This document shows, piece by piece, positions 1 through 64,000 of a stretch of 64,000 nucleotides of DNA (position 1 is its first letter; each line of letters starts with the position of its first letter). The notes below the pieces were generated by a model that had not been told where the DNA came from, made no database searches, and was given only the letters and a program-made list of their open reading frames with translations. The stretch is from Chryseobacterium sp. MYb264 (GTDB lineage Bacteria > Bacteroidota > Bacteroidia > Flavobacteriales > Weeksellaceae), in the NCBI RefSeq assembly GCF_035974275.1, contig NZ_CP142422.1, positions 4,774,001 to 4,838,000 of the forward strand, given 5' to 3'. A program made the position numbers and the translations under genes.

Positions 1-151
1 GCTTTTCGTTGTCCAGATGGCTATCCAGCTCTGCATCCAGCATATGCTCCACGGCTTTTTTGTGTAGTTCCCTGAAGAAAGAGGTCAAATCTTCTCCACT
101 CTTGAAGGATTTATAGAAATCCTTGTTGTTTAATAATTCTTCTTTGTCCAT
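1..151 (-). CDS. IS256-family (mutator) transposase, N-terminal fragment
   Basis: Fifty codons read leftward from an ATG at 151 and continue off the edge. The translation begins MDKEELLNNKDFYKSFKSG and includes a segment with AVEHMLDAELDSHLD. This matches the N-terminus of Bacteroidota IS256-family DDE transposases, where the 'leLdeHL' segment precedes the catalytic core. The catalytic residues lie outside the window, so it is unknown whether the copy is intact. Confidence 0.75.
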   Translation of the reverse strand, partial: MDKEELLNNKDFYKSFKSGEDLTSFFRELHKKAVEHMLDAELDSHLDNEK

Positions 152-268
152 TATAAAACTATGTAGGTTTAAAATTAATAAAAAGTTATTTCCGTAAAAT
201 TTCTGAGCTCTAAGGGCTCAAATTTTCCAGAATAACTTTTTAACTTACACAGTTAGTGAGACACTACC
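1..268 (-). mobile_element. End of an IS256-type insertion sequence (partial)
   Basis: This is the terminal part of an insertion sequence whose body lies left of the window. It holds the 5' end of a transposase (1-151) and an untranslated end. Two arms, about 179-208 and 213-242, form a long imperfect inverted repeat (aaaaagttatt near each outer edge). It would fold in RNA entering the element and may limit read-through into the transposase. I place the outer end near 268, after acagttagtgagacactacc, from recollection of flavobacterial IS256 ends; the exact tip and target duplication cannot be checked because the other end is missing. Confidence 0.6.
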
Positions 269-280
269 TATTTTATTCCT

Positions 281-652
281 TTGATTATCCCTTTACTAGT
301 TATTTTTGTTGTGTTTATAGGTGCTTTATTTACTATTATTTCTAAAAAAGGAAAAATAAATGTGAATGTTTTTCTACTATTTTTAACATCTTTACTCCTA
401 ATAGCGTTTACAATTTCTTTAGGATTAGGAATTAATAGTACACTTAAGGATAATTTTTACTTATTATCCTTTGGATTATCTTCAAAATGGAATTTTGCTT
501 TTCAATTATATAAAGTATCATTACTCCTTTCTATCATTACTTTTGTTATTTCATTAATCAAAGTGTTCAAAAGCAGTATTCCTTTATATATTATGATATT
601 TTTGGCGATTGGAATTATGCATTTTTATTACCTTGATTGGTTTGGGCTATAG
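281..652 (+). CDS. Small multi-pass membrane protein, probably 5'-truncated by the IS
   Basis: About 123 residues, very hydrophobic, with four likely membrane segments (roughly residues 1-20, 28-50, 75-92 and 98-118). No motif identifies a function. The only usable start in frame is TTG at 281, and the frame stays open back to about 260, inside the presumed IS end. The natural N-terminus and promoter were therefore probably removed by the insertion. A good rho-independent terminator follows at 775-816. I do not recognise the family. It may be a dead fragment or be expressed from an outward promoter in the IS. Confidence 0.45.
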   Translation: MIIPLLVIFVVFIGALFTIISKKGKINVNVFLLFLTSLLLIAFTISLGLGINSTLKDNFYLLSFGLSSKWNFAFQLYKVSLLLSIITFVISLIKVFKSSIPLYIMIFLAIGIMHFYYLDWFGL

Positions 653-774
653 CTATATATAATTAATTTGAGCTATTTCAGAGTGCCAAAAATTCTTTAA
701 ATTAATTAGGCACATTCGTAAAATATTCAATTTATTGTATATCAGTAAATTAATTTGTATTTTTAAACAAAGTA

Positions 775-816
775 AACCCCGAAATTTAGCATTTTAGCTG
801 AAAATCGGGGTTTTTA
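775..816 (+). terminator. Rho-independent terminator
   Basis: Arms AACCCCGA (775-782) and TCGGGGTT (805-812) enclose a 22-nt loop and are followed by T's on the plus strand. It closes the membrane-protein gene at 281-652. The last codons of the opposing NUMOD4 ORF lie within it. Confidence 0.65.
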
Positions 817-1058
817 ATTTTCAAGTTATTGTAATACCGTGTAACCTGTAATTTCATAATTATATCCAGGAGTTGATGTTCTCCCCCATAAGAATTTATA
901 ACACATCGCTCCAGGCTTTTTATACGGCCATAATTTGAAACAGCATAATTTTCAAAACCTTCTACCAGCTTCCATTCTTCATTCGAAAGATCGTTCAGAG
1001 AAAGATTAGAAAGAACTGTGTTTACATATTCATCTCCTAATTCGGTAGATAGTTTCAT
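786..1058 (-). pseudogene. NUMOD4-domain protein, truncated
   Basis: Ninety codons. Residues about 28-50 carry the NUMOD4 signature (EEWKLVEGFENYAVSNYGR, then IKSLE), a DNA-binding module usually placed before an HNH nuclease in homing-type endonucleases. No HNH motif follows. The C-terminal residues are read through the terminator hairpin at 775-816, so the natural 3' part appears lost. The stretch NLSLNDLSNEEW resembles NLSLENLPGEYW in the double-NUMOD4 gene at 7716, suggesting one local gene family. It is probably a remnant; a functional stand-alone NUMOD4 protein is less likely. Confidence 0.5.
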
Positions 1059-1317
1059 TATTGGAAATTTTTATTGTAAATTATTTTGAGATCATCCAAA
1101 AACTAATTTAAAACAAAATTTTTTTAGTACATGACAAAAAAACATAATCTGATAAAAATCTGCAAATTAACTCGTTTTAAATTTATGTAAATAGATGATT
1201 TTAGTGAATTAGATGATGTTTCCTAGGCAATCAACTAACCACACCAATATCAGTCAAGACTATAAAAATAGAGATTTAACTTCAGTTTTAGAAGAAAATT
1301 TTGAATAAAAAATCAAT

Positions 1318-1611
1318 AAAGCCAGATTACATCTTATTTCGATAATGATTTTGGCTTTCTGCAAAATGAAAACATTCAATTATATAGAGCTGGCTGGTTT
1401 GGGGAACTTGAGCAATCTAAAGAAGGTGAGATCAAGTACGGAGATAAAATATTGAAAATAAACGGAATAAAACTAAATGCGAACGATCCGATCCATGAAG
1501 ATATTAATAATGTTTACCGGAAAAAATAAGATCAGGAGTACAATTTTGAATATGCCCAGGCTATTTCACAAGCTGAGTATTCAGATTACACTATTGAATT
1601 TACCTTAGTAT
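1318..1611 (+). pseudogene. Decayed PDZ-domain protein remnant
   Basis: A reading frame without a start gives ITSYFDNDFGFLQ and then GEIKYGDKILKINGIKL, the carboxylate-binding-loop and strand pattern of a PDZ domain as in periplasmic proteases. It is broken by a stop near 1527. Codons with similar composition then continue to a TAA at about 1611 (ending YTIEFTLV). No catalytic domain is visible. The parent was probably a PDZ-containing exported peptidase, but that is inference. Confidence 0.4.
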
Positions 1612-1797
1612 AAGCATACATCAGAGATACTCAATTTTTGGAAAATCGGATATGTGCAAATATCTATTATATTTTATGAGAAATCTTAATTTTATAATTT
1701 CAATCTTTTCTACATTTTTTACACAGCTTAAAGTCAAAGCGAAAATTAGATGTACTGAGTGATCTCCCTTTAAGCAGACAACTGCTTCAATAAAAAT

Positions 1798-1834
1798 GAG
1801 GCTGTCCAAAAAGTTTGGACAGCCTCTTTATATT
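1798..1834. terminator. Perfect hairpin, terminator or collapsed IS/MITE ends
   Basis: GAGGCTGTCCAAA (1798-1810) and TTTGGACAGCCTC (1814-1826) are perfect 13-bp arms with a 3-nt loop, followed by an AT-rich T tract. A similar arm sequence (AAGGCTGTCC) forms the hairpin at 19443-19467. The MITE at 49463 also starts GAGGCTGT. It could be a terminator of the decayed gene upstream or a minimal transposon scar. Confidence 0.5.
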
Positions 1835-2040
1835 TTTTTTATGAAATTCAATCACTTGGCGATTTTGAAGTTTTAGATAATGGCTTTAGAATCTCTAATT
1901 TTTGAAAACCAGCTACTTTTTAAGTATCCACGTCTATGGTTTTACTTTCTTTAATAAGGATAGATAAGAAGAAGGAAAGAGTGGTTATTTTCATACAGAA
2001 AATAGTGATTTTGATTCAACAGATAAATTTTGGAAAAATC

Positions 2041-3594
2041 CTAATTTAAATTTGAGGGAAGTTGATTAATCTTAAGAAGCATTTCTTGTGAGTTATTATT
2101 TTTCGGATTCAGCTTAAGTGATTTCTGATAATTCAAAATGGCTTTATCATAGACTTTGTTCACAAAATATGCTTCCCCAAGACTGTCAAATAAATTGGCA
2201 TTTTTTGGATATTCTTTTGTTGCAAATTCAAATATTTCAATCGCCTTATTGACGTTTTTATCATCATACAATATATCATATCCTAGACTATTTAATAAAT
2301 CTTGAAGATTTGAGTTAAAATAATGATCCTTCTGTTTGCTAAGGGTATTGAATTGCTTTTTAGCAGCTTGAGGATCTTTTAAAAATTGATTTTTTAGTAC
2401 TGATTTTAAATTGATTTTTGGAAACTTAATCAAATCCGTTTCTATTTTATTATACAGCGTTTCCCAATCTGCAAGAGCTTTGTCAGATTGATTATTAATA
2501 ATGATAATTTGACCGTAATTACTATCCGGACAAATTAAAATGCCACTTCTGACACCATAAGAATCACCGGTTTTTGAATAGTAAAAACCTTCTTCTTTAC
2601 CCACGCCCATATCCTGCCACAAATAACCCATCACATTATTTTCCGCATCTTTATACAAGATACGTCTCGATTCTTTTACTATTGGATGATCACTTTCTAA
2701 CTGAAATTTCATCAGCTTTATTAAGTCAGGTAATGTGGTGATCATTCCGTAGCCCCCTCCTAATAAAGGATTTTTATCCAATGGAGCTAATTGATCAGAG
2801 CTGTCATAACTGTTTGCCAGATATTGGGCATGTTCCTGATAATTTTGCAGAAATGTGTTGTTCATATGTAGCTCATTTAAAAAATTTTGTAGCAGGATTG
2901 TATACGATTTATGATGAACCTGTTCTAATATATAAGCAACCAGTTCGGAACCTATCGAATTATAATCATAGAATGTGCCTGGCTTTTTATCTAATTCTAC
3001 CGTCTGTAGTTCTTCTAAAAAATCAGACATATTATAATCAAACGCTTTACCTCTATAATAGCCTTCAGATGTTTTTTTGTTGATTTCTTCCAGTTTTTTT
3101 GTTTTTTTTGTTTTAAATCCCAGGGTATGAGTCAACAGATTCTTAATTGTAATTGGTGTATTTTCAAATTCTAAATTTTTGTAGTCTCCTCTTAAGTAGA
3201 TTCTGATGTCATCATCTAATCTGATCTTTTTCTCTAAAACTGCTTGCGCGGCTAATGAACCAACGAATACTTTTGAAATGGAAGCTATCTCATAAAGCGT
3301 TTTATCGTTGGGTTTGTTGCCGGAATTCTTGTCTAGCTCACCATAGTAATTGCGAAAAACGTCACCATCTCTATAAATGGCCAAAGCAATCGAGTTGATA
3401 TTACCTTTTTTCATCTCATTTTCTGCATACTGATTGATTAGATGAGTTAATTTTTCAAAAGATTTTCCATATATACCCAGGCTATCCCCAACAATTGTTT
3501 TATCATTCACCGTGATTGGATACAGCGTGTTGGAAATTGCCATTTGGGGAAAGAACACCAAGAGGATTAGTAGGAGAGTGATACTATATTTCAT
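2041..3594 (-). CDS. Serine hydrolase, beta-lactamase (class C-like) family, with C-terminal TPRs
   Basis: About 517 residues from ATG 3594, chosen because a Sec signal peptide (MKYSITLLLILLVFF) begins there; an upstream in-frame start would bury it. The catalytic domain has the SxxK motif SISK near residue 105, giving the serine nucleophile and general-base lysine. A YNS motif near residue 211 stands where most relatives have YSN, and KTG near residue 341 is the third motif. Residues about 460-517 form one to two TPR units (NLFDSLGEAYFVNKVYDKA). Relatives are penicillin-binding-protein-like esterases and peptidases of the envelope, usually not true lactamases. It is monocistronic, and the substrate is unknown. 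Confidence 0.8.
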   Translation of the reverse strand: MKYSITLLLILLVFFPQMAISNTLYPITVNDKTIVGDSLGIYGKSFEKLTHLINQYAENEMKKGNINSIALAIYRDGDVFRNYYGELDKNSGNKPNDKTLYEIASISKVFVGSLAAQAVLEKKIRLDDDIRIYLRGDYKNLEFENTPITIKNLLTHTLGFKTKKTKKLEEINKKTSEGYYRGKAFDYNMSDFLEELQTVELDKKPGTFYDYNSIGSELVAYILEQVHHKSYTILLQNFLNELHMNNTFLQNYQEHAQYLANSYDSSDQLAPLDKNPLLGGGYGMITTLPDLIKLMKFQLESDHPIVKESRRILYKDAENNVMGYLWQDMGVGKEEGFYYSKTGDSYGVRSGILICPDSNYGQIIIINNQSDKALADWETLYNKIETDLIKFPKINLKSVLKNQFLKDPQAAKKQFNTLSKQKDHYFNSNLQDLLNSLGYDILYDDKNVNKAIEIFEFATKEYPKNANLFDSLGEAYFVNKVYDKAILNYQKSLKLNPKNNNSQEMLLKINQLPSNLN

Positions 3595-4117
3595 ATTATG
3601 TATTTTATGATTTTGACCTATTATTTTTTTTGTTAAATTGTTGTAACGTGGCATTCTGTCCGGACTTTTTCATTTTTAGATCTCCCGTGGAAATATATTG
3701 ACTGATTGCATCAACATTCAAAACCCAACCATAAATAATATGTCTTACAACCAATTTTATATTAAACTATTTCTCCGGGCATAATATTCTTCGATCCCGG
3801 ATACAACAGTTGGGTGGTGCGCTTCCAGAGTGAAATACATTCTGTTTTTTGAGCTTTTCTCATTTGTCTGCCCATTCCGGATTCTCTTATACATCTTTAG
3901 ATTTTTTGTTAATGGTATGAGTAAACTGAGGCTAAATAATTGTTTAAGAAGTATCTCTATCGAAGAAAAAAAACTTTTTTTCTTCAATAAAAACATCGAT
4001 CTTTATGATACTTTCAATATGAGATGTAAGCTTAATCATATCTCGTACAAATGTTTGAATTATCGTGCTGAAAAATGAAATATTATATTTCTTTACCCTA
4101 TTTATTACTTCTATTCT
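3595..4117. other. Intergenic, no supported gene
   Basis: AT-rich spacer between two leftward genes. A 79-codon leftward frame (3757-3996) has lysine/phenylalanine-rich, low-complexity content at its start and a more protein-like end (HHPTVVSGIEEYYARR). I cannot assign it, and it may be a remnant. No clear terminator or promoter was found. Confidence 0.4.
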
Positions 4118-4759
4118 TTACTTATTCTGAGATTGCAACCAGGTAAGCATGGTATCCATACCGACTAAATTATTTTCGGCAAGTAATTCTGCGGCTCTGA
4201 TTAATTGTCCTTCTTGTAATTGAAGAATGATATTTTCGTGTTGATGACTGGATTTTTGTACTGTTTTTTTCATCGCCATATACGCATATTCGTAACGTTG
4301 TGACTGACGGTGCAGTGTTTTTATTATTTTAAGCAATCTTTTATTGGGACAGTTTGCAATCAATAACATGTGCCAAGATTCATCTAGTTCAACAACTTCT
4401 CTGGGGGACTTTGTATTGAGGATTTTTAAATTAATTTTTTTGAGTTCATCCAAAACCCCTTTGGCAGGAATACCGGACAGTTCCAAAGCAAAAGATTCCA
4501 ATTTCGCTCGTAATGGATAAATTTCAGAAATATCAGTTTCTGAAAATTTTGACAGACGAAATCCTTTTCTTGGTTCGGAAATTACTATTCCTTCCCATTC
4601 CAGTTGTTGAAGTGCATCTCTGAGAGGTGTGCGGCTAATATTCAGTAACGATGCAAGTTGAACTTCCCGCATGGGTTCGTTAGGCATTATCTTACCCTCA
4701 ATAATCAATTGCCATAGCTCTTTTATTATCTGACTTTTAAGTAGTTCCTGTGTGATCAT
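4118..4759 (-). CDS. GntR-family transcriptional regulator (FadR/FCD type)
   Basis: About 213 residues. The N-terminal winged helix carries the GntR signature (MREVQLASLLNISRTPLRDA, about residues 30-50, then LEWEGIV). Residues about 80-205 are an all-helical FCD ligand domain, where acidic and histidine residues (DESWHMLL, HQHENI) are consistent with metal-dependent effector binding. The start at 4759 is preferred over one 9 codons upstream because the palindrome TTGTATACAA (4770-4779) then lies just before the gene. Such regulators usually respond to carboxylic acids and repress themselves and a neighbour. No metabolic target gene is adjacent here, so the regulon is unknown. Confidence 0.85.
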   Translation of the reverse strand: MITQELLKSQIIKELWQLIIEGKIMPNEPMREVQLASLLNISRTPLRDALQQLEWEGIVISEPRKGFRLSKFSETDISEIYPLRAKLESFALELSGIPAKGVLDELKKINLKILNTKSPREVVELDESWHMLLIANCPNKRLLKIIKTLHRQSQRYEYAYMAMKKTVQKSSHQHENIILQLQEGQLIRAAELLAENNLVGMDTMLTWLQSQNK

Positions 4760-4762
4760 AAA

Positions 4763-4779
4763 TTGTATATTGTATACAA
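4763..4779. promoter_or_regulatory. Candidate GntR operator
   Basis: TTGTATACAA at 4770-4779 is a perfect 10-bp palindrome containing the N-GT-N-AC-N core typical of GntR-family sites. A second TTGTATA lies at 4763-4769. It sits immediately upstream of the GntR start and would block transcription, consistent with autorepression. Confidence 0.5.
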
Positions 4780-4909
4780 AAATCAAATATAGTCATTCTT
4801 TTTAGATAATTTAATTTTTCGTTATATTTTAAAATAGCTTTAATAAAATTCAATATCAATTACAGTTTTGGTTTTCCTGAAAAAGGATGAATATAGCCAT
4901 CTCTTTTAA

Positions 4910-5214
4910 CTGTAAGTATATGTATGAGGCATCGCAAATCTCCAACATCTGGGAGCCAGCGTTTACCGTATCGAAGTCATTTCCCAAGGATAAAAAGCTT
5001 TAAAAAAAGCGTGGAAGCTTCTTGTAACCATTCAGAAAGTTCGTCGGCTGCTATCGATGTCGTGAATTTTAGACCGAGAGGAAGCTATATGCCGTGGAAA
5101 AAGTACAGTTTTGATCTTAATTCTATCCTGATATTAAGAAATTCAGATCAGGACGTTGAAAATCTCAATGTCAATGAAATAATTTATACTGTTGGCTATC
5201 AGTATAGTTTTTAA
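4910..5214 (+). pseudogene. Outer-membrane beta-barrel protein, C-terminal remnant with frameshift
   Basis: One frame reads YEASQISNIWEPAFTVSKSF up to a stop near 5005. The next frame continues with DVVNFRPRGSYMPWKKYSF and ends YTVGYQYSF. Alternating hydrophobic/polar residues and a terminal phenylalanine are the beta-signal of outer-membrane barrels. The two frames together look like the last third of such a protein after an indel, with no start or upstream part. The sequence to 5700 contains no further coding that I can support. Confidence 0.4.
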
Positions 5215-5706
5215 ATCTATCTGAATTTTAAAACTATGGAGAGGTGACCCCGGACTACATGAGCTGGAAATGGGGAAGGGAAAAATTTGAAATTGACCGA
5301 AGACAATGGTGAATTGGTTAAAAAAGTTTTTTATTAGCAGTCCATTTTAGCTTGAAAAATAAATTTTATCACAGGTTTTAAGTTCAGTTTTGAATATTGG
5401 GGGAAGAATTTGGGATCACTGATTCATAATGATTGCTGTCAATAATTATATTTTAGCATGAAAGTATATAAAATTTTGTGTTTGACAACCTGTGTTTTAA
5501 GGAAAATTGAATAATAAACTTTTGAAATTATTTGCAAAAAGGGAAAATATACATATATTTGCACCAGTTAAAACAAACACTCTTCATCTTATTTAAAAGA
5601 AATCTGTAGATTGATAAGATAAAAGAACAGTAAAGAGTCCATGAATGAGGTTTTTTAATGAATAAAAAAATCAATTCAGATCTCATAAGTTTTGGCATCT
5701 AAAAAT

Positions 5707-5780
5707 GATCCGGTAGTTCAGCTGGTTAGAATGCCGCCCTGTCACGGCGGAGGTCGCGGGTTCGAGTCCCGTCCGGATCG
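5707..5780 (+). tRNA. tRNA-Asp (GTC)
   Basis: Cloverleaf of 74 nt without encoded CCA. The acceptor arm pairs GATCCGG (5707-5713) with CCGGATC (5773-5779), with G at 5780 as discriminator. The D arm has AGCTGGTTAGA. The anticodon GTC is at 5741-5743 in the stem GCCGCCCTGTCACGGC, and the T arm has GGGTTCGAGTCCC. It is followed by a strong terminator and by an integrase gene, the usual layout of a tRNA used as an integration site. Confidence 0.97.
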
Positions 5781-5803
5781 CAACTATTAAATCAAAATAG
5801 TAC

Positions 5804-5839
5804 AAAATGCTGTAAAATAGATGTTTTACAGCATTTTTT
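5804..5839 (+). terminator. tRNA-Asp terminator
   Basis: AAAATGCTGTAAAA (5804-5817) pairs perfectly with TTTTACAGCATTTT (5824-5837) around a 6-nt loop and is followed by T's. Confidence 0.8.
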
Positions 5840-5883
5840 GTTTTGTGCCTGTTCCAAATGGAGCTAAAAAACCACAACCTGAA

Positions 5884-5930
5884 AGTGACCTATTCAGTGA
5901 CCTATTAGAAAGGTTGAAAAAAGGTCACTG
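5884..5930. repeat. Candidate integrase arm-type sites
   Basis: AGTGACCTATT occurs at 5884-5894 and again at 5896-5906 as direct repeats. The inverted form AAGGTCACTG lies at 5921-5930. Three copies of AGTGACCT within 47 bp, between the tRNA target and the integrase gene, fit the arm sites bound by the N-terminal domain of tyrosine integrases. Confidence 0.45.
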
Positions 5931-6018
5931 AAAAGTAAGAAGAAAGCTTGTTCATAAATTGAACATCTTGTGGGACGTTTTTAATGAATTTAATTTAAAA
6001 TTTTTAAAAACGGCACAT

Positions 6019-7269
6019 ATGAATAAGACATTCAACCTGCTTTTTTATCTCAAAAAAGCTAAAATTAACACTCAGGGAGAAGCACCCATCTACATGAGAA
6101 TTACTATTGACGGTAAAATTTCTGAAATCAGTACAAAACGCACCGTATTGCCTTCAAAATGGAACTGCCAAGCTCAAAGTGTAAAAGGATCTTCAGAAGA
6201 ATGTAAATCACTTAATTTTTATCTTAAAACATTTGAACAGAAAGTTTATGATACCTATCATACACTAATAAGGGAAAGTGAACCGGTAAGCTGTGAAATT
6301 CTTAAGAACAGACTATTAGGCAGAGATCAAAAAAATCGAATGCTGATACCAATATTTCAGGATCATAACGACAGAATGGAGAAGTTAGTAGGGAAGGAGT
6401 ACGCTAAGGGAACCTTAACCCGCTATAAAACCTGCTTAAGCCATACCAAAGAATTTTTGCAGTGGAAATATGATATTTCTGATATTGATATTAGAAAAAT
6501 TAATTATGCCTTTCTCAATGATTTTGAATTTTTTCTACGAACTGAAAATGTTTGTGGTAACAATACAGCCGTAAAGTATGTTATGAACTTTGGGAAGATC
6601 ATCAGAATTTGCTTGAATCATGGTTGGTTGGAAAAAGATCCATTTATGAATTATGATTCAAAATTTGATGAAGTAACAAGAGTATTTCTTAATGAGCAGG
6701 AGTTAGAAAAACTTTTTACCAAAGATTTCAAAAATATGAGACTATCAATGGTCAGAGATATCTTTTTATTTAGCTGCTATACGGGGCTGGCATATATTGA
6801 TACTCGAAAGTTAACTACCAACAACATCAATATTGGATTAGATGGAACCCGATGGATTTTTACCAAGCGACAAAAAACGAAAACAACCTCTAACATTCCA
6901 TTGCTTGCCCAAGCAGAATGTATCGTTGAGAAATATAAAAATCATCCGACCTGTGTAAATAGTGGAAGATTACTTCCTATTCTTAGCAACCAAAAAATGA
7001 ATGCTTATCTGAAAGAAATTGCTGATCTGTGTGGCATCAATAAAGAATTAACCTATCATATAGCACGTCACACCTTTGCGACTACAGTTACCTTATCAAA
7101 TGGGGTTTCCATCGAGAGTGTGAGTAAAATGCTCGGTCACAAAAATATGAGAACAACTCAGCATTATGCCAAGATTCTAGATAGTAAAGTGAGTGAAGAT
7201 ATGATTTCTTTAAAACAAAAATTCCTTGATAAGATTCTTCAACAAAACTACAATATTATAACTACTTAA
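6019..7269 (+). CDS. Tyrosine recombinase / integrase (Bacteroidota mobile-element type)
   Basis: About 416 residues from ATG 6019; a longer frame starts 20 codons earlier but adds no domain. Layout: N-terminal arm-binding domain (about 1-85, with the LFYLKKAKINTQGEAPIYMR pattern common in this group), a SAM-like core-binding domain (about 110-215) and the catalytic domain. H347-x-x-R350 (HIARHTF), H374 (LGHKNMRTTQHY) and the nucleophile Y383 are present. The first catalytic arginine is replaced by alanine (TGLAYID, residue 258), as in the CTnDOT-like branch. Its place beside tRNA-Asp marks an integrated element; no second att copy was found within the window. Confidence 0.88.
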   Translation: MNKTFNLLFYLKKAKINTQGEAPIYMRITIDGKISEISTKRTVLPSKWNCQAQSVKGSSEECKSLNFYLKTFEQKVYDTYHTLIRESEPVSCEILKNRLLGRDQKNRMLIPIFQDHNDRMEKLVGKEYAKGTLTRYKTCLSHTKEFLQWKYDISDIDIRKINYAFLNDFEFFLRTENVCGNNTAVKYVMNFGKIIRICLNHGWLEKDPFMNYDSKFDEVTRVFLNEQELEKLFTKDFKNMRLSMVRDIFLFSCYTGLAYIDTRKLTTNNINIGLDGTRWIFTKRQKTKTTSNIPLLAQAECIVEKYKNHPTCVNSGRLLPILSNQKMNAYLKEIADLCGINKELTYHIARHTFATTVTLSNGVSIESVSKMLGHKNMRTTQHYAKILDSKVSEDMISLKQKFLDKILQQNYNIITT

Positions 7270-7715
7270 AGGGTCACGCTTATGTAAGAGAAAATGCATC
7301 AATTTGACAAATGGTAAATCAAAAATATATTGACCGCATAATTTATTATTTGCTTGTTAAGGATTGTTAAGTTCTTCTTGGAGGGTTTCAAACTGTCTCT
7401 TTAAATCTCTTTATTTATCAACCTTTTTAAAAGATGAGGCTTCGGCTACTCACCGAATTACTCACTTTGAAAATGTAGGTTTTTGATTCGTTTTGTATGT
7501 CAAATATAATAACTTCCATTGTATTTTAAGGAATAACCACTGAGGTTTTTAAGATTACAATTTGATCGAACTCACGATTGCAAGTTTTTTGCTCCAATAA
7601 TTGTATGAAGCAAGGTTTGAAAAATTCTCTGGAATGCATCTTATATACTGCTTTACTTTCTATGTAATATTAGCTGATCTGTCAGATCAGAAAGATTTTG
7701 TGAAATGTTCCTATT
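7270..7715. other. Intergenic, with one palindrome
   Basis: No gene is supported. CTGATCTG-T-CAGATCAG (7674-7690) is a near-perfect 17-bp palindrome just past the stop of the leftward NUMOD4 gene. It lacks a T tract, so it may be a protein-binding site and not a terminator. GGGTCAC at 7270-7276 resembles the AGTGACC repeats on the other side of the integrase, inverted. Confidence 0.4.
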
Positions 7716-8795
7716 CTACTTTTTGATTATCGTTTTATTAAATGCATCCGCAATAGAGCGTAATGATAACTTTGATAGATCTATATCCCAGAGAGGCTCA
7801 TTTTCATTAATTACCCGCAATGTTTTATCATTAAGATCAAATTGTTCGACAAAGCAATAGTAAAGCAGCCGTAAAAGCATTTTGGGATTTGTATCTTCCT
7901 TTGGGTGCAACTTAAAATAAAGGTAACCGGATTTATTTTTCTTTATTACATTGAGAGAGATAATTTGCTCTTCTCTGAAAAATTGATACCCCGCACACCA
8001 GTCACTTAATCGTTTTATTCTTCCTTTATTTGAAATTACATATTTCCCTTCAAAGCCGGGTAACGATCTCCAATATTCATCCTGTAAGTCTTTTATCGAT
8101 AAGTTGAAAATGGCAGGTGGATTCTTTTTATTAATTTGTGGTTTATCCAGTTTTTTCCAAAGCGAATCATTAAATACTTTTTTGGAATTACATATTGTTC
8201 TCACCTTAATCACGCCAAACTCTTTATTTCTTTCTCGAAGAACATAAGAAACGGGACGTAATGAAAGTTTTGACAAGTCTATATCCCATTGCGGATTACT
8301 CTCATTTACTACAGCAAGCCTTCTGTCTTTAATATCAAATTTTTCTACAAAACAATAATAAAGTAATTTGCTCATTACGGGTTGGACTTCTTTGCCTTCA
8401 TTATTTAATCTGCAATATAAAGAATACGTTGTATTGCTGTTGCGTATCATGAACTGAGATAATATCTGTTCTTTCAAAAATATTTTTCTTCCTTTTGAAG
8501 TCCAGCTTTCTAACCGTTTTATTCTACCTTTGTTAGAAATCATAAAACGATTTTCAAAGTCTTGGATTGGTATTGGAATCCAATATTCTCCGGGAAGATT
8601 TTCAAGCGACAGATTCATACATGGAGGAGGATTACCTTTGTCAATTAAAGGTTTACCCAGCTTCTCCCAAAGAAACTGATTAAATGAGTCAGCTGAAATA
8701 TCTGATGGTGTAGCGATGATAAAGTCTTCTTTTTTAGGAGGATTACTTTGCAAAAACCATCGAAATGTTGAGGGCACTGAAAAAGTAAACTTCAT
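7716..8795 (-). CDS. Tandem NUMOD4-domain protein with IS-derived start
   Basis: 359 residues built from two similar halves of about 170 residues. Each has an FN-x-LWEKL-type lead, NLS-(L/I)-x-x-L then EYW, a NUMOD4 core (FENRFMISNKGRIKRLE and FEGKYVISNKGRIKRLS), a (L)LYYCFVE-x-FD segment and a closing WDIDLSKLSLR. NUMOD4 modules normally bind DNA in homing endonucleases with an HNH domain; none is visible here. The first eight or nine codons (MKFTFSVPS) are encoded by the terminal inverted repeat of the adjoining IS1182-type element, so the original N-terminus was lost or replaced. It could be a DNA-binding relic or a small regulator. Confidence 0.6.
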   Translation of the reverse strand: MKFTFSVPSTFRWFLQSNPPKKEDFIIATPSDISADSFNQFLWEKLGKPLIDKGNPPPCMNLSLENLPGEYWIPIPIQDFENRFMISNKGRIKRLESWTSKGRKIFLKEQILSQFMIRNSNTTYSLYCRLNNEGKEVQPVMSKLLYYCFVEKFDIKDRRLAVVNESNPQWDIDLSKLSLRPVSYVLRERNKEFGVIKVRTICNSKKVFNDSLWKKLDKPQINKKNPPAIFNLSIKDLQDEYWRSLPGFEGKYVISNKGRIKRLSDWCAGYQFFREEQIISLNVIKKNKSGYLYFKLHPKEDTNPKMLLRLLYYCFVEQFDLNDKTLRVINENEPLWDIDLSKLSLRSIADAFNKTIIKK

Positions 8796-8797
8796 TA

Positions 8798-8838
8798 AAA
8801 AAAATAAGCAAAACTTTAAAAGTTTTGCTTATTTTTTT
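8798..8838. terminator. Long hairpin inside the IS, both directions
   Basis: Arms of roughly 18 bp (AATAAGCAAAACTT and AAGTTTTGCTTATT plus A/T tails) form a bidirectional terminator between the left inverted repeat and the transposase. It would shield the transposase from outside transcription. Confidence 0.7.
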
Positions 8839-8869
8839 ATCTTCAATGTAAATTTCAATAGCAAAGCAA

Positions 8870-10318
8870 ATGTTAATACAGCAAGAAAAACTTCCGTTGA
8901 GTGCCTATTCCGGTTTGTATGATTTAATTGTACCGAAGGAAAACCTTCTTAGAAAAATTAATGAGCTGATTGATTTTTCTTTCATCTATGATGAGCTTTT
9001 GAGCAAATACTGCTTAAACAATGGTCGCAATGCTGAAAGTCCGGTACGGATGTTTAAATACCTGCTTTTAAAAAGTATTTATACAGTTTCTGATGTAGAT
9101 GTGGTAGAGCGTTCCCGGTATGATATGTCCTTTAAATATTTCTTGGATATGACTCCGGAAGAAGATGTAATCAATCCCAGTTCCCTTACAAAATTCAGAA
9201 AACTGCGTTTGAAAGATAGTGATCTTTTAAGCTTGCTCATTGGTAAAACCGTGAGTATTGCGATTGAAAAAGGCATCATCAAATCCAGATCCATCATTGT
9301 AGATGCCACTCACACCTTGTCGATGAGCAATCCTTTTTCAACGATAGAAGTATTGCGGGAGCGCTCAAAACTGCTTCGCAAGACCGTTTATCAGTTTGAT
9401 GAAGAATTTAAAACTAAAATGCCCTCAAAAAATATTGAAAATGATTTAAACAAAGAATTGGATTATTGCAGAGAACTCGAAAAACGCATTGAAAACGAAG
9501 CTTCTATCAGGGAGATTCCTGCTGTAAAGGAGAAGCTGAATCTTTTGAAGGAAACAGTGAGAGACACCGGGGAGCAGATGGTTTTTTCAAAAGATGCCGA
9601 CGCTAAAACGGGTCACAAATCGGCTGACAGTTCTTTTTTCGGATACAAAACGCACTTGGCGATGAGCGAAGAGCGGATTATTACGGCGGCCGTGGTAACT
9701 TCGGGAGAAAAAGGCGACGGCCCGGAACTGCCAAAATTACTGCAGATGAGCCAGGACAACGGGATGGAGGTAGATGCCATCATTGGTGACGCTGCTTACA
9801 GCGGAAAAGAAAATCTGAAAATTGCGGGCGAACAAAATATTAAAATAGTAGCCAGACTTAATCCTTCCATCACCCAGGGTTTTCGAAAAGATGAAGACCG
9901 TTTTGATTACAATAAAGATGCCGACCGTTTTGTGTGTCCTGCAGGGCATTTGGCGATTCGCAAAGCTCGTGGCGGGAAGAAACACGTAGGCGGAAATCAA
10001 GTGGATACCTATTATTTTGATATTGAAAAATGCAAGGTTTGCCCATTAAAAGAAGGATGTTATAAAGAAGGAGCAAAATCTAAAACTTATTCGGTTTCCA
10101 TAAAATCAGACTTACATAAGGAGCAAATGATTTTTCAGGAAAGCGATTATTACAAAGAAAAATCGAAACACCGCTATAAAATCGAAGCCAAAAACAGCGA
10201 GCTTAAAAACGTACACGGCTACGACAGGGCGATTGCAAATGGTATTGAAAATATGCAAATGCAGGGTGCAATGGCTATTTTCACTGTCAATTTGAAGAGA
10301 ATCCTGAAATTAATATAG
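8870..10318 (+). CDS. IS1182-family transposase
   Basis: 482 residues. The N-terminal part is a helical DNA-binding region with the conserved segment YLLLKSIYTVSD and RYDMSFKYFLD (DUF772-type). The DDE nuclease fold follows: first Asp in SIIVDATHT, second in AIIGDAAYSG, and Glu in the C-terminal YKIEAKNSELKNVHG. A cysteine-rich insert (KCKVCPLKEGC) near residue 385 is typical of the family. The frame is intact and full length, so the element may be active. Confidence 0.93.
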   Translation: MLIQQEKLPLSAYSGLYDLIVPKENLLRKINELIDFSFIYDELLSKYCLNNGRNAESPVRMFKYLLLKSIYTVSDVDVVERSRYDMSFKYFLDMTPEEDVINPSSLTKFRKLRLKDSDLLSLLIGKTVSIAIEKGIIKSRSIIVDATHTLSMSNPFSTIEVLRERSKLLRKTVYQFDEEFKTKMPSKNIENDLNKELDYCRELEKRIENEASIREIPAVKEKLNLLKETVRDTGEQMVFSKDADAKTGHKSADSSFFGYKTHLAMSEERIITAAVVTSGEKGDGPELPKLLQMSQDNGMEVDAIIGDAAYSGKENLKIAGEQNIKIVARLNPSITQGFRKDEDRFDYNKDADRFVCPAGHLAIRKARGGKKHVGGNQVDTYYFDIEKCKVCPLKEGCYKEGAKSKTYSVSIKSDLHKEQMIFQESDYYKEKSKHRYKIEAKNSELKNVHGYDRAIANGIENMQMQGAMAIFTVNLKRILKLI

Positions 10319-10580
10319 AGAAATCGATCTATACTCCGTCTTTTATAAACATCGCAGGCGTGGCGCAATATCAATCCCGTTAAACCTCAAAAATTTGATA
10401 CTGAAAAAAAGAAAAAAAGCTTATTACGAAGGTTTAATTTTCGTAATAAACTCTTAATTCTAACTCCAAATCAATTGGTAATTCTATATGAACGGGGTTT
10501 TTCAGTGCCCTCCTTTGTGGGACAGTTTATTTTTTTGAATCTTAAAAAGAGGTATCTTAAATCAGCTACGGTATAATGGA

Positions 10581-11609
10581 TTATTTTCCAAATTCTTTAC
10601 GTATAATTTCTGCTCCTGCGCTCAATGCACTTAATTTACCTCTTGCTACATTTCGTGACAAAGGAGCCATACCACAGTTTGTGGAGGGATATAGATTTTC
10701 GATATCGACAAACTCAAGAGCTTTACGCAATGTATTGGCTACTTCTTCGGGGGTTTCGATAGTATTGGTCGCCACATCGATTGCGCCAACCATTACTTTT
10801 TTGCCACGAACAAGCTCCATTAAATGCAAAGGCACATTTGAGTTATGACATTCCAATGACACAACGTCAATTGTAGATTTTTGAATTTTAGGGAAAATTT
10901 CTTCGTATTGGCGCCATTCTGAGCCCAGTGTTTTTTTCCAGTCATTATTGGCTTTTATTCCATAGCCATAACAAATATGGACCGCCGTCTGGCAGTGTAA
11001 CCCTTCAATAGCTCTTTCTAATGCAGCCATTCCCCAGTCGTTTACTTCATCAAAGAAAACATTAAATGCAGGCTCGTCAAACTGGATAATATCTACCCCC
11101 GCATCCTGCAGTTCTCTTGCTTCTTCATTAAGGGCTTTCGCGAATTCCCAAGCCAGCTTTTCACGACTCTTGTAATGGTCATCGTATAAGGTGTCTACCA
11201 TGGTCAACGGCCCGGGTAAAGCCCATTTTATAGGTTTGTCCGTCTGTTTGCGTAAAAATTTAGCATCTTCAACAAAAACTGCTTTCTGACGTGCCACCTC
11301 ACCTATAACCATAGGTACACTGGCATCATAACGGTCACGAATTTTTACGATTTTACGATTTTCAAAATCTACCCCACTCAGATGCTCGATAAAGGTGGTT
11401 ACGAAATGCTGACGTGTTTGTTCACCGTCACTAATGATATCCACCCCTGCTAATTGTTGTTCCTGCAATGAAATAAGCAAAGCATCCTGTTTCCCTTCAA
11501 GCAGCTGATCGCCTTCTAATTTCCAGGGTGACCATAACTTTTCCGGGGGTGCAAGCCACGCAGGTTTGGGTAAGCTTCCCACAATTGACGTGGGTACTAA
11601 TTTCTTCAT
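10581..11609 (-). CDS. mesD: Core methionine synthase, MesD-like (MetE C-terminal family)
   Basis: 342 residues matching only the catalytic half of cobalamin-independent methionine synthase. Zinc/homocysteine-binding residues are visible: AVHICYG (His and Cys), VVSLECH (Glu) and STNCGM (Cys). IIQFDEPAF carries the conserved DEP. The N-terminal folate-binding half of MetE is missing. The gene lies 29 bp downstream of a DUF1852 gene on the same strand. Published work on folate-independent methionine synthases describes this pair as MesD with its partner MesX, oxygen-dependent and with an unidentified methyl donor. I assign the name from that context; a different MetE-core subgroup is possible. 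Confidence 0.8.
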   Translation of the reverse strand: MKKLVPTSIVGSLPKPAWLAPPEKLWSPWKLEGDQLLEGKQDALLISLQEQQLAGVDIISDGEQTRQHFVTTFIEHLSGVDFENRKIVKIRDRYDASVPMVIGEVARQKAVFVEDAKFLRKQTDKPIKWALPGPLTMVDTLYDDHYKSREKLAWEFAKALNEEARELQDAGVDIIQFDEPAFNVFFDEVNDWGMAALERAIEGLHCQTAVHICYGYGIKANNDWKKTLGSEWRQYEEIFPKIQKSTIDVVSLECHNSNVPLHLMELVRGKKVMVGAIDVATNTIETPEEVANTLRKALEFVDIENLYPSTNCGMAPLSRNVARGKLSALSAGAEIIRKEFGK

Positions 11610-11638
11610 AATAAAATAATTTTATTGGATTGTATTGA

Positions 11639-12637
11639 TTACTGACTGAAATTGGCCGACCAATGTTCTAGGAAGCTTTGGTTAGGCTTAATGAAATGTT
11701 TTTCTGTGAATTTGCCCTGTTCTATTGCCAGCTGGCTGCGCTCTTCGCGGTTGTATACGATTTTGGTTAAAGAATGGTCCTGGTTTTTCAGACTGGGCTT
11801 GTAGCGCTGGTCTGCGACAGAATTGGCATTATAAATTTCAGGTCTGTAAATTTTTTGAAAGGTTTCCATGGTGCTGATGGTACTGATCAATTCTAGGTTG
11901 GTATAATCAAACAGTAAGTCGCCAAAGAAGAAAAATGCCAAAGGTGCGGCGCTGTTGGGTGGCATAAAATAACGAACCTGCAGCCCCATTTTTTTGAAGT
12001 ATTGCTCCGTTAAAGAAGATTCACTCGGTTGGTATTCAAAGCCTAATATTGGATGGTGGTTTCCGGTACGATGGTAGGTTTTGTTCTCTGCTACGCTCAG
12101 ACAAATAACAGGTCTTTTGGCGAACTGTTTTTTGTAACTTTCTGAATTTACAAAATGTTTAAATATATTGCCGTGTAATTCGCCAAAATTATCAGGGATG
12201 CTAAATTTATCTTTCCCTTTGTTATGGTCTAAAAGCAGGACACTAAAATCGTAATCCCGTACATAAGACGAAAAGTTATTTCCAACAATGCCCTCAATTC
12301 GTTTACCTGTTTTATGGTCTATAATATGCGTTTTCAGGATTTCAATCGACGGGAAAGTAGTACCGCTCCCATCAATATCGATATCAACAGAAACAATTTC
12401 TAATTCAACGGTATAACGATTGTTATCAGGATTATCCCATTTTGCCAGGGAATTAAAACGATTGTTAATCATATTGATCGTATTACGCAAATTCTCCTGA
12501 CGGCTTGCTCCTCTTGCCAAATTAGCAAAATTCGTTGTTGCACGCGTATTGTCGGAGGGAATATAGTTTTCGTTGAAGTAAATACTTTTTAAGGTGAAGG
12601 TAAAATCTTGGGACTTGGTATTCAGGGTATTTTCCAT
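11639..12637 (-). CDS. mesX: DUF1852 protein, MesX-like partner of the methionine synthase
   Basis: 332 residues without signal peptide or membrane segments. I recognise the DUF1852 pattern from GASRQENLRN, a segment around DFSVLLLDHN, and NKTYHRTGNHHPILG followed by RYFMPPNSAAPLAFFFFGD. Known biology: DUF1852 is encoded next to mesD and is required for its activity in aerobic bacteria, perhaps by making the methyl donor. First gene of a two-gene operon, divergent from an Lrp regulator 366 bp away. The biochemical activity of the protein is not known to me. Confidence 0.8.
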   Translation of the reverse strand: MENTLNTKSQDFTFTLKSIYFNENYIPSDNTRATTNFANLARGASRQENLRNTINMINNRFNSLAKWDNPDNNRYTVELEIVSVDIDIDGSGTTFPSIEILKTHIIDHKTGKRIEGIVGNNFSSYVRDYDFSVLLLDHNKGKDKFSIPDNFGELHGNIFKHFVNSESYKKQFAKRPVICLSVAENKTYHRTGNHHPILGFEYQPSESSLTEQYFKKMGLQVRYFMPPNSAAPLAFFFFGDLLFDYTNLELISTISTMETFQKIYRPEIYNANSVADQRYKPSLKNQDHSLTKIVYNREERSQLAIEQGKFTEKHFIKPNQSFLEHWSANFSQ

Positions 12638-13003
12638 TTATTTTTTGTTTTTTATTAAATTTTATAATATGATCAATTCATTTAATTACCTGTATTTATA
12701 TTGTCTTTCATTTTGCAAGATAAAATCAATGCCTACTTACAATCAGGAAATTATTCTTTTAAAACGTCTGAACTCTTGCAAACCTGTTGACAGTCTTCAG
12801 CTTTTGTGTTGGGGAAAAAAACTCTACAAAATCAATGGATATTCTTTATAGAATGTTCTCTTAAATATTTTGTAAAAATACCTAAACCTAATAAAAATAT
12901 TGCCATTTAGTAAAAATTCAGTAAAAAAGACCTGTATTTAAAGATTTATAAGTGATTTTTTCTGTATATTTAAATTTTTAAAACAAAAACAGAAAATTTT
13001 ACT
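12638..13003. other. Divergent regulatory region between mesX and the Lrp gene
   Basis: AT-rich 366-bp spacer that must hold both promoters. I found no clean TAnnTTTG element in either direction, and no S-adenosylmethionine riboswitch that I can support. A short rightward frame ending at 12851 has no coding character. Confidence 0.5.
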
Positions 13004-13465
13004 GTGGATAATATTGACGAAAAAGATTTACAGCTCTTAAAACTATTACAAAACAATGCAAAACTAACCGTTAAGGAGCTTGCACAGGAAGTTAGCCTGT
13101 CTCTTACACCTGTCTACGAAAGGATTAAAAGACTTGAGCAGGAAGGTTACATCAGAAAATATGCAGCGATACTTGATGCCGAAAAACTCAATCGTGGATT
13201 TATGGTTCTCTGTCAGATTAAATTAAAGATTCACGAAAAATCTGTCGGACACGATTTTGTAAAAGAAATCCTCAAAATAGACGAAGTGGTGGAGTGTTTT
13301 AACATTTCCGGTGATTATGACTTCTTTTTAAAAGTTCAGGCAAAGGACATGAAACATTATCAGGATTTTGTATTTAATAAATTAGGATCGGTAGATTCAA
13401 TTGGAAGTACGCACAGTACCTTTGTTATGGCGGAGGTAAAAAATTTGCACGGAATAAAGATATAA
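13004..13465 (+). CDS. Lrp/AsnC-family regulator, probable regulator of mesXD
   Basis: 153 residues beginning at GTG 13004. The N-terminal helix-turn-helix (KDLQLLKLLQNNAKLTVKEL, then VSLSLTPVYERIKRLE) and the C-terminal RAM/AsnC ligand-binding domain (VVECFNISGDYDFFLKVQA) have family-typical length and order. Such proteins sense amino acids and form octamers on DNA. The divergent position next to a methionine synthase operon suggests methionine or another amino acid as effector; this is inference. Confidence 0.9.
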   Translation: MDNIDEKDLQLLKLLQNNAKLTVKELAQEVSLSLTPVYERIKRLEQEGYIRKYAAILDAEKLNRGFMVLCQIKLKIHEKSVGHDFVKEILKIDEVVECFNISGDYDFFLKVQAKDMKHYQDFVFNKLGSVDSIGSTHSTFVMAEVKNLHGIKI

Positions 13466-14093
13466 ACATGTAAAGAATGCTATCTGAAGATCCTTTAAAA
13501 TTGAGGGTATTTACATATGGACGCAGATCCGGCTTATCAATATGTAAATATCAGTCATGACGGTTGCAAAAGTCGACCAACTGAGGGATGAGTAAGACTG
13601 ACTTTTTGAATAATGCGAAACATGTAGCGCATGTTTAAATATAATCTGATCATTTCCTGGCTTACACTAGGAACGAATGGGCTGATGAACTAAAATGTTT
13701 GCTATTATCCGGAAAATATGTGAGAGGAGCGGAAGATAAAAAAGTCTTTTTAGGCATTCCTTGTAGAAAGATGGTTAAACAATTTTGTGCCATTTTGTAA
13801 TGATGATTATAAACCGTCGTCAGCAGGTCTGAAAATTGAAAATACCGCCTTAGTGACGGTACTATTGATTAGTTTATAAGGGTTTTCATGGTTTTTGTGT
13901 TTTTTCTGAACTAACTTATAAATTAGTTTTTTTACCTAAAATTTGTGTTGATACCTCTTTGATTAAAATTTCCACCCTTATGTAATTAATAACAAAAATA
14001 CAATTAGTTGTATTGCAGGGAACTACACTTTTGTGTAGATTTGTGTTATAAAGATGAAAACTACCCTTTTAGGTAGTGTCCCTATCAAGTGCC
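13466..14093. other. Intergenic with inverted repeats
   Basis: No intact gene. A perfect 11-bp inverted repeat (TATTTACATAT 13508-13518, ATATGTAAATA 13540-13550) follows the Lrp gene. A frame near 13680-13800 reads TRNEWADELKCLLLSGKYVR and may be a remnant of unknown kind. AACTAA/TTAGTT arms around 13910-13929 followed by T's look like a weak terminator. Confidence 0.35.
13997..14076. promoter_or_regulatory. Cluster of three inverted repeats upstream of the LuxR-type gene
   Basis: AATACAA-TTAG-TTGTATT (13997-14014), CTACAC-TTTT-GTGTAG (14023-14038) and CTACC-CTTTTA-GGTAG (14061-14076). The last two share the pattern CTAC(A/C)C-TTTT and are centred 38 bp apart. They end 17 bp before ATG 14094 and may be binding sites for the encoded regulator. 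Confidence 0.4.
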
Positions 14094-14852
14094 ATGGAAG
14101 ATATCAGCAGGTTTTTTAATGAAAACAATAAAATAGAATCTGATGCCAAGATTGACTATTCGCAGAGAAATGACTATCTGGAAGCTGTAAAGGCATTTTC
14201 CAGAATGTCCTACCAGAGTTTATATATTATTGATTACTTTGAAAAGGCTTTCGAATATGTCTCGGACAATCCTCTTTTTTTATGCGGAATGACATCAGAA
14301 GAGGTGAAAAAGCTTGGTTATGCATTCTATTTTAAAAATGTAAAACCGGAAGATCTGGAACTCCTGGTAAAGATTAATAAAGCTGGATTCGAATTCTATG
14401 AAAAACTGAAAATAGAAGACAGAAAACTCTATACGATTTCTTATGATTTCTGTTTAATTAATGAGAAAAAAAATGAAGTGCTTATCAATCACAAATTGAC
14501 CCCCTTTTTTCTGACAGATGATGGTAAAGTGTGGAAAGCGATTTGTATGGTATCACTTTCCAGTGCACAATCATCCGGAAATGTCATTCTCAGCAAAGAT
14601 CAAAGTGATGACCTCTGGATCTATGATATCCAGAAGGATCAATGGTTTAAAGAAGAGAAGAAAAAACTCTCCCAAAGAGAATATGAAATTTTAAGTCTGT
14701 CGGCCAGCGGGCTGAAGATTACTGAAATTGCTGATAAGATATTCGTAACTTCGGATACGGTTAAATTTCACAGAAAAAAACTTTTTGAAAAAATAGGAGT
14801 TAACAATATCGCAGAAGCTCTGGCCTACGCTAAAAATAATAAACTGTTATAG
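14094..14852 (+). CDS. LuxR-type helix-turn-helix regulator with PAS-like N-terminus
   Basis: About 252 residues from ATG 14094; a GTG six codons upstream would start inside an inverted repeat. Residues about 25-170 resemble a PAS-type sensor (IIDYFEKAFEYVSDNPLFLCG is the typical opening in flavobacterial homologues). Residues about 190-250 are a LuxR/GerE HTH (LSQREYEILSLSASGLK, then ITEIADKIFVTSDTVKFHRK). There is no receiver domain, so it is not a classical response regulator. Monocistronic; the signal and targets are unknown. Confidence 0.82.
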   Translation: MEDISRFFNENNKIESDAKIDYSQRNDYLEAVKAFSRMSYQSLYIIDYFEKAFEYVSDNPLFLCGMTSEEVKKLGYAFYFKNVKPEDLELLVKINKAGFEFYEKLKIEDRKLYTISYDFCLINEKKNEVLINHKLTPFFLTDDGKVWKAICMVSLSSAQSSGNVILSKDQSDDLWIYDIQKDQWFKEEKKKLSQREYEILSLSASGLKITEIADKIFVTSDTVKFHRKKLFEKIGVNNIAEALAYAKNNKLL

Positions 14853-15166
14853 TTTAGCTGGTTGTGAAACTAATTTTTAAGGTCCTTCTAAAATAGGATA
14901 GCTCACCGGTATCGCGTTCGATGTCTGAAGGTCAGCTTATTGCCGCCTGGGTTTTAAAGTTACATTGAAAACAAAAAATAGGGTCAGCAGCTTTCATAAG
15001 AGTCAAAAGCGATTCAATACACCGAAAAATTTCAGAAGAGTATTCTCGGTTCTTTTCCACTTAAAAATCACCGTTTTTTTACGGTATTTATATGAATAAT
15101 TTTCAGGATTAAAAATTAGGTCTGATATTTGTATTGAGTAGCAAAACTAAATGACTCCTTATTTTT
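14853..15166. other. Intergenic, nothing identified
   Basis: Spacer of about 310 bp. Only a small ACCGT/ACGGT hairpin (15070-15085) was noticed. Confidence 0.4.
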
Positions 15167-16207
15167 ATGAAAAACATTCTTGTGAAAAAATCATTTCTAT
15201 CAACACTAATCATTGCATTTTTCGTGGTTTCCTGTAAAAAAGAAATTGAAAAAGTTAATGATGCGATCACTGATACGGCAACCGCAATTTCGGACCTCCC
15301 TGAAGAAGCTGAAAAAGATTCTGTAAAAATAGATTCCCCTGTGGTACAAAAAGAATCCATGCCTCCTGCGATGCAGGAAACAGGCTTTTACAATGCCTTT
15401 GTGCTTCCTAAAGATAAAAAGCTGAGAGATTCTGCCTATTCGATATTCAGTAAAAAATATAGTGAAAGGGAACGTTATGCTATTTTGGCCTTAAACAGAT
15501 TGGATTCTAAAAATAAGTGGAATTCTGATACGCTGGTGGTTCCTGCAAAGATAGATACAACTCTTATGTCTTATTCTCCTTTTCCCATGCAGCTGGATGT
15601 ATTGAGCGGGGTTAAGAAGTTTGTGGTATTTTCTTATCCTCTTCAGGCTTATGGGGTTTATACAGACGGAAGCCTCGTAAAATGGGGACCTACCAGTATG
15701 GGGAAAAAAACGGCAAAGACAAAAACAGGATTAACATTTGCCAACTGGAAAAAACAGCTTGCTATTTCTACGGTAAGCAGCGAATGGAAATTGCCTTATA
15801 ATTTTAATATTTTTAATCTTGACGGAATTGGATGGCATCAGTATGACCTCCCCGGATATCCGGCGTCACATTCTTGTTTGAGATTGCTGATGAAAGATGC
15901 AAAATGGTTATACGGATATGCCGATACATGGGTACTGAATCCGGGAGGGGCAACCACCAAAGCAAAAGGAACAGCAGTACTAGTTTACGGGGATTATAAA
16001 TGGGGTAAAAGAAAGCCTTGGAGAAATTTACTGGAAGATCCTAACGCGAATAATGTGTCTGTAGAGGAAATGACCAAAATGATTGAACCCAATGTTGAAA
16101 AAATCATAAGAGAGCAGAACAACCGCGAAAAAGTGGTTGATTCTATCAGGGCTGCAAAAGCGATGATCCAGCAGATGCCTGAGAACCCTAAAACACAATC
16201 TCCTTAA
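15167..16207 (+). CDS. Lipoprotein L,D-transpeptidase (YkuD family)
   Basis: 346 residues with a lipoprotein signal (FFVVSCKKE, lipobox Cys near residue 23), so it is exported and lipidated. The YkuD domain (about residues 135-285) has WHQYDLPGYPASHSCLRL: conserved His, then S-H-S-C-L-R with the nucleophilic cysteine, where most members read SHGCxR. These enzymes form 3-3 peptidoglycan crosslinks or attach proteins to peptidoglycan. The serine in place of glycine is a mild deviation. The stop overlaps the stop of the convergent membrane gene. Confidence 0.88.
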   Translation: MKNILVKKSFLSTLIIAFFVVSCKKEIEKVNDAITDTATAISDLPEEAEKDSVKIDSPVVQKESMPPAMQETGFYNAFVLPKDKKLRDSAYSIFSKKYSERERYAILALNRLDSKNKWNSDTLVVPAKIDTTLMSYSPFPMQLDVLSGVKKFVVFSYPLQAYGVYTDGSLVKWGPTSMGKKTAKTKTGLTFANWKKQLAISTVSSEWKLPYNFNIFNLDGIGWHQYDLPGYPASHSCLRLLMKDAKWLYGYADTWVLNPGGATTKAKGTAVLVYGDYKWGKRKPWRNLLEDPNANNVSVEEMTKMIEPNVEKIIREQNNREKVVDSIRAAKAMIQQMPENPKTQSP

Positions 16208-16731
16208 TGGTTTTTCTTTTCAAACTGAAGAGTCGATTCCTCGGCAAATCTTCTTAGCTTCAGCATTTCATCTTTTCCTTTATGCTGTCCGAATCGTGCT
16301 GCGGCATAGGTCAGTGCAATAAAGATGAGCATTAAGAAAGAAGCATGCAAGGCCCATGGATACTCATGGCTCCTGATTTGTTTTTCCACATAATACATGG
16401 TGAAAAAAGTCATCCACAGAATTGAAAACGAAAAATAAAGAAACATAAAAAAAGTCCAAACCGCTGAACTGGGTCCGAAAATACCCCGTATTGCGGTTTG
16501 TTCGTCTTCTATCTCTACTCTCAGTGCTAACTGTGGTTTCCAGTAGCTGTTATCGCCCGTTTCTACGCAAATGGTAGCCACTTCTCTGTTGATATTTCCT
16601 GAAAATTCATCCTGATGATCACTAAGGTAGTTTTTCAGATTTTCGGCGTATTCTTCCTTGCTCAAATGAGTAAACATTTTAAATCTGGGTCTTGTACGGA
16701 TCTTGTCTAATGTGGTTTCTTCGGTATTCAT
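16204..16731 (-). CDS. Conserved membrane protein, two TM segments
   Basis: 175 residues: a soluble N-terminal part of about 90 residues, then hydrophobic segments at about 92-115 and 128-148, and a charged C-terminus. I do not recognise a named family. It overlaps the convergent transpeptidase gene by 4 bp. A decayed reading frame ends three bases before its start, suggesting it was once the downstream gene of a leftward operon. Confidence 0.65.
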   Translation of the reverse strand: MNTEETTLDKIRTRPRFKMFTHLSKEEYAENLKNYLSDHQDEFSGNINREVATICVETGDNSYWKPQLALRVEIEDEQTAIRGIFGPSSAVWTFFMFLYFSFSILWMTFFTMYYVEKQIRSHEYPWALHASFLMLIFIALTYAAARFGQHKGKDEMLKLRRFAEESTLQFEKKNH

Positions 16732-16733
16732 AT

Positions 16734-17523
16734 TTATTCCTGATATGGGATTGGATCTTCTCTTGTAAAACTGAATTTCAAAAAGCCGGTCTTTCTCTTT
16801 ACCATCATAGATATTGCTCTGCCTTCATAAGATCTCAGCAGGTTGTGGAATTTTTTCCATTGTCATATCCGGCGGTACTACTTCTGGTAATACTCATCAT
16901 CCTGTTTTCTTCTTGTATTCCTGATTGATCATCAGTTTACTCTTTTCTTACACCAGCAATTGAGAAACCTATTTTCAGGGTAAAATTATATTGCAGGCAA
17001 TTACTGTGATACACTTAAGCTGCATTTACGTTTTGAGTTGCCACTTTTACAATATCGCTTTGCCGCTCCAGGCTATCCAGCCTAAAATTAAACCGCGCTC
17101 ATATCCAAATGAAAGGGTTTATCGAAATTTTTGTTTTTTCTAAGATACAATTTATCATTCAGATAATCAAAAATAGCGGTAAAAGGTCTCACCATTTCTC
17201 CGCTGATGGATTCTTTTGTTTTTTCAGTCTATGAACATGCTGAAAAGAAAACTCATCCTACATTGCTGTAAATGGTTTCTCAAACTTAAATTTCATTAAA
17301 TTAAAATGATGAAACCGGCTCATCTTCCCAAATAATAATTGATAGTGGGAATGGTACACACAAAATTCCTGAGCAAAGATCTCAGATCACTGTTAACGAG
17401 ATCAATAAGCAAGTTCGAGTTTTTTCTTCTTACCGGTCATCTCCGGGTCGCCCCAGACTGCAGTAAGGTTTTCTTCTGGCTGTTCAATATTTTCATGCGT
17501 AACTTTTGTGTTTTAAAGGTTGA
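16734..17523 (-). pseudogene. Decayed gene(s) of unknown function
   Basis: Leftward frames with clear protein character are interrupted by many stops and shifts. From the 5' side: LTAVWGDPEMTGKKKKLELAY near 17460-17400 (first 20 residues meaningful), then MSRFHHFNLMKFKFEKPF from 17323, then SGEMVRPFTAIFDYLNDKLY ending at a stop at 17088. Finally FHNLLRSYEGRAISMMVKR continues to PIPYQE and a TAA at 16734-16736. TAG and TGA codons near 16860-16890 stand where tryptophan would fit, which suggests point decay. I cannot name the protein, and there may be two genes. Confidence 0.45.
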
Positions 17524-18061
17524 ATAATGAAGCCTCGGAAATGCCTTTAGCAAGTAGAAAAGAAGGTTCTGCTCTGTTTTTGGTAATAGGTACACAAATC
17601 AGATGATCAATGATCTTAAAACGGATGATTATTTTCTTTCTTTCTTTCTTTCTTTTGTATTCAATATTTTGACTATCAGTTGTTTATTTGCTTTTGGGTG
17701 TACTTTTCCGTGAGACAATGGAACTTAGGGTTTTAAAACCTTAAAAATATGTTGGAAAAAAATCTACGCATGAATCGATAAATATCTAAAGCATTTATAA
17801 TTGTTAAAATATTATAAATTTGTATTATTGTAGTAAATATTACTTTAATTATTTAAAATTATATATTTATTTACGTATAAAAGTCGTCTAAAAGCTAAAT
17901 TTATTACATTTAGGTATGGGATGTCTTTGGATGCAAGATTTTAAAAACACAGAATTCCTGAAATTGTACAAAAGAGCGTATTGTTTCTAGATTTTCGAAT
18001 TTATTGAAAGCGTAAAATACGATGAGTATTTTAACTTATTGCAGTACATTAAAATTTATTT
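17524..18061. other. AT-rich spacer with a TTTC tetranucleotide tract
   Basis: Five TTTC units at 17633-17652 form a short simple repeat. They do not lie in a reading frame or at a recognisable promoter, so phase variation is not supported. The rest is AT-rich with no gene. Confidence 0.4.
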
Positions 18062-18238
18062 ATGAAAAACACTATTTTTTTTGCTTCAATTACTTTATTT
18101 TCCCAAGTAGGAATTAATATAGAAAATCCAACACAGGTATTGGATGTAAAGAGAACTTCCGGAATAACAGCCCTTTCTCAAGTGGCTCATATGCTTAATT
18201 TTTTACTACTGTTTATGATAGTGATGCTAAGTATATAA
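18062..18238 (+). pseudogene. Broken paralogue of the collar-type surface protein
   Basis: Begins MKNTIFFASITLFSQVGINI and continues ENPTQVLDVKRTSG, the same signal peptide plus 'SQVGINTxxP-xxxLxV' opening as the gene at 18583. The frame then shifts; another frame continues TVYDSDAKYINVPSAKDAS up to a TGA near 18267. The C-terminal two thirds are gone. Confidence 0.6.
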
Positions 18239-18582
18239 ATGTTCCATCAGCAAAGGACGCTTCTTGAGTGAAGAAAGACATTCAATTTGTGTCTTGATTC
18301 TAATAGAACTTTATTCACATTAATAATTTATCAGATAAATTAAGGGTACTCTTAGAGCATACTTTCATTACACTAAGGTATGTAAAAGATCCAATAACGT
18401 TAAAAATTGTAGAAAAGAGAAAAATCTGCAAAGTCATATGATCATTTAGCTGTTAAAAGTCAAATTTTGTAGGTAATTTTCATTTTGGTAAGTGTATAAT
18501 TTTAATAAATTTTATCCTCAACCGTTTTTTTTCTTTTTATCAGCTAATACCTATTTCGCTATTTTTTAAACCAAATAAATTT
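18239..18582. other. Spacer, remains of the broken paralogue
   Basis: The first 30 bp continue the shifted frame of the pseudogene. The rest is AT-rich with no gene or clear terminator. Confidence 0.4.
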
Positions 18583-19335
18583 ATGAGAAACACATTGCTT
18601 TTTATTTTTACTTTAATTTCAACTATTTCTTTTTCTCAAGTAGGAATTAATACGGAAACCCCTAGAAAATCACTTCATGTAAATGGAAGTTTGCAGATTA
18701 CCAATGAACTAAATGTTGGGGGTAATGCTACGGATCAAGGGAGTGCAGGTACACTAGGACAAGTGCTGACATCAAACGGGGGTGATACTTCACCAGAATG
18801 GAAAACTATTGGTACAGCAATTAATTTAACTGGAGATATTAAATATAGTCTTATCACTGCAGATCATAACGGGTGGGTTAAATTAGATGGACGTTCCGTA
18901 GCGAGCTTAACTTCCAGTCAACAAACCCAAGCTAATACTCTGGGTTTCTCAGCTAATTTACCGGATGCAACAAATGCTTATCTGGTTCAGAATAATGCAA
19001 CTCCCGGAGGATTATCAAATACTAATACTAAAACAATTAGTAGAAATCAACTTCCAAATATTACATTGTCTTCAACGGGAAGTACAAATGTTGCCGGATC
19101 ACATAATCATAATTATGTAGATCGGGGAAATACAAGTTATCAAGTTACTAGGAGTGATAGTTTAACTGATATTGCAGATGATACTTCTGGTACGTATCAA
19201 ACTTCAAACGCAGGAGATCATAGTCATACAGTTTCTGCTACAACAGAATCTATTAATGGAAATGTAACGCAGGCAACTTTGGATGTAAGACCTTTAAGTA
19301 TGAGTGTAAGTACTTATGTATATTTAGGTCTTTAA
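18583..19335 (+). CDS. Secreted tail-collar-like surface protein
   Basis: 250 residues with a signal peptide ending near SFSQ. The opening VGINTETPRKSLHVNGSLQ and the stretch GTLGQVLTSNGG are repeat-like motifs common in flavobacterial surface proteins. Residues about 85-250 resemble the phage tail-collar fold: GWVKLDGRSV, NLPDATNAYLV, then histidine-rich GSHNHN and GDHSHT loops. The collar fold binds cell surfaces or metals in phage fibres; its bacterial role is unclear. No phage genes surround it. A damaged copy precedes it. Confidence 0.65.
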   Translation: MRNTLLFIFTLISTISFSQVGINTETPRKSLHVNGSLQITNELNVGGNATDQGSAGTLGQVLTSNGGDTSPEWKTIGTAINLTGDIKYSLITADHNGWVKLDGRSVASLTSSQQTQANTLGFSANLPDATNAYLVQNNATPGGLSNTNTKTISRNQLPNITLSSTGSTNVAGSHNHNYVDRGNTSYQVTRSDSLTDIADDTSGTYQTSNAGDHSHTVSATTESINGNVTQATLDVRPLSMSVSTYVYLGL

Positions 19336-20237
19336 TTTTTTACCTGATTAAAAAATATAGAATCCTTATAATATTCACTGCTCTTAATTTTTGATAATAC
19401 TATTATTTCTGATTAAGAAGGCTTGTTGACCAAAAAAATTAAAAGGCTGTCCAAAAAGGGCAGCCTTATATGTAAGCTGCCCATAGCTGAGCGCAAAAAT
19501 TTTCAGCAAACCTTTTGTTTTGATTGAAGAAAATACATATCTCAATTTTGAAAATGATTTTTGAGCTATTATAAAATGGTAAAGAAAGCAACATTTCACA
19601 GAAATTAGTAATAACCTCAGTTCGGTCAATATAATATTCTATAAATCAATAGGAGACAGGCTTCAGTCCGTCTTGGGACGATCAGTTTTATGAGGTTTTG
19701 CCCAAAACTTATCATTAAATGAGGCTTAAGCCTTCATGGGATTTAAACTTCATCATTAAGGGGGGGGAGCTTAAGACTTAAGGTATGTACTTAACCGGTT
19801 TATAAATCGGCTTTTTTAAGGTTTGTCTTAATCTAATTTTATCCTTAACGGACTGAATTTTACTTTCCGTCATGCTCTTTATTGACTGCTAAAGGAAATA
19901 CATGCTCTGTTATAATACCCAAAAGACTATTTTATATATTTCACTTTTATTTTTTACTAATTAACTCCCTAATGCCAGTTATTTATATAATATTTTTTCA
20001 ATGTCCAATATGTGAAGCAAAAAGAGTAAAGGATAAAATTGTGAGTGTTTTTAGCAATATTTATGATTGATTTATATTTATTTTTCACATCAATGTTTTT
20101 TTTATTAGAATATGGATCAACACGAAGGTCTTAGCTTGGTCGATTTTTCCATATTCTAACAAAATTTTTATATCGACAACCACCAATCATTAGCAGAAAA
20201 ATTATATTTGGATGTCCTTTATTGGATGGTAATGTAA
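19336..20237. other. 900-bp intergenic region
   Basis: No gene supported. It contains the hairpin at 19443-19467 and a run of eight G's at 19760-19767. Short leftward or rightward frames (19384-19629, 19882-20070) show no recognisable protein features. Confidence 0.45.
19443..19467 (+). terminator. Hairpin, possible terminator
   Basis: AAGGCTGTCC-AAAAA-GGGCAGCCTT, one mismatch in the arms, about 110 bp after the collar-type gene. It shares its arm sequence with the hairpin at 1798-1826. The T tract is weak. Confidence 0.45.
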
Positions 20238-20876
20238 TTATTTAGAAAAGAATTCCATTAAATCCATGTAATTCTTTTGATTGACTCCATGACCGCTCAT
20301 GTATTCTCTGAAAGAAAAATAGCAGCTGAGATCGTACAGTAGATCTGCTGCTTTTCTTCCCCATTCCAATGGAATAACCGCATCATCGGTACCGTGTGAG
20401 ATAAAAAAACGTAAACCTTCCAGCTTCTTTTTGTCTTTCACTATTCCGTCCATTATTTTTTCTTCGGGATAACAGCTCATGCAAGCGATATAATTAAACA
20501 TTTCCGGATACTGCAAGGCTAAGGCATAGCATAAAATTCCACCCTGGCTAAAACCGCAGAGATGGGTTTTTCCTTCTGTAATTCCGTAGTGGTTAACGAT
20601 TTTTAAAATATTTTCAAGCACAGAATGTAATGATTCTTTAGCCTGAGGGACATCAATGAAATTTTCAGGGTCATTAAAATCAATGTCATACCAGGAATAT
20701 CCTTCAAACTGGGTCTCTCTTGGGGCTCTGAAGCTTACAATAATCCAGTCTGCAGGAAGCGTTTCTCGGAAACTGAACAAATCCTGTTCATTGCTTCCGT
20801 AACCGTGGAGCATAAAAAGGATAGGGGTAGTCGGAGTAATATTTTCGGGTTCGCGAACGATATAATCTAAATTCAT
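20238..20876 (-). CDS. Alpha/beta hydrolase, phospholipase/carboxylesterase family
   Basis: 212 residues, the normal length for small YpfH/esterase-type serine hydrolases. Catalytic triad: Ser in GFSQGG (about residue 110), Asp in SHGTDDAVIP (about 163) and His in MSGHGV (about 195). LFMLHGYGSNEQD supplies the oxyanion region. It is cytoplasmic, with no signal peptide. A -7 element lies only four bases before the start codon. The substrate is not predictable; likely short-chain or lipid esters. Confidence 0.85.
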   Translation of the reverse strand: MNLDYIVREPENITPTTPILFMLHGYGSNEQDLFSFRETLPADWIIVSFRAPRETQFEGYSWYDIDFNDPENFIDVPQAKESLHSVLENILKIVNHYGITEGKTHLCGFSQGGILCYALALQYPEMFNYIACMSCYPEEKIMDGIVKDKKKLEGLRFFISHGTDDAVIPLEWGRKAADLLYDLSCYFSFREYMSGHGVNQKNYMDLMEFFSK

Positions 20877-20880
20877 ACAA

Positions 20881-20888
20881 CAAAGATA
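20881..20888 (-). promoter_or_regulatory. -7 promoter element of the esterase gene
   Basis: TATCTTTG on the minus strand matches the Bacteroidota -7 consensus TAnnTTTG. It ends four bases before ATG 20876, implying a leaderless or nearly leaderless mRNA. Confidence 0.55.
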
Positions 20889-21014
20889 ATTAATAAATTA
20901 TATTCCTGTTGTAAGCCTTATCTTCTCCTTTTTTGCCTTTTGTTGATTTGATATTGTTTAGAAATCTTTATTGGAAAATTTTCAAAAAAGTTATTTTTAT
21001 ATTGATAAAAAACC

Positions 21015-21022
21015 TATATTTG
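21015..21022 (+). promoter_or_regulatory. -7 promoter element of the small lipoprotein gene
   Basis: TATATTTG, 26 bp before ATG 21049. It supports that start over an upstream in-frame one at 20971, which precedes this element. Confidence 0.5.
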
Positions 21023-21048
21023 AAACATTAAAAATCTATTTGGAAAAA

Positions 21049-21504
21049 ATGAAGCAATTTTACAACTCAAAAAGTTTACGTAGACTTTCCTTTTTATTTG
21101 TCGCATTATTCTCAATAACCACTGTTATAAATTCTTGTAAAAAGGATGATGATGACGAAGACAAACAACATATTGTACAATTTGAATCTAAAATAGTTAC
21201 CGGTGGTCCTACACCGGCTCCCGTACCTCCTGTTACAGGAAAATTCAATGCTATTGCAACACAGATTGGCACAGGAGCCGAAACCAACTATACAGCTACA
21301 GGAATTTCATGGAAAAGTGATGAGTTCTTTGTGGATGAAAGCCAGTCTCAATTAAGAGTAGCCGCAAGTGCGGATCTTCCGTATGATGATTCAAAACTGA
21401 TTGTAAATATGTGGATTGACAGTGAAATTGCAAAATCAGATACCATTATTGGAAAAGGAACCAATAAAGTAGTAAGCGTAACACACAGCTTCCTGGAATT
21501 ATAG
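21049..21504 (+). CDS. Small lipoprotein, MmpS-like fold (paralogue of 25206)
   Basis: 151 residues from ATG 21049. Signal peptide with lipobox TVINSC (Cys near residue 30), followed by the acidic KKDDDDEDK typical of Bacteroidota surface-exposed lipoproteins. The remaining ~110 residues are beta-rich and end with LIVNMWIDSEIAKSD. They align by pattern with KVQIWVDGELKKEG in the lipoprotein at 25206. The arrangement recalls the MmpS accessory fold, but that is inference from pattern. A terminator follows. Confidence 0.7.
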   Translation: MKQFYNSKSLRRLSFLFVALFSITTVINSCKKDDDDEDKQHIVQFESKIVTGGPTPAPVPPVTGKFNAIATQIGTGAETNYTATGISWKSDEFFVDESQSQLRVAASADLPYDDSKLIVNMWIDSEIAKSDTIIGKGTNKVVSVTHSFLEL

Positions 21505-22404
21505 GAAGAAAAAATAACTAAAAAAGAGCCGTTTCAGCAATGAAACGGTTTTTTTATGGGATTCATGGCCTGTTCGCAAAACAGATCAGGATCACGGATC
21601 AGGCCCAAAACTTGGGGATTTGGCAAAAAGTTTAAATCGCTTGAAAATTAAAATAGGAATTTATGCTGTTTTCTTTTTTAATTTACCTTCCCCCCCCGAA
21701 AGGGTTAAATAGGAGTAGCGTCGGGTGAAACCTGATGTATAAGTATTCAATGATGTTACAACCTGGAAAGACTTAAATAATGTAAAGGAAATTTTAAAGA
21801 TTCAATGGTAGTAATTTTTATTTCCCACGGATTCAATAGATTTCCACAGATGATACTCTTAGTTGAATGTCAGGTATTTAACAAGTTCATTCGATAAGAA
21901 TCTTGTCTCAGATCTGTGGGACATAAAATATTCGTGAATTCGTGGCCATAATCATTATTTTTAACGCTAAGTTCTTTAAATGATACTGCTGATTTTCCGT
22001 TCGCAATGGCGTTCTACCCAGCAAATGATAGCCTTGCTGTATGCTTTTATTATTTGAACACAAAGTCCTCAAAGGTTATTTACTACTACTCGTTTTAAGG
22101 CTCACCAAGCTGTTCTATTGATAAAAGATCGAGAAGATTGAGCAATAAAAATGAGCATCATCATTTGAAAATCTGGCTATCTGTGGGAAATAACATATTT
22201 TAAATCTTGAAATTTCTCCCCAACTTTTGTAACTGATCAAGATCACTGGAAAAAGAGAATATATCATTTTTGAGACTCGGAATGGTTTTTTTGGGAATGA
22301 TAAAAGGCAAACTATCACCTAGTCTTTCCTTTTAATTCATGATATTTTTAAGTGAAATTAAACTGTTCTGCCACTGAAACCATCAGGAAGCGGAGGCTGA
22401 AATT
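21505..22404. other. 900-bp intergenic region with dispersed repeat copy
   Basis: After the terminator no gene is supported. A run of eight C's lies at 21690-21697. From about 22053 to 22240 the sequence resembles 29049-29263, and 21840-21960 shares the phrases ctgtggga and attcgtggc with the same intergenic family. Confidence 0.5.
21529..21555 (+). terminator. Rho-independent terminator
   Basis: CCGTTTCA-GCAA-TGAAACGG followed by seven T's, directly after the small lipoprotein gene. Confidence 0.9.
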
Positions 22405-23043
22405 TTACTCATCAATGAGATTTTGCTGCAGGGCCAGACTGATAAGTTCTGTGGAATTTTTTGCCCGGAATTTCTGCAGAAGATTTTTTCGGTGCGTATC
22501 GACAGTCAACGGGCTTAAAAATAGCTCTTCTGCAATCACTGCACTTGTCTTTCCCTGTGCTACGAGTTTTAAAATTTGCTTTTCACGTTTGGTAAGACGG
22601 GGTATTATAAATTCGTTCGGAGACGGCTTACTGATAATGTCTTTGGTCTCTTTACAGAAAACAATATCTCCGGAAAGTGCCCCTTTAATACAGTCTATAA
22701 GCTCATCAATTGATGTGTTTTTCAGTAAATAGCCACTCGCCCCGTTTTGGATACACTGCATAATAATACTTCTTTCAGAACGGTTACTGAACATAATTAC
22801 GGAAGTTCCCGGAGAAATTATTTTAATTTTTTTACACAATTCTATTCCATTGGAATCCGGAAGTGTAATGTCGAGTAAAATAATGTCTACTTCTCCGGAT
22901 TGTACAAAATTTATAATTTCCGCACCTGAGGTAAATGTTTCAGCGACATTAAAAACCGACTGGTTGTTGAGCATTATTTTTAGCCCTTCTATAACGATAG
23001 GATGGTCGTCGACAATGACGATGTTTATTTTATGAGATTGCAT
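22405..23043 (-). CDS. Response regulator, NarL/LuxR type
   Basis: 212 residues. The receiver domain (about 1-125) has the acidic pair DD in VIVDDHP, phosphoacceptor Asp in IILLDITLP (about residue 56) and the conserved Lys in GYLLKN. The C-terminal LuxR HTH (about 148-205) reads LTKREKQILKLVAQGKT, then VDTHRKNLLQKF. It overlaps the 3' end of the kinase gene by 14 bp, so translation is probably coupled. It is phosphorylated by that kinase; the regulon is unknown, though the flanking lipoproteins are candidates. Confidence 0.92.
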   Translation of the reverse strand: MQSHKINIVIVDDHPIVIEGLKIMLNNQSVFNVAETFTSGAEIINFVQSGEVDIILLDITLPDSNGIELCKKIKIISPGTSVIMFSNRSERSIIMQCIQNGASGYLLKNTSIDELIDCIKGALSGDIVFCKETKDIISKPSPNEFIIPRLTKREKQILKLVAQGKTSAVIAEELFLSPLTVDTHRKNLLQKFRAKNSTELISLALQQNLIDE

Positions 23044-25000
23044 CTGTATTCAGTTCAATATTAATCTGGGTTCCCTCTTTGTCGGAATGGATTTCCATGC
23101 TTCCTTTTAGATAATCAACTCTGTTTTTCAAATTTCGGATTCCCATACTTTTTGAGGTTTTATAAATATTTTCATCAAACCCTTTTCCGTTATCTTCAAC
23201 CGTAATCATCAAATTAGAATCCGATTGTGAACATTGCACCAGGATACTGTCTGCTTGCGAATGCTTTACGGCATTAGCAAGCAGCTCCTGAATAATCCGA
23301 TAGATATTTTTCTGAACAGATAACGGAAGTTGATGATTAATATTCAGGGCCTGACATTCTATTTCCAGATCGTTGCGGCTGTAGAATTCACAGAGATCAG
23401 TTAAAGCTGCTTCCAGTCCTAAATTTAATAAAGATTCAGGCATCAGGTTCCTGGCTACAGCTCTGAGTTCCCTAACGGAATGATCCAGCTGGTCCAAGAT
23501 CCTGTCGAAACCGGCCTGCTGATTATTTTCCAAGCCGGTCGTAGAGGACCAGGTTGAAAAATTTATTTTTATTCCTGCCAACATCCCTCCCAGTCCGTCG
23601 TGGAGATCTTTGGCAATCCGTTCTCTTTCTTTCTCTTCAGTTTCAAGAATGGCTTTGGCCATATTAAGTTCTTCTTTCTGCTGTATTTCTTTAAGGTTTT
23701 GCAGGTGATTGATTGCTCTTTGTCGTGTCAGTTTTTTATGATACAGGTAAATGGAAATAATGAGGATCATTAAGAATAAAGAGGCTAACCCTAATATCCA
23801 TAAATAGAGATTTTTCTTATTGATTTCAAGTTCTTTCTGGGCAATCTTTTTTTCCTTTTCTGCCGTTTGGAACTTGGTTTCAAGCTTATTGATTTCAAGC
23901 TTTACATTTTCTGAATGTAAGCTGTCACTTAGCCGAGAATATTTTTTTTCCCAGGTTAACGCCTCGGCTGGATCTCCCATTTCCTCACTCAAACTTGAAA
24001 GCTGTTTATACACTGATTTTTTATTATTGGCATCAGCCATCAGCGTTTTTTCTTTCAGAATATTTTCAAGTACTGCTTTGGATTCACCAAATTTCTTTTG
24101 CTTCCTTAAAATATCATATTTGTTAAAATAGAACATCTGAGCCAAAAGACTGAGATTGAACTTTTTAGCATATATTAAACCTTTATCGATAGCAATCAAT
24201 GATTCATCATGTTTCTGTTTGGTAATAAAATACAATGTTTTTCCATAATAAAAAGAGGCATTTAATGAGGAATCAGGATATCGGATAATTAATTTTTCCG
24301 CTTTATCAAGATTTTTTTTCGCTTCATCTCCCTTTGCCTGATAGCAGAAGTTGCTGGCAGCATTCAGATAAGCAAAGAATAGTTCTGAGGAATTTGGAGC
24401 TGTTTTCTCAAGAATATCCAATGCTTTTCTATTGTAAATTCCGGCTTTTTCAAATTCAGCGTTATAGGTAAGGATGATGGCCAGCTGAGAATATAAAAAA
24501 CCTAAATTCTTACTCTCCGGATATTTTTCCAGTAATGGGATCGCCTTCTCAAGAATAATTTTAAGCAAAAAAGGATAACCTTCTTTGTTTTTTTGAGCGA
24601 CACCGTAATTATACCAGCATAAGGATTGGAAATAATCTGACTCTTCGGATTTAATTTTTGACAGCTCCTGAATCGCCTTTTGATAAGCCTCTGCGGCTTT
24701 CTCTTTATCTTTTTCGAGCAGATACTGTCCTTCATAATAATGAGATTTAGCGGCTAAGAGAGGAAACTGTTTTGATGAGTTTTTGCCTAAAGCCAAGTAC
24801 TTTTTACTTGCAATCGTATCTGTATTACGGTAATAGTTGGAAAGAAGAAAATACGCAGTCGCCTTGCTGTCTCTGCTATTTCTGGTTTCGATCACAGCTT
24901 GTAGACTGTCCGTATATTTTTTTTCGTTAAGTGGAACAATTTGCTGGGATTGTAAACTAAATGAAAATAAAACAAATATTAAAAGAGAAAAATGCCTCAT
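23030..25000 (-). CDS. TPR histidine kinase (HisKA_3 type)
   Basis: About 656 residues from ATG 25000, selected because the signal peptide (MRHFSLLIFVLFSFSLQSQQ) starts there. A periplasmic region of about 370 residues is made of TPR repeats, followed by a coiled coil, one membrane segment (LYLWILGLASLFLMILIISI, about residue 405) and a cytoplasmic kinase. The phosphoacceptor His is in the HisKA_3 box ERIAKDLHDGLGGMLAGIK. The ATPase has LLANAVKHSQA (N box) and VEDNGKGF (G1). It forms a pair with the overlapping NarL regulator. Such TPR kinases are common in Flavobacteriia; their ligands are unknown. Confidence 0.92.
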   Translation of the reverse strand: MRHFSLLIFVLFSFSLQSQQIVPLNEKKYTDSLQAVIETRNSRDSKATAYFLLSNYYRNTDTIASKKYLALGKNSSKQFPLLAAKSHYYEGQYLLEKDKEKAAEAYQKAIQELSKIKSEESDYFQSLCWYNYGVAQKNKEGYPFLLKIILEKAIPLLEKYPESKNLGFLYSQLAIILTYNAEFEKAGIYNRKALDILEKTAPNSSELFFAYLNAASNFCYQAKGDEAKKNLDKAEKLIIRYPDSSLNASFYYGKTLYFITKQKHDESLIAIDKGLIYAKKFNLSLLAQMFYFNKYDILRKQKKFGESKAVLENILKEKTLMADANNKKSVYKQLSSLSEEMGDPAEALTWEKKYSRLSDSLHSENVKLEINKLETKFQTAEKEKKIAQKELEINKKNLYLWILGLASLFLMILIISIYLYHKKLTRQRAINHLQNLKEIQQKEELNMAKAILETEEKERERIAKDLHDGLGGMLAGIKINFSTWSSTTGLENNQQAGFDRILDQLDHSVRELRAVARNLMPESLLNLGLEAALTDLCEFYSRNDLEIECQALNINHQLPLSVQKNIYRIIQELLANAVKHSQADSILVQCSQSDSNLMITVEDNGKGFDENIYKTSKSMGIRNLKNRVDYLKGSMEIHSDKEGTQINIELNTDAIS

Positions 25001-25110
25001 TATAACCATCAAATTCAATTATTTATCAAATAATTTACAAGATAGATAAAATTTTCTTCAGATAAAAATCTACCTGAAAATGGGTATGAAAAATTACTGC
25101 TTTTTTTGGA

Positions 25111-25141
25111 TTGATAGGCATTGAAGGGAGTTCTACATTTG
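25111..25141 (+). promoter_or_regulatory. Complete Bacteroidota promoter
   Basis: TTG at 25111-25113, 20-bp spacer, TACATTTG at 25134-25141. This fits TTG-N17-23-TAnnTTTG exactly. Predicted leader of about 60 nt to ATG 25206. Confidence 0.7.
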
Positions 25142-25205
25142 CATTACCAAATCACTTATCATAGACTTAAGTAGTAGTAAAAATTTAAACCAAAAAAGGA
25201 AATTT

Positions 25206-25625
25206 ATGAAAAAAATGACACTAAATCAATTGTTGAAAGGAACATTCATTGTATTGTTGGCGACCATGCTAATCGGGTTTGCATCATCTTGCAGCAGTGA
25301 TGACGATGACAATCCGGTAAACGGAGCAGGAAGCGAGCATAAAGTTGTTTTCAAGGCCATTGCATCATCAGGGGCTAATATTGACGTAGCGGTATACGGA
25401 ATCGACGGAAATCCTACGACAGCCAGCAGCTTAAGCGGCGAAACATGGTCAAGTCCTGAAATTACATCTGAAAAAGGTGCTTATGGAGCTAATGTAGCCG
25501 TAAATGCCATAGGGGCAAATGCTTCATCTACACTTAAAGTTCAGATCTGGGTAGACGGAGAATTGAAGAAAGAGGGAACTTCAAGCGGGCAATACCTTTC
25601 TGCTTCTACTTCTTACACATTCTAG
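25206..25625 (+). CDS. Small lipoprotein, MmpS-like fold (paralogue of 21049)
   Basis: 139 residues. Lipobox FASSC (Cys near residue 29) followed by SSDDDDNP, a surface-export type acidic tag. The mature part is beta-rich with GETWSSPEIT, and LKVQIWVDGELKKEG near the C-terminus, matching the pattern of the lipoprotein at 21049. It is transcribed divergently from the kinase/regulator pair with its own strong promoter and ends in a strong terminator. Candidate target of that two-component system. Confidence 0.72.
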   Translation: MKKMTLNQLLKGTFIVLLATMLIGFASSCSSDDDDNPVNGAGSEHKVVFKAIASSGANIDVAVYGIDGNPTTASSLSGETWSSPEITSEKGAYGANVAVNAIGANASSTLKVQIWVDGELKKEGTSSGQYLSASTSYTF

Positions 25626-25657
25626 AAATTAATAACTTTCGAAATAGTTGTATTATA

Positions 25658-25696
25658 AAATCGCTGCAGGATTTCTCTTGCAGCGATTTGTTTTTA
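25658..25696 (+). terminator. Rho-independent terminator, probably bidirectional
   Basis: AAATCGCTGCA (25658-25668) and TGCAGCGATTT (25679-25689), 11-bp perfect arms, then G and T's. It lies between the lipoprotein gene and convergent tyrS. Confidence 0.88.
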
Positions 25697-25746
25697 TCTG
25701 TTTATCAGGAAAACTCCTGATAAAGAAGTCCTCTTAGTTTTGGATA

Positions 25747-27042
25747 TTAGATCACTTTTACAATGAAATAACTCTTTTTACCCTTTTGTAATAAAAGGAA
25801 TTTTCCGTCAATTAAATCAGTTTCGCTCGCTGTGTAAACCTCATTGATTTTATTTTTGTTGACAGAAATTGAATTTCCTTTCAATTCTCTTGTCGCTTCA
25901 CTTTTAGATTTCAGAAATCCTGATTTTTCAGAAAGCAGATCAACGATATTTACTCCCAACACATCAGCTTTAGCAACTTCTTTTTGAGGAACACCATCAA
26001 AAATTTCAAGGAAAATTTCTTCGTCAAGACTTACCAGATCTTCCGCAGTTGAACGTCCGAAAAGAATTTCAGAAGCTTTTAAAGCTTTTTCATATTCTTC
26101 TCTTCCGTGAACCCAAACTGTCACTTCTTCTGCTAATTTTTTCTGAAGTTTTCTTTCGTGAGGAGCTGTTCCATGTTCTTCAATCAAAGCTTCAATTTCC
26201 TCTTTTCCTAAGAAAGTATAGAATTTAATGAATCTTTCAGCATCAACATCTGTTGCATTCAACCAAAATTGATAGAATTTATAAGGTGAGGTTTTCTTTT
26301 TGTCAAGCCAGTAATTTTCTCCGCTTTCAGACTTTCCGAATTTAGAACCGTCAGCTTTCGTAATCAGAGGAACCGTTAAAGCAAATGCTTCTCCCTGAGC
26401 TTTTCTTCGGATTAATTCTGTCCCTGTTGTGATATTTCCCCATTGGTCAGAACCTCCCATCTGAAGCTTTACGCCCTCGTTTTGATATAAATGTAGGAAA
26501 TCGTACCCCTGAATTAACTGATACGTAAATTCCGTAAAACTCATTCCGTCAGCACCAGATTCACCTGAAAATCTTTTTTTCACGGAATCTTTGGCCATCA
26601 TATAGTTTACCGTAATATTTTTGCCGACATTTTTTGCAAAATCAAGGAAAGAAATATTTTTCATCCAGTCGTAATTGTTTACCAATTCCGCTTTATTGGT
26701 TTCATTTCCGTCAAAATGTAAGAATCTTGCCAGCTGGTTTTTCAAACACTCAACATAATGAAGCAGAGTTTCTTCATCCAGAAGATTTCTCTCTGCAGAT
26801 TTCCCTGAAGGATCACCAATCATTCCCGTAGCACCACCAACTAGCGCAATTGGCTTGTGACCATGCTGCTGAAAATGAGCCAAAATTTTAATCTGAATAA
26901 GACTTCCGATATGTAAAGAATCTGCTGTGGGATCAAAACCGATATAGGCTGAGGTCATTTCCTTGTTCAGTTGTTCATCCGTTCCCGGCATCATGTCGGC
27001 AAAAAGTCCGCGCCATTTCAGTTCTTCAATAAAAGAGTTCAT
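25747..27042 (-). CDS. tyrS: Tyrosyl-tRNA synthetase
   Basis: 431 residues from ATG 27042; the frame opens 10 codons earlier but that lacks conserved sequence. Class I signatures: HIGS in [11 protein letters not shown] (HIGH box) and KFGKS in [14 protein letters not shown] (KMSKS loop). Tyrosine-pocket segment [24 protein letters not shown] is recognisable (first residues only quoted in part). The C-terminal ~65 residues form an S4 RNA-binding domain. Cytoplasmic and essential; charges tRNA-Tyr. Confidence 0.97.
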
Positions 27043-27238
27043 TATTTTCTGCTTTAAATTTTTAATGTGCAAAGATAATCATTTCAGAGGAATAAGGCGA
27101 AGAAAGCTTGATGCTAAGAAAGTAAATATCTATTAAAAAATTTGCTGACGGGTTATTGATCAGAACGAAGTGGCAGGGTCGTAAAGAATCTAATATTCCC
27201 AATAAGATGAAAACTTCCATCCTCCAGCTTCCAACTCC

Positions 27239-27268
27239 TTGCTTTCTCACCAAAATCAATTATATTTG
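27239..27268 (+). promoter_or_regulatory. Complete promoter of the ECF sigma gene
   Basis: TTG (27239-27241), 19-bp spacer, TATATTTG (27261-27268). Only six bases separate it from ATG 27275, so the mRNA is nearly leaderless. Confidence 0.65.
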
Positions 27269-27274
27269 TTATTA

Positions 27275-27835
27275 ATGAACGAAGAACAATTATTCCTGCT
27301 CATCGGTAAAGCAAAGGAAAAAGACCAGAAAGCTCAAACCAGGCTCATCAACATCTTTTGGGTTGATGTTTTTTCTTTTGTGATGAAAAAAGTGAGGGAT
27401 GAAAATGATGCAGACGAAATTACGGTCAATGTTTTTTCAAAAGTTTTGTCAAAATTGGATATGTATGATCCGCATTTTCAATTTAAAACCTGGGTGCTTA
27501 CCATTGCTCAGAATACCATTATCGATTTTTGGCGAAAAAAATCAAGAGAGAACCAGGATCCGACGGAAAATTTGGATGAAGTAAAGAATCAATATGCCAA
27601 ATCACCGGAAGAATTAATGATTTCGGATGAAGAACAAAAAAAAATCATCACGACCATTGAATCGCTGGATGCCAATTATCAGGATATTATTAAACTGAGA
27701 TTTTTTGAAGAAAAAAGTATCAAAGAAATTGCTGAAGAGCTGGGAATTTCTGTTGCCAATACGAAAGTTCGGGTCATGCGGGCGAAAAAAGTTTTAGCCG
27801 AATTACTGAAGAATAACGAGTTTGATGATAATTAA
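27275..27835 (+). CDS. ECF-type RNA polymerase sigma factor
   Basis: 186 residues from ATG 27275; the upstream in-frame start would lie before the promoter. Region 2 contains DADEITVNVFSKVLSKLDMY and FKTWVLTIAQNTIIDFWRK. Region 4 has LDANYQDIIKLRFFEEKSI, then KEIAEELGISVANTKVRVMR, the -35-recognition HTH. No anti-sigma gene is adjacent, so regulation is not evident. lipA follows after 173 bp, which contain an inverted pair (atagccatgaatg at about 27853 and cattcgtggctat at about 27900). Confidence 0.93.
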   Translation: MNEEQLFLLIGKAKEKDQKAQTRLINIFWVDVFSFVMKKVRDENDADEITVNVFSKVLSKLDMYDPHFQFKTWVLTIAQNTIIDFWRKKSRENQDPTENLDEVKNQYAKSPEELMISDEEQKKIITTIESLDANYQDIIKLRFFEEKSIKEIAEELGISVANTKVRVMRAKKVLAELLKNNEFDDN

Positions 27836-27980
27836 TTTTATCAACTCGTAGTTATAGCCATGAATGCATAAATTTTTTATGTAAATAAATACCCAATAAT
27901 CATTCGTGGCTATAAATAATTTTCGATAAATTATCATTTTCATCAATTCATATCGTAGATGAAGTCGATAAAAAAATCAC

Positions 27981-27988
27981 TAACTTTG
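27981..27988 (+). promoter_or_regulatory. -7 promoter element of lipA
   Basis: TAACTTTG, 20 bp before the lipA start. The -33 TTG is not evident. Confidence 0.5.
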
Positions 27989-28008
27989 AACCTCAATTTG
28001 AGAAATAA

Positions 28009-28875
28009 ATGGAAAATTTAGTTCAAGATACTACCGTTCAGAAGCCAAAATGGATTCGTGTAAAATTGCCTACCGGTAAGAATTACAGAGAATTAAGGAC
28101 TTTGGTTGATAAATATAAATTAAATACAATTTGCCAAAGCGGAAGCTGCCCAAATATGGGGGAGTGCTGGGGAGAGGGAACAGCCACTTTCATGATTCTT
28201 GGAAATATCTGTACCAGAAGCTGTGGATTTTGTGGGGTAAAAACCGGAAAACCGCTTGATGTAAACTGGGATGAACCTGAAAAAGTAGCCCGTTCGATCA
28301 AATTAATGAAGATCAAACACGCCGTTTTAACGTCTGTTGACCGTGACGATTTGAAAGATATGGGTTCAATTCTTTGGGGTGAAACCGTAAATGCGGTAAG
28401 AAGAATTTCTCCGGGAACTACGATGGAAACATTAATTCCTGATTTCCAAGGCTTAACAAAACACCTTGACAGATTGGTAGATGTTGCTCCGGAAGTAATC
28501 TCTCACAACATGGAAACCGTAAAACGTTTGACAAGAGAGGTAAGAATTCAGGCAAAATATGAAAGAAGCCTTGAGGTGTTGAGATATTTAAAAGAAGCCG
28601 GACAAAGAAGAACGAAAACCGGTGTAATGCTTGGTTTAGGTGAGGAAAAACATGAAGTGTTCCAAACAATCGAGGACATCAGGAATGCAAATGTAGACGT
28701 CATTACCTTAGGTCAGTATTTACAGCCAACAAAAAAACATCTTCCTGTAAAAAAATTCATTACGCCTGAAGAGTTTGATGAATTCGGGGATTTTGCAAGA
28801 AGTTTAGGCTTCAGACACGTTGAAAGTTCGCCTTTGGTGAGAAGTTCTTATCACGCAGAAAAACATATTCATTAA
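28009..28875 (+). CDS. lipA: Lipoyl synthase
   Basis: 288 residues, radical-SAM enzyme that inserts two sulfurs into octanoyl groups of lipoyl domains. Auxiliary cluster cysteines are in [20 protein letters not shown], and the radical-SAM CxxxCxxC is CTRSCGFC. The C-terminal RSSYHAE matches the conserved RSSY that ligates the auxiliary cluster. Length is normal. Cytoplasmic; followed by a terminator. Confidence 0.97.
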
Positions 28876-29329
28876 TATATAAATCGCTTCAATTTTTGGA
28901 GCGATTTTTTTGTCATTACGAGGAAAGCAATCTCGGATCAAATACAAAGCCTGGGGACTAAATAAAAAGTTAAAGAATCTGAGTTTAAATTTTAATGTTG
29001 ATTTTTGCTCTCTCAGATGACGCAGATTGATTTTTCTTACACTTGAAATGTTGAACACGAAGTCCGCTAAGTTTTTTTGACAACTACCCGTTTTAATTCT
29101 CATCAAGCCGCTCTACTTATGAAAGATCACTACGATTGAGCAAAAATAGATCAGCAGCAGTATCTGTGAAAATCCGTGGGATCCGTGGGGATCTGTGGGA
29201 AATAAAAATATTCGTGCATTCGTGGCAAAAAATACCTACATAATTTCTCCCAAGTTATCTCTCACAGATTACGAAGATGTTTGTGCCTATTAGTGTAAAT
29301 ACTGGTGCCATTCGTGTTTACATTTAAAA
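28876..29329. other. Intergenic region carrying a dispersed repeat
   Basis: After the lipA terminator, 29049-29263 resembles 22053-22240 (shared blocks around ttgaacac-aagtcc, cgttttaa-ctca-caag, gattgagca and ctgtgggaaata). It contains cattcgtggc, also found at 21947 and near 27900. No gene is supported. Confidence 0.55.
28881..28911 (+). terminator. lipA terminator
   Basis: AAATCGCT (28881-28888) pairs with AGCGATTT (28900-28907), followed by T's. Confidence 0.85.
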
Positions 29330-30181
29330 TTATACAACCTTACTCAAATGTTTTTTCTTAAACTCGGTCGGCGTTTCATTCATCAGTTTTTTAAACAACT
29401 TATTAAAATAAGAAAGACTTTCAAAACCGACCTGAAAGCAGACTTCGGTGATTCCTTCATTTTGAAGCAACAGTAATTTTGCCTGATTGATTCTGTAATT
29501 ATTCACAAAATCGGTGAAGGTCATATTCGTTTGTTTTTTAAAATACCGGCAAAAAGCGGGAGTACTTAAATTCACATTTTCAGCAATAATATTTACGTTG
29601 GGATTTTTGTCGTAATTCTCATGAATATAATCGTAGATCGTTCCCATTCTTATTTTATCATTTAAAAACCATTTGATTCGAGTGTCTTCATTGTTTAATT
29701 CTTTCACTTCACCGGAGTTAGCAAGAATATGTAAAATATCCATCAAGCCCATTAAAGACTCGAAAGAATTTTTATCCTTCATGAGATGCAGTTTTTCAAC
29801 CACCATTCTTTTCGTTTCCCCTGAAAAAGATAAACCTAAATATGAACGGTCAAGTAATTTTTTAATAGTATCAAATTCAGGAACGGGAAGAATAATATTC
29901 TGCAGAAAATCATTTCTCATCTGTAAGACAAGCTGCTTGCATTCGGTCTGAATCTTATAATCAAAATTGAGATGCGGAATATTGGAGCCAATCAGTAAAA
30001 GATCACTTCCCTCAAAATCTGAAATATTTTTACCGACATGGCGGATGCCGTTACACGCTTCTACATACACCAGCTCGATTTCCGGATGGTAATGCCAGAA
30101 AAAACAGTTTTTAAGCGAAGGTGAAAACAGTTTGAATGATTTACCTTCTTCAAACTCAATGATTTCTTTCTGAATTTTCAT
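29330..30181 (-). CDS. AraC-family regulator with cupin domain
   Basis: 283 residues. N-terminal cupin (about 20-110, FFWHYHPEIELVYVE holds the metal-type histidines; HVGKNISDFEGSDLLLIGSN) and C-terminal double HTH (about 185-280, with NVNLSTPAFCRYFKKQTNMT and CFQVGFESLSYFNKLFKK). Typical length for cupin-AraC sugar or metabolite regulators. Divergent from an MFS exporter gene with about 180 bp between, so it may control that transporter. Confidence 0.9.
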   Translation of the reverse strand: MKIQKEIIEFEEGKSFKLFSPSLKNCFFWHYHPEIELVYVEACNGIRHVGKNISDFEGSDLLLIGSNIPHLNFDYKIQTECKQLVLQMRNDFLQNIILPVPEFDTIKKLLDRSYLGLSFSGETKRMVVEKLHLMKDKNSFESLMGLMDILHILANSGEVKELNNEDTRIKWFLNDKIRMGTIYDYIHENYDKNPNVNIIAENVNLSTPAFCRYFKKQTNMTFTDFVNNYRINQAKLLLLQNEGITEVCFQVGFESLSYFNKLFKKLMNETPTEFKKKHLSKVV

Positions 30182-30362
30182 TACGTTCTCTTTTGATTAA
30201 TATTGAATTCAAATTTAATTAAAAAGGTTAATACAGAGCAAATTTAGGTTAGCTGAGTTAAAGTTTAAATGATAATTTCTGACGAATTTTGCACTTTCAA
30301 AATAGAATTAATTAAGGTGATTAATTCTTTCCAAAACAGTTTCAAAAAGGTTTACATAAAAA

Positions 30363-31565
30363 ATGAAGATTGATAAAAGAATAATACCGCTGGCTATCGG
30401 TGGTTTAGGTATTGGAACCACGGAATTTACCGTGATGGGTCTGCTTCCGGATATTGCAAAGACCTTGCAGATCACAATACCTGAAGCGGGACATTTAATC
30501 TCCGCATATGCATTGGGAGTGGTAATCGGAGCTCCGATTCTGATCGGATATTCCGTGAAATTTCCACCGAAAAAAGTATTGCTTTCTCTGATGGTAATTT
30601 TCACCCTGTTCAATGCACTTTCAGCAGTAGCACCTGATTATACGACCATGCTTATTATCAGATTTCTTTCCGGATTGCCACATGGAGCATTTTTCGGAGT
30701 AGGAACAGTAGTGGCTGCGAGAATGGCGGCAAAAGGAAAAGAAGCTTTTTATATTTCCTTAATGTTCACAGGGCTCACCGTGGCCAATCTGGCGATGGTT
30801 CCTTTGGTAACTTATATAGGTCATACTTTCCACTGGAGATGGTATTTTGCGATTGTCGCCGTCATCGGATTAATTGCCTTATTATTCCTAAAACTCTGGC
30901 TTCCGGCTATTGAAACGAATGAAGATACCCATTTTAAAGAAGAAATTAAATTCCTCAAAAGAAAGCAGGCATGGCTTGTTTTAATGATTACCGCGATCGG
31001 TTTTGGCGGACTTTTCACTTGGTTTAGTTATATTACGCCTTTAATGACAGTAATGTCAGGCATTAAAGAAAGCCAGATGGCCTATGTCATGATTCTCGCC
31101 GGTGGCGGAATGGTGGTAGGAAATTTAGTGGGGGGCTATCTTTCAGACAGGTTAAGTCCTGAAAAAACATGTGTCCTTTTGATGTCTTTAATGATGGTTT
31201 CTCTTGCAGGTGTATTTTTCCTTTCTGAACATACGGGATTATCGCTGGTATTAACGTTCATCTGCGGAGCGTTATCCATGTCGGTTGCAGCGCCCATTAA
31301 CATTATGATGATGAAAGCGGCACCCAAAAGTGAGATGATGGCGGCAGCATTTATGCAGGCAGCATTCAACTGTGCCAATGCAATGGGTGCGTTCCTTGGA
31401 GGTTTGCCTCTGGAAAGGGGGTATTCCTATAACTATCCGTCTTTAGTCGGAGTGGGAATGACTTTCATTGGGTTGATCATCGCTTTCAGATATAAACAAC
31501 TGTACGGATCACAGGTTCTTCATCAGGAAGAAGTACCTGTGGAATGTATTTCATGTGACAAATAA
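30363..31565 (+). CDS. MFS transporter, DHA1/AraJ-like efflux permease
   Basis: 400 residues with twelve predicted membrane helices. The opening IPLAIGGLGIGTTEFTVMGL and motif A-like region after helix 2 fit the arabinose-efflux/NepI branch; PHGAFFGVGTVVAARMA is also characteristic. It probably exports a sugar, nucleoside or drug through the proton gradient. Divergent from an AraC regulator and followed by a terminator shared with the convergent STAS-like gene. Confidence 0.88.
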   Translation: MKIDKRIIPLAIGGLGIGTTEFTVMGLLPDIAKTLQITIPEAGHLISAYALGVVIGAPILIGYSVKFPPKKVLLSLMVIFTLFNALSAVAPDYTTMLIIRFLSGLPHGAFFGVGTVVAARMAAKGKEAFYISLMFTGLTVANLAMVPLVTYIGHTFHWRWYFAIVAVIGLIALLFLKLWLPAIETNEDTHFKEEIKFLKRKQAWLVLMITAIGFGGLFTWFSYITPLMTVMSGIKESQMAYVMILAGGGMVVGNLVGGYLSDRLSPEKTCVLLMSLMMVSLAGVFFLSEHTGLSLVLTFICGALSMSVAAPINIMMMKAAPKSEMMAAAFMQAAFNCANAMGAFLGGLPLERGYSYNYPSLVGVGMTFIGLIIAFRYKQLYGSQVLHQEEVPVECISCDK

Positions 31566-31570
31566 ATAAA

Positions 31571-31597
31571 GGGAAGCCAATAGCTTCCCTTCTTCTT
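31571..31597. terminator. Terminator between convergent genes
   Basis: GGGAAGC-CAATA-GCTTCCC followed by TTC-rich sequence; arms are perfect over 7 bp. Confidence 0.65.
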
Positions 31598-31610
31598 TAA
31601 TAAATAGTAC

Positions 31611-31991
31611 TTATGCCTCTACTTCATTGCCATTCTTGCACCAATACAGGGCATTGTATAAATTTTCTTTAGGAAAAGATTTAAATTCTCCAGGCATCAG
31701 AACACTGAAAATATCAGTGAATTTCTGTACACCTTCTTTATCCGTTACGATAGCGGCCCTGTTCCAGTTGGCCAGATTCTTTATACCCAAGAGGGTATCT
31801 TCAATCCATGCTCCCATCGTAAAATTATCCAGATCAGTATCCAAATACAGCAAATAATTCAACTCTCCAAATTGATCCACTTTTGCTTTTACCCGTGGAA
31901 TTACCAGATTTTCAAAATCTTCTTTTGTTACCTCGCCCGTCGCATTGAATGCCGCAACATTCTCCGGAGCTTCTGGAATAATCGTTATCAT
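31611..31991 (-). CDS. SpoIIAA-like (STAS-fold) protein
   Basis: 126 residues, cytoplasmic. NVAAFNATGEVTKEDFENLV, YLDTDLDNFTMGAWIEDTL and RAAIVTDKEG match the SpoIIAA-like family of STAS-fold proteins, single-domain proteins of unknown role found in many environmental bacteria. There is no phosphorylatable serine context as in true anti-sigma antagonists. Monocistronic. Confidence 0.78.
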   Translation of the reverse strand: MITIIPEAPENVAAFNATGEVTKEDFENLVIPRVKAKVDQFGELNYLLYLDTDLDNFTMGAWIEDTLLGIKNLANWNRAAIVTDKEGVQKFTDIFSVLMPGEFKSFPKENLYNALYWCKNGNEVEA

Positions 31992-32103
31992 ATATAAATT
32001 TTTAATGTGGTTTGATTTTTAAGTGATAACAATAATTAAACCATTATTTAATTTTTAATTAATAAAAGGCGCGGTTATTGAATTGTTTTATGAAAAATAT
32101 TCT

Positions 32104-33309
32104 ATGAATCTTAAATCTAATGAACCATTCTGGTTGCTGAAAAACGGATTGGTTTCTTCCTATCCATCCTTAAAATCGAATGAAGAATGTGATGTTTTGA
32201 TCATCGGAGGCGGAATTACGGGAAGCCTGGTGGCTCATCAAATGGTTGCGGACGGTTATAAAACCATACTTATTGATAAACGTGAAATCTGCAATGGCAG
32301 TACTTCCGCAACCACTTCAATGCTGCAATATGAAATTGATGTTCCTCTTTTTGAACTGATAGAAAAAATTGGACAGAAAGGAGCAGTCAACAGCTATAAA
32401 GCCTGCTCAGATTCCATCGATACTCTTGAAAAACTCTCAGAAAAAATTAAATCAAAAGCCGGTTTTAAAAGAAAACAGTCATTATATTTTGCTTCGAAAA
32501 AGAAGGATGTCAATTGGCTGAAAGAAGAATATAAAGCCAGAAAAAAAGCAGGATTTAAGGTTAAATGGCTTGAAGCTGAAGAAGTTCTAAAAAAATTCGG
32601 ATTCGAAAACACGTTTGGCGGCATCGTCTCCGATCAGGGAGCGAGTATTGATGCTTTTAAATTCTCTCATGAATTATTTGAATTGAATACCAAAAAAGGA
32701 CTAAAAATATTCGACAAAACAGAAATGACAAAAGTTGAATATTGTAAAGGATATAATTTGGTGACTGTTGATTCCGGATACCAGATCAAAGCAAAAAAAA
32801 TCATTTACTGCATTGGCTATGAGAGTAAAAATTTAATCAAAGAGCATTTTGTTGATTTAAAAAGTACCTACGCCATTGTTTCTGAAATTGATCATGATAA
32901 ATTTAAAAACATCACCGACACATTAGTCTGGAATACGGATGACCCTTATATTTATATGAGAACAACCGATGATGCAAGGCTGCTGATCGGTGGCGGAGAT
33001 GAGGATTTTTATGATTCCAAAAAACGAGACGCCCTTCTTGATAAAAAAGAAAAAGAAATTGTAAAGGTTCTAAAAAAAATAAAACCGGATTATCATTTTT
33101 ATACCGATTTTGTCTGGGCCGGGACTTTCGGGGAAACAAAAGATGGTTTACCTTACATCAGTGAGCATCCCAAGTTTAAAAACTCCTATTTCGTGCTGGG
33201 ATTCGGAGGAAATGGGATCACTTTTTCTGTAACCGGAATGGAAATGGCATCCCGATTTATGAAAGGTAAAAAACATCCACTGTCCCGATATTTTAAATTC
33301 GGAAGATAG
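32104..33309 (+). CDS. FAD-dependent oxidoreductase (DAO family)
   Basis: About 401 residues from ATG 32104. The Rossmann dinucleotide motif GGGITGSLVA is at about residues 35-45, ending in IDKREICNGSTSATTSM, where FAD contacts are expected. The C-terminal half has WAGTFGETKDGLPYISEHP and VLGFGGNGITFS, the closing FAD motif of DAO-type enzymes. Close relatives often carry a C-terminal Rieske domain; this one ends without it. Substrate is probably an amine or amino acid, unproven. Confidence 0.85.
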   Translation: MNLKSNEPFWLLKNGLVSSYPSLKSNEECDVLIIGGGITGSLVAHQMVADGYKTILIDKREICNGSTSATTSMLQYEIDVPLFELIEKIGQKGAVNSYKACSDSIDTLEKLSEKIKSKAGFKRKQSLYFASKKKDVNWLKEEYKARKKAGFKVKWLEAEEVLKKFGFENTFGGIVSDQGASIDAFKFSHELFELNTKKGLKIFDKTEMTKVEYCKGYNLVTVDSGYQIKAKKIIYCIGYESKNLIKEHFVDLKSTYAIVSEIDHDKFKNITDTLVWNTDDPYIYMRTTDDARLLIGGGDEDFYDSKKRDALLDKKEKEIVKVLKKIKPDYHFYTDFVWAGTFGETKDGLPYISEHPKFKNSYFVLGFGGNGITFSVTGMEMASRFMKGKKHPLSRYFKFGR

Positions 33310-33354
33310 TTTCCAAAATGGGATTTTTAATTTCAAACACCCAGGGCAAATACG

Positions 33355-33542
33355 TTTTAACGCAAAGTTTTATTTTAACTCATTGAATATTATAAGGAGC
33401 AAAGAGGAATCAACAAAGTTGATTTGATGAAGCGATCGCATTAGCGGTACAGCTTAATAAGTGGCTTTGCTGCTTTTCCTGGCTTCCTTAAAATAAAATA
33501 CACAATTAGTAAAACCTTTGGGTTTACTATTTTCATACGTTT
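33355..33542 (+). repeat. Dispersed ~190-bp repeat, copy A
   Basis: Roughly 85 percent identical by eye to the reverse complement of 53256-53446. Shared blocks: TTTAACGCAAAGTTTT, ATCAACAAAGTTGATTTGA, TGAAGCGATCGC, GTACAGCTT, TTAAAATAAAATACACAATT and TTTACTATTTTC. It includes the small inverted repeat AATCAAC-AAA-GTTGATT and the palindrome GCGATCGC. No conserved open frame spans it. Confidence 0.8.
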
Positions 33543-33552
33543 ATCCTATCAA

Positions 33553-33592
33553 AATACAAAAGGTGACCTTAGTTTTGGTCACCTTTTGTATT
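33553..33592. terminator. Strong bidirectional terminator
   Basis: AATACAAAAGGTGACC (33553-33568) and GGTCACCTTTTGTATT (33577-33592) are perfect 16-bp arms between convergent genes. Confidence 0.88.
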
Positions 33593-33655
33593 ATCATGAT
33601 GTAAAACTCCATAGTTTCTTCTATCAGACAAATAGATACCTGAATTTTTTTACTT

Positions 33656-34840
33656 TTAAATACTGTACCCTTTTTTCTTAGCCAGCTCCAGCACTGAATT
33701 TTCAATTGCTTTTCCAAGGTCGTCAGCCTCCGGGTTGCCTCTTTTTTTCATTTCCGTATCAATATAACCCTGTCTTTTTTTAGAAAGCACTTCAATTTCT
33801 TTCTGAATCTGGCCCCGTTGTGCTGATTTTTCAGCCACCGCCTTTTTGATTTCTTCTTTACTTTTACCTTTCAGATCAGCAGGAAGTTCACTTTCTTTGA
33901 CCTTTGAAATAAAATCAGCATCTTTTTCAGCCCGGTCTACCAGATCCCAGTGATCATTTTTGTAAGCATTTTTCCGGGATTTTGCTACTGTTCTCTCTAC
34001 GGAACTCGACGCAGATTGAACTTCAGCATTTTTATCCTGAACCATTTGTTTGTTCTTATATTCTGAGCCACGGCTTCCGTAATAGACATACGTATCGTTT
34101 AATTTTGAATTGTATTCAGAAATTTTTACATCGTAAGGAGTCTCAATATAAATTACTTTTTTATCACTGTCGATATTAAAATATTTTCCGTCACCAATAG
34201 TAGCGCCACTTTGCCAGAAACTTTGAATTCCTTCACTTCTGTCGCCGCAGAAAATGGTGTTGGTATAAATATTTTTAGATTTAGCCTTAGAAATGGTTTC
34301 TTTATAATTGATTCTTCCCTGATCGAAAGGTTCATTTCCCGCAATATAAATCAGTTTCATGCTTTTTTCATTGCCGTCCCAGTTGAGATTCATTGAGGCA
34401 TCTCGAATAACGGCACCACAATATTCACTTCCACCATTGGTTTTTAAAGCGAATAATTTTTCGGAAACCAGATCCAGATCCTGCGTTAATGGAGTTACCT
34501 GTCGGATAAAATTTTCGTCCTGAAGCCCGTCGTTCCCGTATTCATACAGGGCAATTTCCACTTGTGGAGCTTTTCCGTTGTATTTTAAGGTGGTTAAAGT
34601 ATTCACAATATTCCAGAGTCTGGATTTTGCCTGATCGATCAGTCCGTCCATGCTGTTGGAGGTATCCAGAAGCAAAGCCACCTGAATTTTATTCTCTTTG
34701 CTGACGGTTCCTGAGGGAGCATCATTCTGAACGATCGTTTTTGGATGTAATGGTTTTCCGCAACTTCTGATCGGTGAGCTTTGGGCACTTAAAAATGCAG
34801 TAGCTCCCAATGTTAATGTTAAGAATTTAATTATGGTCAT
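33656..34840 (-). CDS. Exported von Willebrand A domain protein
   Basis: 394 residues. Signal peptide (TLTLGATAFLSAQ), then a vWA domain from about residue 50. MIDAS motif is DTSNSMDG, and EYGNDG, TNGGSEYCG and YIAGNEPFDQG follow, with conserved cysteines in the second half. The C-terminal third (about 290-394) is charged and helical. vWA domains bind partners through a metal ion, so it is probably a periplasmic or surface adaptor. It lies 13 bp downstream of the SIMPL gene and forms one operon with it. Confidence 0.85.
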   Translation of the reverse strand: MTIIKFLTLTLGATAFLSAQSSPIRSCGKPLHPKTIVQNDAPSGTVSKENKIQVALLLDTSNSMDGLIDQAKSRLWNIVNTLTTLKYNGKAPQVEIALYEYGNDGLQDENFIRQVTPLTQDLDLVSEKLFALKTNGGSEYCGAVIRDASMNLNWDGNEKSMKLIYIAGNEPFDQGRINYKETISKAKSKNIYTNTIFCGDRSEGIQSFWQSGATIGDGKYFNIDSDKKVIYIETPYDVKISEYNSKLNDTYVYYGSRGSEYKNKQMVQDKNAEVQSASSSVERTVAKSRKNAYKNDHWDLVDRAEKDADFISKVKESELPADLKGKSKEEIKKAVAEKSAQRGQIQKEIEVLSKKRQGYIDTEMKKRGNPEADDLGKAIENSVLELAKKKGYSI

Positions 34841-34853
34841 GATCTTATGTTTT

Positions 34854-35531
34854 TTAAAGGATTTCGTATTTCGTTTTAATACTGTACTTCAGCTTGATAT
34901 TTTCGATATTATCAAAAGAATAATCAACGCCTGCGTCTGCGGCTTCCATTTGAACATTGCTCACTCTCACAGATTTGTAGGCTTTTGGCAAAATCATGTC
35001 ACTTGTATAATCTTCAATTTCTGTGATCTCAAGCGGAGTTCCCACTTTCTTACCGATGCTTTCCAAGAGATAATCTGCTTTTTCTTTGGCTGCTTTTAAG
35101 GCATTAATTTTTACTGTTTTTCTAAAATCTGCAATTTTGGTATTCTTAATTTCAGCAATGTTGATGTTGTTTACCCATTTCTGATTAAGATTTTCAAACA
35201 GGTTTCCCATATCGGTGGTCTTGCTTACTTTAAACTGAAAACTTTTCGTGAAAATTTTAGTTTTAGAGTAAATATTCTGATACATCGACTGGAATTTGAT
35301 GTCTTCATTTTTCACCCCGTTTTTCTTTAGGGTTTCAAACAGTGATTTCTCATTGTCGGCTAATTGGTTTTTATTATCTCCCTTAATACCAACGTTGAAA
35401 ATAATTTCATCCGGTTCTACTTCCATTTCAGCAACGCCTGTTACTTCGATTGCATTTCTTTTGATTTCCTGAGCTTGTGTAAAGCGTCCTAAAGTCAATA
35501 ATCCGATTATTAAAAAATGTCTCAATTTCAT
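34854..35531 (-). CDS. SIMPL-domain (DUF541) periplasmic protein
   Basis: 225 residues with a signal peptide ending in TQAQ. The SIMPL fold is shown by IEVTGVAEMEVEPDEIIFNVG at the N-terminus (first 20 residues) and the later ALKAAKEKADYLLESIGKK and GTPLEITEIED. DUF541 proteins form periplasmic oligomers (BP26-like); their role is poorly defined, with links to oxidative stress. First gene of the SIMPL-vWA operon, preceded by the putative LytTR-type site at 35600-35629. Confidence 0.87.
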   Translation of the reverse strand: MKLRHFLIIGLLTLGRFTQAQEIKRNAIEVTGVAEMEVEPDEIIFNVGIKGDNKNQLADNEKSLFETLKKNGVKNEDIKFQSMYQNIYSKTKIFTKSFQFKVSKTTDMGNLFENLNQKWVNNINIAEIKNTKIADFRKTVKINALKAAKEKADYLLESIGKKVGTPLEITEIEDYTSDMILPKAYKSVRVSNVQMEAADAGVDYSFDNIENIKLKYSIKTKYEIL

Positions 35532-35560
35532 ACTGTTTTTATTTTAAATTTTAAACTTCT

Positions 35561-35576
35561 GGAGTAAAATTACTCC
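35561..35576. promoter_or_regulatory. Palindrome over the probable SIMPL promoter
   Basis: GGAGTAA-AA-TTACTCC. On the minus strand it contains TAATTTTA, an imperfect -7 element (35572-35565), 27 bp from the repeat site. It could be a repressor site at the start of transcription. Confidence 0.4.
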
Positions 35577-35599
35577 GATTGAAGAGGTGAAATTGGGAG

Positions 35600-35629
35600 A
35601 CTTGGTGAAATCTGGGTTTCACTTGGTGA
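35600..35629. promoter_or_regulatory. Candidate LytTR-type operator, copy 1 (SIMPL-vWA operon)
   Basis: Direct repeats ACTTGGTGA at 35600-35608 and 35621-35629, 21-bp period. The 30-bp site also contains GTGAAA/TTTCAC in inverted orientation. Nearly the same 30 bp occurs at 36299-36328. It lies 27 bp upstream of a -7-like element of the SIMPL gene. Confidence 0.6.
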
Positions 35630-35658
35630 GCTTGAGTTTTTGCAGAATATTTGAATGA

Positions 35659-35797
35659 CCGGCTGAAACCCCTAGCCCCGATTGCAGCGGATACCCCGCA
35701 ACTGGGTTGGAGGGTTTGAGAGAAGGAGGGTTTAGAAGTGGAGAGCGTTGGCGAGCTTTGGGGTGAGGAGTATGAGCGGAAAGCGGGAGTAAGCTCC
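35659..35797. repeat. GC-rich intergenic module
   Basis: Markedly GC- and purine-rich compared with its surroundings (cctagccccgattgcagcgg, gggttggagggtttgaga, gcggaaagcgggag). I recall similar sequences between genes of other flavobacteria, suggesting a dispersed family. CTCCCGCTTT in its complement also occurs at about 38970. No protein is evident. Confidence 0.45.
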
Positions 35798-35807
35798 AAA
35801 TAAAAAA

Positions 35808-35829
35808 AAACAGTTCAAATGAACTGTTT
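35808..35829 (-). terminator. Terminator of the small lipoprotein gene
   Basis: AACAGTTCA/TGAACTGTT overlapping the stop codon; on the minus strand it is followed by a run of T's (35801-35810 read in complement). Confidence 0.8.
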
Positions 35830-36181
35830 ATCGGTTGGTAAGAAGGATAGATCTGCCGTTTCGGGTGGTGAGCTTTTTCTCTTCTGAAAATAATTTTGTC
35901 CTTATAATAAGCCGGTCTTCATGCTCGGAAATGGTATAAGTATTAGAGGTAAAAAGCGCATCATCTATAGAATGTTCAAACAATTTCGTGGAATCTGACT
36001 CTATAACAGAATAGAAATCTACTTTATAATCATCAATTCCTGTCTGATAATACTTGTAAATAATCTTTTCGTTCAGGTCGCTCGAAATAATTTTGGTTTC
36101 GATGAAATTGCTCTGTTCCAGGAAAGAACAGCTTTGCAGTAGTAATGCAGGAAATAATAAAAGGTAAAAATGTTTTTTCAT
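35828..36181 (-). CDS. Small lipoprotein of unknown function
   Basis: 117 residues from ATG 36181. Signal peptide MKKHFYLLLFPALLLQSC gives lipobox LLQSC with Cys at residue 18. The mature part is polar and beta-rich (IIYKYYQTGIDDYKVDFYSV) with no recognised domain. Divergent from the LytS-like kinase gene, sharing a 187-bp control region that contains the repeat site at 36299. A perfect -7 element lies 17 bp from the start. It could belong to the same regulon. Confidence 0.7.
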   Translation of the reverse strand: MKKHFYLLLFPALLLQSCSFLEQSNFIETKIISSDLNEKIIYKYYQTGIDDYKVDFYSVIESDSTKLFEHSIDDALFTSNTYTISEHEDRLIIRTKLFSEEKKLTTRNGRSILLTNR

Positions 36182-36198
36182 AGTGATTTTGGTTTTAT

Positions 36199-36206
36199 CA
36201 AATGTA
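36199..36206 (-). promoter_or_regulatory. -7 element of the lipoprotein gene at 35828
   Basis: TACATTTG on the minus strand, matching TAnnTTTG, 17 bp before ATG 36181. No suitably spaced TTG was found. Confidence 0.5.
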
Positions 36207-36298
36207 ATCAATGTTAAAGAGCTGACTGTTAACAGAATTTCAATTAATATTAAGATTCTGTCACCAACTTACGCTATGATGAGAAGATCGTGTCATCC

Positions 36299-36328
36299 AC
36301 TTGGTGAACGTCTGATTTCACTTGGTGA
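36299..36328. promoter_or_regulatory. Candidate LytTR-type operator, copy 2 (kinase/LytTR operon)
   Basis: ACTTGGTGA at 36299-36307 and 36320-36328, 21-bp period, with GTGAA/TTTCAC inverted inside. A further reversed half-site, TCACCAACT, is at 36261-36269. The site ends 28 bp before the -7 element of the kinase gene, the same spacing as at the SIMPL operon. LytTR regulators bind 9-bp direct repeats separated by about 12 bp, which is this layout. Confidence 0.65.
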
Positions 36329-36356
36329 ATCTTTTCGTAATACATTAGTATATACC

Positions 36357-36364
36357 TATCTTTG
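36357..36364 (+). promoter_or_regulatory. -7 element of the LytS-like kinase gene
   Basis: TATCTTTG, four bases before ATG 36369. The 15-mer TATCTTTGTTGTATG is identical to that at the esterase start (20888-20874, minus strand). Confidence 0.6.
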
Positions 36365-36368
36365 TTGT

Positions 36369-38159
36369 ATGAAAAGGGTCGCATTTTTTATCGTGTTTTT
36401 CTTTTTGTCTGGGAATATTGTATATGCTCAAATGGAGAAGCCTGTCGAAGACATCCAGAAACAGTCTGTAAAGCTGCGAAAAGCTGTGGATTCAAGGGAT
36501 GAATCTGCACAGGCCAATTCTTATTACAGTATCGGCGAAACATTCTTTAATGATGGAAATTTTCAGAAAAGCGAGGAGTATTACACGAAAGCGAAAAATA
36601 TTTATGAGAAAATTAATGACAAACCGAATATTGAAAAAGTAAGCAGGAAATTAGCTCAATCTCAGGAAAAGCAGAATAAAATTACGCCGGCTATCAGCAA
36701 TTACAACCGCGCCGCACGGGTAGGTTCATCGAGAAGCAAAAGTAAAGCAGTCAACTCTAATGATGTGGCAAGACTTTCCACAAGTTCTCCCGAAGCTAAA
36801 GAAGAAGCGATTTTAAGCAATATTCAATTGAATGAAAACGAAAAGGATAAAGGTGATCTGGCGGCAAGTTACAGCCAGATGGCAGATGTAAATATTCAGC
36901 AGAATAATATTCCTAAAGCGGAGTCCAATCTCAACAATGCCTATGAGATTTCAAAAAAAGAGGCTCCAACGCAAGCCTTGGAAATTAATAAGAAACTGAC
37001 CGACTTTTATATTGAAAATAAAAAATTCGACAAAGCAATTGAAGCAAAAAAGACAGTTTTAAAGGAAGATTTCGTTAAAGAAAATTCTAAAAAAGAGGTT
37101 GAACAAATTCAAGAGTTAGCAGATATTTATATTAAAAAAAATGATCCCCAGGAAGCCATTGATTTATTAAAAAAATCCTACGGAATCGCGTTGGAAAAAG
37201 GGCATACTTTGGAAGCTCAGAAAAGTGTAAAAAAATTAGACAGCCTTTATAATGTTTCTGAAAATACAGATGCTTCGGTGAAATTATATCGTGATTTTTT
37301 AGGAAAGTTGCCAGATTTGGTTTCAAAAGATAAAAGTCTGGTCGATGAAAAAATCTTGGAAGATACCGAACAGAGAATCGCCCAATTAGAAAAGGAAAAG
37401 CAATTAAAAGATGAATTGATTCGTAAGAAAAATGTCTTTAACTACAGTTTAATTTTTGCATTAATTATTCTGATTGGATTAATAATTTTCATTTTCAGAA
37501 CCTTGAAAAAAGTTCAGATCAAGAATAAAAAAATTGCGTTGCAATCGCTTCGCCGTGAGATGAATCCGCATTTTATTTTTAACAGCTTAAATTCTGTCAA
37601 TCATTTTATTGCGACGAATAACGAACTGGAAGCCAATCAATATTTAACCAGATTTTCAAAGTTAATGCGTGGTGTCATGGAAAATTCTACGGAAGATTTC
37701 ATTCCATTTCAGCAGGAATTAGATTTGCTTCAAAACTATTTAGCATTGGAAAAAACGCGCTTCGCGGATAAATTTGATTTTGAAATTGATGTGGATGAAT
37801 CTTTAAATACTCAAAGTCTAAAAGTTCCCGGAATGCTGGTACAGCCATTTCTCGAAAACGCAATCTGGCACGGACTTCGTTACAGAACAAACAAAGGATT
37901 TTTGAAACTGAATTTCGAAAAACAGGAGCAATTTTTAAAAATTACGATTGAAGATAACGGAATCGGAATTGAGGAAAGCAAAAAACAAAAAACAGAACAT
38001 CAAAAAGCCAGAAAGGGTCGCGGAATGAAAAATACGCTGGAAAGAATTGCTTTGCTGAATGATTTGTATAAGCAGGAAATTCAATGTAAAATCACTGATA
38101 AAAAAGATGCACAAGGTGTTCTTGTTGAAGTACGTTATAAAGCGATTAATAATCTATAA
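36369..38159 (+). CDS. LytS/YehU-like sensor histidine kinase with TPR sensor region
   Basis: About 596 residues from ATG 36369, where a signal peptide begins (MKRVAFFIVFFFLSGNIVYA); the long upstream frame overlaps promoter elements. TPR-type helical repeats occupy about 25-340, a coiled coil leads to one membrane segment (about 360-380), and the cytoplasmic kinase follows. His_kinase motif: REMNPHFIFNSLNSVNHF with the phosphoacceptor His. ATPase: QPFLENAIWHGLRYR and IEDNGIGIEES. It pairs with the LytTR regulator 50 bp downstream. The signal is unknown; TPRs suggest protein binding in the periplasm. Confidence 0.92.
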   Translation: MKRVAFFIVFFFLSGNIVYAQMEKPVEDIQKQSVKLRKAVDSRDESAQANSYYSIGETFFNDGNFQKSEEYYTKAKNIYEKINDKPNIEKVSRKLAQSQEKQNKITPAISNYNRAARVGSSRSKSKAVNSNDVARLSTSSPEAKEEAILSNIQLNENEKDKGDLAASYSQMADVNIQQNNIPKAESNLNNAYEISKKEAPTQALEINKKLTDFYIENKKFDKAIEAKKTVLKEDFVKENSKKEVEQIQELADIYIKKNDPQEAIDLLKKSYGIALEKGHTLEAQKSVKKLDSLYNVSENTDASVKLYRDFLGKLPDLVSKDKSLVDEKILEDTEQRIAQLEKEKQLKDELIRKKNVFNYSLIFALIILIGLIIFIFRTLKKVQIKNKKIALQSLRREMNPHFIFNSLNSVNHFIATNNELEANQYLTRFSKLMRGVMENSTEDFIPFQQELDLLQNYLALEKTRFADKFDFEIDVDESLNTQSLKVPGMLVQPFLENAIWHGLRYRTNKGFLKLNFEKQEQFLKITIEDNGIGIEESKKQKTEHQKARKGRGMKNTLERIALLNDLYKQEIQCKITDKKDAQGVLVEVRYKAINNL

Positions 38160-38208
38160 ACGTCAACAACCTGCAACCTAAAACCTACTATCTATAACCT
38201 AGAAAATT

Positions 38209-38943
38209 ATGAAAATAAAAGCCGTAATCGTAGACGACGAAGTCATTGCAAGAGATGTTTTGAGGAATTATCTCACAAAATATTGTCCGCAGGTTGAGAT
38301 TTTGGGTGAAGCTGAAAACATTAAGGAAGCCGTTCCTCTGATCGCGGAAAAACAACCTCAATTGGTTTTTTTAGATGTGGAAATGCCTTTCGGAAACGCA
38401 TTTGATGTTTTGGAAGCAACGAAAGATTTTTCTTACGAAACCATTTTCATTACGGCGTTTTCGCAATATTCTTTGCAGGCTTTGAACAAATCGGCGAGTT
38501 ATTATATTTTAAAACCCATCGATATTCAGGAACTGATTTTGGCGGTCAATAAAGTTGCCGAAAGTTTAGAAAATAAAGAAGAACTCAACAGAAATAAAAT
38601 TCTCCTTGAAAATTTAAAGTTAAAACCTGAAAAACAACAGTTAATTCTTCCAACATTACAAGGTTTTGATGTCGTGAAAACTGAAGATATTATGCGACTT
38701 CAGGCTGATGGAAATTTCACACAAGTTTATCTGACAGACGGTTCAAAGAAAATGGTCTGCCGATTTTTAAAGCATTTTGATGACTTGCTGGAAAACCCTT
38801 TTGTGAGAGTTCACCGTTCGCATATCATCAATACCAATTTTGTGAAATCGTACCATAAAAGCGGAACGGCAACCCTTTCTGATAACACCGAAATCGAAGT
38901 TTCCGGAAGTTTCAAAGATAATTTCCTGAAAGTTTTTTCTTAA
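38209..38943 (+). CDS. LytTR response regulator
   Basis: 244 residues. Receiver (1-120): VIVDDE acidic pair, phosphoacceptor Asp in LVFLDVEMPFG (about residue 57) and Lys in YYILKPID. LytTR DNA-binding domain (about 140-244): EDIMRLQADGNFTQVYLTDG and FVRVHRSHIINTNFV. LytTR proteins bind 9-bp direct repeats; the matching repeats at 36299 and 35600 are its likely sites, implying autoregulation and control of the SIMPL-vWA operon. Second gene of the kinase operon. Confidence 0.93.
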   Translation: MKIKAVIVDDEVIARDVLRNYLTKYCPQVEILGEAENIKEAVPLIAEKQPQLVFLDVEMPFGNAFDVLEATKDFSYETIFITAFSQYSLQALNKSASYYILKPIDIQELILAVNKVAESLENKEELNRNKILLENLKLKPEKQQLILPTLQGFDVVKTEDIMRLQADGNFTQVYLTDGSKKMVCRFLKHFDDLLENPFVRVHRSHIINTNFVKSYHKSGTATLSDNTEIEVSGSFKDNFLKVFS

Positions 38944-38948
38944 TTTTT

Positions 38949-39018
38949 GGGCAGCTTTTTCCGCCTTCCGCTCCCGCTTTTTTGTTTCACAAAAAGAGCT
39001 CCGCTCAAGTCGGGCTGC
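38949..39018. repeat. GC-rich hairpin module after the LytTR gene
   Basis: GGGCAGC near 38949 and CGGGCTGC ending at 39018 bracket a CTTTTTGT-TTC-ACAAAAAG hairpin and ttccgctcccgctttt. Probably the operon terminator. I recall related sequences at many flavobacterial gene ends. A further repeat-like phrase (gcgaactta...ttagcgcc...gcgtta) follows at 39097-39152. Confidence 0.45.
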
Positions 39019-39227
39019 AACGATTCGACATTAAAAGCATAGGTTTTCCAAGAAAATTAGAGATAATACTTAGTGATCTTATTTAAGTGAAACGCCTTTG
39101 CGAACTTAGAAAAGTTTAGTAGTCAAAAAAATCTTAGCGCCCATTGCGTTAAAAACAAAAGAGTTTTAGCAAAAAATTAAGGCATCATTTTTGAACTTTT
39201 CAGACCAATTACACAAAATATTCTATT

Positions 39228-39767
39228 ATGAAAACCCTTCAAAAAATAGCAATTCCCATTTCTTTGGGTGTTTTAGGACTTATTATTTTCAATTCATGTT
39301 CAGTGGGGATTCCAAAAGGAGCAACGGCAGTTCAAAATTTTAATTCAGAAAAATATCTCGGAAGATGGTACGAAATTGCCCGTTTCGACTATAGATTCGA
39401 GAAAAATATGGATAACGTAACCGCAACATATTCTAAAAATCCGAATGGAACTATTCGTGTTGATAATAAAGGCTATAATTACGTTAAAAAAGAATGGAAA
39501 GAATCTATTGGAGAAGCGAAATTTGTAAACGAACCAACTGAAGCCAGATTAAAAGTTTCTTTTTTTAAACCTATTTGGGCAGGCTACAATGTGATTGATA
39601 TTGATGAAGACTATCAATATGCTTTGGTAGTCGGAAACAGCACTAAATATATCTGGATTTTATCCCGTACAAAAGAAATTCCTGAAAGTATTAAACAGCG
39701 ATTTTTAGAAAAAGCGAAGAATATTGGGTATAAAACAGAGGATTTGATTTGGGTGAAACATGATTAG
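39228..39767 (+). CDS. blc: Outer-membrane lipocalin (Blc family)
   Basis: 179 residues. Lipobox IIFNSC with Cys near residue 24, so a lipoprotein. Lipocalin signature KYLGRWYEIARFDYRFEKNM (GxW motif) and later ALVVGNSTKYIWILSRT with the conserved closing R. Blc-type lipocalins bind lysophospholipids or fatty acids during envelope stress. Monocistronic, with a terminator at 39785. Confidence 0.93.
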   Translation: MKTLQKIAIPISLGVLGLIIFNSCSVGIPKGATAVQNFNSEKYLGRWYEIARFDYRFEKNMDNVTATYSKNPNGTIRVDNKGYNYVKKEWKESIGEAKFVNEPTEARLKVSFFKPIWAGYNVIDIDEDYQYALVVGNSTKYIWILSRTKEIPESIKQRFLEKAKNIGYKTEDLIWVKHD

Positions 39768-39784
39768 GCTTTTGCAAGAAATGA

Positions 39785-39807
39785 AATGACGAAGCAGTCA
39801 TTTTTTT
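39785..39807 (+). terminator. blc terminator
   Basis: AATGAC-GAAGCA-GTCATT followed by T's. Confidence 0.6.
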
Positions 39808-39845
39808 AACCTAAATAAATATTAAAGTATTAAACCACCCCGTCA

Positions 39846-39886
39846 AAAATTCTTACGAATTTTCGTCACCCCTCAAAAGGAGGGGA
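39846..39886. repeat. Two-hairpin intergenic module
   Basis: AAAATTC-TTAC-GAATTTT (39846-39863) and CCCCTC-AAAA-GGAGGGG (about 39869-39886). I recall this kind of sequence, preceded by ccaccccgtc, as recurrent between flavobacterial genes. It may serve as terminator for the leftward gene at 39923. Confidence 0.4.
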
Positions 39887-39922
39887 GTTTTTATTATATA
39901 TGTTATATTAGACGTTAGGTAA

Positions 39923-40399
39923 TTAATTCAGATTTCTATATTCCTTCCATTCCTCGTAACGATGATTAATAGCCAGTTGCATTAGATCATAATTGTCGTA
40001 GGTATCTTCAATATGATAAAATGTTTCATATTCATAATCGTTTTCTTCGGCTTTAGCATCAAAAATATTCACGTAATCATCGGCAAACGAACTGTATCTG
40101 TTTCCAAAATCAGTTTCGTCTTTATAATAATCCTGTGCAAAAGCATTTCCCAATTCATTCAAGTCATATTCGGAAAATTTCCCGTCCATAGAATCCATGA
40201 TAAATTCTGCTCCGGTAATTTCTCTTCGCATTAATTTTTCAATTTCCTCTTCGCCATCTTCTTTCAGTTCGTCTGAAATCAAATCATTCTGAATACACCA
40301 ATTCAGGAACATTCCGGTGTGTGTAGCTCCGTTTTTTTCAGGAAGACCTTCGGGAAAATCGCCGCCATAATGCCAGGAAGCATCGTCATATTTAGACAT
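39923..40399 (-). CDS. Conserved acidic protein, DUF7832-like
   Basis: 158 residues, strongly acidic, cytoplasmic. The N-terminal KYDDASWHYGGDFPEGLP followed by NGATHTGMFLNW matches an uncharacterised conserved domain that I recall as DUF7832. Homologues can occur near contact-dependent toxins, which would suggest an immunity-type role, but no toxin gene is adjacent. Function is unknown. Confidence 0.6.
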   Translation of the reverse strand: MSKYDDASWHYGGDFPEGLPEKNGATHTGMFLNWCIQNDLISDELKEDGEEEIEKLMRREITGAEFIMDSMDGKFSEYDLNELGNAFAQDYYKDETDFGNRYSSFADDYVNIFDAKAEENDYEYETFYHIEDTYDNYDLMQLAINHRYEEWKEYRNLN

Positions 40400-40500
40400 A
40401 TTATTTACATTATATTTTAAAACTTCATTTCAAAGATATAAAAAATCGTGTTGTTTCTTTATCGTAATATGATTTTAACTCAAACTGAAAAATAATTCAT

Positions 40501-40509
40501 TATGTATCA
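40501..40509 (+). promoter_or_regulatory. Possible AraC site TATGTATCA (1 of 2)
   Basis: The 9-mer TATGTATCA lies 37 bp before the AraC gene and again at 41468-41476, upstream of the SDR genes. Shared position relative to regulator and presumed target suggests an operator; statistically weak. Confidence 0.25.
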
Positions 40510-40546
40510 AAATATTAGTATCTTTTCAATATAAAATACATTATTG

Positions 40547-41467
40547 ATGCAAAGTGATGTTCTTGTTTTTCATTCCATTCAGGATTTGTATAAAAGCATA
40601 GATATTTGGGAACCGGAAAGTCTTGAATTCGATTGCCACCGCTATGAAGTTTCGATGAATAAAGTAAAGCGTACAATGTTGCCTTACCGAAATATGTTTT
40701 ATCAGATCTCTTTATTTAAATACGGTGTTCAGGATATTAAGGTAAATTCAAAGCCTTATACGATGGATGAAGGAACTTTATTTTTTTCAACATCAGGAAA
40801 TGTTCAGTCTTGGGAAATTATTGAAGATCTTACAGGTTTTGTAATGTTTTTTTCTTCTACATTTTTATCATCATCAATCATAAACAGCCGAATTTTAGAA
40901 AACTTTCCATTTTTTGGAGTTGATTCTAATATTGTCATAAAAGTCAATGCAGATCAATTCGCAAAATTAAGTTCAATTTATAATGAAATTTTAGAAGAGC
41001 TTTCCGGTGATTATTTCGGAAAATGGGAGATTATACGTTCATTGTTACTGTTGATTATGCATCAGTCGTCTAGAATTTATTATTCAAAAGATGATTCGGA
41101 GCCGGATATTATAGATTCTCAAAGGCATATTGTAAAGAAGTTTCAGACGCTTTTATCGCAGCATTATGAACAATTATATTTAGGTAGGGATGTATCGTTG
41201 AAAATTGCGAGCGATTATGCCTCGGAATTATACATTCACCCGAATTATCTGAATCAGGTGACTAAAAAAGTATTGGGGAAAACGGCAAGCAGCTTAATTA
41301 AAGAGAAAACGATTCACGAAGCAAAAGTCTTATTATATCAAACCAATTTTTCGATTTCTGAAATTGCTTATAAATTAGGCTTTGAAACCAACACGTATTT
41401 CAGTCGGTTTTTTAAAAAAGAGACCGGAAAAACGCCATCCGAATACAAAAACTCACCGAATCTTTGA
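40547..41467 (+). CDS. AraC-family regulator
   Basis: About 306 residues from ATG 40547 (a TTG one codon upstream is also in frame). N-terminal AraC-type ligand domain (about 30-160) and C-terminal double HTH (about 205-305: YASELYIHPNYLNQVTKKVL, then AYKLGFETNTYFSRFFKK). Two SDR genes follow on the same strand 86 bp downstream with their own -7 element, the usual arrangement for an activator beside its target. Confidence 0.9.
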   Translation: MQSDVLVFHSIQDLYKSIDIWEPESLEFDCHRYEVSMNKVKRTMLPYRNMFYQISLFKYGVQDIKVNSKPYTMDEGTLFFSTSGNVQSWEIIEDLTGFVMFFSSTFLSSSIINSRILENFPFFGVDSNIVIKVNADQFAKLSSIYNEILEELSGDYFGKWEIIRSLLLLIMHQSSRIYYSKDDSEPDIIDSQRHIVKKFQTLLSQHYEQLYLGRDVSLKIASDYASELYIHPNYLNQVTKKVLGKTASSLIKEKTIHEAKVLLYQTNFSISEIAYKLGFETNTYFSRFFKKETGKTPSEYKNSPNL

Positions 41468-41519
41468 TATGTATCATTCATGCTTTGGTTTGTATTAACG
41501 GTCGCGATGTCATCACATA

Positions 41520-41527
41520 TACCTTTG
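41520..41527 (+). promoter_or_regulatory. -7 element upstream of the SDR pair
   Basis: TACCTTTG, 26 bp before ATG 41554. The possible AraC site TATGTATCA is at 41468-41476, about 43 bp upstream. Confidence 0.5.
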
Positions 41528-41553
41528 TACCATCATCTTAAAGATAAAAACAA

Positions 41554-42444
41554 ATGAAAAAAACAATTTTAATTACCGGAAGCAGCAGCGGATTTGGAAA
41601 AGTAATAGCTAAAACACTGGCTTCAGCAGGACATAAGATTTTTGCAACGATGAGAGGAGTGGAAGGGAAAAATAAAGAAGTTGCATCTGAGCTTGAAGTT
41701 TGGGCAGCGACAAATAAGGCAGATTTAGAAGTGGTTGAAATGGATATTCTTGACGATCATTCTGTAAACAATGCCGTTAAATATGCGCTTTTTACTGCAG
41801 GAAAATTAGATGTGGTAATCAACAACGCGGGAATGCTTGTTTTTGGGATCACAGAAGCTTTTACGCCGGAACAGGTGATGAATGTTTTCAATACGAATGT
41901 AGTGGGAGCGATGAGAGTGAATCGCGCGGTTCTTCCACATTTCAGAGAAAATCATGACGGGCTTATCGTTTATATCGGAAGTGTGACTTCCAGCATTATC
42001 AGTCCGTTTCAAGGGCCTTATGTGGCGAGTAAATCGGCGGAAGATAAGATTGCAGAAACTACTCATTATGAAGTGAGCAGATACGGAATCGATAGTGTAA
42101 TTATTCAGCCGGGCGCGTATACTTCAGGAACGAATCACTTCCCGGGCGCTCAGAAACCAGCAGATGAAGAAACCGTGAAGGCATATTCTTTAATTGAAGA
42201 ATTACCGGGACAATTGGTTAATAATCTTCAAAGAATCGTGGAAGAAGGAGATGAAGCGAATGTTCAGGATGTTGCTGATGCTGTTTTAAAAACGATAGAT
42301 ACACCAAAAGGACAAAGAGAATTCAGGGTGGTTATAGATCCGCAGCACCACGGTGCAGAACCGATCAATGAAGTGGTGGATAAAATGCAGTACGATTTTA
42401 TGGAAAGAATAGGGATTTCTGAATTAATGAAAGTTAAAATGTAA
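41554..42444 (+). CDS. Short-chain dehydrogenase/reductase
   Basis: 296 residues. NAD(P)-binding GSSSGFGKVIAK near the N-terminus, NNAG in VVINNAGML, catalytic Ser in YIGSVTSS and Y-x-x-x-K in GPYVASKSAEDK. Extended C-terminus with QHHGAEPINEV. Resembles oxidoreductases of unknown substrate often controlled by AraC regulators. First gene of a pair, 53 bp before the next SDR. Confidence 0.88.
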   Translation: MKKTILITGSSSGFGKVIAKTLASAGHKIFATMRGVEGKNKEVASELEVWAATNKADLEVVEMDILDDHSVNNAVKYALFTAGKLDVVINNAGMLVFGITEAFTPEQVMNVFNTNVVGAMRVNRAVLPHFRENHDGLIVYIGSVTSSIISPFQGPYVASKSAEDKIAETTHYEVSRYGIDSVIIQPGAYTSGTNHFPGAQKPADEETVKAYSLIEELPGQLVNNLQRIVEEGDEANVQDVADAVLKTIDTPKGQREFRVVIDPQHHGAEPINEVVDKMQYDFMERIGISELMKVKM

Positions 42445-42497
42445 TCAAATTTTATTTAAACCAATAAAAATCAATTTAAATCTTAAATATCACAAAT

Positions 42498-43238
42498 ATG
42501 AAACGACTAGAAAACAAAGTAGCAATCATTACAGGATCATCAAGAGGAATCGGAAAAGAAGTGGCCAAATTATTTGCCGGAGAAGGGGCAAAAGTGATCA
42601 TTAATTATGTCGGAAATAAGGCAGAAGCCGATCAGACGGTGAGTGAGATCAATGCAAGCGGAAACACGGCATTTGCCATTCAGGCGGATATCAGTAAAGT
42701 TGAAGACTGTACCAAATTATTTAACGAAACCACAAAACAATTCGGAAAAGTAGATATTTTGGTGAATAATGCAGGAATCAACATTTATAAATTACTGAAA
42801 GACGTTACGGAAGAAGATTTCGACAGATTATTCAATATCAATGTAAAAGGTACTTTTTTCATGATGAAAGAAGCGGCTACAAAATTAGAAGATAACGGAC
42901 GAATTATCAATTTTTCAACAACAATTAAAAGATTAATGGTTCCTACTTATTCAACCTACACGGCGACTAAAGCAGCTGTTGAACAGTTAACCAGAGTATT
43001 TGCCAAAGAAATCGGATCCAGAGGAATTACTGTAAATTCTGTATCTCCAGGACCGACAGACACTCCGTTGTTCCGTCAGGGAAAAACAGAGGAAGATATC
43101 AAAAAATTTGAATCTATGGCAGGATTGGGAAGACTCGGAACGCCCGAAGATATTGCGAAAGTAGTTTTACTCTTAGCTTCGGATGAAGCTTCCTGGATTT
43201 CAGGTGAAAATGTTGGAGCCAACGGTGGAGTTGCCTAA
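42498..43238 (+). CDS. SDR family oxidoreductase (FabG-like)
   Basis: 246 residues, classical SDR. GSSRGIGKEVAK cofactor motif, NNAG, Ser in INFSTTIKR and YxxxK in YSTYTATKAAV; PGPTDTPLF is the usual post-catalytic loop. Cofactor probably NADP. Likely co-transcribed with the SDR upstream and controlled by the AraC regulator; substrate unknown. Followed by a terminator. Confidence 0.9.
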   Translation: MKRLENKVAIITGSSRGIGKEVAKLFAGEGAKVIINYVGNKAEADQTVSEINASGNTAFAIQADISKVEDCTKLFNETTKQFGKVDILVNNAGINIYKLLKDVTEEDFDRLFNINVKGTFFMMKEAATKLEDNGRIINFSTTIKRLMVPTYSTYTATKAAVEQLTRVFAKEIGSRGITVNSVSPGPTDTPLFRQGKTEEDIKKFESMAGLGRLGTPEDIAKVVLLLASDEASWISGENVGANGGVA

Positions 43239-43253
43239 ATATAAACGAAAAAT

Positions 43254-43285
43254 AAAAGCAGATTTTATAAGAATCTGCTTTTTTA
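43254..43285 (+). terminator. Terminator of the SDR pair
   Basis: AAAAGCAGATT (43254-43264) and AATCTGCTTTT, followed by T's. Confidence 0.85.
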
Positions 43286-43367
43286 TGATACATAATATAA
43301 ATCAAATTTGTTTGCCCGTCATGCAGAATTTTCCGTCATTTGTAAAAAACATTTTTTCGAAAATTAT

Positions 43368-44618
43368 ATGGAAAATGCTGTTCTGATCACTATTGGTGAC
43401 GAAATTCTGTCCGGAAATACAATTGATACCAATTCTAACTTCATTGCTACCGAACTTAAAAATATAGGAATAAAAGTTTCACAGATCTTTACGATTTCTG
43501 ATGAAATTGAAAGCATTAAAAATACTATTCAATCTGCTTTTGAAATTGGAGATTTAATTATCACAACAGGTGGTTTAGGTCCCACAAGAGACGATAAAAC
43601 CAAGAAAGCCATTGCCGAATTTTTTAATGATGAAATTGCTTTGGATGAGGTTACTTTTAATCATCTTAAAAATTATATGGAAAAACGCGGTCGTCTGGAA
43701 ATTCTGGAAAGAAACCGCGAACAGGCTTTCGTACCTACAAAATCTACTGTTTTTCAGAATCATTTCGGGACAGCACCTTGTATGATGATGGAGCAGGACG
43801 GAAAGTTATTGTTTAGTCTTCCCGGTGTGCCTTATGAGGTGAAACCATTGATAAAAGACCAGATTGTTCCTTATTTGCAGGAAAAATTTAGCCTGAATTA
43901 TATTTCCACAAGAATTGTTTCTGTGGTTGGAATTCCTGAAAGTATTCTGGCAGATACCATTGAAGATTGGGAACTGGCGTTGCCTGAAAACATGGCTTTA
44001 TCTTACCTTCCGGTGGGAACCCGTGTAAAGTTGAGAATCACGGCAAGTGGTGAGAATGAAGCGTTTTTGCAGCAACAGTTGGAAGAAGAAATTCAAAAAT
44101 TGTTGCCTTTAATTAAAGAGAACGTAATTGCGACTTCGGAAGATAAGATCGAAAAAATTCTTGGTGAATTGTTAAATGAAAGAAAACTGACGATCTCAAC
44201 GGCGGAAAGCTGTACAGGAGGAGAACTGGCAAGATTGATTACCTCCAATTCCGGAAGCTCAAAATATTTTCTTGGCGGAATTATTCCTTATGCCACAGAA
44301 AAGAAAATTCAGATTTTGGGTGTTAAAAAAGAAACCGTTGATAAGTTTACGGTGGTAAGCGAACAGGTGGCTGCTGAAATGGCGGAAGGCTGTCAGAAAT
44401 TGTTTGATACAAACATTTCTTTATCAACCACGGGTGTTGCCGGTCCCGGAAAAGGGGAGGATGGAAAAGATATCGGGACGGTTTTTTATGCGATTAAAGT
44501 GAATGATAAAGTGGTGACTTCAAAATTATATATGCCGCATCTCGATCGTGGGGATTTTATGAATTTTGTTTCGCAGAAAATTATTCAGGATGTGGTAGGG
44601 ATTTTAATTTCTGAGTGA
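43368..44618 (+). CDS. cinA: CinA family nicotinamide-nucleotide amidohydrolase
   Basis: 416 residues from ATG 43368; the frame opens 20 codons earlier inside spacer sequence. N-terminal MoCF/COG1058 domain (VLITIGDEILSGNTIDTNS; ITTGGLGPTRDD) and C-terminal CinA/PncC domain (TISTAESCTGGELARLI; TTGVAGPG). The bifunctional family removes ADP-ribose and deamidates NMN for NAD recycling, and is named for competence-damage induction. Full length. Confidence 0.95.
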   Translation: MENAVLITIGDEILSGNTIDTNSNFIATELKNIGIKVSQIFTISDEIESIKNTIQSAFEIGDLIITTGGLGPTRDDKTKKAIAEFFNDEIALDEVTFNHLKNYMEKRGRLEILERNREQAFVPTKSTVFQNHFGTAPCMMMEQDGKLLFSLPGVPYEVKPLIKDQIVPYLQEKFSLNYISTRIVSVVGIPESILADTIEDWELALPENMALSYLPVGTRVKLRITASGENEAFLQQQLEEEIQKLLPLIKENVIATSEDKIEKILGELLNERKLTISTAESCTGGELARLITSNSGSSKYFLGGIIPYATEKKIQILGVKKETVDKFTVVSEQVAAEMAEGCQKLFDTNISLSTTGVAGPGKGEDGKDIGTVFYAIKVNDKVVTSKLYMPHLDRGDFMNFVSQKIIQDVVGILISE

Positions 44619-44732
44619 AATTTTGAATCATAAATTAAAGTAAATCAGTTATTCGTGGTGATTTTTAAAAAAAGAAAATTTCCCGTAACAAATTGTAGAA
44701 AAAGTAGACATATTGTAAAAATTGTTATTATA

Positions 44733-46787
44733 ATGAAAAAATTAACGCTTTCCTTATTTTTGTTGGCAGGAGTTTGCTCACAAAATGTGAATGCTCAGGC
44801 AACTGCTGCAAAAACGGCGGTAGCTGGAACGGATAAAGGTCTTGACCTTAGTTTGATGGACAAATCTGTACGTCCTCAAGATGATTTTTATAACTATGTA
44901 AGTGGTACTTGGATGAAGACTGCTAAAATCCCTTCCGATAAACCGACTTGGGGAAGTTTCAATAAATTGGCTGATGATACAGACAATAATTCCATGACGA
45001 TCCTGAACTCTCTTTTGAAGGATAAATTTGCGGATGGCACGGAAGGTAAAAAAATCCAGGATCTCTATGCGACTTATATGGACATGCAGAAGAGAAATGC
45101 TGACGGAATTAAGCCTATTCAGGCGAATATCAACAAAATCGATGCGATTAAAACGGTTGCTGATCTTCAGAATTATTTAACTTCTGTAACAAAAGAAGGT
45201 GAAAATAATTTCTACGGATGGGGTGTTGATGCCGATTTGAAAGACTCTAAAATGAATGCGGTTTATTTAGGAGATGCATCGCTTGGTTTAGGAAGAGATT
45301 ATTACCAGAAAGTAAACGAAAAAAATACAGAAGCTATCGCAGAATATACCAAGTATGTAGCTTCTATGTTGAAAGAATTAGGATATAAAAATGCTGACGC
45401 CGCTGCAAAAGGTATTGTAGATTATGAAAAAAGCATTGCTAAAACGTATTTAACAAACGAGCAAAGCCGTGACAACACGCTTCAGTACAATCCTAAAACG
45501 ATGGCTGAGCTTAAGACATTGGTAAAAGGTGTTGATATTCCTGCTTATCTTAAAGCTGTAGGCGTAAATACAGATAAAGTAATCATCGGTGAATTAGGGT
45601 ATTACAAAAACCTGGATACATTCATCAATGCTAAAAATCTTCCTGTAATTAAGGATTATCTTAAATTCCACATGATCCACGGAAGTGCTTCTTACCTAAG
45701 CGAAAAATTAGGTGATATGAAGTTTGCTTTCTATGGTAAATATTTAAGAGGTCAGCAGGAGCAGAGAGCACTTAACAAAAGAGGGTATGAGCTTATCAAC
45801 GGTACTTTGGGAGAAGCTTTCGGAAAATTATATGTTGAAAAATATTTCCCTGCGGAAGCGAAAGCTCAGATGGTTGAATTAATTGATTATTTGAAGAAAA
45901 GTTTCGCTGTCCACATCAACAACTTAGCGTGGATGTCTGCAACCACAAAGGTGAAAGCAACGGAAAAATTAAACAAATTCACTGTAAAAGTTGCGTATCC
46001 GGATAAATGGAAAGATTATTCTAAATTAAACATCGTCTCTGAAGCGAAAGGAGGAAATCTGTATTCAAATATTCAGAACATTGGGGAATGGCAGTACAAT
46101 AAAGATTTAGCAAAAATCGGAAAACCGGTGGATAAATCTGAATGGGGAATGACCCCACAAACGGTAAATGCTTACTATAACCCGGTAAACAACGAAATCG
46201 TATTCCCTGCGGCCATTCTTCAGCCGCCATTCTTCAACCCACAGGCGGATGCCGCTGTGAACTTTGGAGGAATTGGTGCGGTTATCGGTCACGAAATGAG
46301 CCACGGATTTGATGATTCTGGTGCTCAGTTTGACGCAGACGGAAACTTGGTAGACTGGTGGACACCGGAAGATAAAGCGAACTTTGAGAAGGCAACAAAA
46401 GCTCTTGCTGCTCAGTACGATAAATATGAGCCTGTAAAAGGAACTTTCGTAAACGGTACTTTCACAAACGGTGAAAACATTGCTGACCTTGGTGGGGTAA
46501 ACATCGCTTACGATGCCCTTCAAATGTATTTGAAAGATAAAGGAAACCCTGGAACAATCAGCGGATTTACACAGGATCAGCGATTTTTCTTAAGCTGGGC
46601 AACGGTTTGGAGAACATTATCTAGCGAAAAATATATGGTAAACCAAGTGAAAACAGATCCGCACTCTCCTGGATATTTCAGAAGTTTCGGACCGATTATC
46701 AATGTTGATGCCTTCTACAAAGCATTCGACGTGAAACAAGGAGATAAATTATACAAAGCGCCTGCAGACAGGATTAAAATCTGGTAA
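44733..46787 (+). CDS. pepO: M13-family (neprilysin/PepO) zinc metallopeptidase
   Basis: About 684 residues from ATG 44733 with signal peptide MKKLTLSLFLLAGVCSQNVNA. Catalytic HEMSH in VIGHEMSHGFDDSGAQFD, third zinc ligand Glu in GENIADLGGV, and the substrate-binding NAYYNP upstream. N-terminal peptidase_M13_N region starts PQDDFYNYVSGTW. It is periplasmic or outer-membrane-associated and cleaves short peptides. Monocistronic, with strong terminator. Confidence 0.96.
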   Translation: MKKLTLSLFLLAGVCSQNVNAQATAAKTAVAGTDKGLDLSLMDKSVRPQDDFYNYVSGTWMKTAKIPSDKPTWGSFNKLADDTDNNSMTILNSLLKDKFADGTEGKKIQDLYATYMDMQKRNADGIKPIQANINKIDAIKTVADLQNYLTSVTKEGENNFYGWGVDADLKDSKMNAVYLGDASLGLGRDYYQKVNEKNTEAIAEYTKYVASMLKELGYKNADAAAKGIVDYEKSIAKTYLTNEQSRDNTLQYNPKTMAELKTLVKGVDIPAYLKAVGVNTDKVIIGELGYYKNLDTFINAKNLPVIKDYLKFHMIHGSASYLSEKLGDMKFAFYGKYLRGQQEQRALNKRGYELINGTLGEAFGKLYVEKYFPAEAKAQMVELIDYLKKSFAVHINNLAWMSATTKVKATEKLNKFTVKVAYPDKWKDYSKLNIVSEAKGGNLYSNIQNIGEWQYNKDLAKIGKPVDKSEWGMTPQTVNAYYNPVNNEIVFPAAILQPPFFNPQADAAVNFGGIGAVIGHEMSHGFDDSGAQFDADGNLVDWWTPEDKANFEKATKALAAQYDKYEPVKGTFVNGTFTNGENIADLGGVNIAYDALQMYLKDKGNPGTISGFTQDQRFFLSWATVWRTLSSEKYMVNQVKTDPHSPGYFRSFGPIINVDAFYKAFDVKQGDKLYKAPADRIKIW

Positions 46788-46807
46788 TTAATACCTAAAT
46801 ACACAGA

Positions 46808-46834
46808 AACCGTTCAGAAATGAACGGTTTTTTT
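46808..46834 (+). terminator. pepO terminator
   Basis: AACCGTTCA-GAAA-TGAACGGTT plus T tract, perfect 9-bp arms. Confidence 0.92.
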
Positions 46835-47000
46835 GTTTTGTAATTTTTTTTTTGGAGTAATAATGAGTGGATCAACGATAAACAGGAAGAGCGGTTAAAT
46901 GTATTCAATGTCCCTTTTCCCAGCTCTTAAGCTGACTTTTTTCTCCGAATTCATATAAAATAGGACATCCAATCAGGGTAGCCTTTCCATTTATCTTTCG

Positions 47001-47008
47001 TAAATTTG
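47001..47008 (+). promoter_or_regulatory. -7 element of the SDR at 47037
   Basis: TAAATTTG, 28 bp before the start codon; no -33 TTG evident. Confidence 0.45.
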
Positions 47009-47036
47009 CCGAACACATATAAAAAATACGATCAAC

Positions 47037-47750
47037 ATGAATATAAACGGAAAAAACGCCATCATTACCGGTGGCGGAAGAGGGCTTGGTAAAGCGGTAG
47101 CTTTGGTATTGGCTAATGAAGGGGTTAATGTAGGGATTACGGGAAGAAATGAAGAAAACCTTAAAATGACGGTTGATGAGATCCAGAAACTGGGGGTAAA
47201 GGCTGCTTATGCCGTTTTTTCTGTAGATAACGAGATTCAGGTAACGGCTGGTATCAACGCATTGGCAGAGACTTTAGGTGGGATAGATATTTTAATCAAT
47301 AACGCAGGAATCGGTGATTTCGGTTCCATCGAAGATATGCCTTCTGAAACTTGGGAGCAGGTAATTAAAACAAATCTTTTCGGGGTGTATTATGCAGCTA
47401 AAGCAGTTCATCCTTTCATGAAAGAAAAAGGCGAAGGGGATATTGTAAACGTAGCTTCTACAGCAGGTTTGAAAGGCGGACCGAATATGTCAGCGTATGC
47501 GGCTTCAAAAGCAGCAGTTGTTTCTTTATCTCAGTCGATGATGGCGGAATGGAGAAAACAAAATATCAGAGTAATTACGTTAACGCCGAGTACAATTGCT
47601 TCGGATATGTCTATTCAGGGAGGTTTAACAGATGGAAATCCTGATAAAGTTCTTCAACCGGAAGATTTTGCAGAATGGGTAAGAGATATTCTGAAAATGA
47701 ACAGAAGAGCATTAATTGCGAATGGTTCTATTTTTTCAACGAATCCATAA
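47037..47750 (+). CDS. SDR, 3-ketoacyl-ACP-reductase-like
   Basis: 237 residues, classical SDR. GGGRGLGKAVA motif, NNAGIGDFG, VNVASTAG with catalytic Ser, YxxxK in SAYAASKAAV. Often labelled 3-oxoacyl-ACP reductase in flavobacterial genomes, but fabG proper is normally in the fatty-acid operon, so the substrate is open. Terminator AGCGGAC-TTCG-GTTCGCT follows. Confidence 0.9.
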   Translation: MNINGKNAIITGGGRGLGKAVALVLANEGVNVGITGRNEENLKMTVDEIQKLGVKAAYAVFSVDNEIQVTAGINALAETLGGIDILINNAGIGDFGSIEDMPSETWEQVIKTNLFGVYYAAKAVHPFMKEKGEGDIVNVASTAGLKGGPNMSAYAASKAAVVSLSQSMMAEWRKQNIRVITLTPSTIASDMSIQGGLTDGNPDKVLQPEDFAEWVRDILKMNRRALIANGSIFSTNP

Positions 47751-47779
47751 TCTGCCCAATCTTTCCATTTTAATACATC

Positions 47780-47810
47780 AGCGGACTTCGGTTCGCTTTT
47801 ATTTTTTTTG
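47780..47810 (+). terminator. SDR terminator
   Basis: Stem around a TTCG tetraloop (agcggac ttcg gttcgct), followed by a T-rich tract. Confidence 0.75.
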
Positions 47811-48063
47811 AATCCTTCATTCCATTTAGAGTTCTAAACCTTGAAGGTTTGTGTGAGATTAAATGATGATGAATTTTGCTGAGTTCTCAAATTATGATGC
47901 TAAAATCTTTGAAATACTGGGGAAATAAAAATCAAACTTCTGTTTTAATTTTTAAGAGATCTACACTTTTTAGCAAATCCCCACGTTTTGTGCTCGATCC
48001 ACTTTTTTTATTTTAAAATATAAATTCATTCCCAAGCGGGCACCTTCTTTCAGCCACATTTCC

Positions 48064-48071
48064 TATTTTTG
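48064..48071 (+). promoter_or_regulatory. -7 element of the GH13 gene
   Basis: TATTTTTG, 14 bp before ATG 48086. Confidence 0.45.
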
Positions 48072-48085
48072 TTGAAAATGAATTA

Positions 48086-49435
48086 ATGAAAAAATTAATT
48101 TTATTAGCGGTAATTGGTCTGGGAATTGTTTCCTGTACCACACAAAACACAAAAAAAAATATGACGGATTTGCCAAAAGACTGGAAACACAATACCAATA
48201 TTTACGAAGTCAACGTAAGACAATATACACAGGAAGGAACTTTCAAGGCATTTGAAAAAGAAATGCCAAGACTGAAATCAATGGGCGTGAAAACCCTTTG
48301 GTTTATGCCAATCACTCCGATTGCTCAGGAAAATAAAAAAGGCAGCATGGGAAGTCCTTATGCAGCATCAGATTATACATCCATCAACCCCGAATTTGGA
48401 ACTTTAGATGACTTTAAGCACATGGTGAACGAAGCTCACAGATTGGGATTTAAAGTAATCATCGATTGGGTGGCAAACCATACGGGTTGGGATCATGTCT
48501 GGACAAAAACTCATCCCGAATTTTATTTAAAAGATGCCGATGGAAGTTTCCATAAAGCTTCAGGAATGGATGATATTATCGAACTGGATTACAAAAATCA
48601 GGAAATGCGTCTAGCTATGATTGATGCTATGAAATATTGGGTAAAAGAAACCAATATCGATGGTTTCCGTTGCGATTTGGCTTCTTGGGTTGAGGTCGAT
48701 TTCTGGGAACAGGCTCGCCCGGAAGTTGAAAAGGTAAAGCCACTTTTCTGGTTAGGCGAATTTGATGAAATCGAAAGCCCAGAATACGGAAAAGTTTTCG
48801 ATGCAAGTTATTCATGGAAATGGATGCACAAATCTGCAGATTATTATAAAAAGAATGAACCGCTTCAAGGATTAAAAGACTTATTGGTACAGTATTCTAA
48901 TATTGGCGATGGCTCCATGAGAGCTTGGTTTACTTCCAACCACGACGAAAATTCATGGAACGGAACGGAATATGAAAAGTATGGCGTGACCACGAAACCA
49001 ATGGCTGTTTTTTCAGCGACGTGGAATGGAGTTCCGTTATTATATTCAGGTCAGGAATTACCAAACATGAAACGTCTGGAATTTTTTGAAAAAGATGTCA
49101 TTAAATGGACCAACACGTATCAAAATGCAGATTTTTACAGAACTTTACTAAACTTAAAAGCTTCCAACCCTGCATTGAGAGGTGGTGATAAAAATGTTGG
49201 AACACATTTGCTAAATACTTCGGCAAACGATAAAATTTTGGCTTACCTGAGAAAGAATGGGAAAGATGAAGTTTTGGTTGTTTTAAATATGTCAAAAGAG
49301 GCCGTGAATTTCAATATTGAAGATCAGAATGTATCCGGAACTTTTAGAAATGTATTTGAAAAGGTAAACAGAAACTTTGATAACGGTAAAAATTTCAGTT
49401 TCAAACCTGGAGATTATGCTGTTTTTGAAAAATAG
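48086..49435 (+). CDS. GH13 alpha-amylase-family lipoprotein
   Basis: 449 residues. Lipobox GIVSC (Cys near residue 16). The (beta/alpha)8 barrel has VIIDWVANHTGWDH (conserved region I), GFRCDLASWV with the Asp nucleophile (region II), LGEFDE with the acid Glu (region III) and TSNHDENSW (region IV). A short C-terminal beta domain ends it. Lipidated amylases of this kind hydrolyse malto-oligosaccharides at the cell envelope. No SusCD pair adjoins; monocistronic. Confidence 0.92.
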   Translation: MKKLILLAVIGLGIVSCTTQNTKKNMTDLPKDWKHNTNIYEVNVRQYTQEGTFKAFEKEMPRLKSMGVKTLWFMPITPIAQENKKGSMGSPYAASDYTSINPEFGTLDDFKHMVNEAHRLGFKVIIDWVANHTGWDHVWTKTHPEFYLKDADGSFHKASGMDDIIELDYKNQEMRLAMIDAMKYWVKETNIDGFRCDLASWVEVDFWEQARPEVEKVKPLFWLGEFDEIESPEYGKVFDASYSWKWMHKSADYYKKNEPLQGLKDLLVQYSNIGDGSMRAWFTSNHDENSWNGTEYEKYGVTTKPMAVFSATWNGVPLLYSGQELPNMKRLEFFEKDVIKWTNTYQNADFYRTLLNLKASNPALRGGDKNVGTHLLNTSANDKILAYLRKNGKDEVLVVLNMSKEAVNFNIEDQNVSGTFRNVFEKVNRNFDNGKNFSFKPGDYAVFEK

Positions 49436-49462
49436 CTCATTACAGGAAATTTTTTATCTTTA

Positions 49463-49654
49463 GAGGCTGTTTACATTTTATTGCCAAAAATTTTTATAGC
49501 TATTTTGAGATGGATTTTTTGCTTCGTGTTTGCAGATTTAGCGGGCTAAATCAAAAATAGGAAGTGAAAAATACGCTCAAAAGAGCATCAAAATTGAGCA
49601 AAGATCAACTTCATTAAGGATAATAAATAAAACGGTAAAATTTTAAACAGGCTC
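49463..49654. mobile_element. MITE-like element
   Basis: 192 bp. Ends GAGGCTGTTTACATTTTA (49463-49480) and, inverted, GAGCCTGTTTAAAATTTTA (49654-49636). Each is flanked by TTA (49460-49462, 49655-49657), a 3-bp target duplication. There is no coding frame inside. The size, ends and TTA duplication fit a non-autonomous derivative of an IS5- or IS982-type element. The end sequence resembles the hairpin arms at 1798-1826. Confidence 0.65.
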
Positions 49655-49676
49655 TTAAAATAAAAATATCAATACT

Positions 49677-49701
49677 AAAGCGGGCTTTTGTCCGCTTTTA
49701 G
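49677..49701 (+). terminator. Terminator-like hairpin
   Basis: AAAGCGG-gcttttgt-CCGCTTT followed by TAGATTT. Probably the original terminator of the GH13 gene, now separated from it by the MITE. Confidence 0.6.
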
Positions 49702-49723
49702 ATTTACAATAGGTTAGTCTATC

Positions 49724-50164
49724 ATGAATAAAGAAGAATTACTAAACACTATAAAACTAAAGATTTCAGAGAAAATTCAGAATTTCGAAAATCTCATCGC
49801 TGAAACAAGAGCGTCGAATAATGATACTAAAAGCTCAATGGGTGATAAATATGAAACCGGTCGTGAGATGCTTCAGCAGGAAATCAATAATCTTCAGAGG
49901 CAATTGAATGAAACGCTAAATCAACAAAGTATTGTTCAGAAAATAAGTTCAGAACCGTGCGATAAGGTTCAGACAGGTGCTTTGGTGAAAACAGATAAAG
50001 GTTTATTCTACATTTCGATATCAATGGGGGAAATTATATTAGACAAGCATAAAATTATGACTGTTTCTATTGAATCTCCACTTGTTAAAGCAATGTTTGG
50101 CAAGAAAATGGGAGATACCTTTACCATTAATACGATTCATCAGAAGGTGGAGTGTATTTGGTAA
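49724..50164 (+). CDS. GreA/GreB-like protein
   Basis: 146 residues. A predicted N-terminal coiled coil (about 5-68, with SSMGDKYETGREMLQQEI) and a C-terminal FKBP-like domain containing SPLVKAMFGKKMGDTF match transcript-cleavage factors GreA/GreB. In true Gre factors acidic residues at the coiled-coil tip act in RNA polymerase; here DTKSSMGDKYE could serve. The group is often mislabelled as 3-oxoacyl-ACP synthase. Adjacent to a secreted repeat protein, 11 bp between stop and start, probably co-transcribed. Confidence 0.7.
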   Translation: MNKEELLNTIKLKISEKIQNFENLIAETRASNNDTKSSMGDKYETGREMLQQEINNLQRQLNETLNQQSIVQKISSEPCDKVQTGALVKTDKGLFYISISMGEIILDKHKIMTVSIESPLVKAMFGKKMGDTFTINTIHQKVECIW

Positions 50165-50174
50165 AATGACGACC

Positions 50175-50825
50175 ATGAAAATTAAAAATTTACTTCTATT
50201 TGCTTTTTTACTATTTAATTTTTTCGTGAATGCTCAGATTAAAGCTACGATTTCAGGGATGAGCTACACGATCGAAACGGTGGATATAACTGTGGATAAT
50301 TTAACAATTATTCTAAATGGTGACGGCGAAATTCAGAGATTTTATCCGGATATTTCTAATGGAACGACAGATTATTATGATACTTCTATTTTCAATGCAT
50401 ACAGAGCCGGAAAAATAAAAAATATCGGCGGATTATCCGTTGATTATTGGGATTCTATGAGCAAGGATGATCCGAAATACGGAAAAATTAAAAGCATTGG
50501 AAATGTGAAAATAGACTATTGGGATTCTGTTAATTTTGATCAGGAGAAAACAGGAAAAGTAAAATCTATCGGAAATTTAACTGTTGATTATTATCCAAAA
50601 GATATCATTGATAACAGTCGATTTGGTAAGTTAAAATCAATTGGAAATATTTCAATACAATATGGTCTGAAGGATATTATTGATGACAGTACATTTCAAA
50701 AGCTGATAAAATTTGGTCCGGTGAGCCTGGATTACTGGAATGATAAAATTTTTGATAAAGAAAAATTCGGTAAGTTGAAATCTATTAACGGAAATTCTAA
50801 AGAACTAAATGTCGTTGTGCTTTAA
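50175..50825 (+). CDS. Secreted protein with about six beta-type repeats
   Basis: About 216 residues from ATG 50175 (an ATG three codons upstream is an alternative). Signal peptide MKIKNLLLFAFLLFNFFVNA. From about residue 75, a 25-30-residue unit recurs: GK(I/V/L)K-x-IG-x-(L/V)-x-(V/I)-DYW, as in GKIKNIGGLSVDYW, GKIKSIGNVKIDYW, GKVKSIGNLTVDYY, GKLKSIGNISIQYG and then KLIKFGPVSLDYW. The pattern suggests a small beta-solenoid or sheet. I know no named family. Likely periplasmic or secreted. Confidence 0.65.
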   Translation: MKIKNLLLFAFLLFNFFVNAQIKATISGMSYTIETVDITVDNLTIILNGDGEIQRFYPDISNGTTDYYDTSIFNAYRAGKIKNIGGLSVDYWDSMSKDDPKYGKIKSIGNVKIDYWDSVNFDQEKTGKVKSIGNLTVDYYPKDIIDNSRFGKLKSIGNISIQYGLKDIIDDSTFQKLIKFGPVSLDYWNDKIFDKEKFGKLKSINGNSKELNVVVL

Positions 50826-50950
50826 TTTTTTTAACTTTTTATATCTTAAAAATTAAGAAAACTTTATTGCTTTGTAACGAAACAATGGTAGTTTAAATTC
50901 GTAGATTAGAGGTAAATATTTAATAATAAATTTTATAAAATTTTATCAAT

Positions 50951-51700
50951 ATGGGAATTTTAGAGAATAAAGTGGCTATTGTTACCGGAGGAGGTTCCGG
51001 AATTGGCTTAGCCGTTGCTTTCAGCTATGCGAAAGAAGGAGCAAAAGTAGTGGTATCAGACATCAATGAAGAACATGGAAACCAGGCTGTGGAACAGATT
51101 AAAGCGAATGGGGGCGAAGCTTCTTTCATAAAGGCAGATACCTCAAACCCAACCGAAGTGGAAGCTTTGGTAAAAGAAACCGCAAAAATCTATGGTAAAC
51201 TAGATATTATCTGTAATAATGCAGGAATTGGTGGCGAAGCAGCCCTTACCGGAGATTACAGTCTTGAAAGCTGGAGAAGAGTTTTAAACATTAACCTCGA
51301 TGGAGTATTCTACGGATGTAAATATGCCATCGAACAAATGGAGCAGAACGGAGGAGGAGTAATTGTAAACATGGCTTCCATCCACGGAACGGTTGCCGCT
51401 CCGATGTCTTCCGCCTATACTGCTGCAAAACACGCGGTGGTAGGACTTTCAAAAAATATCGGAGCAGAATATGGGCAAAAAGGTATTCGTTGTAATGCCG
51501 TAGGACCCGGTTATATAGATACTCCTTTATTAGAAAGCACAAGTGGAGACGTAAAGGATGCACTGATTGCAAAACATCCGATCGGCAGATTAGGGAAATC
51601 TGAAGAAGTGGCAGAATTGGTATTATTTTTAAGTTCTGAAAAATCTTCTTTCATCACAGGAGGTTATTATCTTGTTGACGGAGGTTACACCGCAGTTTAA
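50951..51700 (+). CDS. SDR, glucose/ribitol dehydrogenase-like
   Basis: 249 residues. GGGSGIGLAVAFSYAKEGAK cofactor motif with VVSDIN (Asp suggests NAD preference), NNAGIGG, NMASIHG, YxxxK in SSAYTAAKHAV and FITGGYYLVDGGYTAV as the usual C-terminus. Cytoplasmic oxidoreductase; substrate unknown. Monocistronic. Confidence 0.9.
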   Translation: MGILENKVAIVTGGGSGIGLAVAFSYAKEGAKVVVSDINEEHGNQAVEQIKANGGEASFIKADTSNPTEVEALVKETAKIYGKLDIICNNAGIGGEAALTGDYSLESWRRVLNINLDGVFYGCKYAIEQMEQNGGGVIVNMASIHGTVAAPMSSAYTAAKHAVVGLSKNIGAEYGQKGIRCNAVGPGYIDTPLLESTSGDVKDALIAKHPIGRLGKSEEVAELVLFLSSEKSSFITGGYYLVDGGYTAV

Positions 51701-51745
51701 CCATCTTTTGTTTTGAAATAAAAAGAAAATTACAATAAATTTCTG

Positions 51746-51777
51746 AAAGCATTCATCTTGATGAGTGCTTTTTTTTA
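51746..51777 (+). terminator. SDR terminator
   Basis: AAAGCATTCAT-CTTG-ATGAGTGCTTT followed by T's. Confidence 0.88.
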
Positions 51778-51812
51778 TACCTTATGATAACTAAAAATCA
51801 TTAAGATTTTTC

Positions 51813-51820
51813 TAACTTTG
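51813..51820 (+). promoter_or_regulatory. -7 element of thyA
   Basis: TAACTTTG, 23 bp before ATG 51844. Confidence 0.5.
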
Positions 51821-51843
51821 AGCCATAAAAATCACTTTTCAAC

Positions 51844-52638
51844 ATGCAGAATTACTTAGACCTTTTACAGCATATTTTAGATAACGGAACAGACAAAACA
51901 GATAGAACGGGAACAGGAACAAGAAGTGTTTTCGGGTATCAGCTGAGATATGATCTTTCGAAAGGTTTTCCGTTGGTGACGACTAAAAAAGTGCATTTGA
52001 AATCTATTATTTACGAATTGCTTTGGTTCCTGAAAGGAGATACAAACATTAAATATTTAAAAGACAACGGAGTTTCGATCTGGGATGAATGGGCAGATGA
52101 AAACGGAGATTTAGGACCGGTATATGGCGCTCAGTGGAGAAGTTGGAATGGTGCAGATGGGAAAATCGTAGATCAGATTACCGATGTGATCGATCAGATC
52201 AAAAAAAATCCGGATTCCCGAAGACTGATCGTTTCTGCATGGAATGTCGCTGAAATTCCTAATATGGCGTTAGCACCTTGTCATGCCCTGTTTCAGTTTT
52301 ATGTGGCAGATGGAAAATTATCGCTTCAACTCTATCAGAGAAGTGCGGATGTTTTCTTAGGCGTTCCGTTTAATATTGCGAGTTACGCGTTATTATTGAT
52401 GATGGTAGCTCAGGTTTGCGATCTTGAAGTAGGCGATTATGTACACAGTTTTGGTGATGTTCATATTTACAACAACCATTTTGAACAGGTAAACAGACAA
52501 CTTTCAAGAGAAACCCGACCGCTTCCTACAATGAAGCTGAATCCGGAAGTTAAGGATATTTTCGATTTTAACTTTGAAGATTTTAAGCTGGAAAATTATG
52601 ATCCGCATCCGGGAATTAAAGCGCCTGTTGCCATTTAA
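51844..52638 (+). CDS. thyA: Thymidylate synthase
   Basis: 264 residues, normal bacterial length. [19 protein letters not shown] at the N-terminus, nucleophilic Cys in [32 protein letters not shown], and C-terminal IKAPVAI closing the active site. Methylates dUMP to dTMP using methylenetetrahydrofolate. No folA directly downstream; instead a toxin-antitoxin pair with its own promoter follows. Confidence 0.98.
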
Positions 52639-52668
52639 CTTCTATAAGTATTTACTCAAATATTTCAT

Positions 52669-52676
52669 TAACTTTG
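52669..52676 (+). promoter_or_regulatory. -7 element of the toxin-antitoxin pair
   Basis: TAACTTTG, 18 bp before ATG 52695, between thyA and the antitoxin gene. Confidence 0.5.
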
Positions 52677-52694
52677 ATTTAAAATTCAAATCGT

Positions 52695-52937
52695 ATGGAA
52701 ATTAAAATCAGTTTAGACGAATATGCAGATATTGCTTTTATAAAGAAACTTTTATCACAAATAAAAGGGATCAATCATATTGAGATTTCTGAAAATGAAA
52801 AAACATATTCCTGGGAAGAGATTGAAAATTCAGACGTGTTTAAAAAGATAATTGAACAGAGTGAAAATGACTTTAAAGAAGGTAGATATTTTGAGCATTC
52901 TAAAGAATTAATTGATTCGATATTTCAAAGGAAGTAA
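52695..52937 (+). CDS. Antitoxin-like protein of a ParE-type system
   Basis: 80 residues, acidic. The N-terminal beta-type segment MEIKISLDEYADIAFIKKLL and QIKGINHIEIS, then a helical C-terminus (SENDFKEGRYFEHSKELIDS). Bacteroidota antitoxins paired with RelE/ParE toxins have this form. Its stop overlaps the toxin start by one base. A homologous orphan gene is at 55029. Confidence 0.7.
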   Translation: MEIKISLDEYADIAFIKKLLSQIKGINHIEISENEKTYSWEEIENSDVFKKIIEQSENDFKEGRYFEHSKELIDSIFQRK

Positions 52938-53246
52938 TGAAAATAATCTACTCAGAAACAGCACTGGAAACGTTGAATGAGATTATTGATTTTTTGGAAT
53001 ACAAATGGACCTCTAAGGAAATTGATAATTTAAAAAATGATATTTTTAAGTTTGAACAAACTATTGATGAAAATTTAATTACACATCAGTACTACCTGAA
53101 AGGGTCTGAAATAAGGTTTATGCTAATTGCAAAAAAACAGGTAAAGATTTTTTATAAAAAAAACAAACGATCATAAAGTACAAGTTATTGCATTTTGGCA
53201 TTCTAAAGGTAGTACTCAAAATTTAAGAAAACTTTTAAAGCCATAA
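52937..53246 (+). pseudogene. RelE/ParE-family toxin, frameshifted at an A8 tract
   Basis: The uninterrupted frame gives 79 residues (MKIIYSETALETLNEIIDFL ... VKIFYKKNKRS, stop at 53176), lacking the last part of the ParE fold. One base fewer in the run of eight A's (53156-53163) restores NDHKVQVIAFWHSKGSTQN and a C-terminus LRKLLKP, stop 53244-53246, giving about 102 residues as expected. AFWHSKGSTQN matches the ParE family's 'xFWDxRxNP' strand. It is either a recent loss of function, slippage-controlled expression, or a sequencing error. Confidence 0.7.
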
Positions 53247-53707
53247 TATTACGTCAAACGCACGAAAATAGTAAATGCAAAGATTTTACCAATTGTGTAT
53301 TTTATTTTAAGATAGCCAAGAAAAGCGGTAAATCCACTTATAAAGCTGTACGGCTAGAGCGATCGCTTCATCAAATCAACTTTGTTGATTCTTCTTTGCT
53401 CACTTAAAGTATTCAAATCATTTGAATAAAAACTTTGCGTTAAACTCAATGAGTTTTTGAAATAATATTAACACATTTTTAAAACTCATCATTTTGATTC
53501 TAAGTCGAATAGAAGAACCTACTTAATTTTTGACTAAAGTAACTCCTTAACTGAAATGGAGTTTAGTCCATTTCTATTGAAAATGACAACTACTATAAAT
53601 TATTATTTCATGCGTTTGCCCTGATAATATATTAAGTGTGAAGTTTGTAGACTTCACTTTTTTTGTAACTTTTCCTCTTATTTTTCAACCTATTGCTAAA
53701 ATAAATT
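53247..53707. other. Intergenic region with dispersed repeat copy B
   Basis: 53256-53446 is the inverted second copy of the ~190-bp repeat at 33355. The rest is AT-rich. A frame at 53638-53850 overlaps the next gene and is not supported. Confidence 0.7.
53256..53446 (-). repeat. Dispersed ~190-bp repeat, copy B (inverted)
   Basis: Reverse complement aligns with 33355-33542 over its whole length. It retains GCGATCGC, the AATCAAC/GTTGATT inverted repeat and the AAAATAAAATACACAATT block. Differences are mostly substitutions and short indels, as expected of a non-coding element. It begins ten bases after the frameshifted toxin gene. Confidence 0.8.
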
Positions 53708-55027
53708 ATGATCAAAAAAATTTCGATAGTAGCGGCATTGGTGGTTTCTTCTATTGCTTTTTCGCAAAATACAGCCAGAGAAAAATTAGGGAATTATCTG
53801 GACTCTTTAATGGTACACCACAAGGTAATGGGGAGTTTTGCTTTTGCTGATAAAGATCAACCTACCTTTCTGAAAGTCACAGGATTTTCAGATGTTGACA
53901 ATCAGCAGAAAGCCAATATGAATACACAATATCGGGTGGGTTCTATCTCAAAAACATTTACTGCTGTGTTGGTTATGAAAGCGGTTGAAGATAAAAAACT
54001 GAGTTTAAACACCAAATTATCTCAATTTTTTCCGGAAATAGAAAATGCTGATAAAATTTCAATTGAACAGTTATTACAGCATAGAAGTGGGATTCACAAT
54101 CTTACCGATGAAAAAGAGTATAGCGCTTATTTTGAAAAGCCACAAACGACACAAGAGCTTGTCCGCATTATCAAAAGCTATAAAAATGATTTCGAACCGG
54201 GCACAAAATTCGAGTACAGCAATTCCAATTATATCCTTCTTGGATTTATTGTAGAAAAAATTTATAAAAAAAGCTATGCAGACCTTATTCAGGATAAGAT
54301 CGCAAGACCTTTGGAATTGACCCGTACAGAAGTTGGAGGTAAAATTGATCCCGCGAAAAATCAAGCTTTTTCCTATAATTATGAGAATGAAAAGTACATG
54401 AAATCAACAGAAACGGATATGAGTATCCCTATAGGAGCCGGAAATATTATTTCTACACCTACGGAACTGTTGAAATTCATCATAGGGCTTCAAAATGGAA
54501 AGCTGATTACCCAAAAAAGTCTGAAAGAAATGAAAAATTATGTGGATAATTATGGTTTTGGAGTGACAAAAGTTCCTTTCGGAGCGAGTTGGGGATTTGG
54601 GCATAATGGAGGAATTGATCAGTTCAGGTCGGTTTTGTATTATTTTCCGGATCTTCATGTAGCAATAAGTTTTATCACCAATCAGTCGAATTATAACAAT
54701 AATGATATTTCTATCAAAATGATACAGGCAGCTCTTGGACAGAATTTTGAAATACCGGAGTTTAAAGACGTTGCCGTATCAACGGACATTCTGAAAAAGT
54801 ACGAAGGAAACTATGTAACGAAAGACTTTCCTTTAGCCATTAAAATATTTTTAGAAAACGGAGCACTAAAAGCGCAGGCGATGGGGCAGGGCGCTTTTTC
54901 TTTAGAAGCAGTTTCTGAAAACGAATTTAAATTTGATATGGCGGGAATAAAGATTAAATTTAATCCCGAAAAAAATACGCTGGATTTTGCTCAGGGCAAA
55001 AATCAGTTTACCTTTAAAAAAGAATAA
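53708..55027 (+). CDS. Serine hydrolase, beta-lactamase (class C-like) family
   Basis: 439 residues. Signal peptide ending IAFSQ. SxxK in VGSISKTFTA (about residue 81), YSN in FEYSNSNYILLG (about 163) and HNGG in FGHNGGIDQF (about 300) make a complete catalytic set. C-terminal ~100 residues form a lipocalin-like domain (KKYEGNYVTKDFPLAIKI) usual for flavobacterial members. Periplasmic esterase or D-aminopeptidase-like; substrate unknown. Co-directional with the orphan antitoxin gene, whose start follows its stop after one base. Confidence 0.9.
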   Translation: MIKKISIVAALVVSSIAFSQNTAREKLGNYLDSLMVHHKVMGSFAFADKDQPTFLKVTGFSDVDNQQKANMNTQYRVGSISKTFTAVLVMKAVEDKKLSLNTKLSQFFPEIENADKISIEQLLQHRSGIHNLTDEKEYSAYFEKPQTTQELVRIIKSYKNDFEPGTKFEYSNSNYILLGFIVEKIYKKSYADLIQDKIARPLELTRTEVGGKIDPAKNQAFSYNYENEKYMKSTETDMSIPIGAGNIISTPTELLKFIIGLQNGKLITQKSLKEMKNYVDNYGFGVTKVPFGASWGFGHNGGIDQFRSVLYYFPDLHVAISFITNQSNYNNNDISIKMIQAALGQNFEIPEFKDVAVSTDILKKYEGNYVTKDFPLAIKIFLENGALKAQAMGQGAFSLEAVSENEFKFDMAGIKIKFNPEKNTLDFAQGKNQFTFKKE

Positions 55028-55028
55028 A

Positions 55029-55247
55029 ATGAAATCATTAAAAATTAATATCGAAGAAAATTTTGATGCTGAAAAGCTGAAGGAAGTTTTACTTCAGATC
55101 AAAGGCATTGATTCAATAGAAATTATCGACGAAGAAAATCCTGAAAGCGAATTGAAAAAAGCGTTTGCCAAAACGAAAGAACAGTTCAAAAAAGGAGATT
55201 ATGAAACGTTGGTAAACGATATTTTTGATATCTTAACAAAAAAATAA
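55029..55247 (+). CDS. Orphan antitoxin-like protein
   Basis: 72 residues from ATG 55029, one base after the stop of the hydrolase. LKEVLLQIKGIDSIEIIDEE parallels LLSQIKGINHIEISENE of the antitoxin at 52695, and KKAFAKTKEQFKKGDYETLV parallels its KKIIEQSENDFKEGRYF. No toxin gene follows; an M1 aminopeptidase gene begins 25 bp later. It could be a relic, a solitary regulator, or an anti-addiction antitoxin against the neighbouring toxin. Confidence 0.65.
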   Translation: MKSLKINIEENFDAEKLKEVLLQIKGIDSIEIIDEENPESELKKAFAKTKEQFKKGDYETLVNDIFDILTKK

Positions 55248-55272
55248 TTCTAAATATATTTAATAAATAAAT

Positions 55273-57786
55273 ATGAAAAAAGCCATTTTATCGATTGCTA
55301 TTTTGGGCGGAATTTTCTTTTCTGCAACGATTTCGGCACAAACCGAAACTTCGGGAAGAGAAAAAGTATACAGAGCCACACACACCAAAGTAATGGAACT
55401 GAAACATACCAAGCTGAAAGTAAATTTCGATTATCAGAAGGAACAAATGAATGGGGAAGAATGGTTAACGGCTTCACCTTATTTTTATCCAACCAATGAA
55501 TTAACGTTGGATGCAAAAGGAATGCTGATTCATGAGGTAGCTTTGGATAACAATGGTAAAAAATCTACCTTAAAATATGATTATAAGGATGATGTTTTAA
55601 AAATTACTTTAGACAAGACCTATCAGAAAAATCAGGATTATACGGTTTATATCAAATATACTTCCCGTCCGAACGAGGTGAAACAGCAAGGAAGTGCTGC
55701 CATTAATGATGCTAAAGGTTTGTATTTCATTAATGCTCAGGGAAAAGATCCGGATATGCCAACTCAGATCTGGACTCAAGGCGAAACAGAATCTTCTTCT
55801 GCATGGTTTCCAACGATCGACAAGCCAAATCAAAAGACCACTCAGGAAATTTACATGACGGTGCCTGATAAATATGTCACACTTTCGAATGGTATTATGA
55901 AAGATTCTCAAAAAGAGTCTAACGGATTGAGAACCGACCATTGGGTGATGGATAAAAGACATTCAACCTACCTTTTCTTTATGGGCGTTGGAGAATATGC
56001 AATTGTAAAAGATAAATGGAGAAATATTCCGGTTGATTATTATATCGAGAAAGAATATGAGCCTTATGCAAAACAGATCTACGGAAATACTCCCGAAATG
56101 ATCGAGTTTTTCTCTAAAAAAATGGGCTACGATTATCCTTGGGCTAAATATGCACAGATTTCAGGAAGAGATTATGTAAGTGGTGCGATGGAAAATACTA
56201 CGGCAACCCTGCACGGAAGCGATATTTTGCAGAAACCGGGACAGCTGATTGATGAAAATAAGTGGGAAGATACGATTGCTCACGAATTATTCCACCACTG
56301 GTTTGGAGATTTGGTGACGGCAGAAAGCTGGAGCAACCTGACGGTAAACGAATCTTTTGCTAACTATTCAGAATACCTTTGGAACGAATATAAATACGGA
56401 AAAGATCAGGCAGATTATCATCAAATGGAAGATGTAAACAGATATCTTCACAATCCATCCGATTTCAGGAAAAATCTGGTAAGATTTGGATATGATTCCC
56501 GTGAAGATGTTTTCGATCTGGTGACGTATCAAAAAGGAGGCGGAATTCTTCACATGTTGAGAAATTACTTGGGTGATGATGCTTTCTTTGCCGGAATGCA
56601 GGATTATTTAAAAACCAATGAATTCCAAAATGCAGAAGCACATCAGTTAAGATTATCTTTCGAGAAAGTTTCCGGTAAAGACCTGAACTGGTTCTTCAAT
56701 CAGTGGTATTTCGGAAGCGGAAATCCAAAGATCAGTTATTCTTATACTTTTGAGCCGGTAAAAAAACAAATCGCGGTCACGATTAATCAAAGTCAGGAAC
56801 AGCCATTTGAATTTCCTTTGTCCATCGATGTTTATGATAATGGAAAGCCTAAAAGATATACTGTTTGGGTCAAAGCTGAAAGCGCGAATACGTTTAATTT
56901 TGATGTTTCTAAAAATGCAGATTTAGTCAATATCAATGCAGATGGAGTATTGGTTGCAGAGGTTACCGATACCAAAACGCCTGAGCAATATTTGATGCAA
57001 TTCACAGGTTCTAAAGAATTTAAAAGCAGATATAATGCTTTGAACGGAATTAAAGATCAGGTGGGTAAAAGTCCGGCTGCGACCAAATTACTGGCCTCAG
57101 CATTGAAAGATCCTTATTTCAGAGTACGAATTAAAGCTTTGGAATTAATGGATTTATCAAACCCTGAGCAGCTCAAAGCATTGGGTTCAGAAGTTGAAAA
57201 AATAGCGTCCAATGATCCGAAAACATTAACTCAGGCGGCAGCTATTGCGGCTTTGGCGAAGACAAAAGATAAAAAATACATTCCGCTTTTTGAAAAAGGA
57301 GTAAATGCTGTTTCCAATGCGGTAAAAGGAAATTCTGTGGGCGCAATTTTAGCAATAGATCCTTCTAAAGCGGCTACTTTAGGCGATAAACTGGATCTGG
57401 AAGGAGCTTCTGATGCTTTAATTGAAAAGATGCTTCCGATTGTTGTTAAAAATAAAGTAACTTCTCAAATGGCAAATATTGCTCAGTTTGCAGCATTTTA
57501 TCCTTTCATCAAGTTCCAGAATCCGGAATTAGGTAAAGCTTGTGAAGAAGGATATAACTGGATCATGTCTTCAGATAATCTGAAGGCTACGGAAGCAGTG
57601 ACGAAAGTTTTGGTTCAGTCAAAAGGCCAGATGGGAGATAATCCGCAGGTAAAAATAATGATCAGCCAGATCTTAAAGGACGGCTTGAATAAAAAGATGG
57701 AACTTTTAAAACAGAATCCTCAAAACGCAGCAAGCATCAACAAGCAGATTGATGCGATTAATAAAGCGCTTGTCGATTTTAAATAA
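55273..57786 (+). CDS. M1-family aminopeptidase, secreted
   Basis: 837 residues with signal peptide (ILGGIFFSATISAQ). N-terminal beta domain to about 230, GAMENTTATL exopeptidase motif (about 315) and zinc site HELFHHW with the third ligand in NESFANYSEYLW (about 340-370). After residue about 545 a helical, HEAT-like region contributes the rest (FRVRIKALELMD, LTQAAAIAALAKTKDKKYIP). It removes N-terminal residues from peptides in the periplasm or outside. Probably co-transcribed with the preceding small gene; terminator at 57804. Confidence 0.95.
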   Translation: MKKAILSIAILGGIFFSATISAQTETSGREKVYRATHTKVMELKHTKLKVNFDYQKEQMNGEEWLTASPYFYPTNELTLDAKGMLIHEVALDNNGKKSTLKYDYKDDVLKITLDKTYQKNQDYTVYIKYTSRPNEVKQQGSAAINDAKGLYFINAQGKDPDMPTQIWTQGETESSSAWFPTIDKPNQKTTQEIYMTVPDKYVTLSNGIMKDSQKESNGLRTDHWVMDKRHSTYLFFMGVGEYAIVKDKWRNIPVDYYIEKEYEPYAKQIYGNTPEMIEFFSKKMGYDYPWAKYAQISGRDYVSGAMENTTATLHGSDILQKPGQLIDENKWEDTIAHELFHHWFGDLVTAESWSNLTVNESFANYSEYLWNEYKYGKDQADYHQMEDVNRYLHNPSDFRKNLVRFGYDSREDVFDLVTYQKGGGILHMLRNYLGDDAFFAGMQDYLKTNEFQNAEAHQLRLSFEKVSGKDLNWFFNQWYFGSGNPKISYSYTFEPVKKQIAVTINQSQEQPFEFPLSIDVYDNGKPKRYTVWVKAESANTFNFDVSKNADLVNINADGVLVAEVTDTKTPEQYLMQFTGSKEFKSRYNALNGIKDQVGKSPAATKLLASALKDPYFRVRIKALELMDLSNPEQLKALGSEVEKIASNDPKTLTQAAAIAALAKTKDKKYIPLFEKGVNAVSNAVKGNSVGAILAIDPSKAATLGDKLDLEGASDALIEKMLPIVVKNKVTSQMANIAQFAAFYPFIKFQNPELGKACEEGYNWIMSSDNLKATEAVTKVLVQSKGQMGDNPQVKIMISQILKDGLNKKMELLKQNPQNAASINKQIDAINKALVDFK

Positions 57787-57803
57787 TTAAAAATACATAC
57801 AGC

Positions 57804-57833
57804 AAAAAGCACTTCTGAAAAGAGGTGCTTTTT
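57804..57833 (+). terminator. M1 aminopeptidase terminator
   Basis: AAAAAGCACTTCT and AGAGGTGCTTTTT (one mismatch), T-rich 3' side. Confidence 0.85.
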
Positions 57834-57930
57834 CATTTCGACAATTTTAAAACAAATTTTCAGGAAATTTGGTGAAAATCATATATGATTAAACGTTTAC
57901 ATTTTTTAAATTCGTATAAAAATTAACGAT

Positions 57931-59259
57931 ATGGCGTTCGGAATAGAGGCAGCAAGTTACTTTGTGCCTACTTTGTATTTGGAAATAAAAGATTTAGCAG
58001 AAAAAAGAGGAATTGAACCTGCAAAACTGGAAAAAGGGTTGGGACTACATAAAATGGGATTTCCCGATGTGCATGAAGATGCTGCTACGTTTGCTGCGGA
58101 AGCTTTGTTGAAATTAATAAAGGACTATAATATCAATCCAAAAGAAATATCAAGAATTTATCTGGGAACGGAAAGTGCCTTGGATGCTGCGAAACCAACA
58201 GCTTCTTACGCGATGCAAATGGTTGAGAAAGTATTGGAAGCAGAATATGGAGAAAGAGCTTTCAAAAACTGCGATGTGGTAGATCTTACGTTCGCTTGTA
58301 TTGGGGCGGTAGATGCACTTCACAATTCTTTGGATTTTGTAAGGGTAAATCCTGATAAAAAAGCGATTGTCATTGCAAGTGATTATGCTAAATATGAGTT
58401 GGCGTCTTCCGGAGAATATACTCAAGGTGGTGGAGCCGTTGCGGTTTTGGTATCTTCAAAACCAGATCTGATTGAGATTGATAACAATTGGGGTGTCGCT
58501 ACAGAAAGTGTTTTTGATTTTTTCAAGCCAAGACGTCATTTTAAAAAAGAAGACTTAGTAAATGCTCCGGAAAATTTCCCTGAAAAAATTGAAGTTTTTA
58601 CAGACGAGCCCGTCTTTGATGGACAGTATTCCAACCAGTGCTATCAGGACAGAATTAGAGAAGCATATCAGCATTACCAGGAAATTACTGGCAAAAATAA
58701 ACCTTATGAGGCGTGGAAATATCTTATTTTTCACCTTCCTTATGCTTTCCACGGAAAAAGAGTGTTTACGGAAATTTACAGTTTAGAAAACGGATTGCCT
58801 TTTGAAACTCCTGAAGAACAGAAAGCGCTGGCAAAATCTGAACATTATATTCAGTTCATTAATGATAAAATTGAAAAATCTCAACGTGCTTCTTCGGAAA
58901 TCGGAAACATGTATACGGCCTCCATCTTTATGGCCTTACTTTCTGCATTGCAGACTTCTTTTAATGAAAATGAAGAGTTAGCAGGTCAGGAAATCGGATT
59001 CTTAGGGTACGGAAGCGGTTCAAAATCCAAAGTTTTTGCCGGTAAGGTTTCTGAAAACTGGAAAAATGTAGTGGCAAAATGGAATCTTTTCGAAGAATTA
59101 AAAAATCGGACAGCTATCGATTTTAATACCTACGAAAAACTACACCGTAAACAATTGGAAACTTCTGTTAACGAAAACTATAAAGGTTTCGGACTAACCT
59201 CTGTAGAATTTGATAATCCGGTTCTTCAAGGAGCAAGATATTATCATTGTCAGAATTAA
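57931..59259 (+). CDS. mvaS: Hydroxymethylglutaryl-CoA synthase
   Basis: 442 residues, thiolase fold. Catalytic Cys in DLTFACIGAVDAL (about residue 117), general-acid Glu in YLGTESALDAAK (about 81) and His in IFHLPYAFHGKR (about 270). GFLGYGSGSKSKVF closes the active site. It condenses acetyl-CoA with acetoacetyl-CoA in the mevalonate pathway for isoprenoids, which Flavobacteriia use. Monocistronic with terminator. Confidence 0.93.
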   Translation: MAFGIEAASYFVPTLYLEIKDLAEKRGIEPAKLEKGLGLHKMGFPDVHEDAATFAAEALLKLIKDYNINPKEISRIYLGTESALDAAKPTASYAMQMVEKVLEAEYGERAFKNCDVVDLTFACIGAVDALHNSLDFVRVNPDKKAIVIASDYAKYELASSGEYTQGGGAVAVLVSSKPDLIEIDNNWGVATESVFDFFKPRRHFKKEDLVNAPENFPEKIEVFTDEPVFDGQYSNQCYQDRIREAYQHYQEITGKNKPYEAWKYLIFHLPYAFHGKRVFTEIYSLENGLPFETPEEQKALAKSEHYIQFINDKIEKSQRASSEIGNMYTASIFMALLSALQTSFNENEELAGQEIGFLGYGSGSKSKVFAGKVSENWKNVVAKWNLFEELKNRTAIDFNTYEKLHRKQLETSVNENYKGFGLTSVEFDNPVLQGARYYHCQN

Positions 59260-59280
59260 CTCGGTTTTTCATATCAATAT

Positions 59281-59312
59281 AAAAAGCATTTCAGGTCTGG
59301 AATGCTTTTTTT
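59281..59312 (+). terminator. mvaS terminator
   Basis: AAAAAGCATT-(10 nt)-AATGCTTTTT followed by T's. Confidence 0.88.
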
Positions 59313-59414
59313 GAATGCTGAAAACTCTTTTGTTTACTGATTTTTAATTGTATTCCCTTTTTCTACTGCTTTTTTTGAATCATTTATTTGTAAAATATTC
59401 ATTTAATGTTTCCT

Positions 59415-60891
59415 AATTAGTCGCTCCTTAAAAAGCTGTTTTTTGACTTTGAAAATTATATTTGCCTAAAAAGATTCGGAGAACAAGTTCGAGCCAAAGA
59501 AGAATTTGTTGTTTGATTTGATTCAATCTCATCTTCAAATTGTATCCAATCCCTGCTAATAATGCATTATTAATATCTCCAGCCACTCCTTTCAGGAAGT
59601 TTAATCCTAAGGAGTGGTTTCTTTTTAAATGAGAGATACAAGGTTCTATGGCTGCTCTTGCCCGGAATCTTAATCTGGCTACTTGTTGCCCATATTTTGT
59701 TTTTTCTTTTTTTGCGGGAAGCAAAATTGCTGTTCCTTCCACTTCTTTGATTCCTTTAAATCCTCTGTCTGTAGTGGCTTTCGTAGGTCTTGTTCCGCCA
59801 ACGGATTTTCTTACCCTCTCACTCTGTGCCAATGATTCTTCAAGAGTTTTACTATCGTGAGGATTGCCAGAAAATCTCTTTACCGAGCTGATGATCCCTG
59901 TTTTCCGACCTCTTACTACTGCTACTTTTGTCCCAAACTCGTATGCTTTTCCCGATTTTCCTTTCGCAATACACGCAACTTGTGGCTCGTGAAGACTGTA
60001 AATTTTATCTTTCGTGGTACGTTCTTGGGTGAGTGCTTTAAGGTAAATTTTAAAAACGTCTTCGTAGCCTTTCAAAACATCTTTAGGAAGTTTTCTTTCC
60101 AATTCCCGAAGAACTCTTTTACCAATCGTCCTGAGCTTTTTCCTCGCCATTTTTGCCTTCTTCTGTCTTCTGGGATGATGTCCAAAAAAAGCGTCCCGCA
60201 ATAATTGTTTGCTCACTCTTCTGTAGCTTTGTCTTTGTACAACGCTCTCTTTTTCTGCTATTTTTCTACAATTGTCGATTACTTTTTTTGCTAATTTGGC
60301 ATCGGTAGGAAAGGTAATGTTCTTCTCCTGAACCGTCGTATCTACCTGAACTTCATCTTCTGTTTTGGCTTTGGGATGGAGAGAAACGCTTTGTCCCAAA
60401 AGAAATTCCAAACCCTTATCTCCAATTCTTTTTCTGAAGTGTACAAAATTGCTCGGATCGAAAGGCTGCTCTGTCTGGAAAAAGGTTTCTCCGGTAAAAT
60501 ATTGCCAATACGCATTCTCAATCCATCTCTCTATTACACTTTCATCACTTTCTTTAAACATTTCCTTGAGCAAAAGCATTCCTGCTATTTTACGGATAGC
60601 AATAGAAGGTCTTCCGTTTTCTGAAAATAATTTCTCAAACTCTGACTCCATTTTATCCCAGGAAATCTCCCCAGCTAATTTTACCACCGGATGCTCCATA
60701 TTAATAAGCTCCGTAAGCCTGGTCTTGAATAAATTCTGCTGTAAATCCTCTCTTATTTTGCCTAACATTTTGCCACTTTTTATATCCTAAAAATACAATT
60801 TATTGCAATTTTTTACAACGATTTTTTACGAAATATAAGTGCATAAAAACTGATAATCAAAATATTACTTGGTTTTTAAGGAATGACTAAT
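59415..60891 (-). mobile_element. IS5-type insertion sequence
   Basis: Imperfect terminal inverted repeats: AATTAGTCGCTCCTTAAAAA at the left (from 59415) and, inverted, AATTAGTCATTCCTTAAAAA at the right (to 60891). Both outer edges read CTAATTA (59413-59419 and 60887-60893), so the duplicated target may be TA or YTAR-like and the exact tips are ambiguous. One transposase gene fills it. Inserted between mvaS and the SusC gene. Confidence 0.8.
59428..60768 (-). CDS. IS5-family transposase
   Basis: 446 residues. N-terminal DUF772-type segment (RPSIAIRKIAGMLLLKEMF; ENAYWQYFTGETFFQ) and DDE catalytic domain: first Asp in DEVQVDTTVQEKNI, second in KATTDRGFKG, Glu in ARAAIEPCISHLKRNHSLG. Intact length for the IS5 family, so the element may be active. 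Transcribed toward mvaS. Confidence 0.92.
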   Translation of the reverse strand: MLGKIREDLQQNLFKTRLTELINMEHPVVKLAGEISWDKMESEFEKLFSENGRPSIAIRKIAGMLLLKEMFKESDESVIERWIENAYWQYFTGETFFQTEQPFDPSNFVHFRKRIGDKGLEFLLGQSVSLHPKAKTEDEVQVDTTVQEKNITFPTDAKLAKKVIDNCRKIAEKESVVQRQSYRRVSKQLLRDAFFGHHPRRQKKAKMARKKLRTIGKRVLRELERKLPKDVLKGYEDVFKIYLKALTQERTTKDKIYSLHEPQVACIAKGKSGKAYEFGTKVAVVRGRKTGIISSVKRFSGNPHDSKTLEESLAQSERVRKSVGGTRPTKATTDRGFKGIKEVEGTAILLPAKKEKTKYGQQVARLRFRARAAIEPCISHLKRNHSLGLNFLKGVAGDINNALLAGIGYNLKMRLNQIKQQILLWLELVLRIFLGKYNFQSQKTAF

Positions 60892-61143
60892 TAAGTATTT
60901 TATTCTCGTATTTCACGCTTTTTATATCATGAAGGAAAAAAATTAACAATTAATTTATTTCTTGCAATTGTCTATAAATTATCATTTTTTTTAATTTTTA
61001 ATGCTTTATTCATTGTAATGTGACCTTGTTTTTCGAGTTTTAAATTAAATATTTCTACTTTAATTAATTGTTCTACAGATATTTAATTGTTTGATTTGTT
61101 GGTTTTTATTAACAGATTTACAGCAAGTAAAAAAACATCTGAT
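60892..61143. other. Upstream region of the SusC gene
   Basis: AT-rich 250-bp region. Candidate -7-like sequence TAATTGTTTG near 61085-61094 deviates in spacing, so I do not call a promoter. The IS5 element may have displaced upstream control sequences. Confidence 0.35.
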
Positions 61144-64000
61144 ATGAATAAAAAATTAGGTCTCCTGACAACGGCTGTGATCTTCTTTTCCGGGCAGTTT
61201 GTTGATGCTCAGACTAAAGGTATGAAAAAGGATACCATTGAACGAGAGCAGAAAATAGATGAAGTGGTTGTAGTTGGATATGGAACCCAGAAGAAGAGTG
61301 AGGTTACTGCAGCATTATCCCAGGTTAAAGCAGAAGATATGGCAGGTTTAGTGACTGCCAGTTTTGAGTCTCAATTAGCAGGAAGAGCGGCTGGAGTAAG
61401 TGTCACCACCAATTCAGGAATGGTAGGACAGGCGCCTGCAATTAATATTCGGGGGATTAATTCTCTTAACTCGGGTACTTATCCTTTGATTGTAGTGGAT
61501 GGAATGCCCATTTTCACCGGAGATACCGGAGGATATGCGGCAAGTAATGCACTGGGAGATATTAATCCGGCGGATATTGAAAGTGTAGAAATTTTAAAGG
61601 ACGGAGCTGCAGCGGCCATTTATGGCTCCCGTGCAGCTAACGGAGTAATGATTATTACCACCAAGAAAGGAAAAAAAGGAAGATTTCAGCTGGAGTATAA
61701 CACCTATACCGGCGTCGCTCAAGCAGTAAAACAATTTAGCCTGCTTCAAACCCCGGAATTTTTAACAATCTCAAATGAGAAAAGAACCAACGCAGGCAGG
61801 TCTCCCTGGGCCTTTGGTTCAGAATATAATACAGATTGGCAAAAAGCTGTTTTAAGGTCAGCAACCCAGACAGATCATAATATTGCTCTTCAGGGCGGTT
61901 TAGGTAAAGGTTCATATTTCGCATCTGTAGGATATACAAAGCAGGATGGAATTATTTTAAGCAACGGTATGGAACGATTTACAGCCCGCTTTAATGTAAA
62001 CCAGGAAGTAAATGACTGGTTAAAAATGGGGGCAAATTTAGGGGTGACGCGAACAGAATATAACGCCCTTAATTCCGGAGTAAATGCTCTTTCCGGAGCA
62101 ATGGCCAATTCGTTAAGACAATTACCCAATACTCCTATTTACAGAGCAGATGGACCATTTGGCTATAATATTGATATTGTAGGCTCCAATACCATTACGG
62201 GGAGAGCAGAAAACTCGCAATATATCGCTAACAACTTACCGAATATTGTGTATATAATGAATACCAATAAGCTTCAGTCCAGAGCGCTGAGAGTATTAGG
62301 AGATGTGTATGGAGAGGTCAAGATTCTACCTTCTCTTACTTATAAACTTCAAATGAGTATTGACAGATCTCAAAATGAAGGCTTACTATATTGGAATGCT
62401 TTCCATGGCGACGGAAGGGGGAGTAACGGAAGAATTCAAAATAGCAATACGACTTTGGAAAGGTACAATATCCAGAATATACTCAACTTTAATAAAAGCT
62501 TCGGAGATCATAAAATCGGGGTGACTTTAGTGAATGAATATCAAAAGGAAAATCAGAATAGCTTTTTTGGTGGAGGAACGGATTTAGGAGATTCTTATTT
62601 TAGCAGCAATGTGATTTCAGGAACTTATGGGACTCCTCTTTCCGGCGGCGAAAGAACGGAGTTTGCCTTAATCTCTTATTTAGCACGATTTAACTATGAT
62701 TTTGGAAAAAGATATTTTTTTCAAGGGGTGGTAAGGAGAGACGAATTGTCTTCTCTTCCTAAGGAGGGACGAGTAGGATATTTCCCGGGAGCCTCACTGG
62801 GATGGAACGTAAGTAATGAAAAGTTTTTTGAGAAAGCAAAATCTGTAGTCAATGAACTAAAGTTACGTGCTTCTTACGGTAGGGTTGGAAATAGTAATAT
62901 CGGAAACTATCCTTATATGTCTTTGTACGGTCCGGCCAGATACGGAGATGCCAACGGATTAGCATATGCTCAAATGGGTGTTAGCAGTCTCAGATGGGAA
63001 CGAAGTGAAAAGACTGATTATGGAGCAGATATGAGCTTTTTCAAAAATAAGCTAAAGCTTACAGTAGATTATTTTGTGAACAATATTGATGAAATGATTC
63101 AACAGGTTCCTGTGGATCCGTCTTTAGGAGTACCTAATAATCAGTATAGTTCAAATATTGGGATGGCGAGAAATAAAGGTTGGGAGTTTTCAGCCCATTA
63201 TACACCTGTTAAAAATGACAATTTTGAAATCAATATCGGTGGGAACCTCTCATTAATTAACAACAGCATCGCACAGTTATACAGAGGAGCAGATATTTTC
63301 CCAGGAAATGATGAGTGGGGTAATGTAGATCGCTTCTACAGGGTTCATAGAGAAGGCTATTCAATGAATCAGCTGTATGGTGTTAAATACTGGGGAGTGA
63401 ATCCTGCTAATGGAAACCCTGTGTATTACAGGCTCGACGGTTCTTTAGTACAGTTTAATCTGGATTCTGCTAACAGAGGGTATTATGTCTTTAATCCGGA
63501 TAATCCGGGTAATCTTTCTCAGACCGGAGGAGCACCTGAAAACCAGTTGCTGGGTAATACCATTCCAAAATTTTTTGGAGCTTTCAATCTGTCTGTGCGG
63601 TATCATAACTTTGATTTGGGGACACTGGTTAGATTCAGCGGAGGAAACTATATTATGAACGTTACGAGAAGAGAGCTGCTGGGGCAGAATTTTGTTAACA
63701 ATTCTACAGAAATTATGGGAAGATGGCAAAGTCCGGATAATCCTGGAGACGGATGGACTCCAAGGCTAAGAGCAGGGGATGATCCGGGAGTGAATGGTCC
63801 GTTAGTCTCCAACAGTAGATTTATTGAAAAAGGAGACTTTATTAAGTTTGATAATCTTACGTTAGGATATAGCTTAGACCGCGACTTTTTAAATAAAATC
63901 AATATCCAGAAAATGAGACTTTATATCCAGGCTCAAAACGCATTTATCATAACCAAATATTCGGGATCAGATCCTGAAATGCAGGTAAATGGATTAGATT
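61144..64000 (+). CDS. SusC/RagA-family TonB-linked outer membrane protein (partial)
   Basis: At least 952 codons from ATG 61144, open to the window edge. Signal peptide MNKKLGLLTTAVIFFSGQFV ending near DAQ. TonB-box/plug opening DEVVVVGYGTQKKSEV, plug domain with INIRGINSLNSGTYPLIVVD and EILKDGAAAAIYGSRAANGV, the hallmark of SusC/RagA. The beta-barrel follows. The N-terminal carboxypeptidase-regulatory domain found in many members is absent, leaving only about 20 residues between signal peptide and TonB box. A SusD partner is expected downstream, outside the window. Substrate probably glycans or peptides. Confidence 0.95.
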   Translation, partial: MNKKLGLLTTAVIFFSGQFVDAQTKGMKKDTIEREQKIDEVVVVGYGTQKKSEVTAALSQVKAEDMAGLVTASFESQLAGRAAGVSVTTNSGMVGQAPAINIRGINSLNSGTYPLIVVDGMPIFTGDTGGYAASNALGDINPADIESVEILKDGAAAAIYGSRAANGVMIITTKKGKKGRFQLEYNTYTGVAQAVKQFSLLQTPEFLTISNEKRTNAGRSPWAFGSEYNTDWQKAVLRSATQTDHNIALQGGLGKGSYFASVGYTKQDGIILSNGMERFTARFNVNQEVNDWLKMGANLGVTRTEYNALNSGVNALSGAMANSLRQLPNTPIYRADGPFGYNIDIVGSNTITGRAENSQYIANNLPNIVYIMNTNKLQSRALRVLGDVYGEVKILPSLTYKLQMSIDRSQNEGLLYWNAFHGDGRGSNGRIQNSNTTLERYNIQNILNFNKSFGDHKIGVTLVNEYQKENQNSFFGGGTDLGDSYFSSNVISGTYGTPLSGGERTEFALISYLARFNYDFGKRYFFQGVVRRDELSSLPKEGRVGYFPGASLGWNVSNEKFFEKAKSVVNELKLRASYGRVGNSNIGNYPYMSLYGPARYGDANGLAYAQMGVSSLRWERSEKTDYGADMSFFKNKLKLTVDYFVNNIDEMIQQVPVDPSLGVPNNQYSSNIGMARNKGWEFSAHYTPVKNDNFEINIGGNLSLINNSIAQLYRGADIFPGNDEWGNVDRFYRVHREGYSMNQLYGVKYWGVNPANGNPVYYRLDGSLVQFNLDSANRGYYVFNPDNPGNLSQTGGAPENQLLGNTIPKFFGAFNLSVRYHNFDLGTLVRFSGGNYIMNVTRRELLGQNFVNNSTEIMGRWQSPDNPGDGWTPRLRAGDDPGVNGPLVSNSRFIEKGDFIKFDNLTLGYSLDRDFLNKINIQKMRLYIQAQNAFIITKYSGSDPEMQVNGLD

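Follow-up and report, generated by a model that had tools for sequence, protein, structure and literature searches.

The window analysed here, a stretch of 64,000 nucleotides from Chryseobacterium sp. MYb264, contains two copies of a 30-bp direct-repeat site 699 bp apart, one upstream of an exported SIMPL-vWA gene pair and the other upstream of a kinase-LytTR operon. The genes and elements of the locus are the following:

33656..34840, minus strand: vWA protein, 394 aa (PF00092 above cut-off), directly downstream of the SIMPL gene
34854..35531, minus strand: exported SIMPL (DUF541) protein, 225 aa (Pfam PF04402, E 1.4e-21; signal sequence recognized by eye)
35565-35572, minus strand: TAATTTTA, -7-like element of the SIMPL promoter; the left edge of site 1 is 27 bp away
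35600..35629, plus strand: site 1, putative operator, exact ACTTGGTGA-N12-ACTTGGTGA, upstream of SIMPL-vWA and on the strand opposite to SIMPL
35831-36181 (ATG at 36181), minus strand: small lipoprotein-like gene between the two sites, without Pfam match
36299..36328, plus strand: site 2, putative operator, exact ACTTGGTGA-N12-ACTTGGTGA, upstream of the kinase-LytTR operon and on its own strand
36357-36364, plus strand: TATCTTTG, -7 element of the kinase operon; the right edge of site 2 is 28 bp away
36369..38159, plus strand: sensor histidine kinase with TPRs, 596 aa (above cut-off: PF06580, PF13424; below cut-off: PF02518)
38209..38943, plus strand: LytTR response regulator, 244 aa (PF00072, 60.1 bits, cut-off 30.2; PF04397, 46.5 bits, cut-off 22.6)
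39228-39767, plus strand: lipocalin gene, to the right of the LytTR gene

The kinase consists of a signal sequence, TPRs, one transmembrane segment, and His_kinase and HATPase_c parts (signal sequence and membrane segment recognized by eye), and its PF06580 score of 76.3 bits against a cut-off of 25.2 places a LytS-type His_kinase sensor in the same operon as the regulator, which starts 49 bp after the kinase stop on the same strand. The regulator possesses both a receiver domain and a LytTR DNA-binding domain, and its orthologues in the genus are 90-98% identical among the matches listed, a listing that is partly sampled. A search of solved structures with the regulator returned mainly receiver-domain matches, the three alignments listed covering receiver domains only. 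LytTR proteins found in a phage search were only distant relatives (<60% identity), and a plasmid search gave no match to the operator region. In many relatives a lipocalin gene likewise lies 3' of the LytTR gene, without a site of its own.

The original prediction had reported two 30-bp sites with a period of 21 bp, and this was confirmed exactly at both places. The letters read ACTTGGTGAAATCTGGGTTTCACTTGGTGA at 35600-35629 and ACTTGGTGAACGTCTGATTTCACTTGGTGA at 36299-36328, and each site shows two direct repeats of 9 bp with about 12 bp between them, the layout expected of an operator for LytTR regulators. Nothing besides these two exact sites was found when the whole window was searched for ACTTGGTGA-N12-ACTTGGTGA at up to 3 mismatches, for which the chance expectation is 0.03 (100 dinucleotide shuffles). 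Throughout the genome (5,234,367 bases), CTTGGTGA-N13-CTTGGTGA matched only the window sites at fewer than 2 mismatches, and at up to 3 mismatches it gave 40 matches vs 32 with the reversed pattern; the 31-bp pattern ACTTGGTGAA-N7-TTT-N-ACTTGGTGAA at up to 3 mismatches recovered exactly the two window sites, with 0 matches for its reversed control. Good matches are few, two in this genome and 1-5 copies per matching genome of the genus, and the site is not scattered over many unrelated places. The intergenic region also carries CCCTAGCCCCGATTGCAGCGG at 35670-35690, a dispersed repeat with 26 copies in the genome at up to 2 mismatches (reversed control 0), which sits in a G+C-rich stretch at 35660-35800; a stretch resembling the latter was seen by eye at about 38955-39020.

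The anatomy of the site was derived from an alignment of 200 sites from 79 loci, 194 from the genus and 6 from other genera. The conserved block consists of ACTTGGTGAA at positions 1-10, TTT[C/G] at 18-21 and ACTTGGTGAA again at 22-31, while spacer positions 11-17, at 0.09-0.34 bit, are not conserved. The direct repeat proposed earlier is therefore real, but its core is the 10-bp ACTTGGTGAA. Of the two spacer matches that had been pointed out, TTTC reflects the conserved TTT[C/G] before the second half-site, and TCTG is a matter of chance, since it is offset by one base between the window sites and falls within the unconserved part of the spacer. A called gene start follows 187 of the 200 sites; another 12 have none within 200 bp and one lies inside a called gene, which is at least partly an effect of ORF calling. 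These data bear on the view that the sites play no part in regulation and belong to a repeat that is dispersed or was duplicated locally, as two near-identical copies 699 bp apart and the presence of a dispersed intergenic repeat in the same region could suggest. Against it stand the low copy number given above, the position of the 187 sites, mostly before the same few genes at a set distance and on a set strand, and the constancy of the half-sites while spacer positions vary. Moreover, the sequences flanking the two window sites resemble each other no more than shuffled sequences do. Duplication of operator and promoters as a block was accordingly rejected, the score of the forward flanks lying below the shuffle mean (reached by 295 of 300 shuffles) and that of the reverse flanks being reached by 57 of 300. 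A repeat without function is thus extremely improbable.

Position and strand were counted in 79 regions of about 10-20 kb each from 76 genomes of the genus, the window included, which were hand-chosen from genus listings. A gene was counted if it was above identity thresholds and its alignment started within the first 30 residues, and a site if it had up to 3 mismatches and lay within 260 bp of the gene start. Among genes passing these filters, the conservation of the site upstream of orthologues was complete: it precedes the kinase gene in 74/74 cases, always on the same strand, and the SIMPL gene in 72/72, always on the opposite strand. The opposite strand was also the rule, where a site was present, for genes encoding a MuiA-like DUF4139 protein (35/36 with an upstream site), a 321-aa SIMPL-domain protein (12/15), a 309-aa SIMPL-domain protein (3/3) and a 191-aa protein without Pfam match (12/12). 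A site of their own, always in the opposite orientation, precedes 10 of 62 vWA genes; in the mapped loci, most of the remaining vWA genes follow a SIMPL or DUF4139 gene. The window SIMPL gene is a putative regulon member, and the window vWA gene is one through the SIMPL operon; the MuiA-like DUF4139 protein, other SIMPL proteins, vWA proteins and the 191-aa protein are likely further targets. The core of the local regulon that had been proposed, with one site common to the TPR-kinase/LytTR and SIMPL-vWA genes, is therefore supported, although the regulon is wider and extends to DUF4139 and other SIMPL genes.

Not every neighbour of a site is a target. The suggestion that the lipoprotein gene at 35828 might be one is not supported, as its -7-like element, TAAGTTGG at gap 27, is found only in this genome, and the three other loci of the set with this gene beside the site have no -7 box. 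An amidohydrolase gene that lies beside the site in some relatives is probably not a target either: none of 13 has a -7 box at gap 26-28, and it is from these 13 that the general point follows.

The promoters have a fixed geometry relative to the site. In Bacteroidetes the -7 box is TAnnTTTG at -12 to -5, and its final G is near-invariant (PMC6847099). Boxes of this kind usually lie 27-30 bp from the site, on either side, and the earlier observation of a -7 element 27-28 bp from the site edge was reproduced at both window sites, with TAATTTTA at 27 and TATCTTTG at 28. Among kinase promoters with a site-to-ATG gap of 40-41, TATCTTTG was present in 49/49 at gap 28 or 29, its first base exactly 12 nt before the kinase ATG in all 49 relatives, an arrangement by which transcription should start at the AUG. 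The window kinase promoter is not among the 49 because the start call fell on an ATG further upstream in the same frame; inspection by eye shows this box at gap 28 there too, ending 4 nt before the ATG at 36369. From this spacing the kinase-LytTR mRNA is predicted to be leaderless, with the A of the ATG at 36369 as +1; leaderless mRNAs make up 5.5% of the mRNAs of F. psychrophilum (PMC9723704). TAnnTTTG stands at 28/29 in 51 of the 58 sites that were classed as kinase sites, and the remaining seven (loci L112, L129, L130, L132, L139, L141 and L170) have TACTTTGC at gap 30, with the called ATG 89-170 bp away and hence a longer leader. TACTTTGC agrees with TAnnTTGY, which has been reported from F. 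psychrophilum as the box of what is probably an alternative sigma factor (PMC9723704), and these loci have possibly undergone a sigma-factor switch.

On the target side (gap 55-70 to the gene start), 133 of 137 promoters have a -7-like box at gap 27 or 28; of the four without it, two belong to DUF4139 genes, where a single base is changed, and two to amidohydrolase genes. By these box gaps, 51/58 at kinase and 133/137 at target promoters, the site lies directly upstream of the core promoter, as expected of a LytTR operator. SIMPL upstream regions have TAATTTTA at gap 27 in 65/69 cases, and the SIMPL transcription start in the window is predicted at about 35560. The target box is mostly TAATTTTA at SIMPL, DUF4139 and vWA promoters, where it lacks the near-invariant final G, and mostly TAAGTTTG at the 321-aa, 309-aa and 191-aa genes; at SIMPL and DUF4139 promoters it is followed by a conserved ACTtcAGAA. 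An inverted repeat over the SIMPL -7 box, GGAGTAA-TT-TTACTCC, was considered and set aside, being unconserved outside its TAATTTTAC core in the consensus and among the rows listed.

The distance from the site centre (position 16, midway through the 31-bp repeat block) to the first box base is 43-44 bp on both sides in the main classes, and this equality bears on why the site is flipped relative to the SIMPL gene. The flip had been tentatively attributed to a symmetric inner element (GTGAAA/TTTCAC), an explanation that is not supported, since the spacing has its point of symmetry at the centre of the direct repeat and not at that of an inner dyad. A dyad GTGAA/TTTCAC centred at 14.5 predicts a target-side -7 box about 2 bp further from the site edge, but the gaps, 28/29 towards the kinase and 27/28 towards the target, are equal about position 16; moreover, the dyad's A at position 11 occurs in only 50% of sites. 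The flip would be explained instead by one operator serving divergent promoters. A -7 box is found on both sides of 40 of the 200 sites (34 scored as kinase sites and 6 others), so that a single site often faces two promoters, and in two genomes (G172 and G076) one site lies between divergent kinase and SIMPL-type genes.

The same geometry helps to decide the sign of regulation. The LytTR regulator might bind this same operator as a repressor, blocking polymerase or looping DNA from near -41 to -70 until the kinase signals. Repressive autoregulation is generally common, and the kinase promoter, with its consensus -7 box and an upstream TTTTTG stretch, may not need an activator. Nevertheless, at promoters with a called box the site is clear of box and start and lies upstream of the core promoter, a position described for the binding of LytTR activators (PMC6193735, PMC4227749), and the SIMPL, DUF4139 and vWA promoters mostly have TAATTTTA without the near-invariant final G (PMC6847099), as would be expected of weak promoters that depend on an activator. 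Repression is therefore unlikely, and activation is the preferred reading, with which the sub-consensus -7 box of the targets is in keeping.

Of 80 related loci, 78 come from relatives named as Chryseobacterium and the other two from relatives named only to family level. Of the 173 genomes of this genus, 163 contain the site with no more than 1 mismatch, and the reversed control gave 0 in every genome. The kinase was found in 165 of the 173 (E 1e-60), and 163 of these have the site at that stringency; the two others (G106 and G107) have copies with 2-3 mismatches at the expected places. In the 8 kinase-less genomes the site was found in none, even when the 31-bp pattern was allowed up to 3 mismatches, a setting at which the reversed control gave one match in one of the 8. 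Nor was a SIMPL orthologue found in them at E 1e-20; their best regulator relatives are at most 38% identical, and in two of the 8 there is none at E 1e-20. The absence of the system from these 8 genomes may represent few independent events. A search at E 1e-75 found no regulator in three genomes with kinase and sites (G021, G129 and G136), two of the assemblies being <76% complete and one being in 370 contigs. Some copies of the system appear damaged: the kinase gene has one in-frame stop in each of G106, G077, G078 and G167, and in G145 (locus L126, 7304-10098) a deletion has apparently taken the starts of the SIMPL and kinase genes with their promoters, the regulator has an internal stop, and one site is left, before DUF4139.

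Sites are also found far from the regulator. The kinase site and the SIMPL-vWA site of G004 are 2.0 Mb apart on the same 3.46-Mb contig, the kinase and target sites of G030 are 209 kb apart, and in both genomes both sites have been kept; G076 has a second site 18.6 kb off, before DUF4139. In G247, from another genus with a 77% identical regulator, there is no site in front of the kinase operon, and autoregulation is therefore not universal. Its single match to the 31-bp pattern is perfect and lies on another contig, reversed, before a DUF4139 orthologue whose promoter has TAATTTTG at gap 27, with the called ATG 150 bp away. Distant sites of this kind favour action in trans over a local repeat.

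Regulator orthologues (E 1e-75) were found in 167 of 320 genomes of the family, namely 162/173 of the genus and 5/147 of other genera. In three of these 5 genomes (G240, G289 and G290), both kinase and target genes are preceded by the site as known from the genus, in some cases with 1-3 mismatches. In G184, whose regulator is 65% identical, the 31-bp pattern detected no consensus site, and an exact 12-bp direct repeat GAATGGGTAAAT with a period of 21 lies between vWA and kinase. At the level of the order, 395 genomes were sampled, and the regulator was detected (E 1e-62) in 69. The family does not include 32 of these 69; loci were fetched from 20 of the 32 and scored with a weight matrix built from the 194 Chryseobacterium sites. 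For one genus (g35; regulators 67-70% identical), 12 of the 15 loci found were fetched, and all 12 have a site scoring at least 22, on the strand of the kinase in 12/12. A genome of a third family (G520), with a 47% identical regulator, has a site with exact repeats between vWA and kinase that scores 40.3, and two further loci outside the family score 15.8 and 11.8; the reversed-sequence control in those 15 loci was never above -0.7.

The remaining five of the 20 loci gave background scores, and each has a TTYACT-type pair with a 21-bp period in reversed orientation, 57-105 bp before vWA or SIMPL. With this pattern, which was devised after some of these sequences had been inspected, 22 loci searched at periods 14-30 gave 11 matches at 21, 7 at 30 and 0-2 elsewhere; the reversed control gave 0 in the same 22 loci. 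The period-30 matches (L121, L123, L271-L290) are probably some tandem repeat. Judged from these sequences, the site recurs in other families, and its half-site varies where the regulator has diverged. Regulator residues 170, 184 and 185 (F, C and R) are invariant with GGTGA-type sites in the aligned set and differ in the five regulators with TTYACT-type (AGTRA) sites. Eight other positions, mostly outside the DNA-binding domain, vary alike, and the three residues are candidate specificity residues as a lead only, since the pattern possibly reflects one or two evolutionary events.

This distribution also bears on the identity of the DNA-binding protein. Another protein, encoded elsewhere in all these genomes, might bind the site, with the LytTR gene merely a co-regulated neighbour; neighbourhood by itself is no proof of binding, and the half-site TCACTTGGTGA is partly palindromic, which makes another fold conceivable. 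However, the site is missing in all 8 genomes without the kinase and a close regulator, the repeat length and spacer are a hallmark of LytTR regulators (PMC6193735), and the half-site differs in clades with a diverged regulator. A different binder is accordingly very unlikely.

The sequence, conservation, orientation and spacing of the sites and their co-occurrence with the system are direct observations, from which we infer binding by regulator 38209, activation over repression, the phosphorelay and its signal. Very probably, the two window sites are one and the same operator of regulator 38209, which is phosphorylated by the kinase, binds as a dimer and activates transcription in both directions. 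In the proposed mechanism, the periplasmic TPR sensor kinase (36369) would phosphorylate the regulator (38209), a dimer of which would occupy two 10-bp half-sites ACTTGGTGAA placed 21 bp, or two helical turns, apart. From an operator centred near -55 (about -41 to -70), it would activate transcription. At site 2 it would provide feedback on the kinase-regulator operon, and at site 1 it would switch on the exported SIMPL-vWA pair, as well as other SIMPL and MuiA-like DUF4139 genes in relatives. An envelope signal is plausible given the signal sequence, TPRs, single membrane segment and cytoplasmic kinase domain of the sensor. A broader generalization is, on balance, probable: that a polar direct-repeat operator of fixed strand drives both promoters equally, forward for the mostly leaderless kinase message and reversed for the exported SIMPL, DUF4139 and vWA proteins, in more than one family of the order, with a half-site that changes with the regulator.

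For a LytTR two-component system of the Bacteroidetes, the analysis provides an operator sequence, the geometry of the promoters and a list of targets. It joins SIMPL/DUF541, MuiA-like DUF4139 and vWA proteins, which are exported and whose role is not known, in one signalled response, so that their function becomes testable via one regulator. The strand rule and the equal spacing offer a natural test of the contact between a LytTR dimer and RNA polymerase with the direct repeat reversed. In the open-access literature, covered by titles and abstract openings and missing most subscription journals, no description of the motif, of its Bacteroidetes context or of the SIMPL/DUF4139/vWA target set was found.

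The architecture and the site type are already known for LytTR regulators. They bind 9-bp direct repeats, as the original prediction had noted; the spacer between the repeats is 12 bp in most cases, and the promoter follows directly (PMC6193735). The streptococcal HdrRM and BrsRM systems, as described there, share with the present one a LytTR regulator, two 9-bp direct repeats with mostly a 12-bp spacer, a promoter-proximal position and autoregulation. Their partner, however, is an inhibitory membrane protein, whereas here it is a histidine kinase, so that the present pair is not a LytTR Regulatory System in the sense of that source; their half-sites resemble ACCACTTAT (PMC6193735), and the Bacteroidetes promoter type and the SIMPL/DUF4139/vWA targets set the present system apart. 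E. coli YpdB is described as a LytTR regulator acting on a direct repeat (PMC4847170), as proposed here, but YpdB and BtsR differ from the present system, in which the kinase has TPRs and both motif and targets are other ones. The best NCBIfam match of regulator 38209 is the BtsR model, at 101.7 against a cut-off of 246, and the regulator is therefore not a member of that family; its score against the LytR equivalog is 93.5, below the cut-off of 375. The least ordinary part of the system is its strict strand rule. In agr of S. aureus, promoters P2 and P3 are divergent. AgrA, also a LytTR factor, binds direct repeats between them, the promoter-proximal repeats being centred near -60 (PMC4227749), close to the value near -55 of the pair described here. 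AgrA has separate sites for P2 and P3 (PMC4227749), whereas a single pair of fixed strand apparently serves both promoters here.
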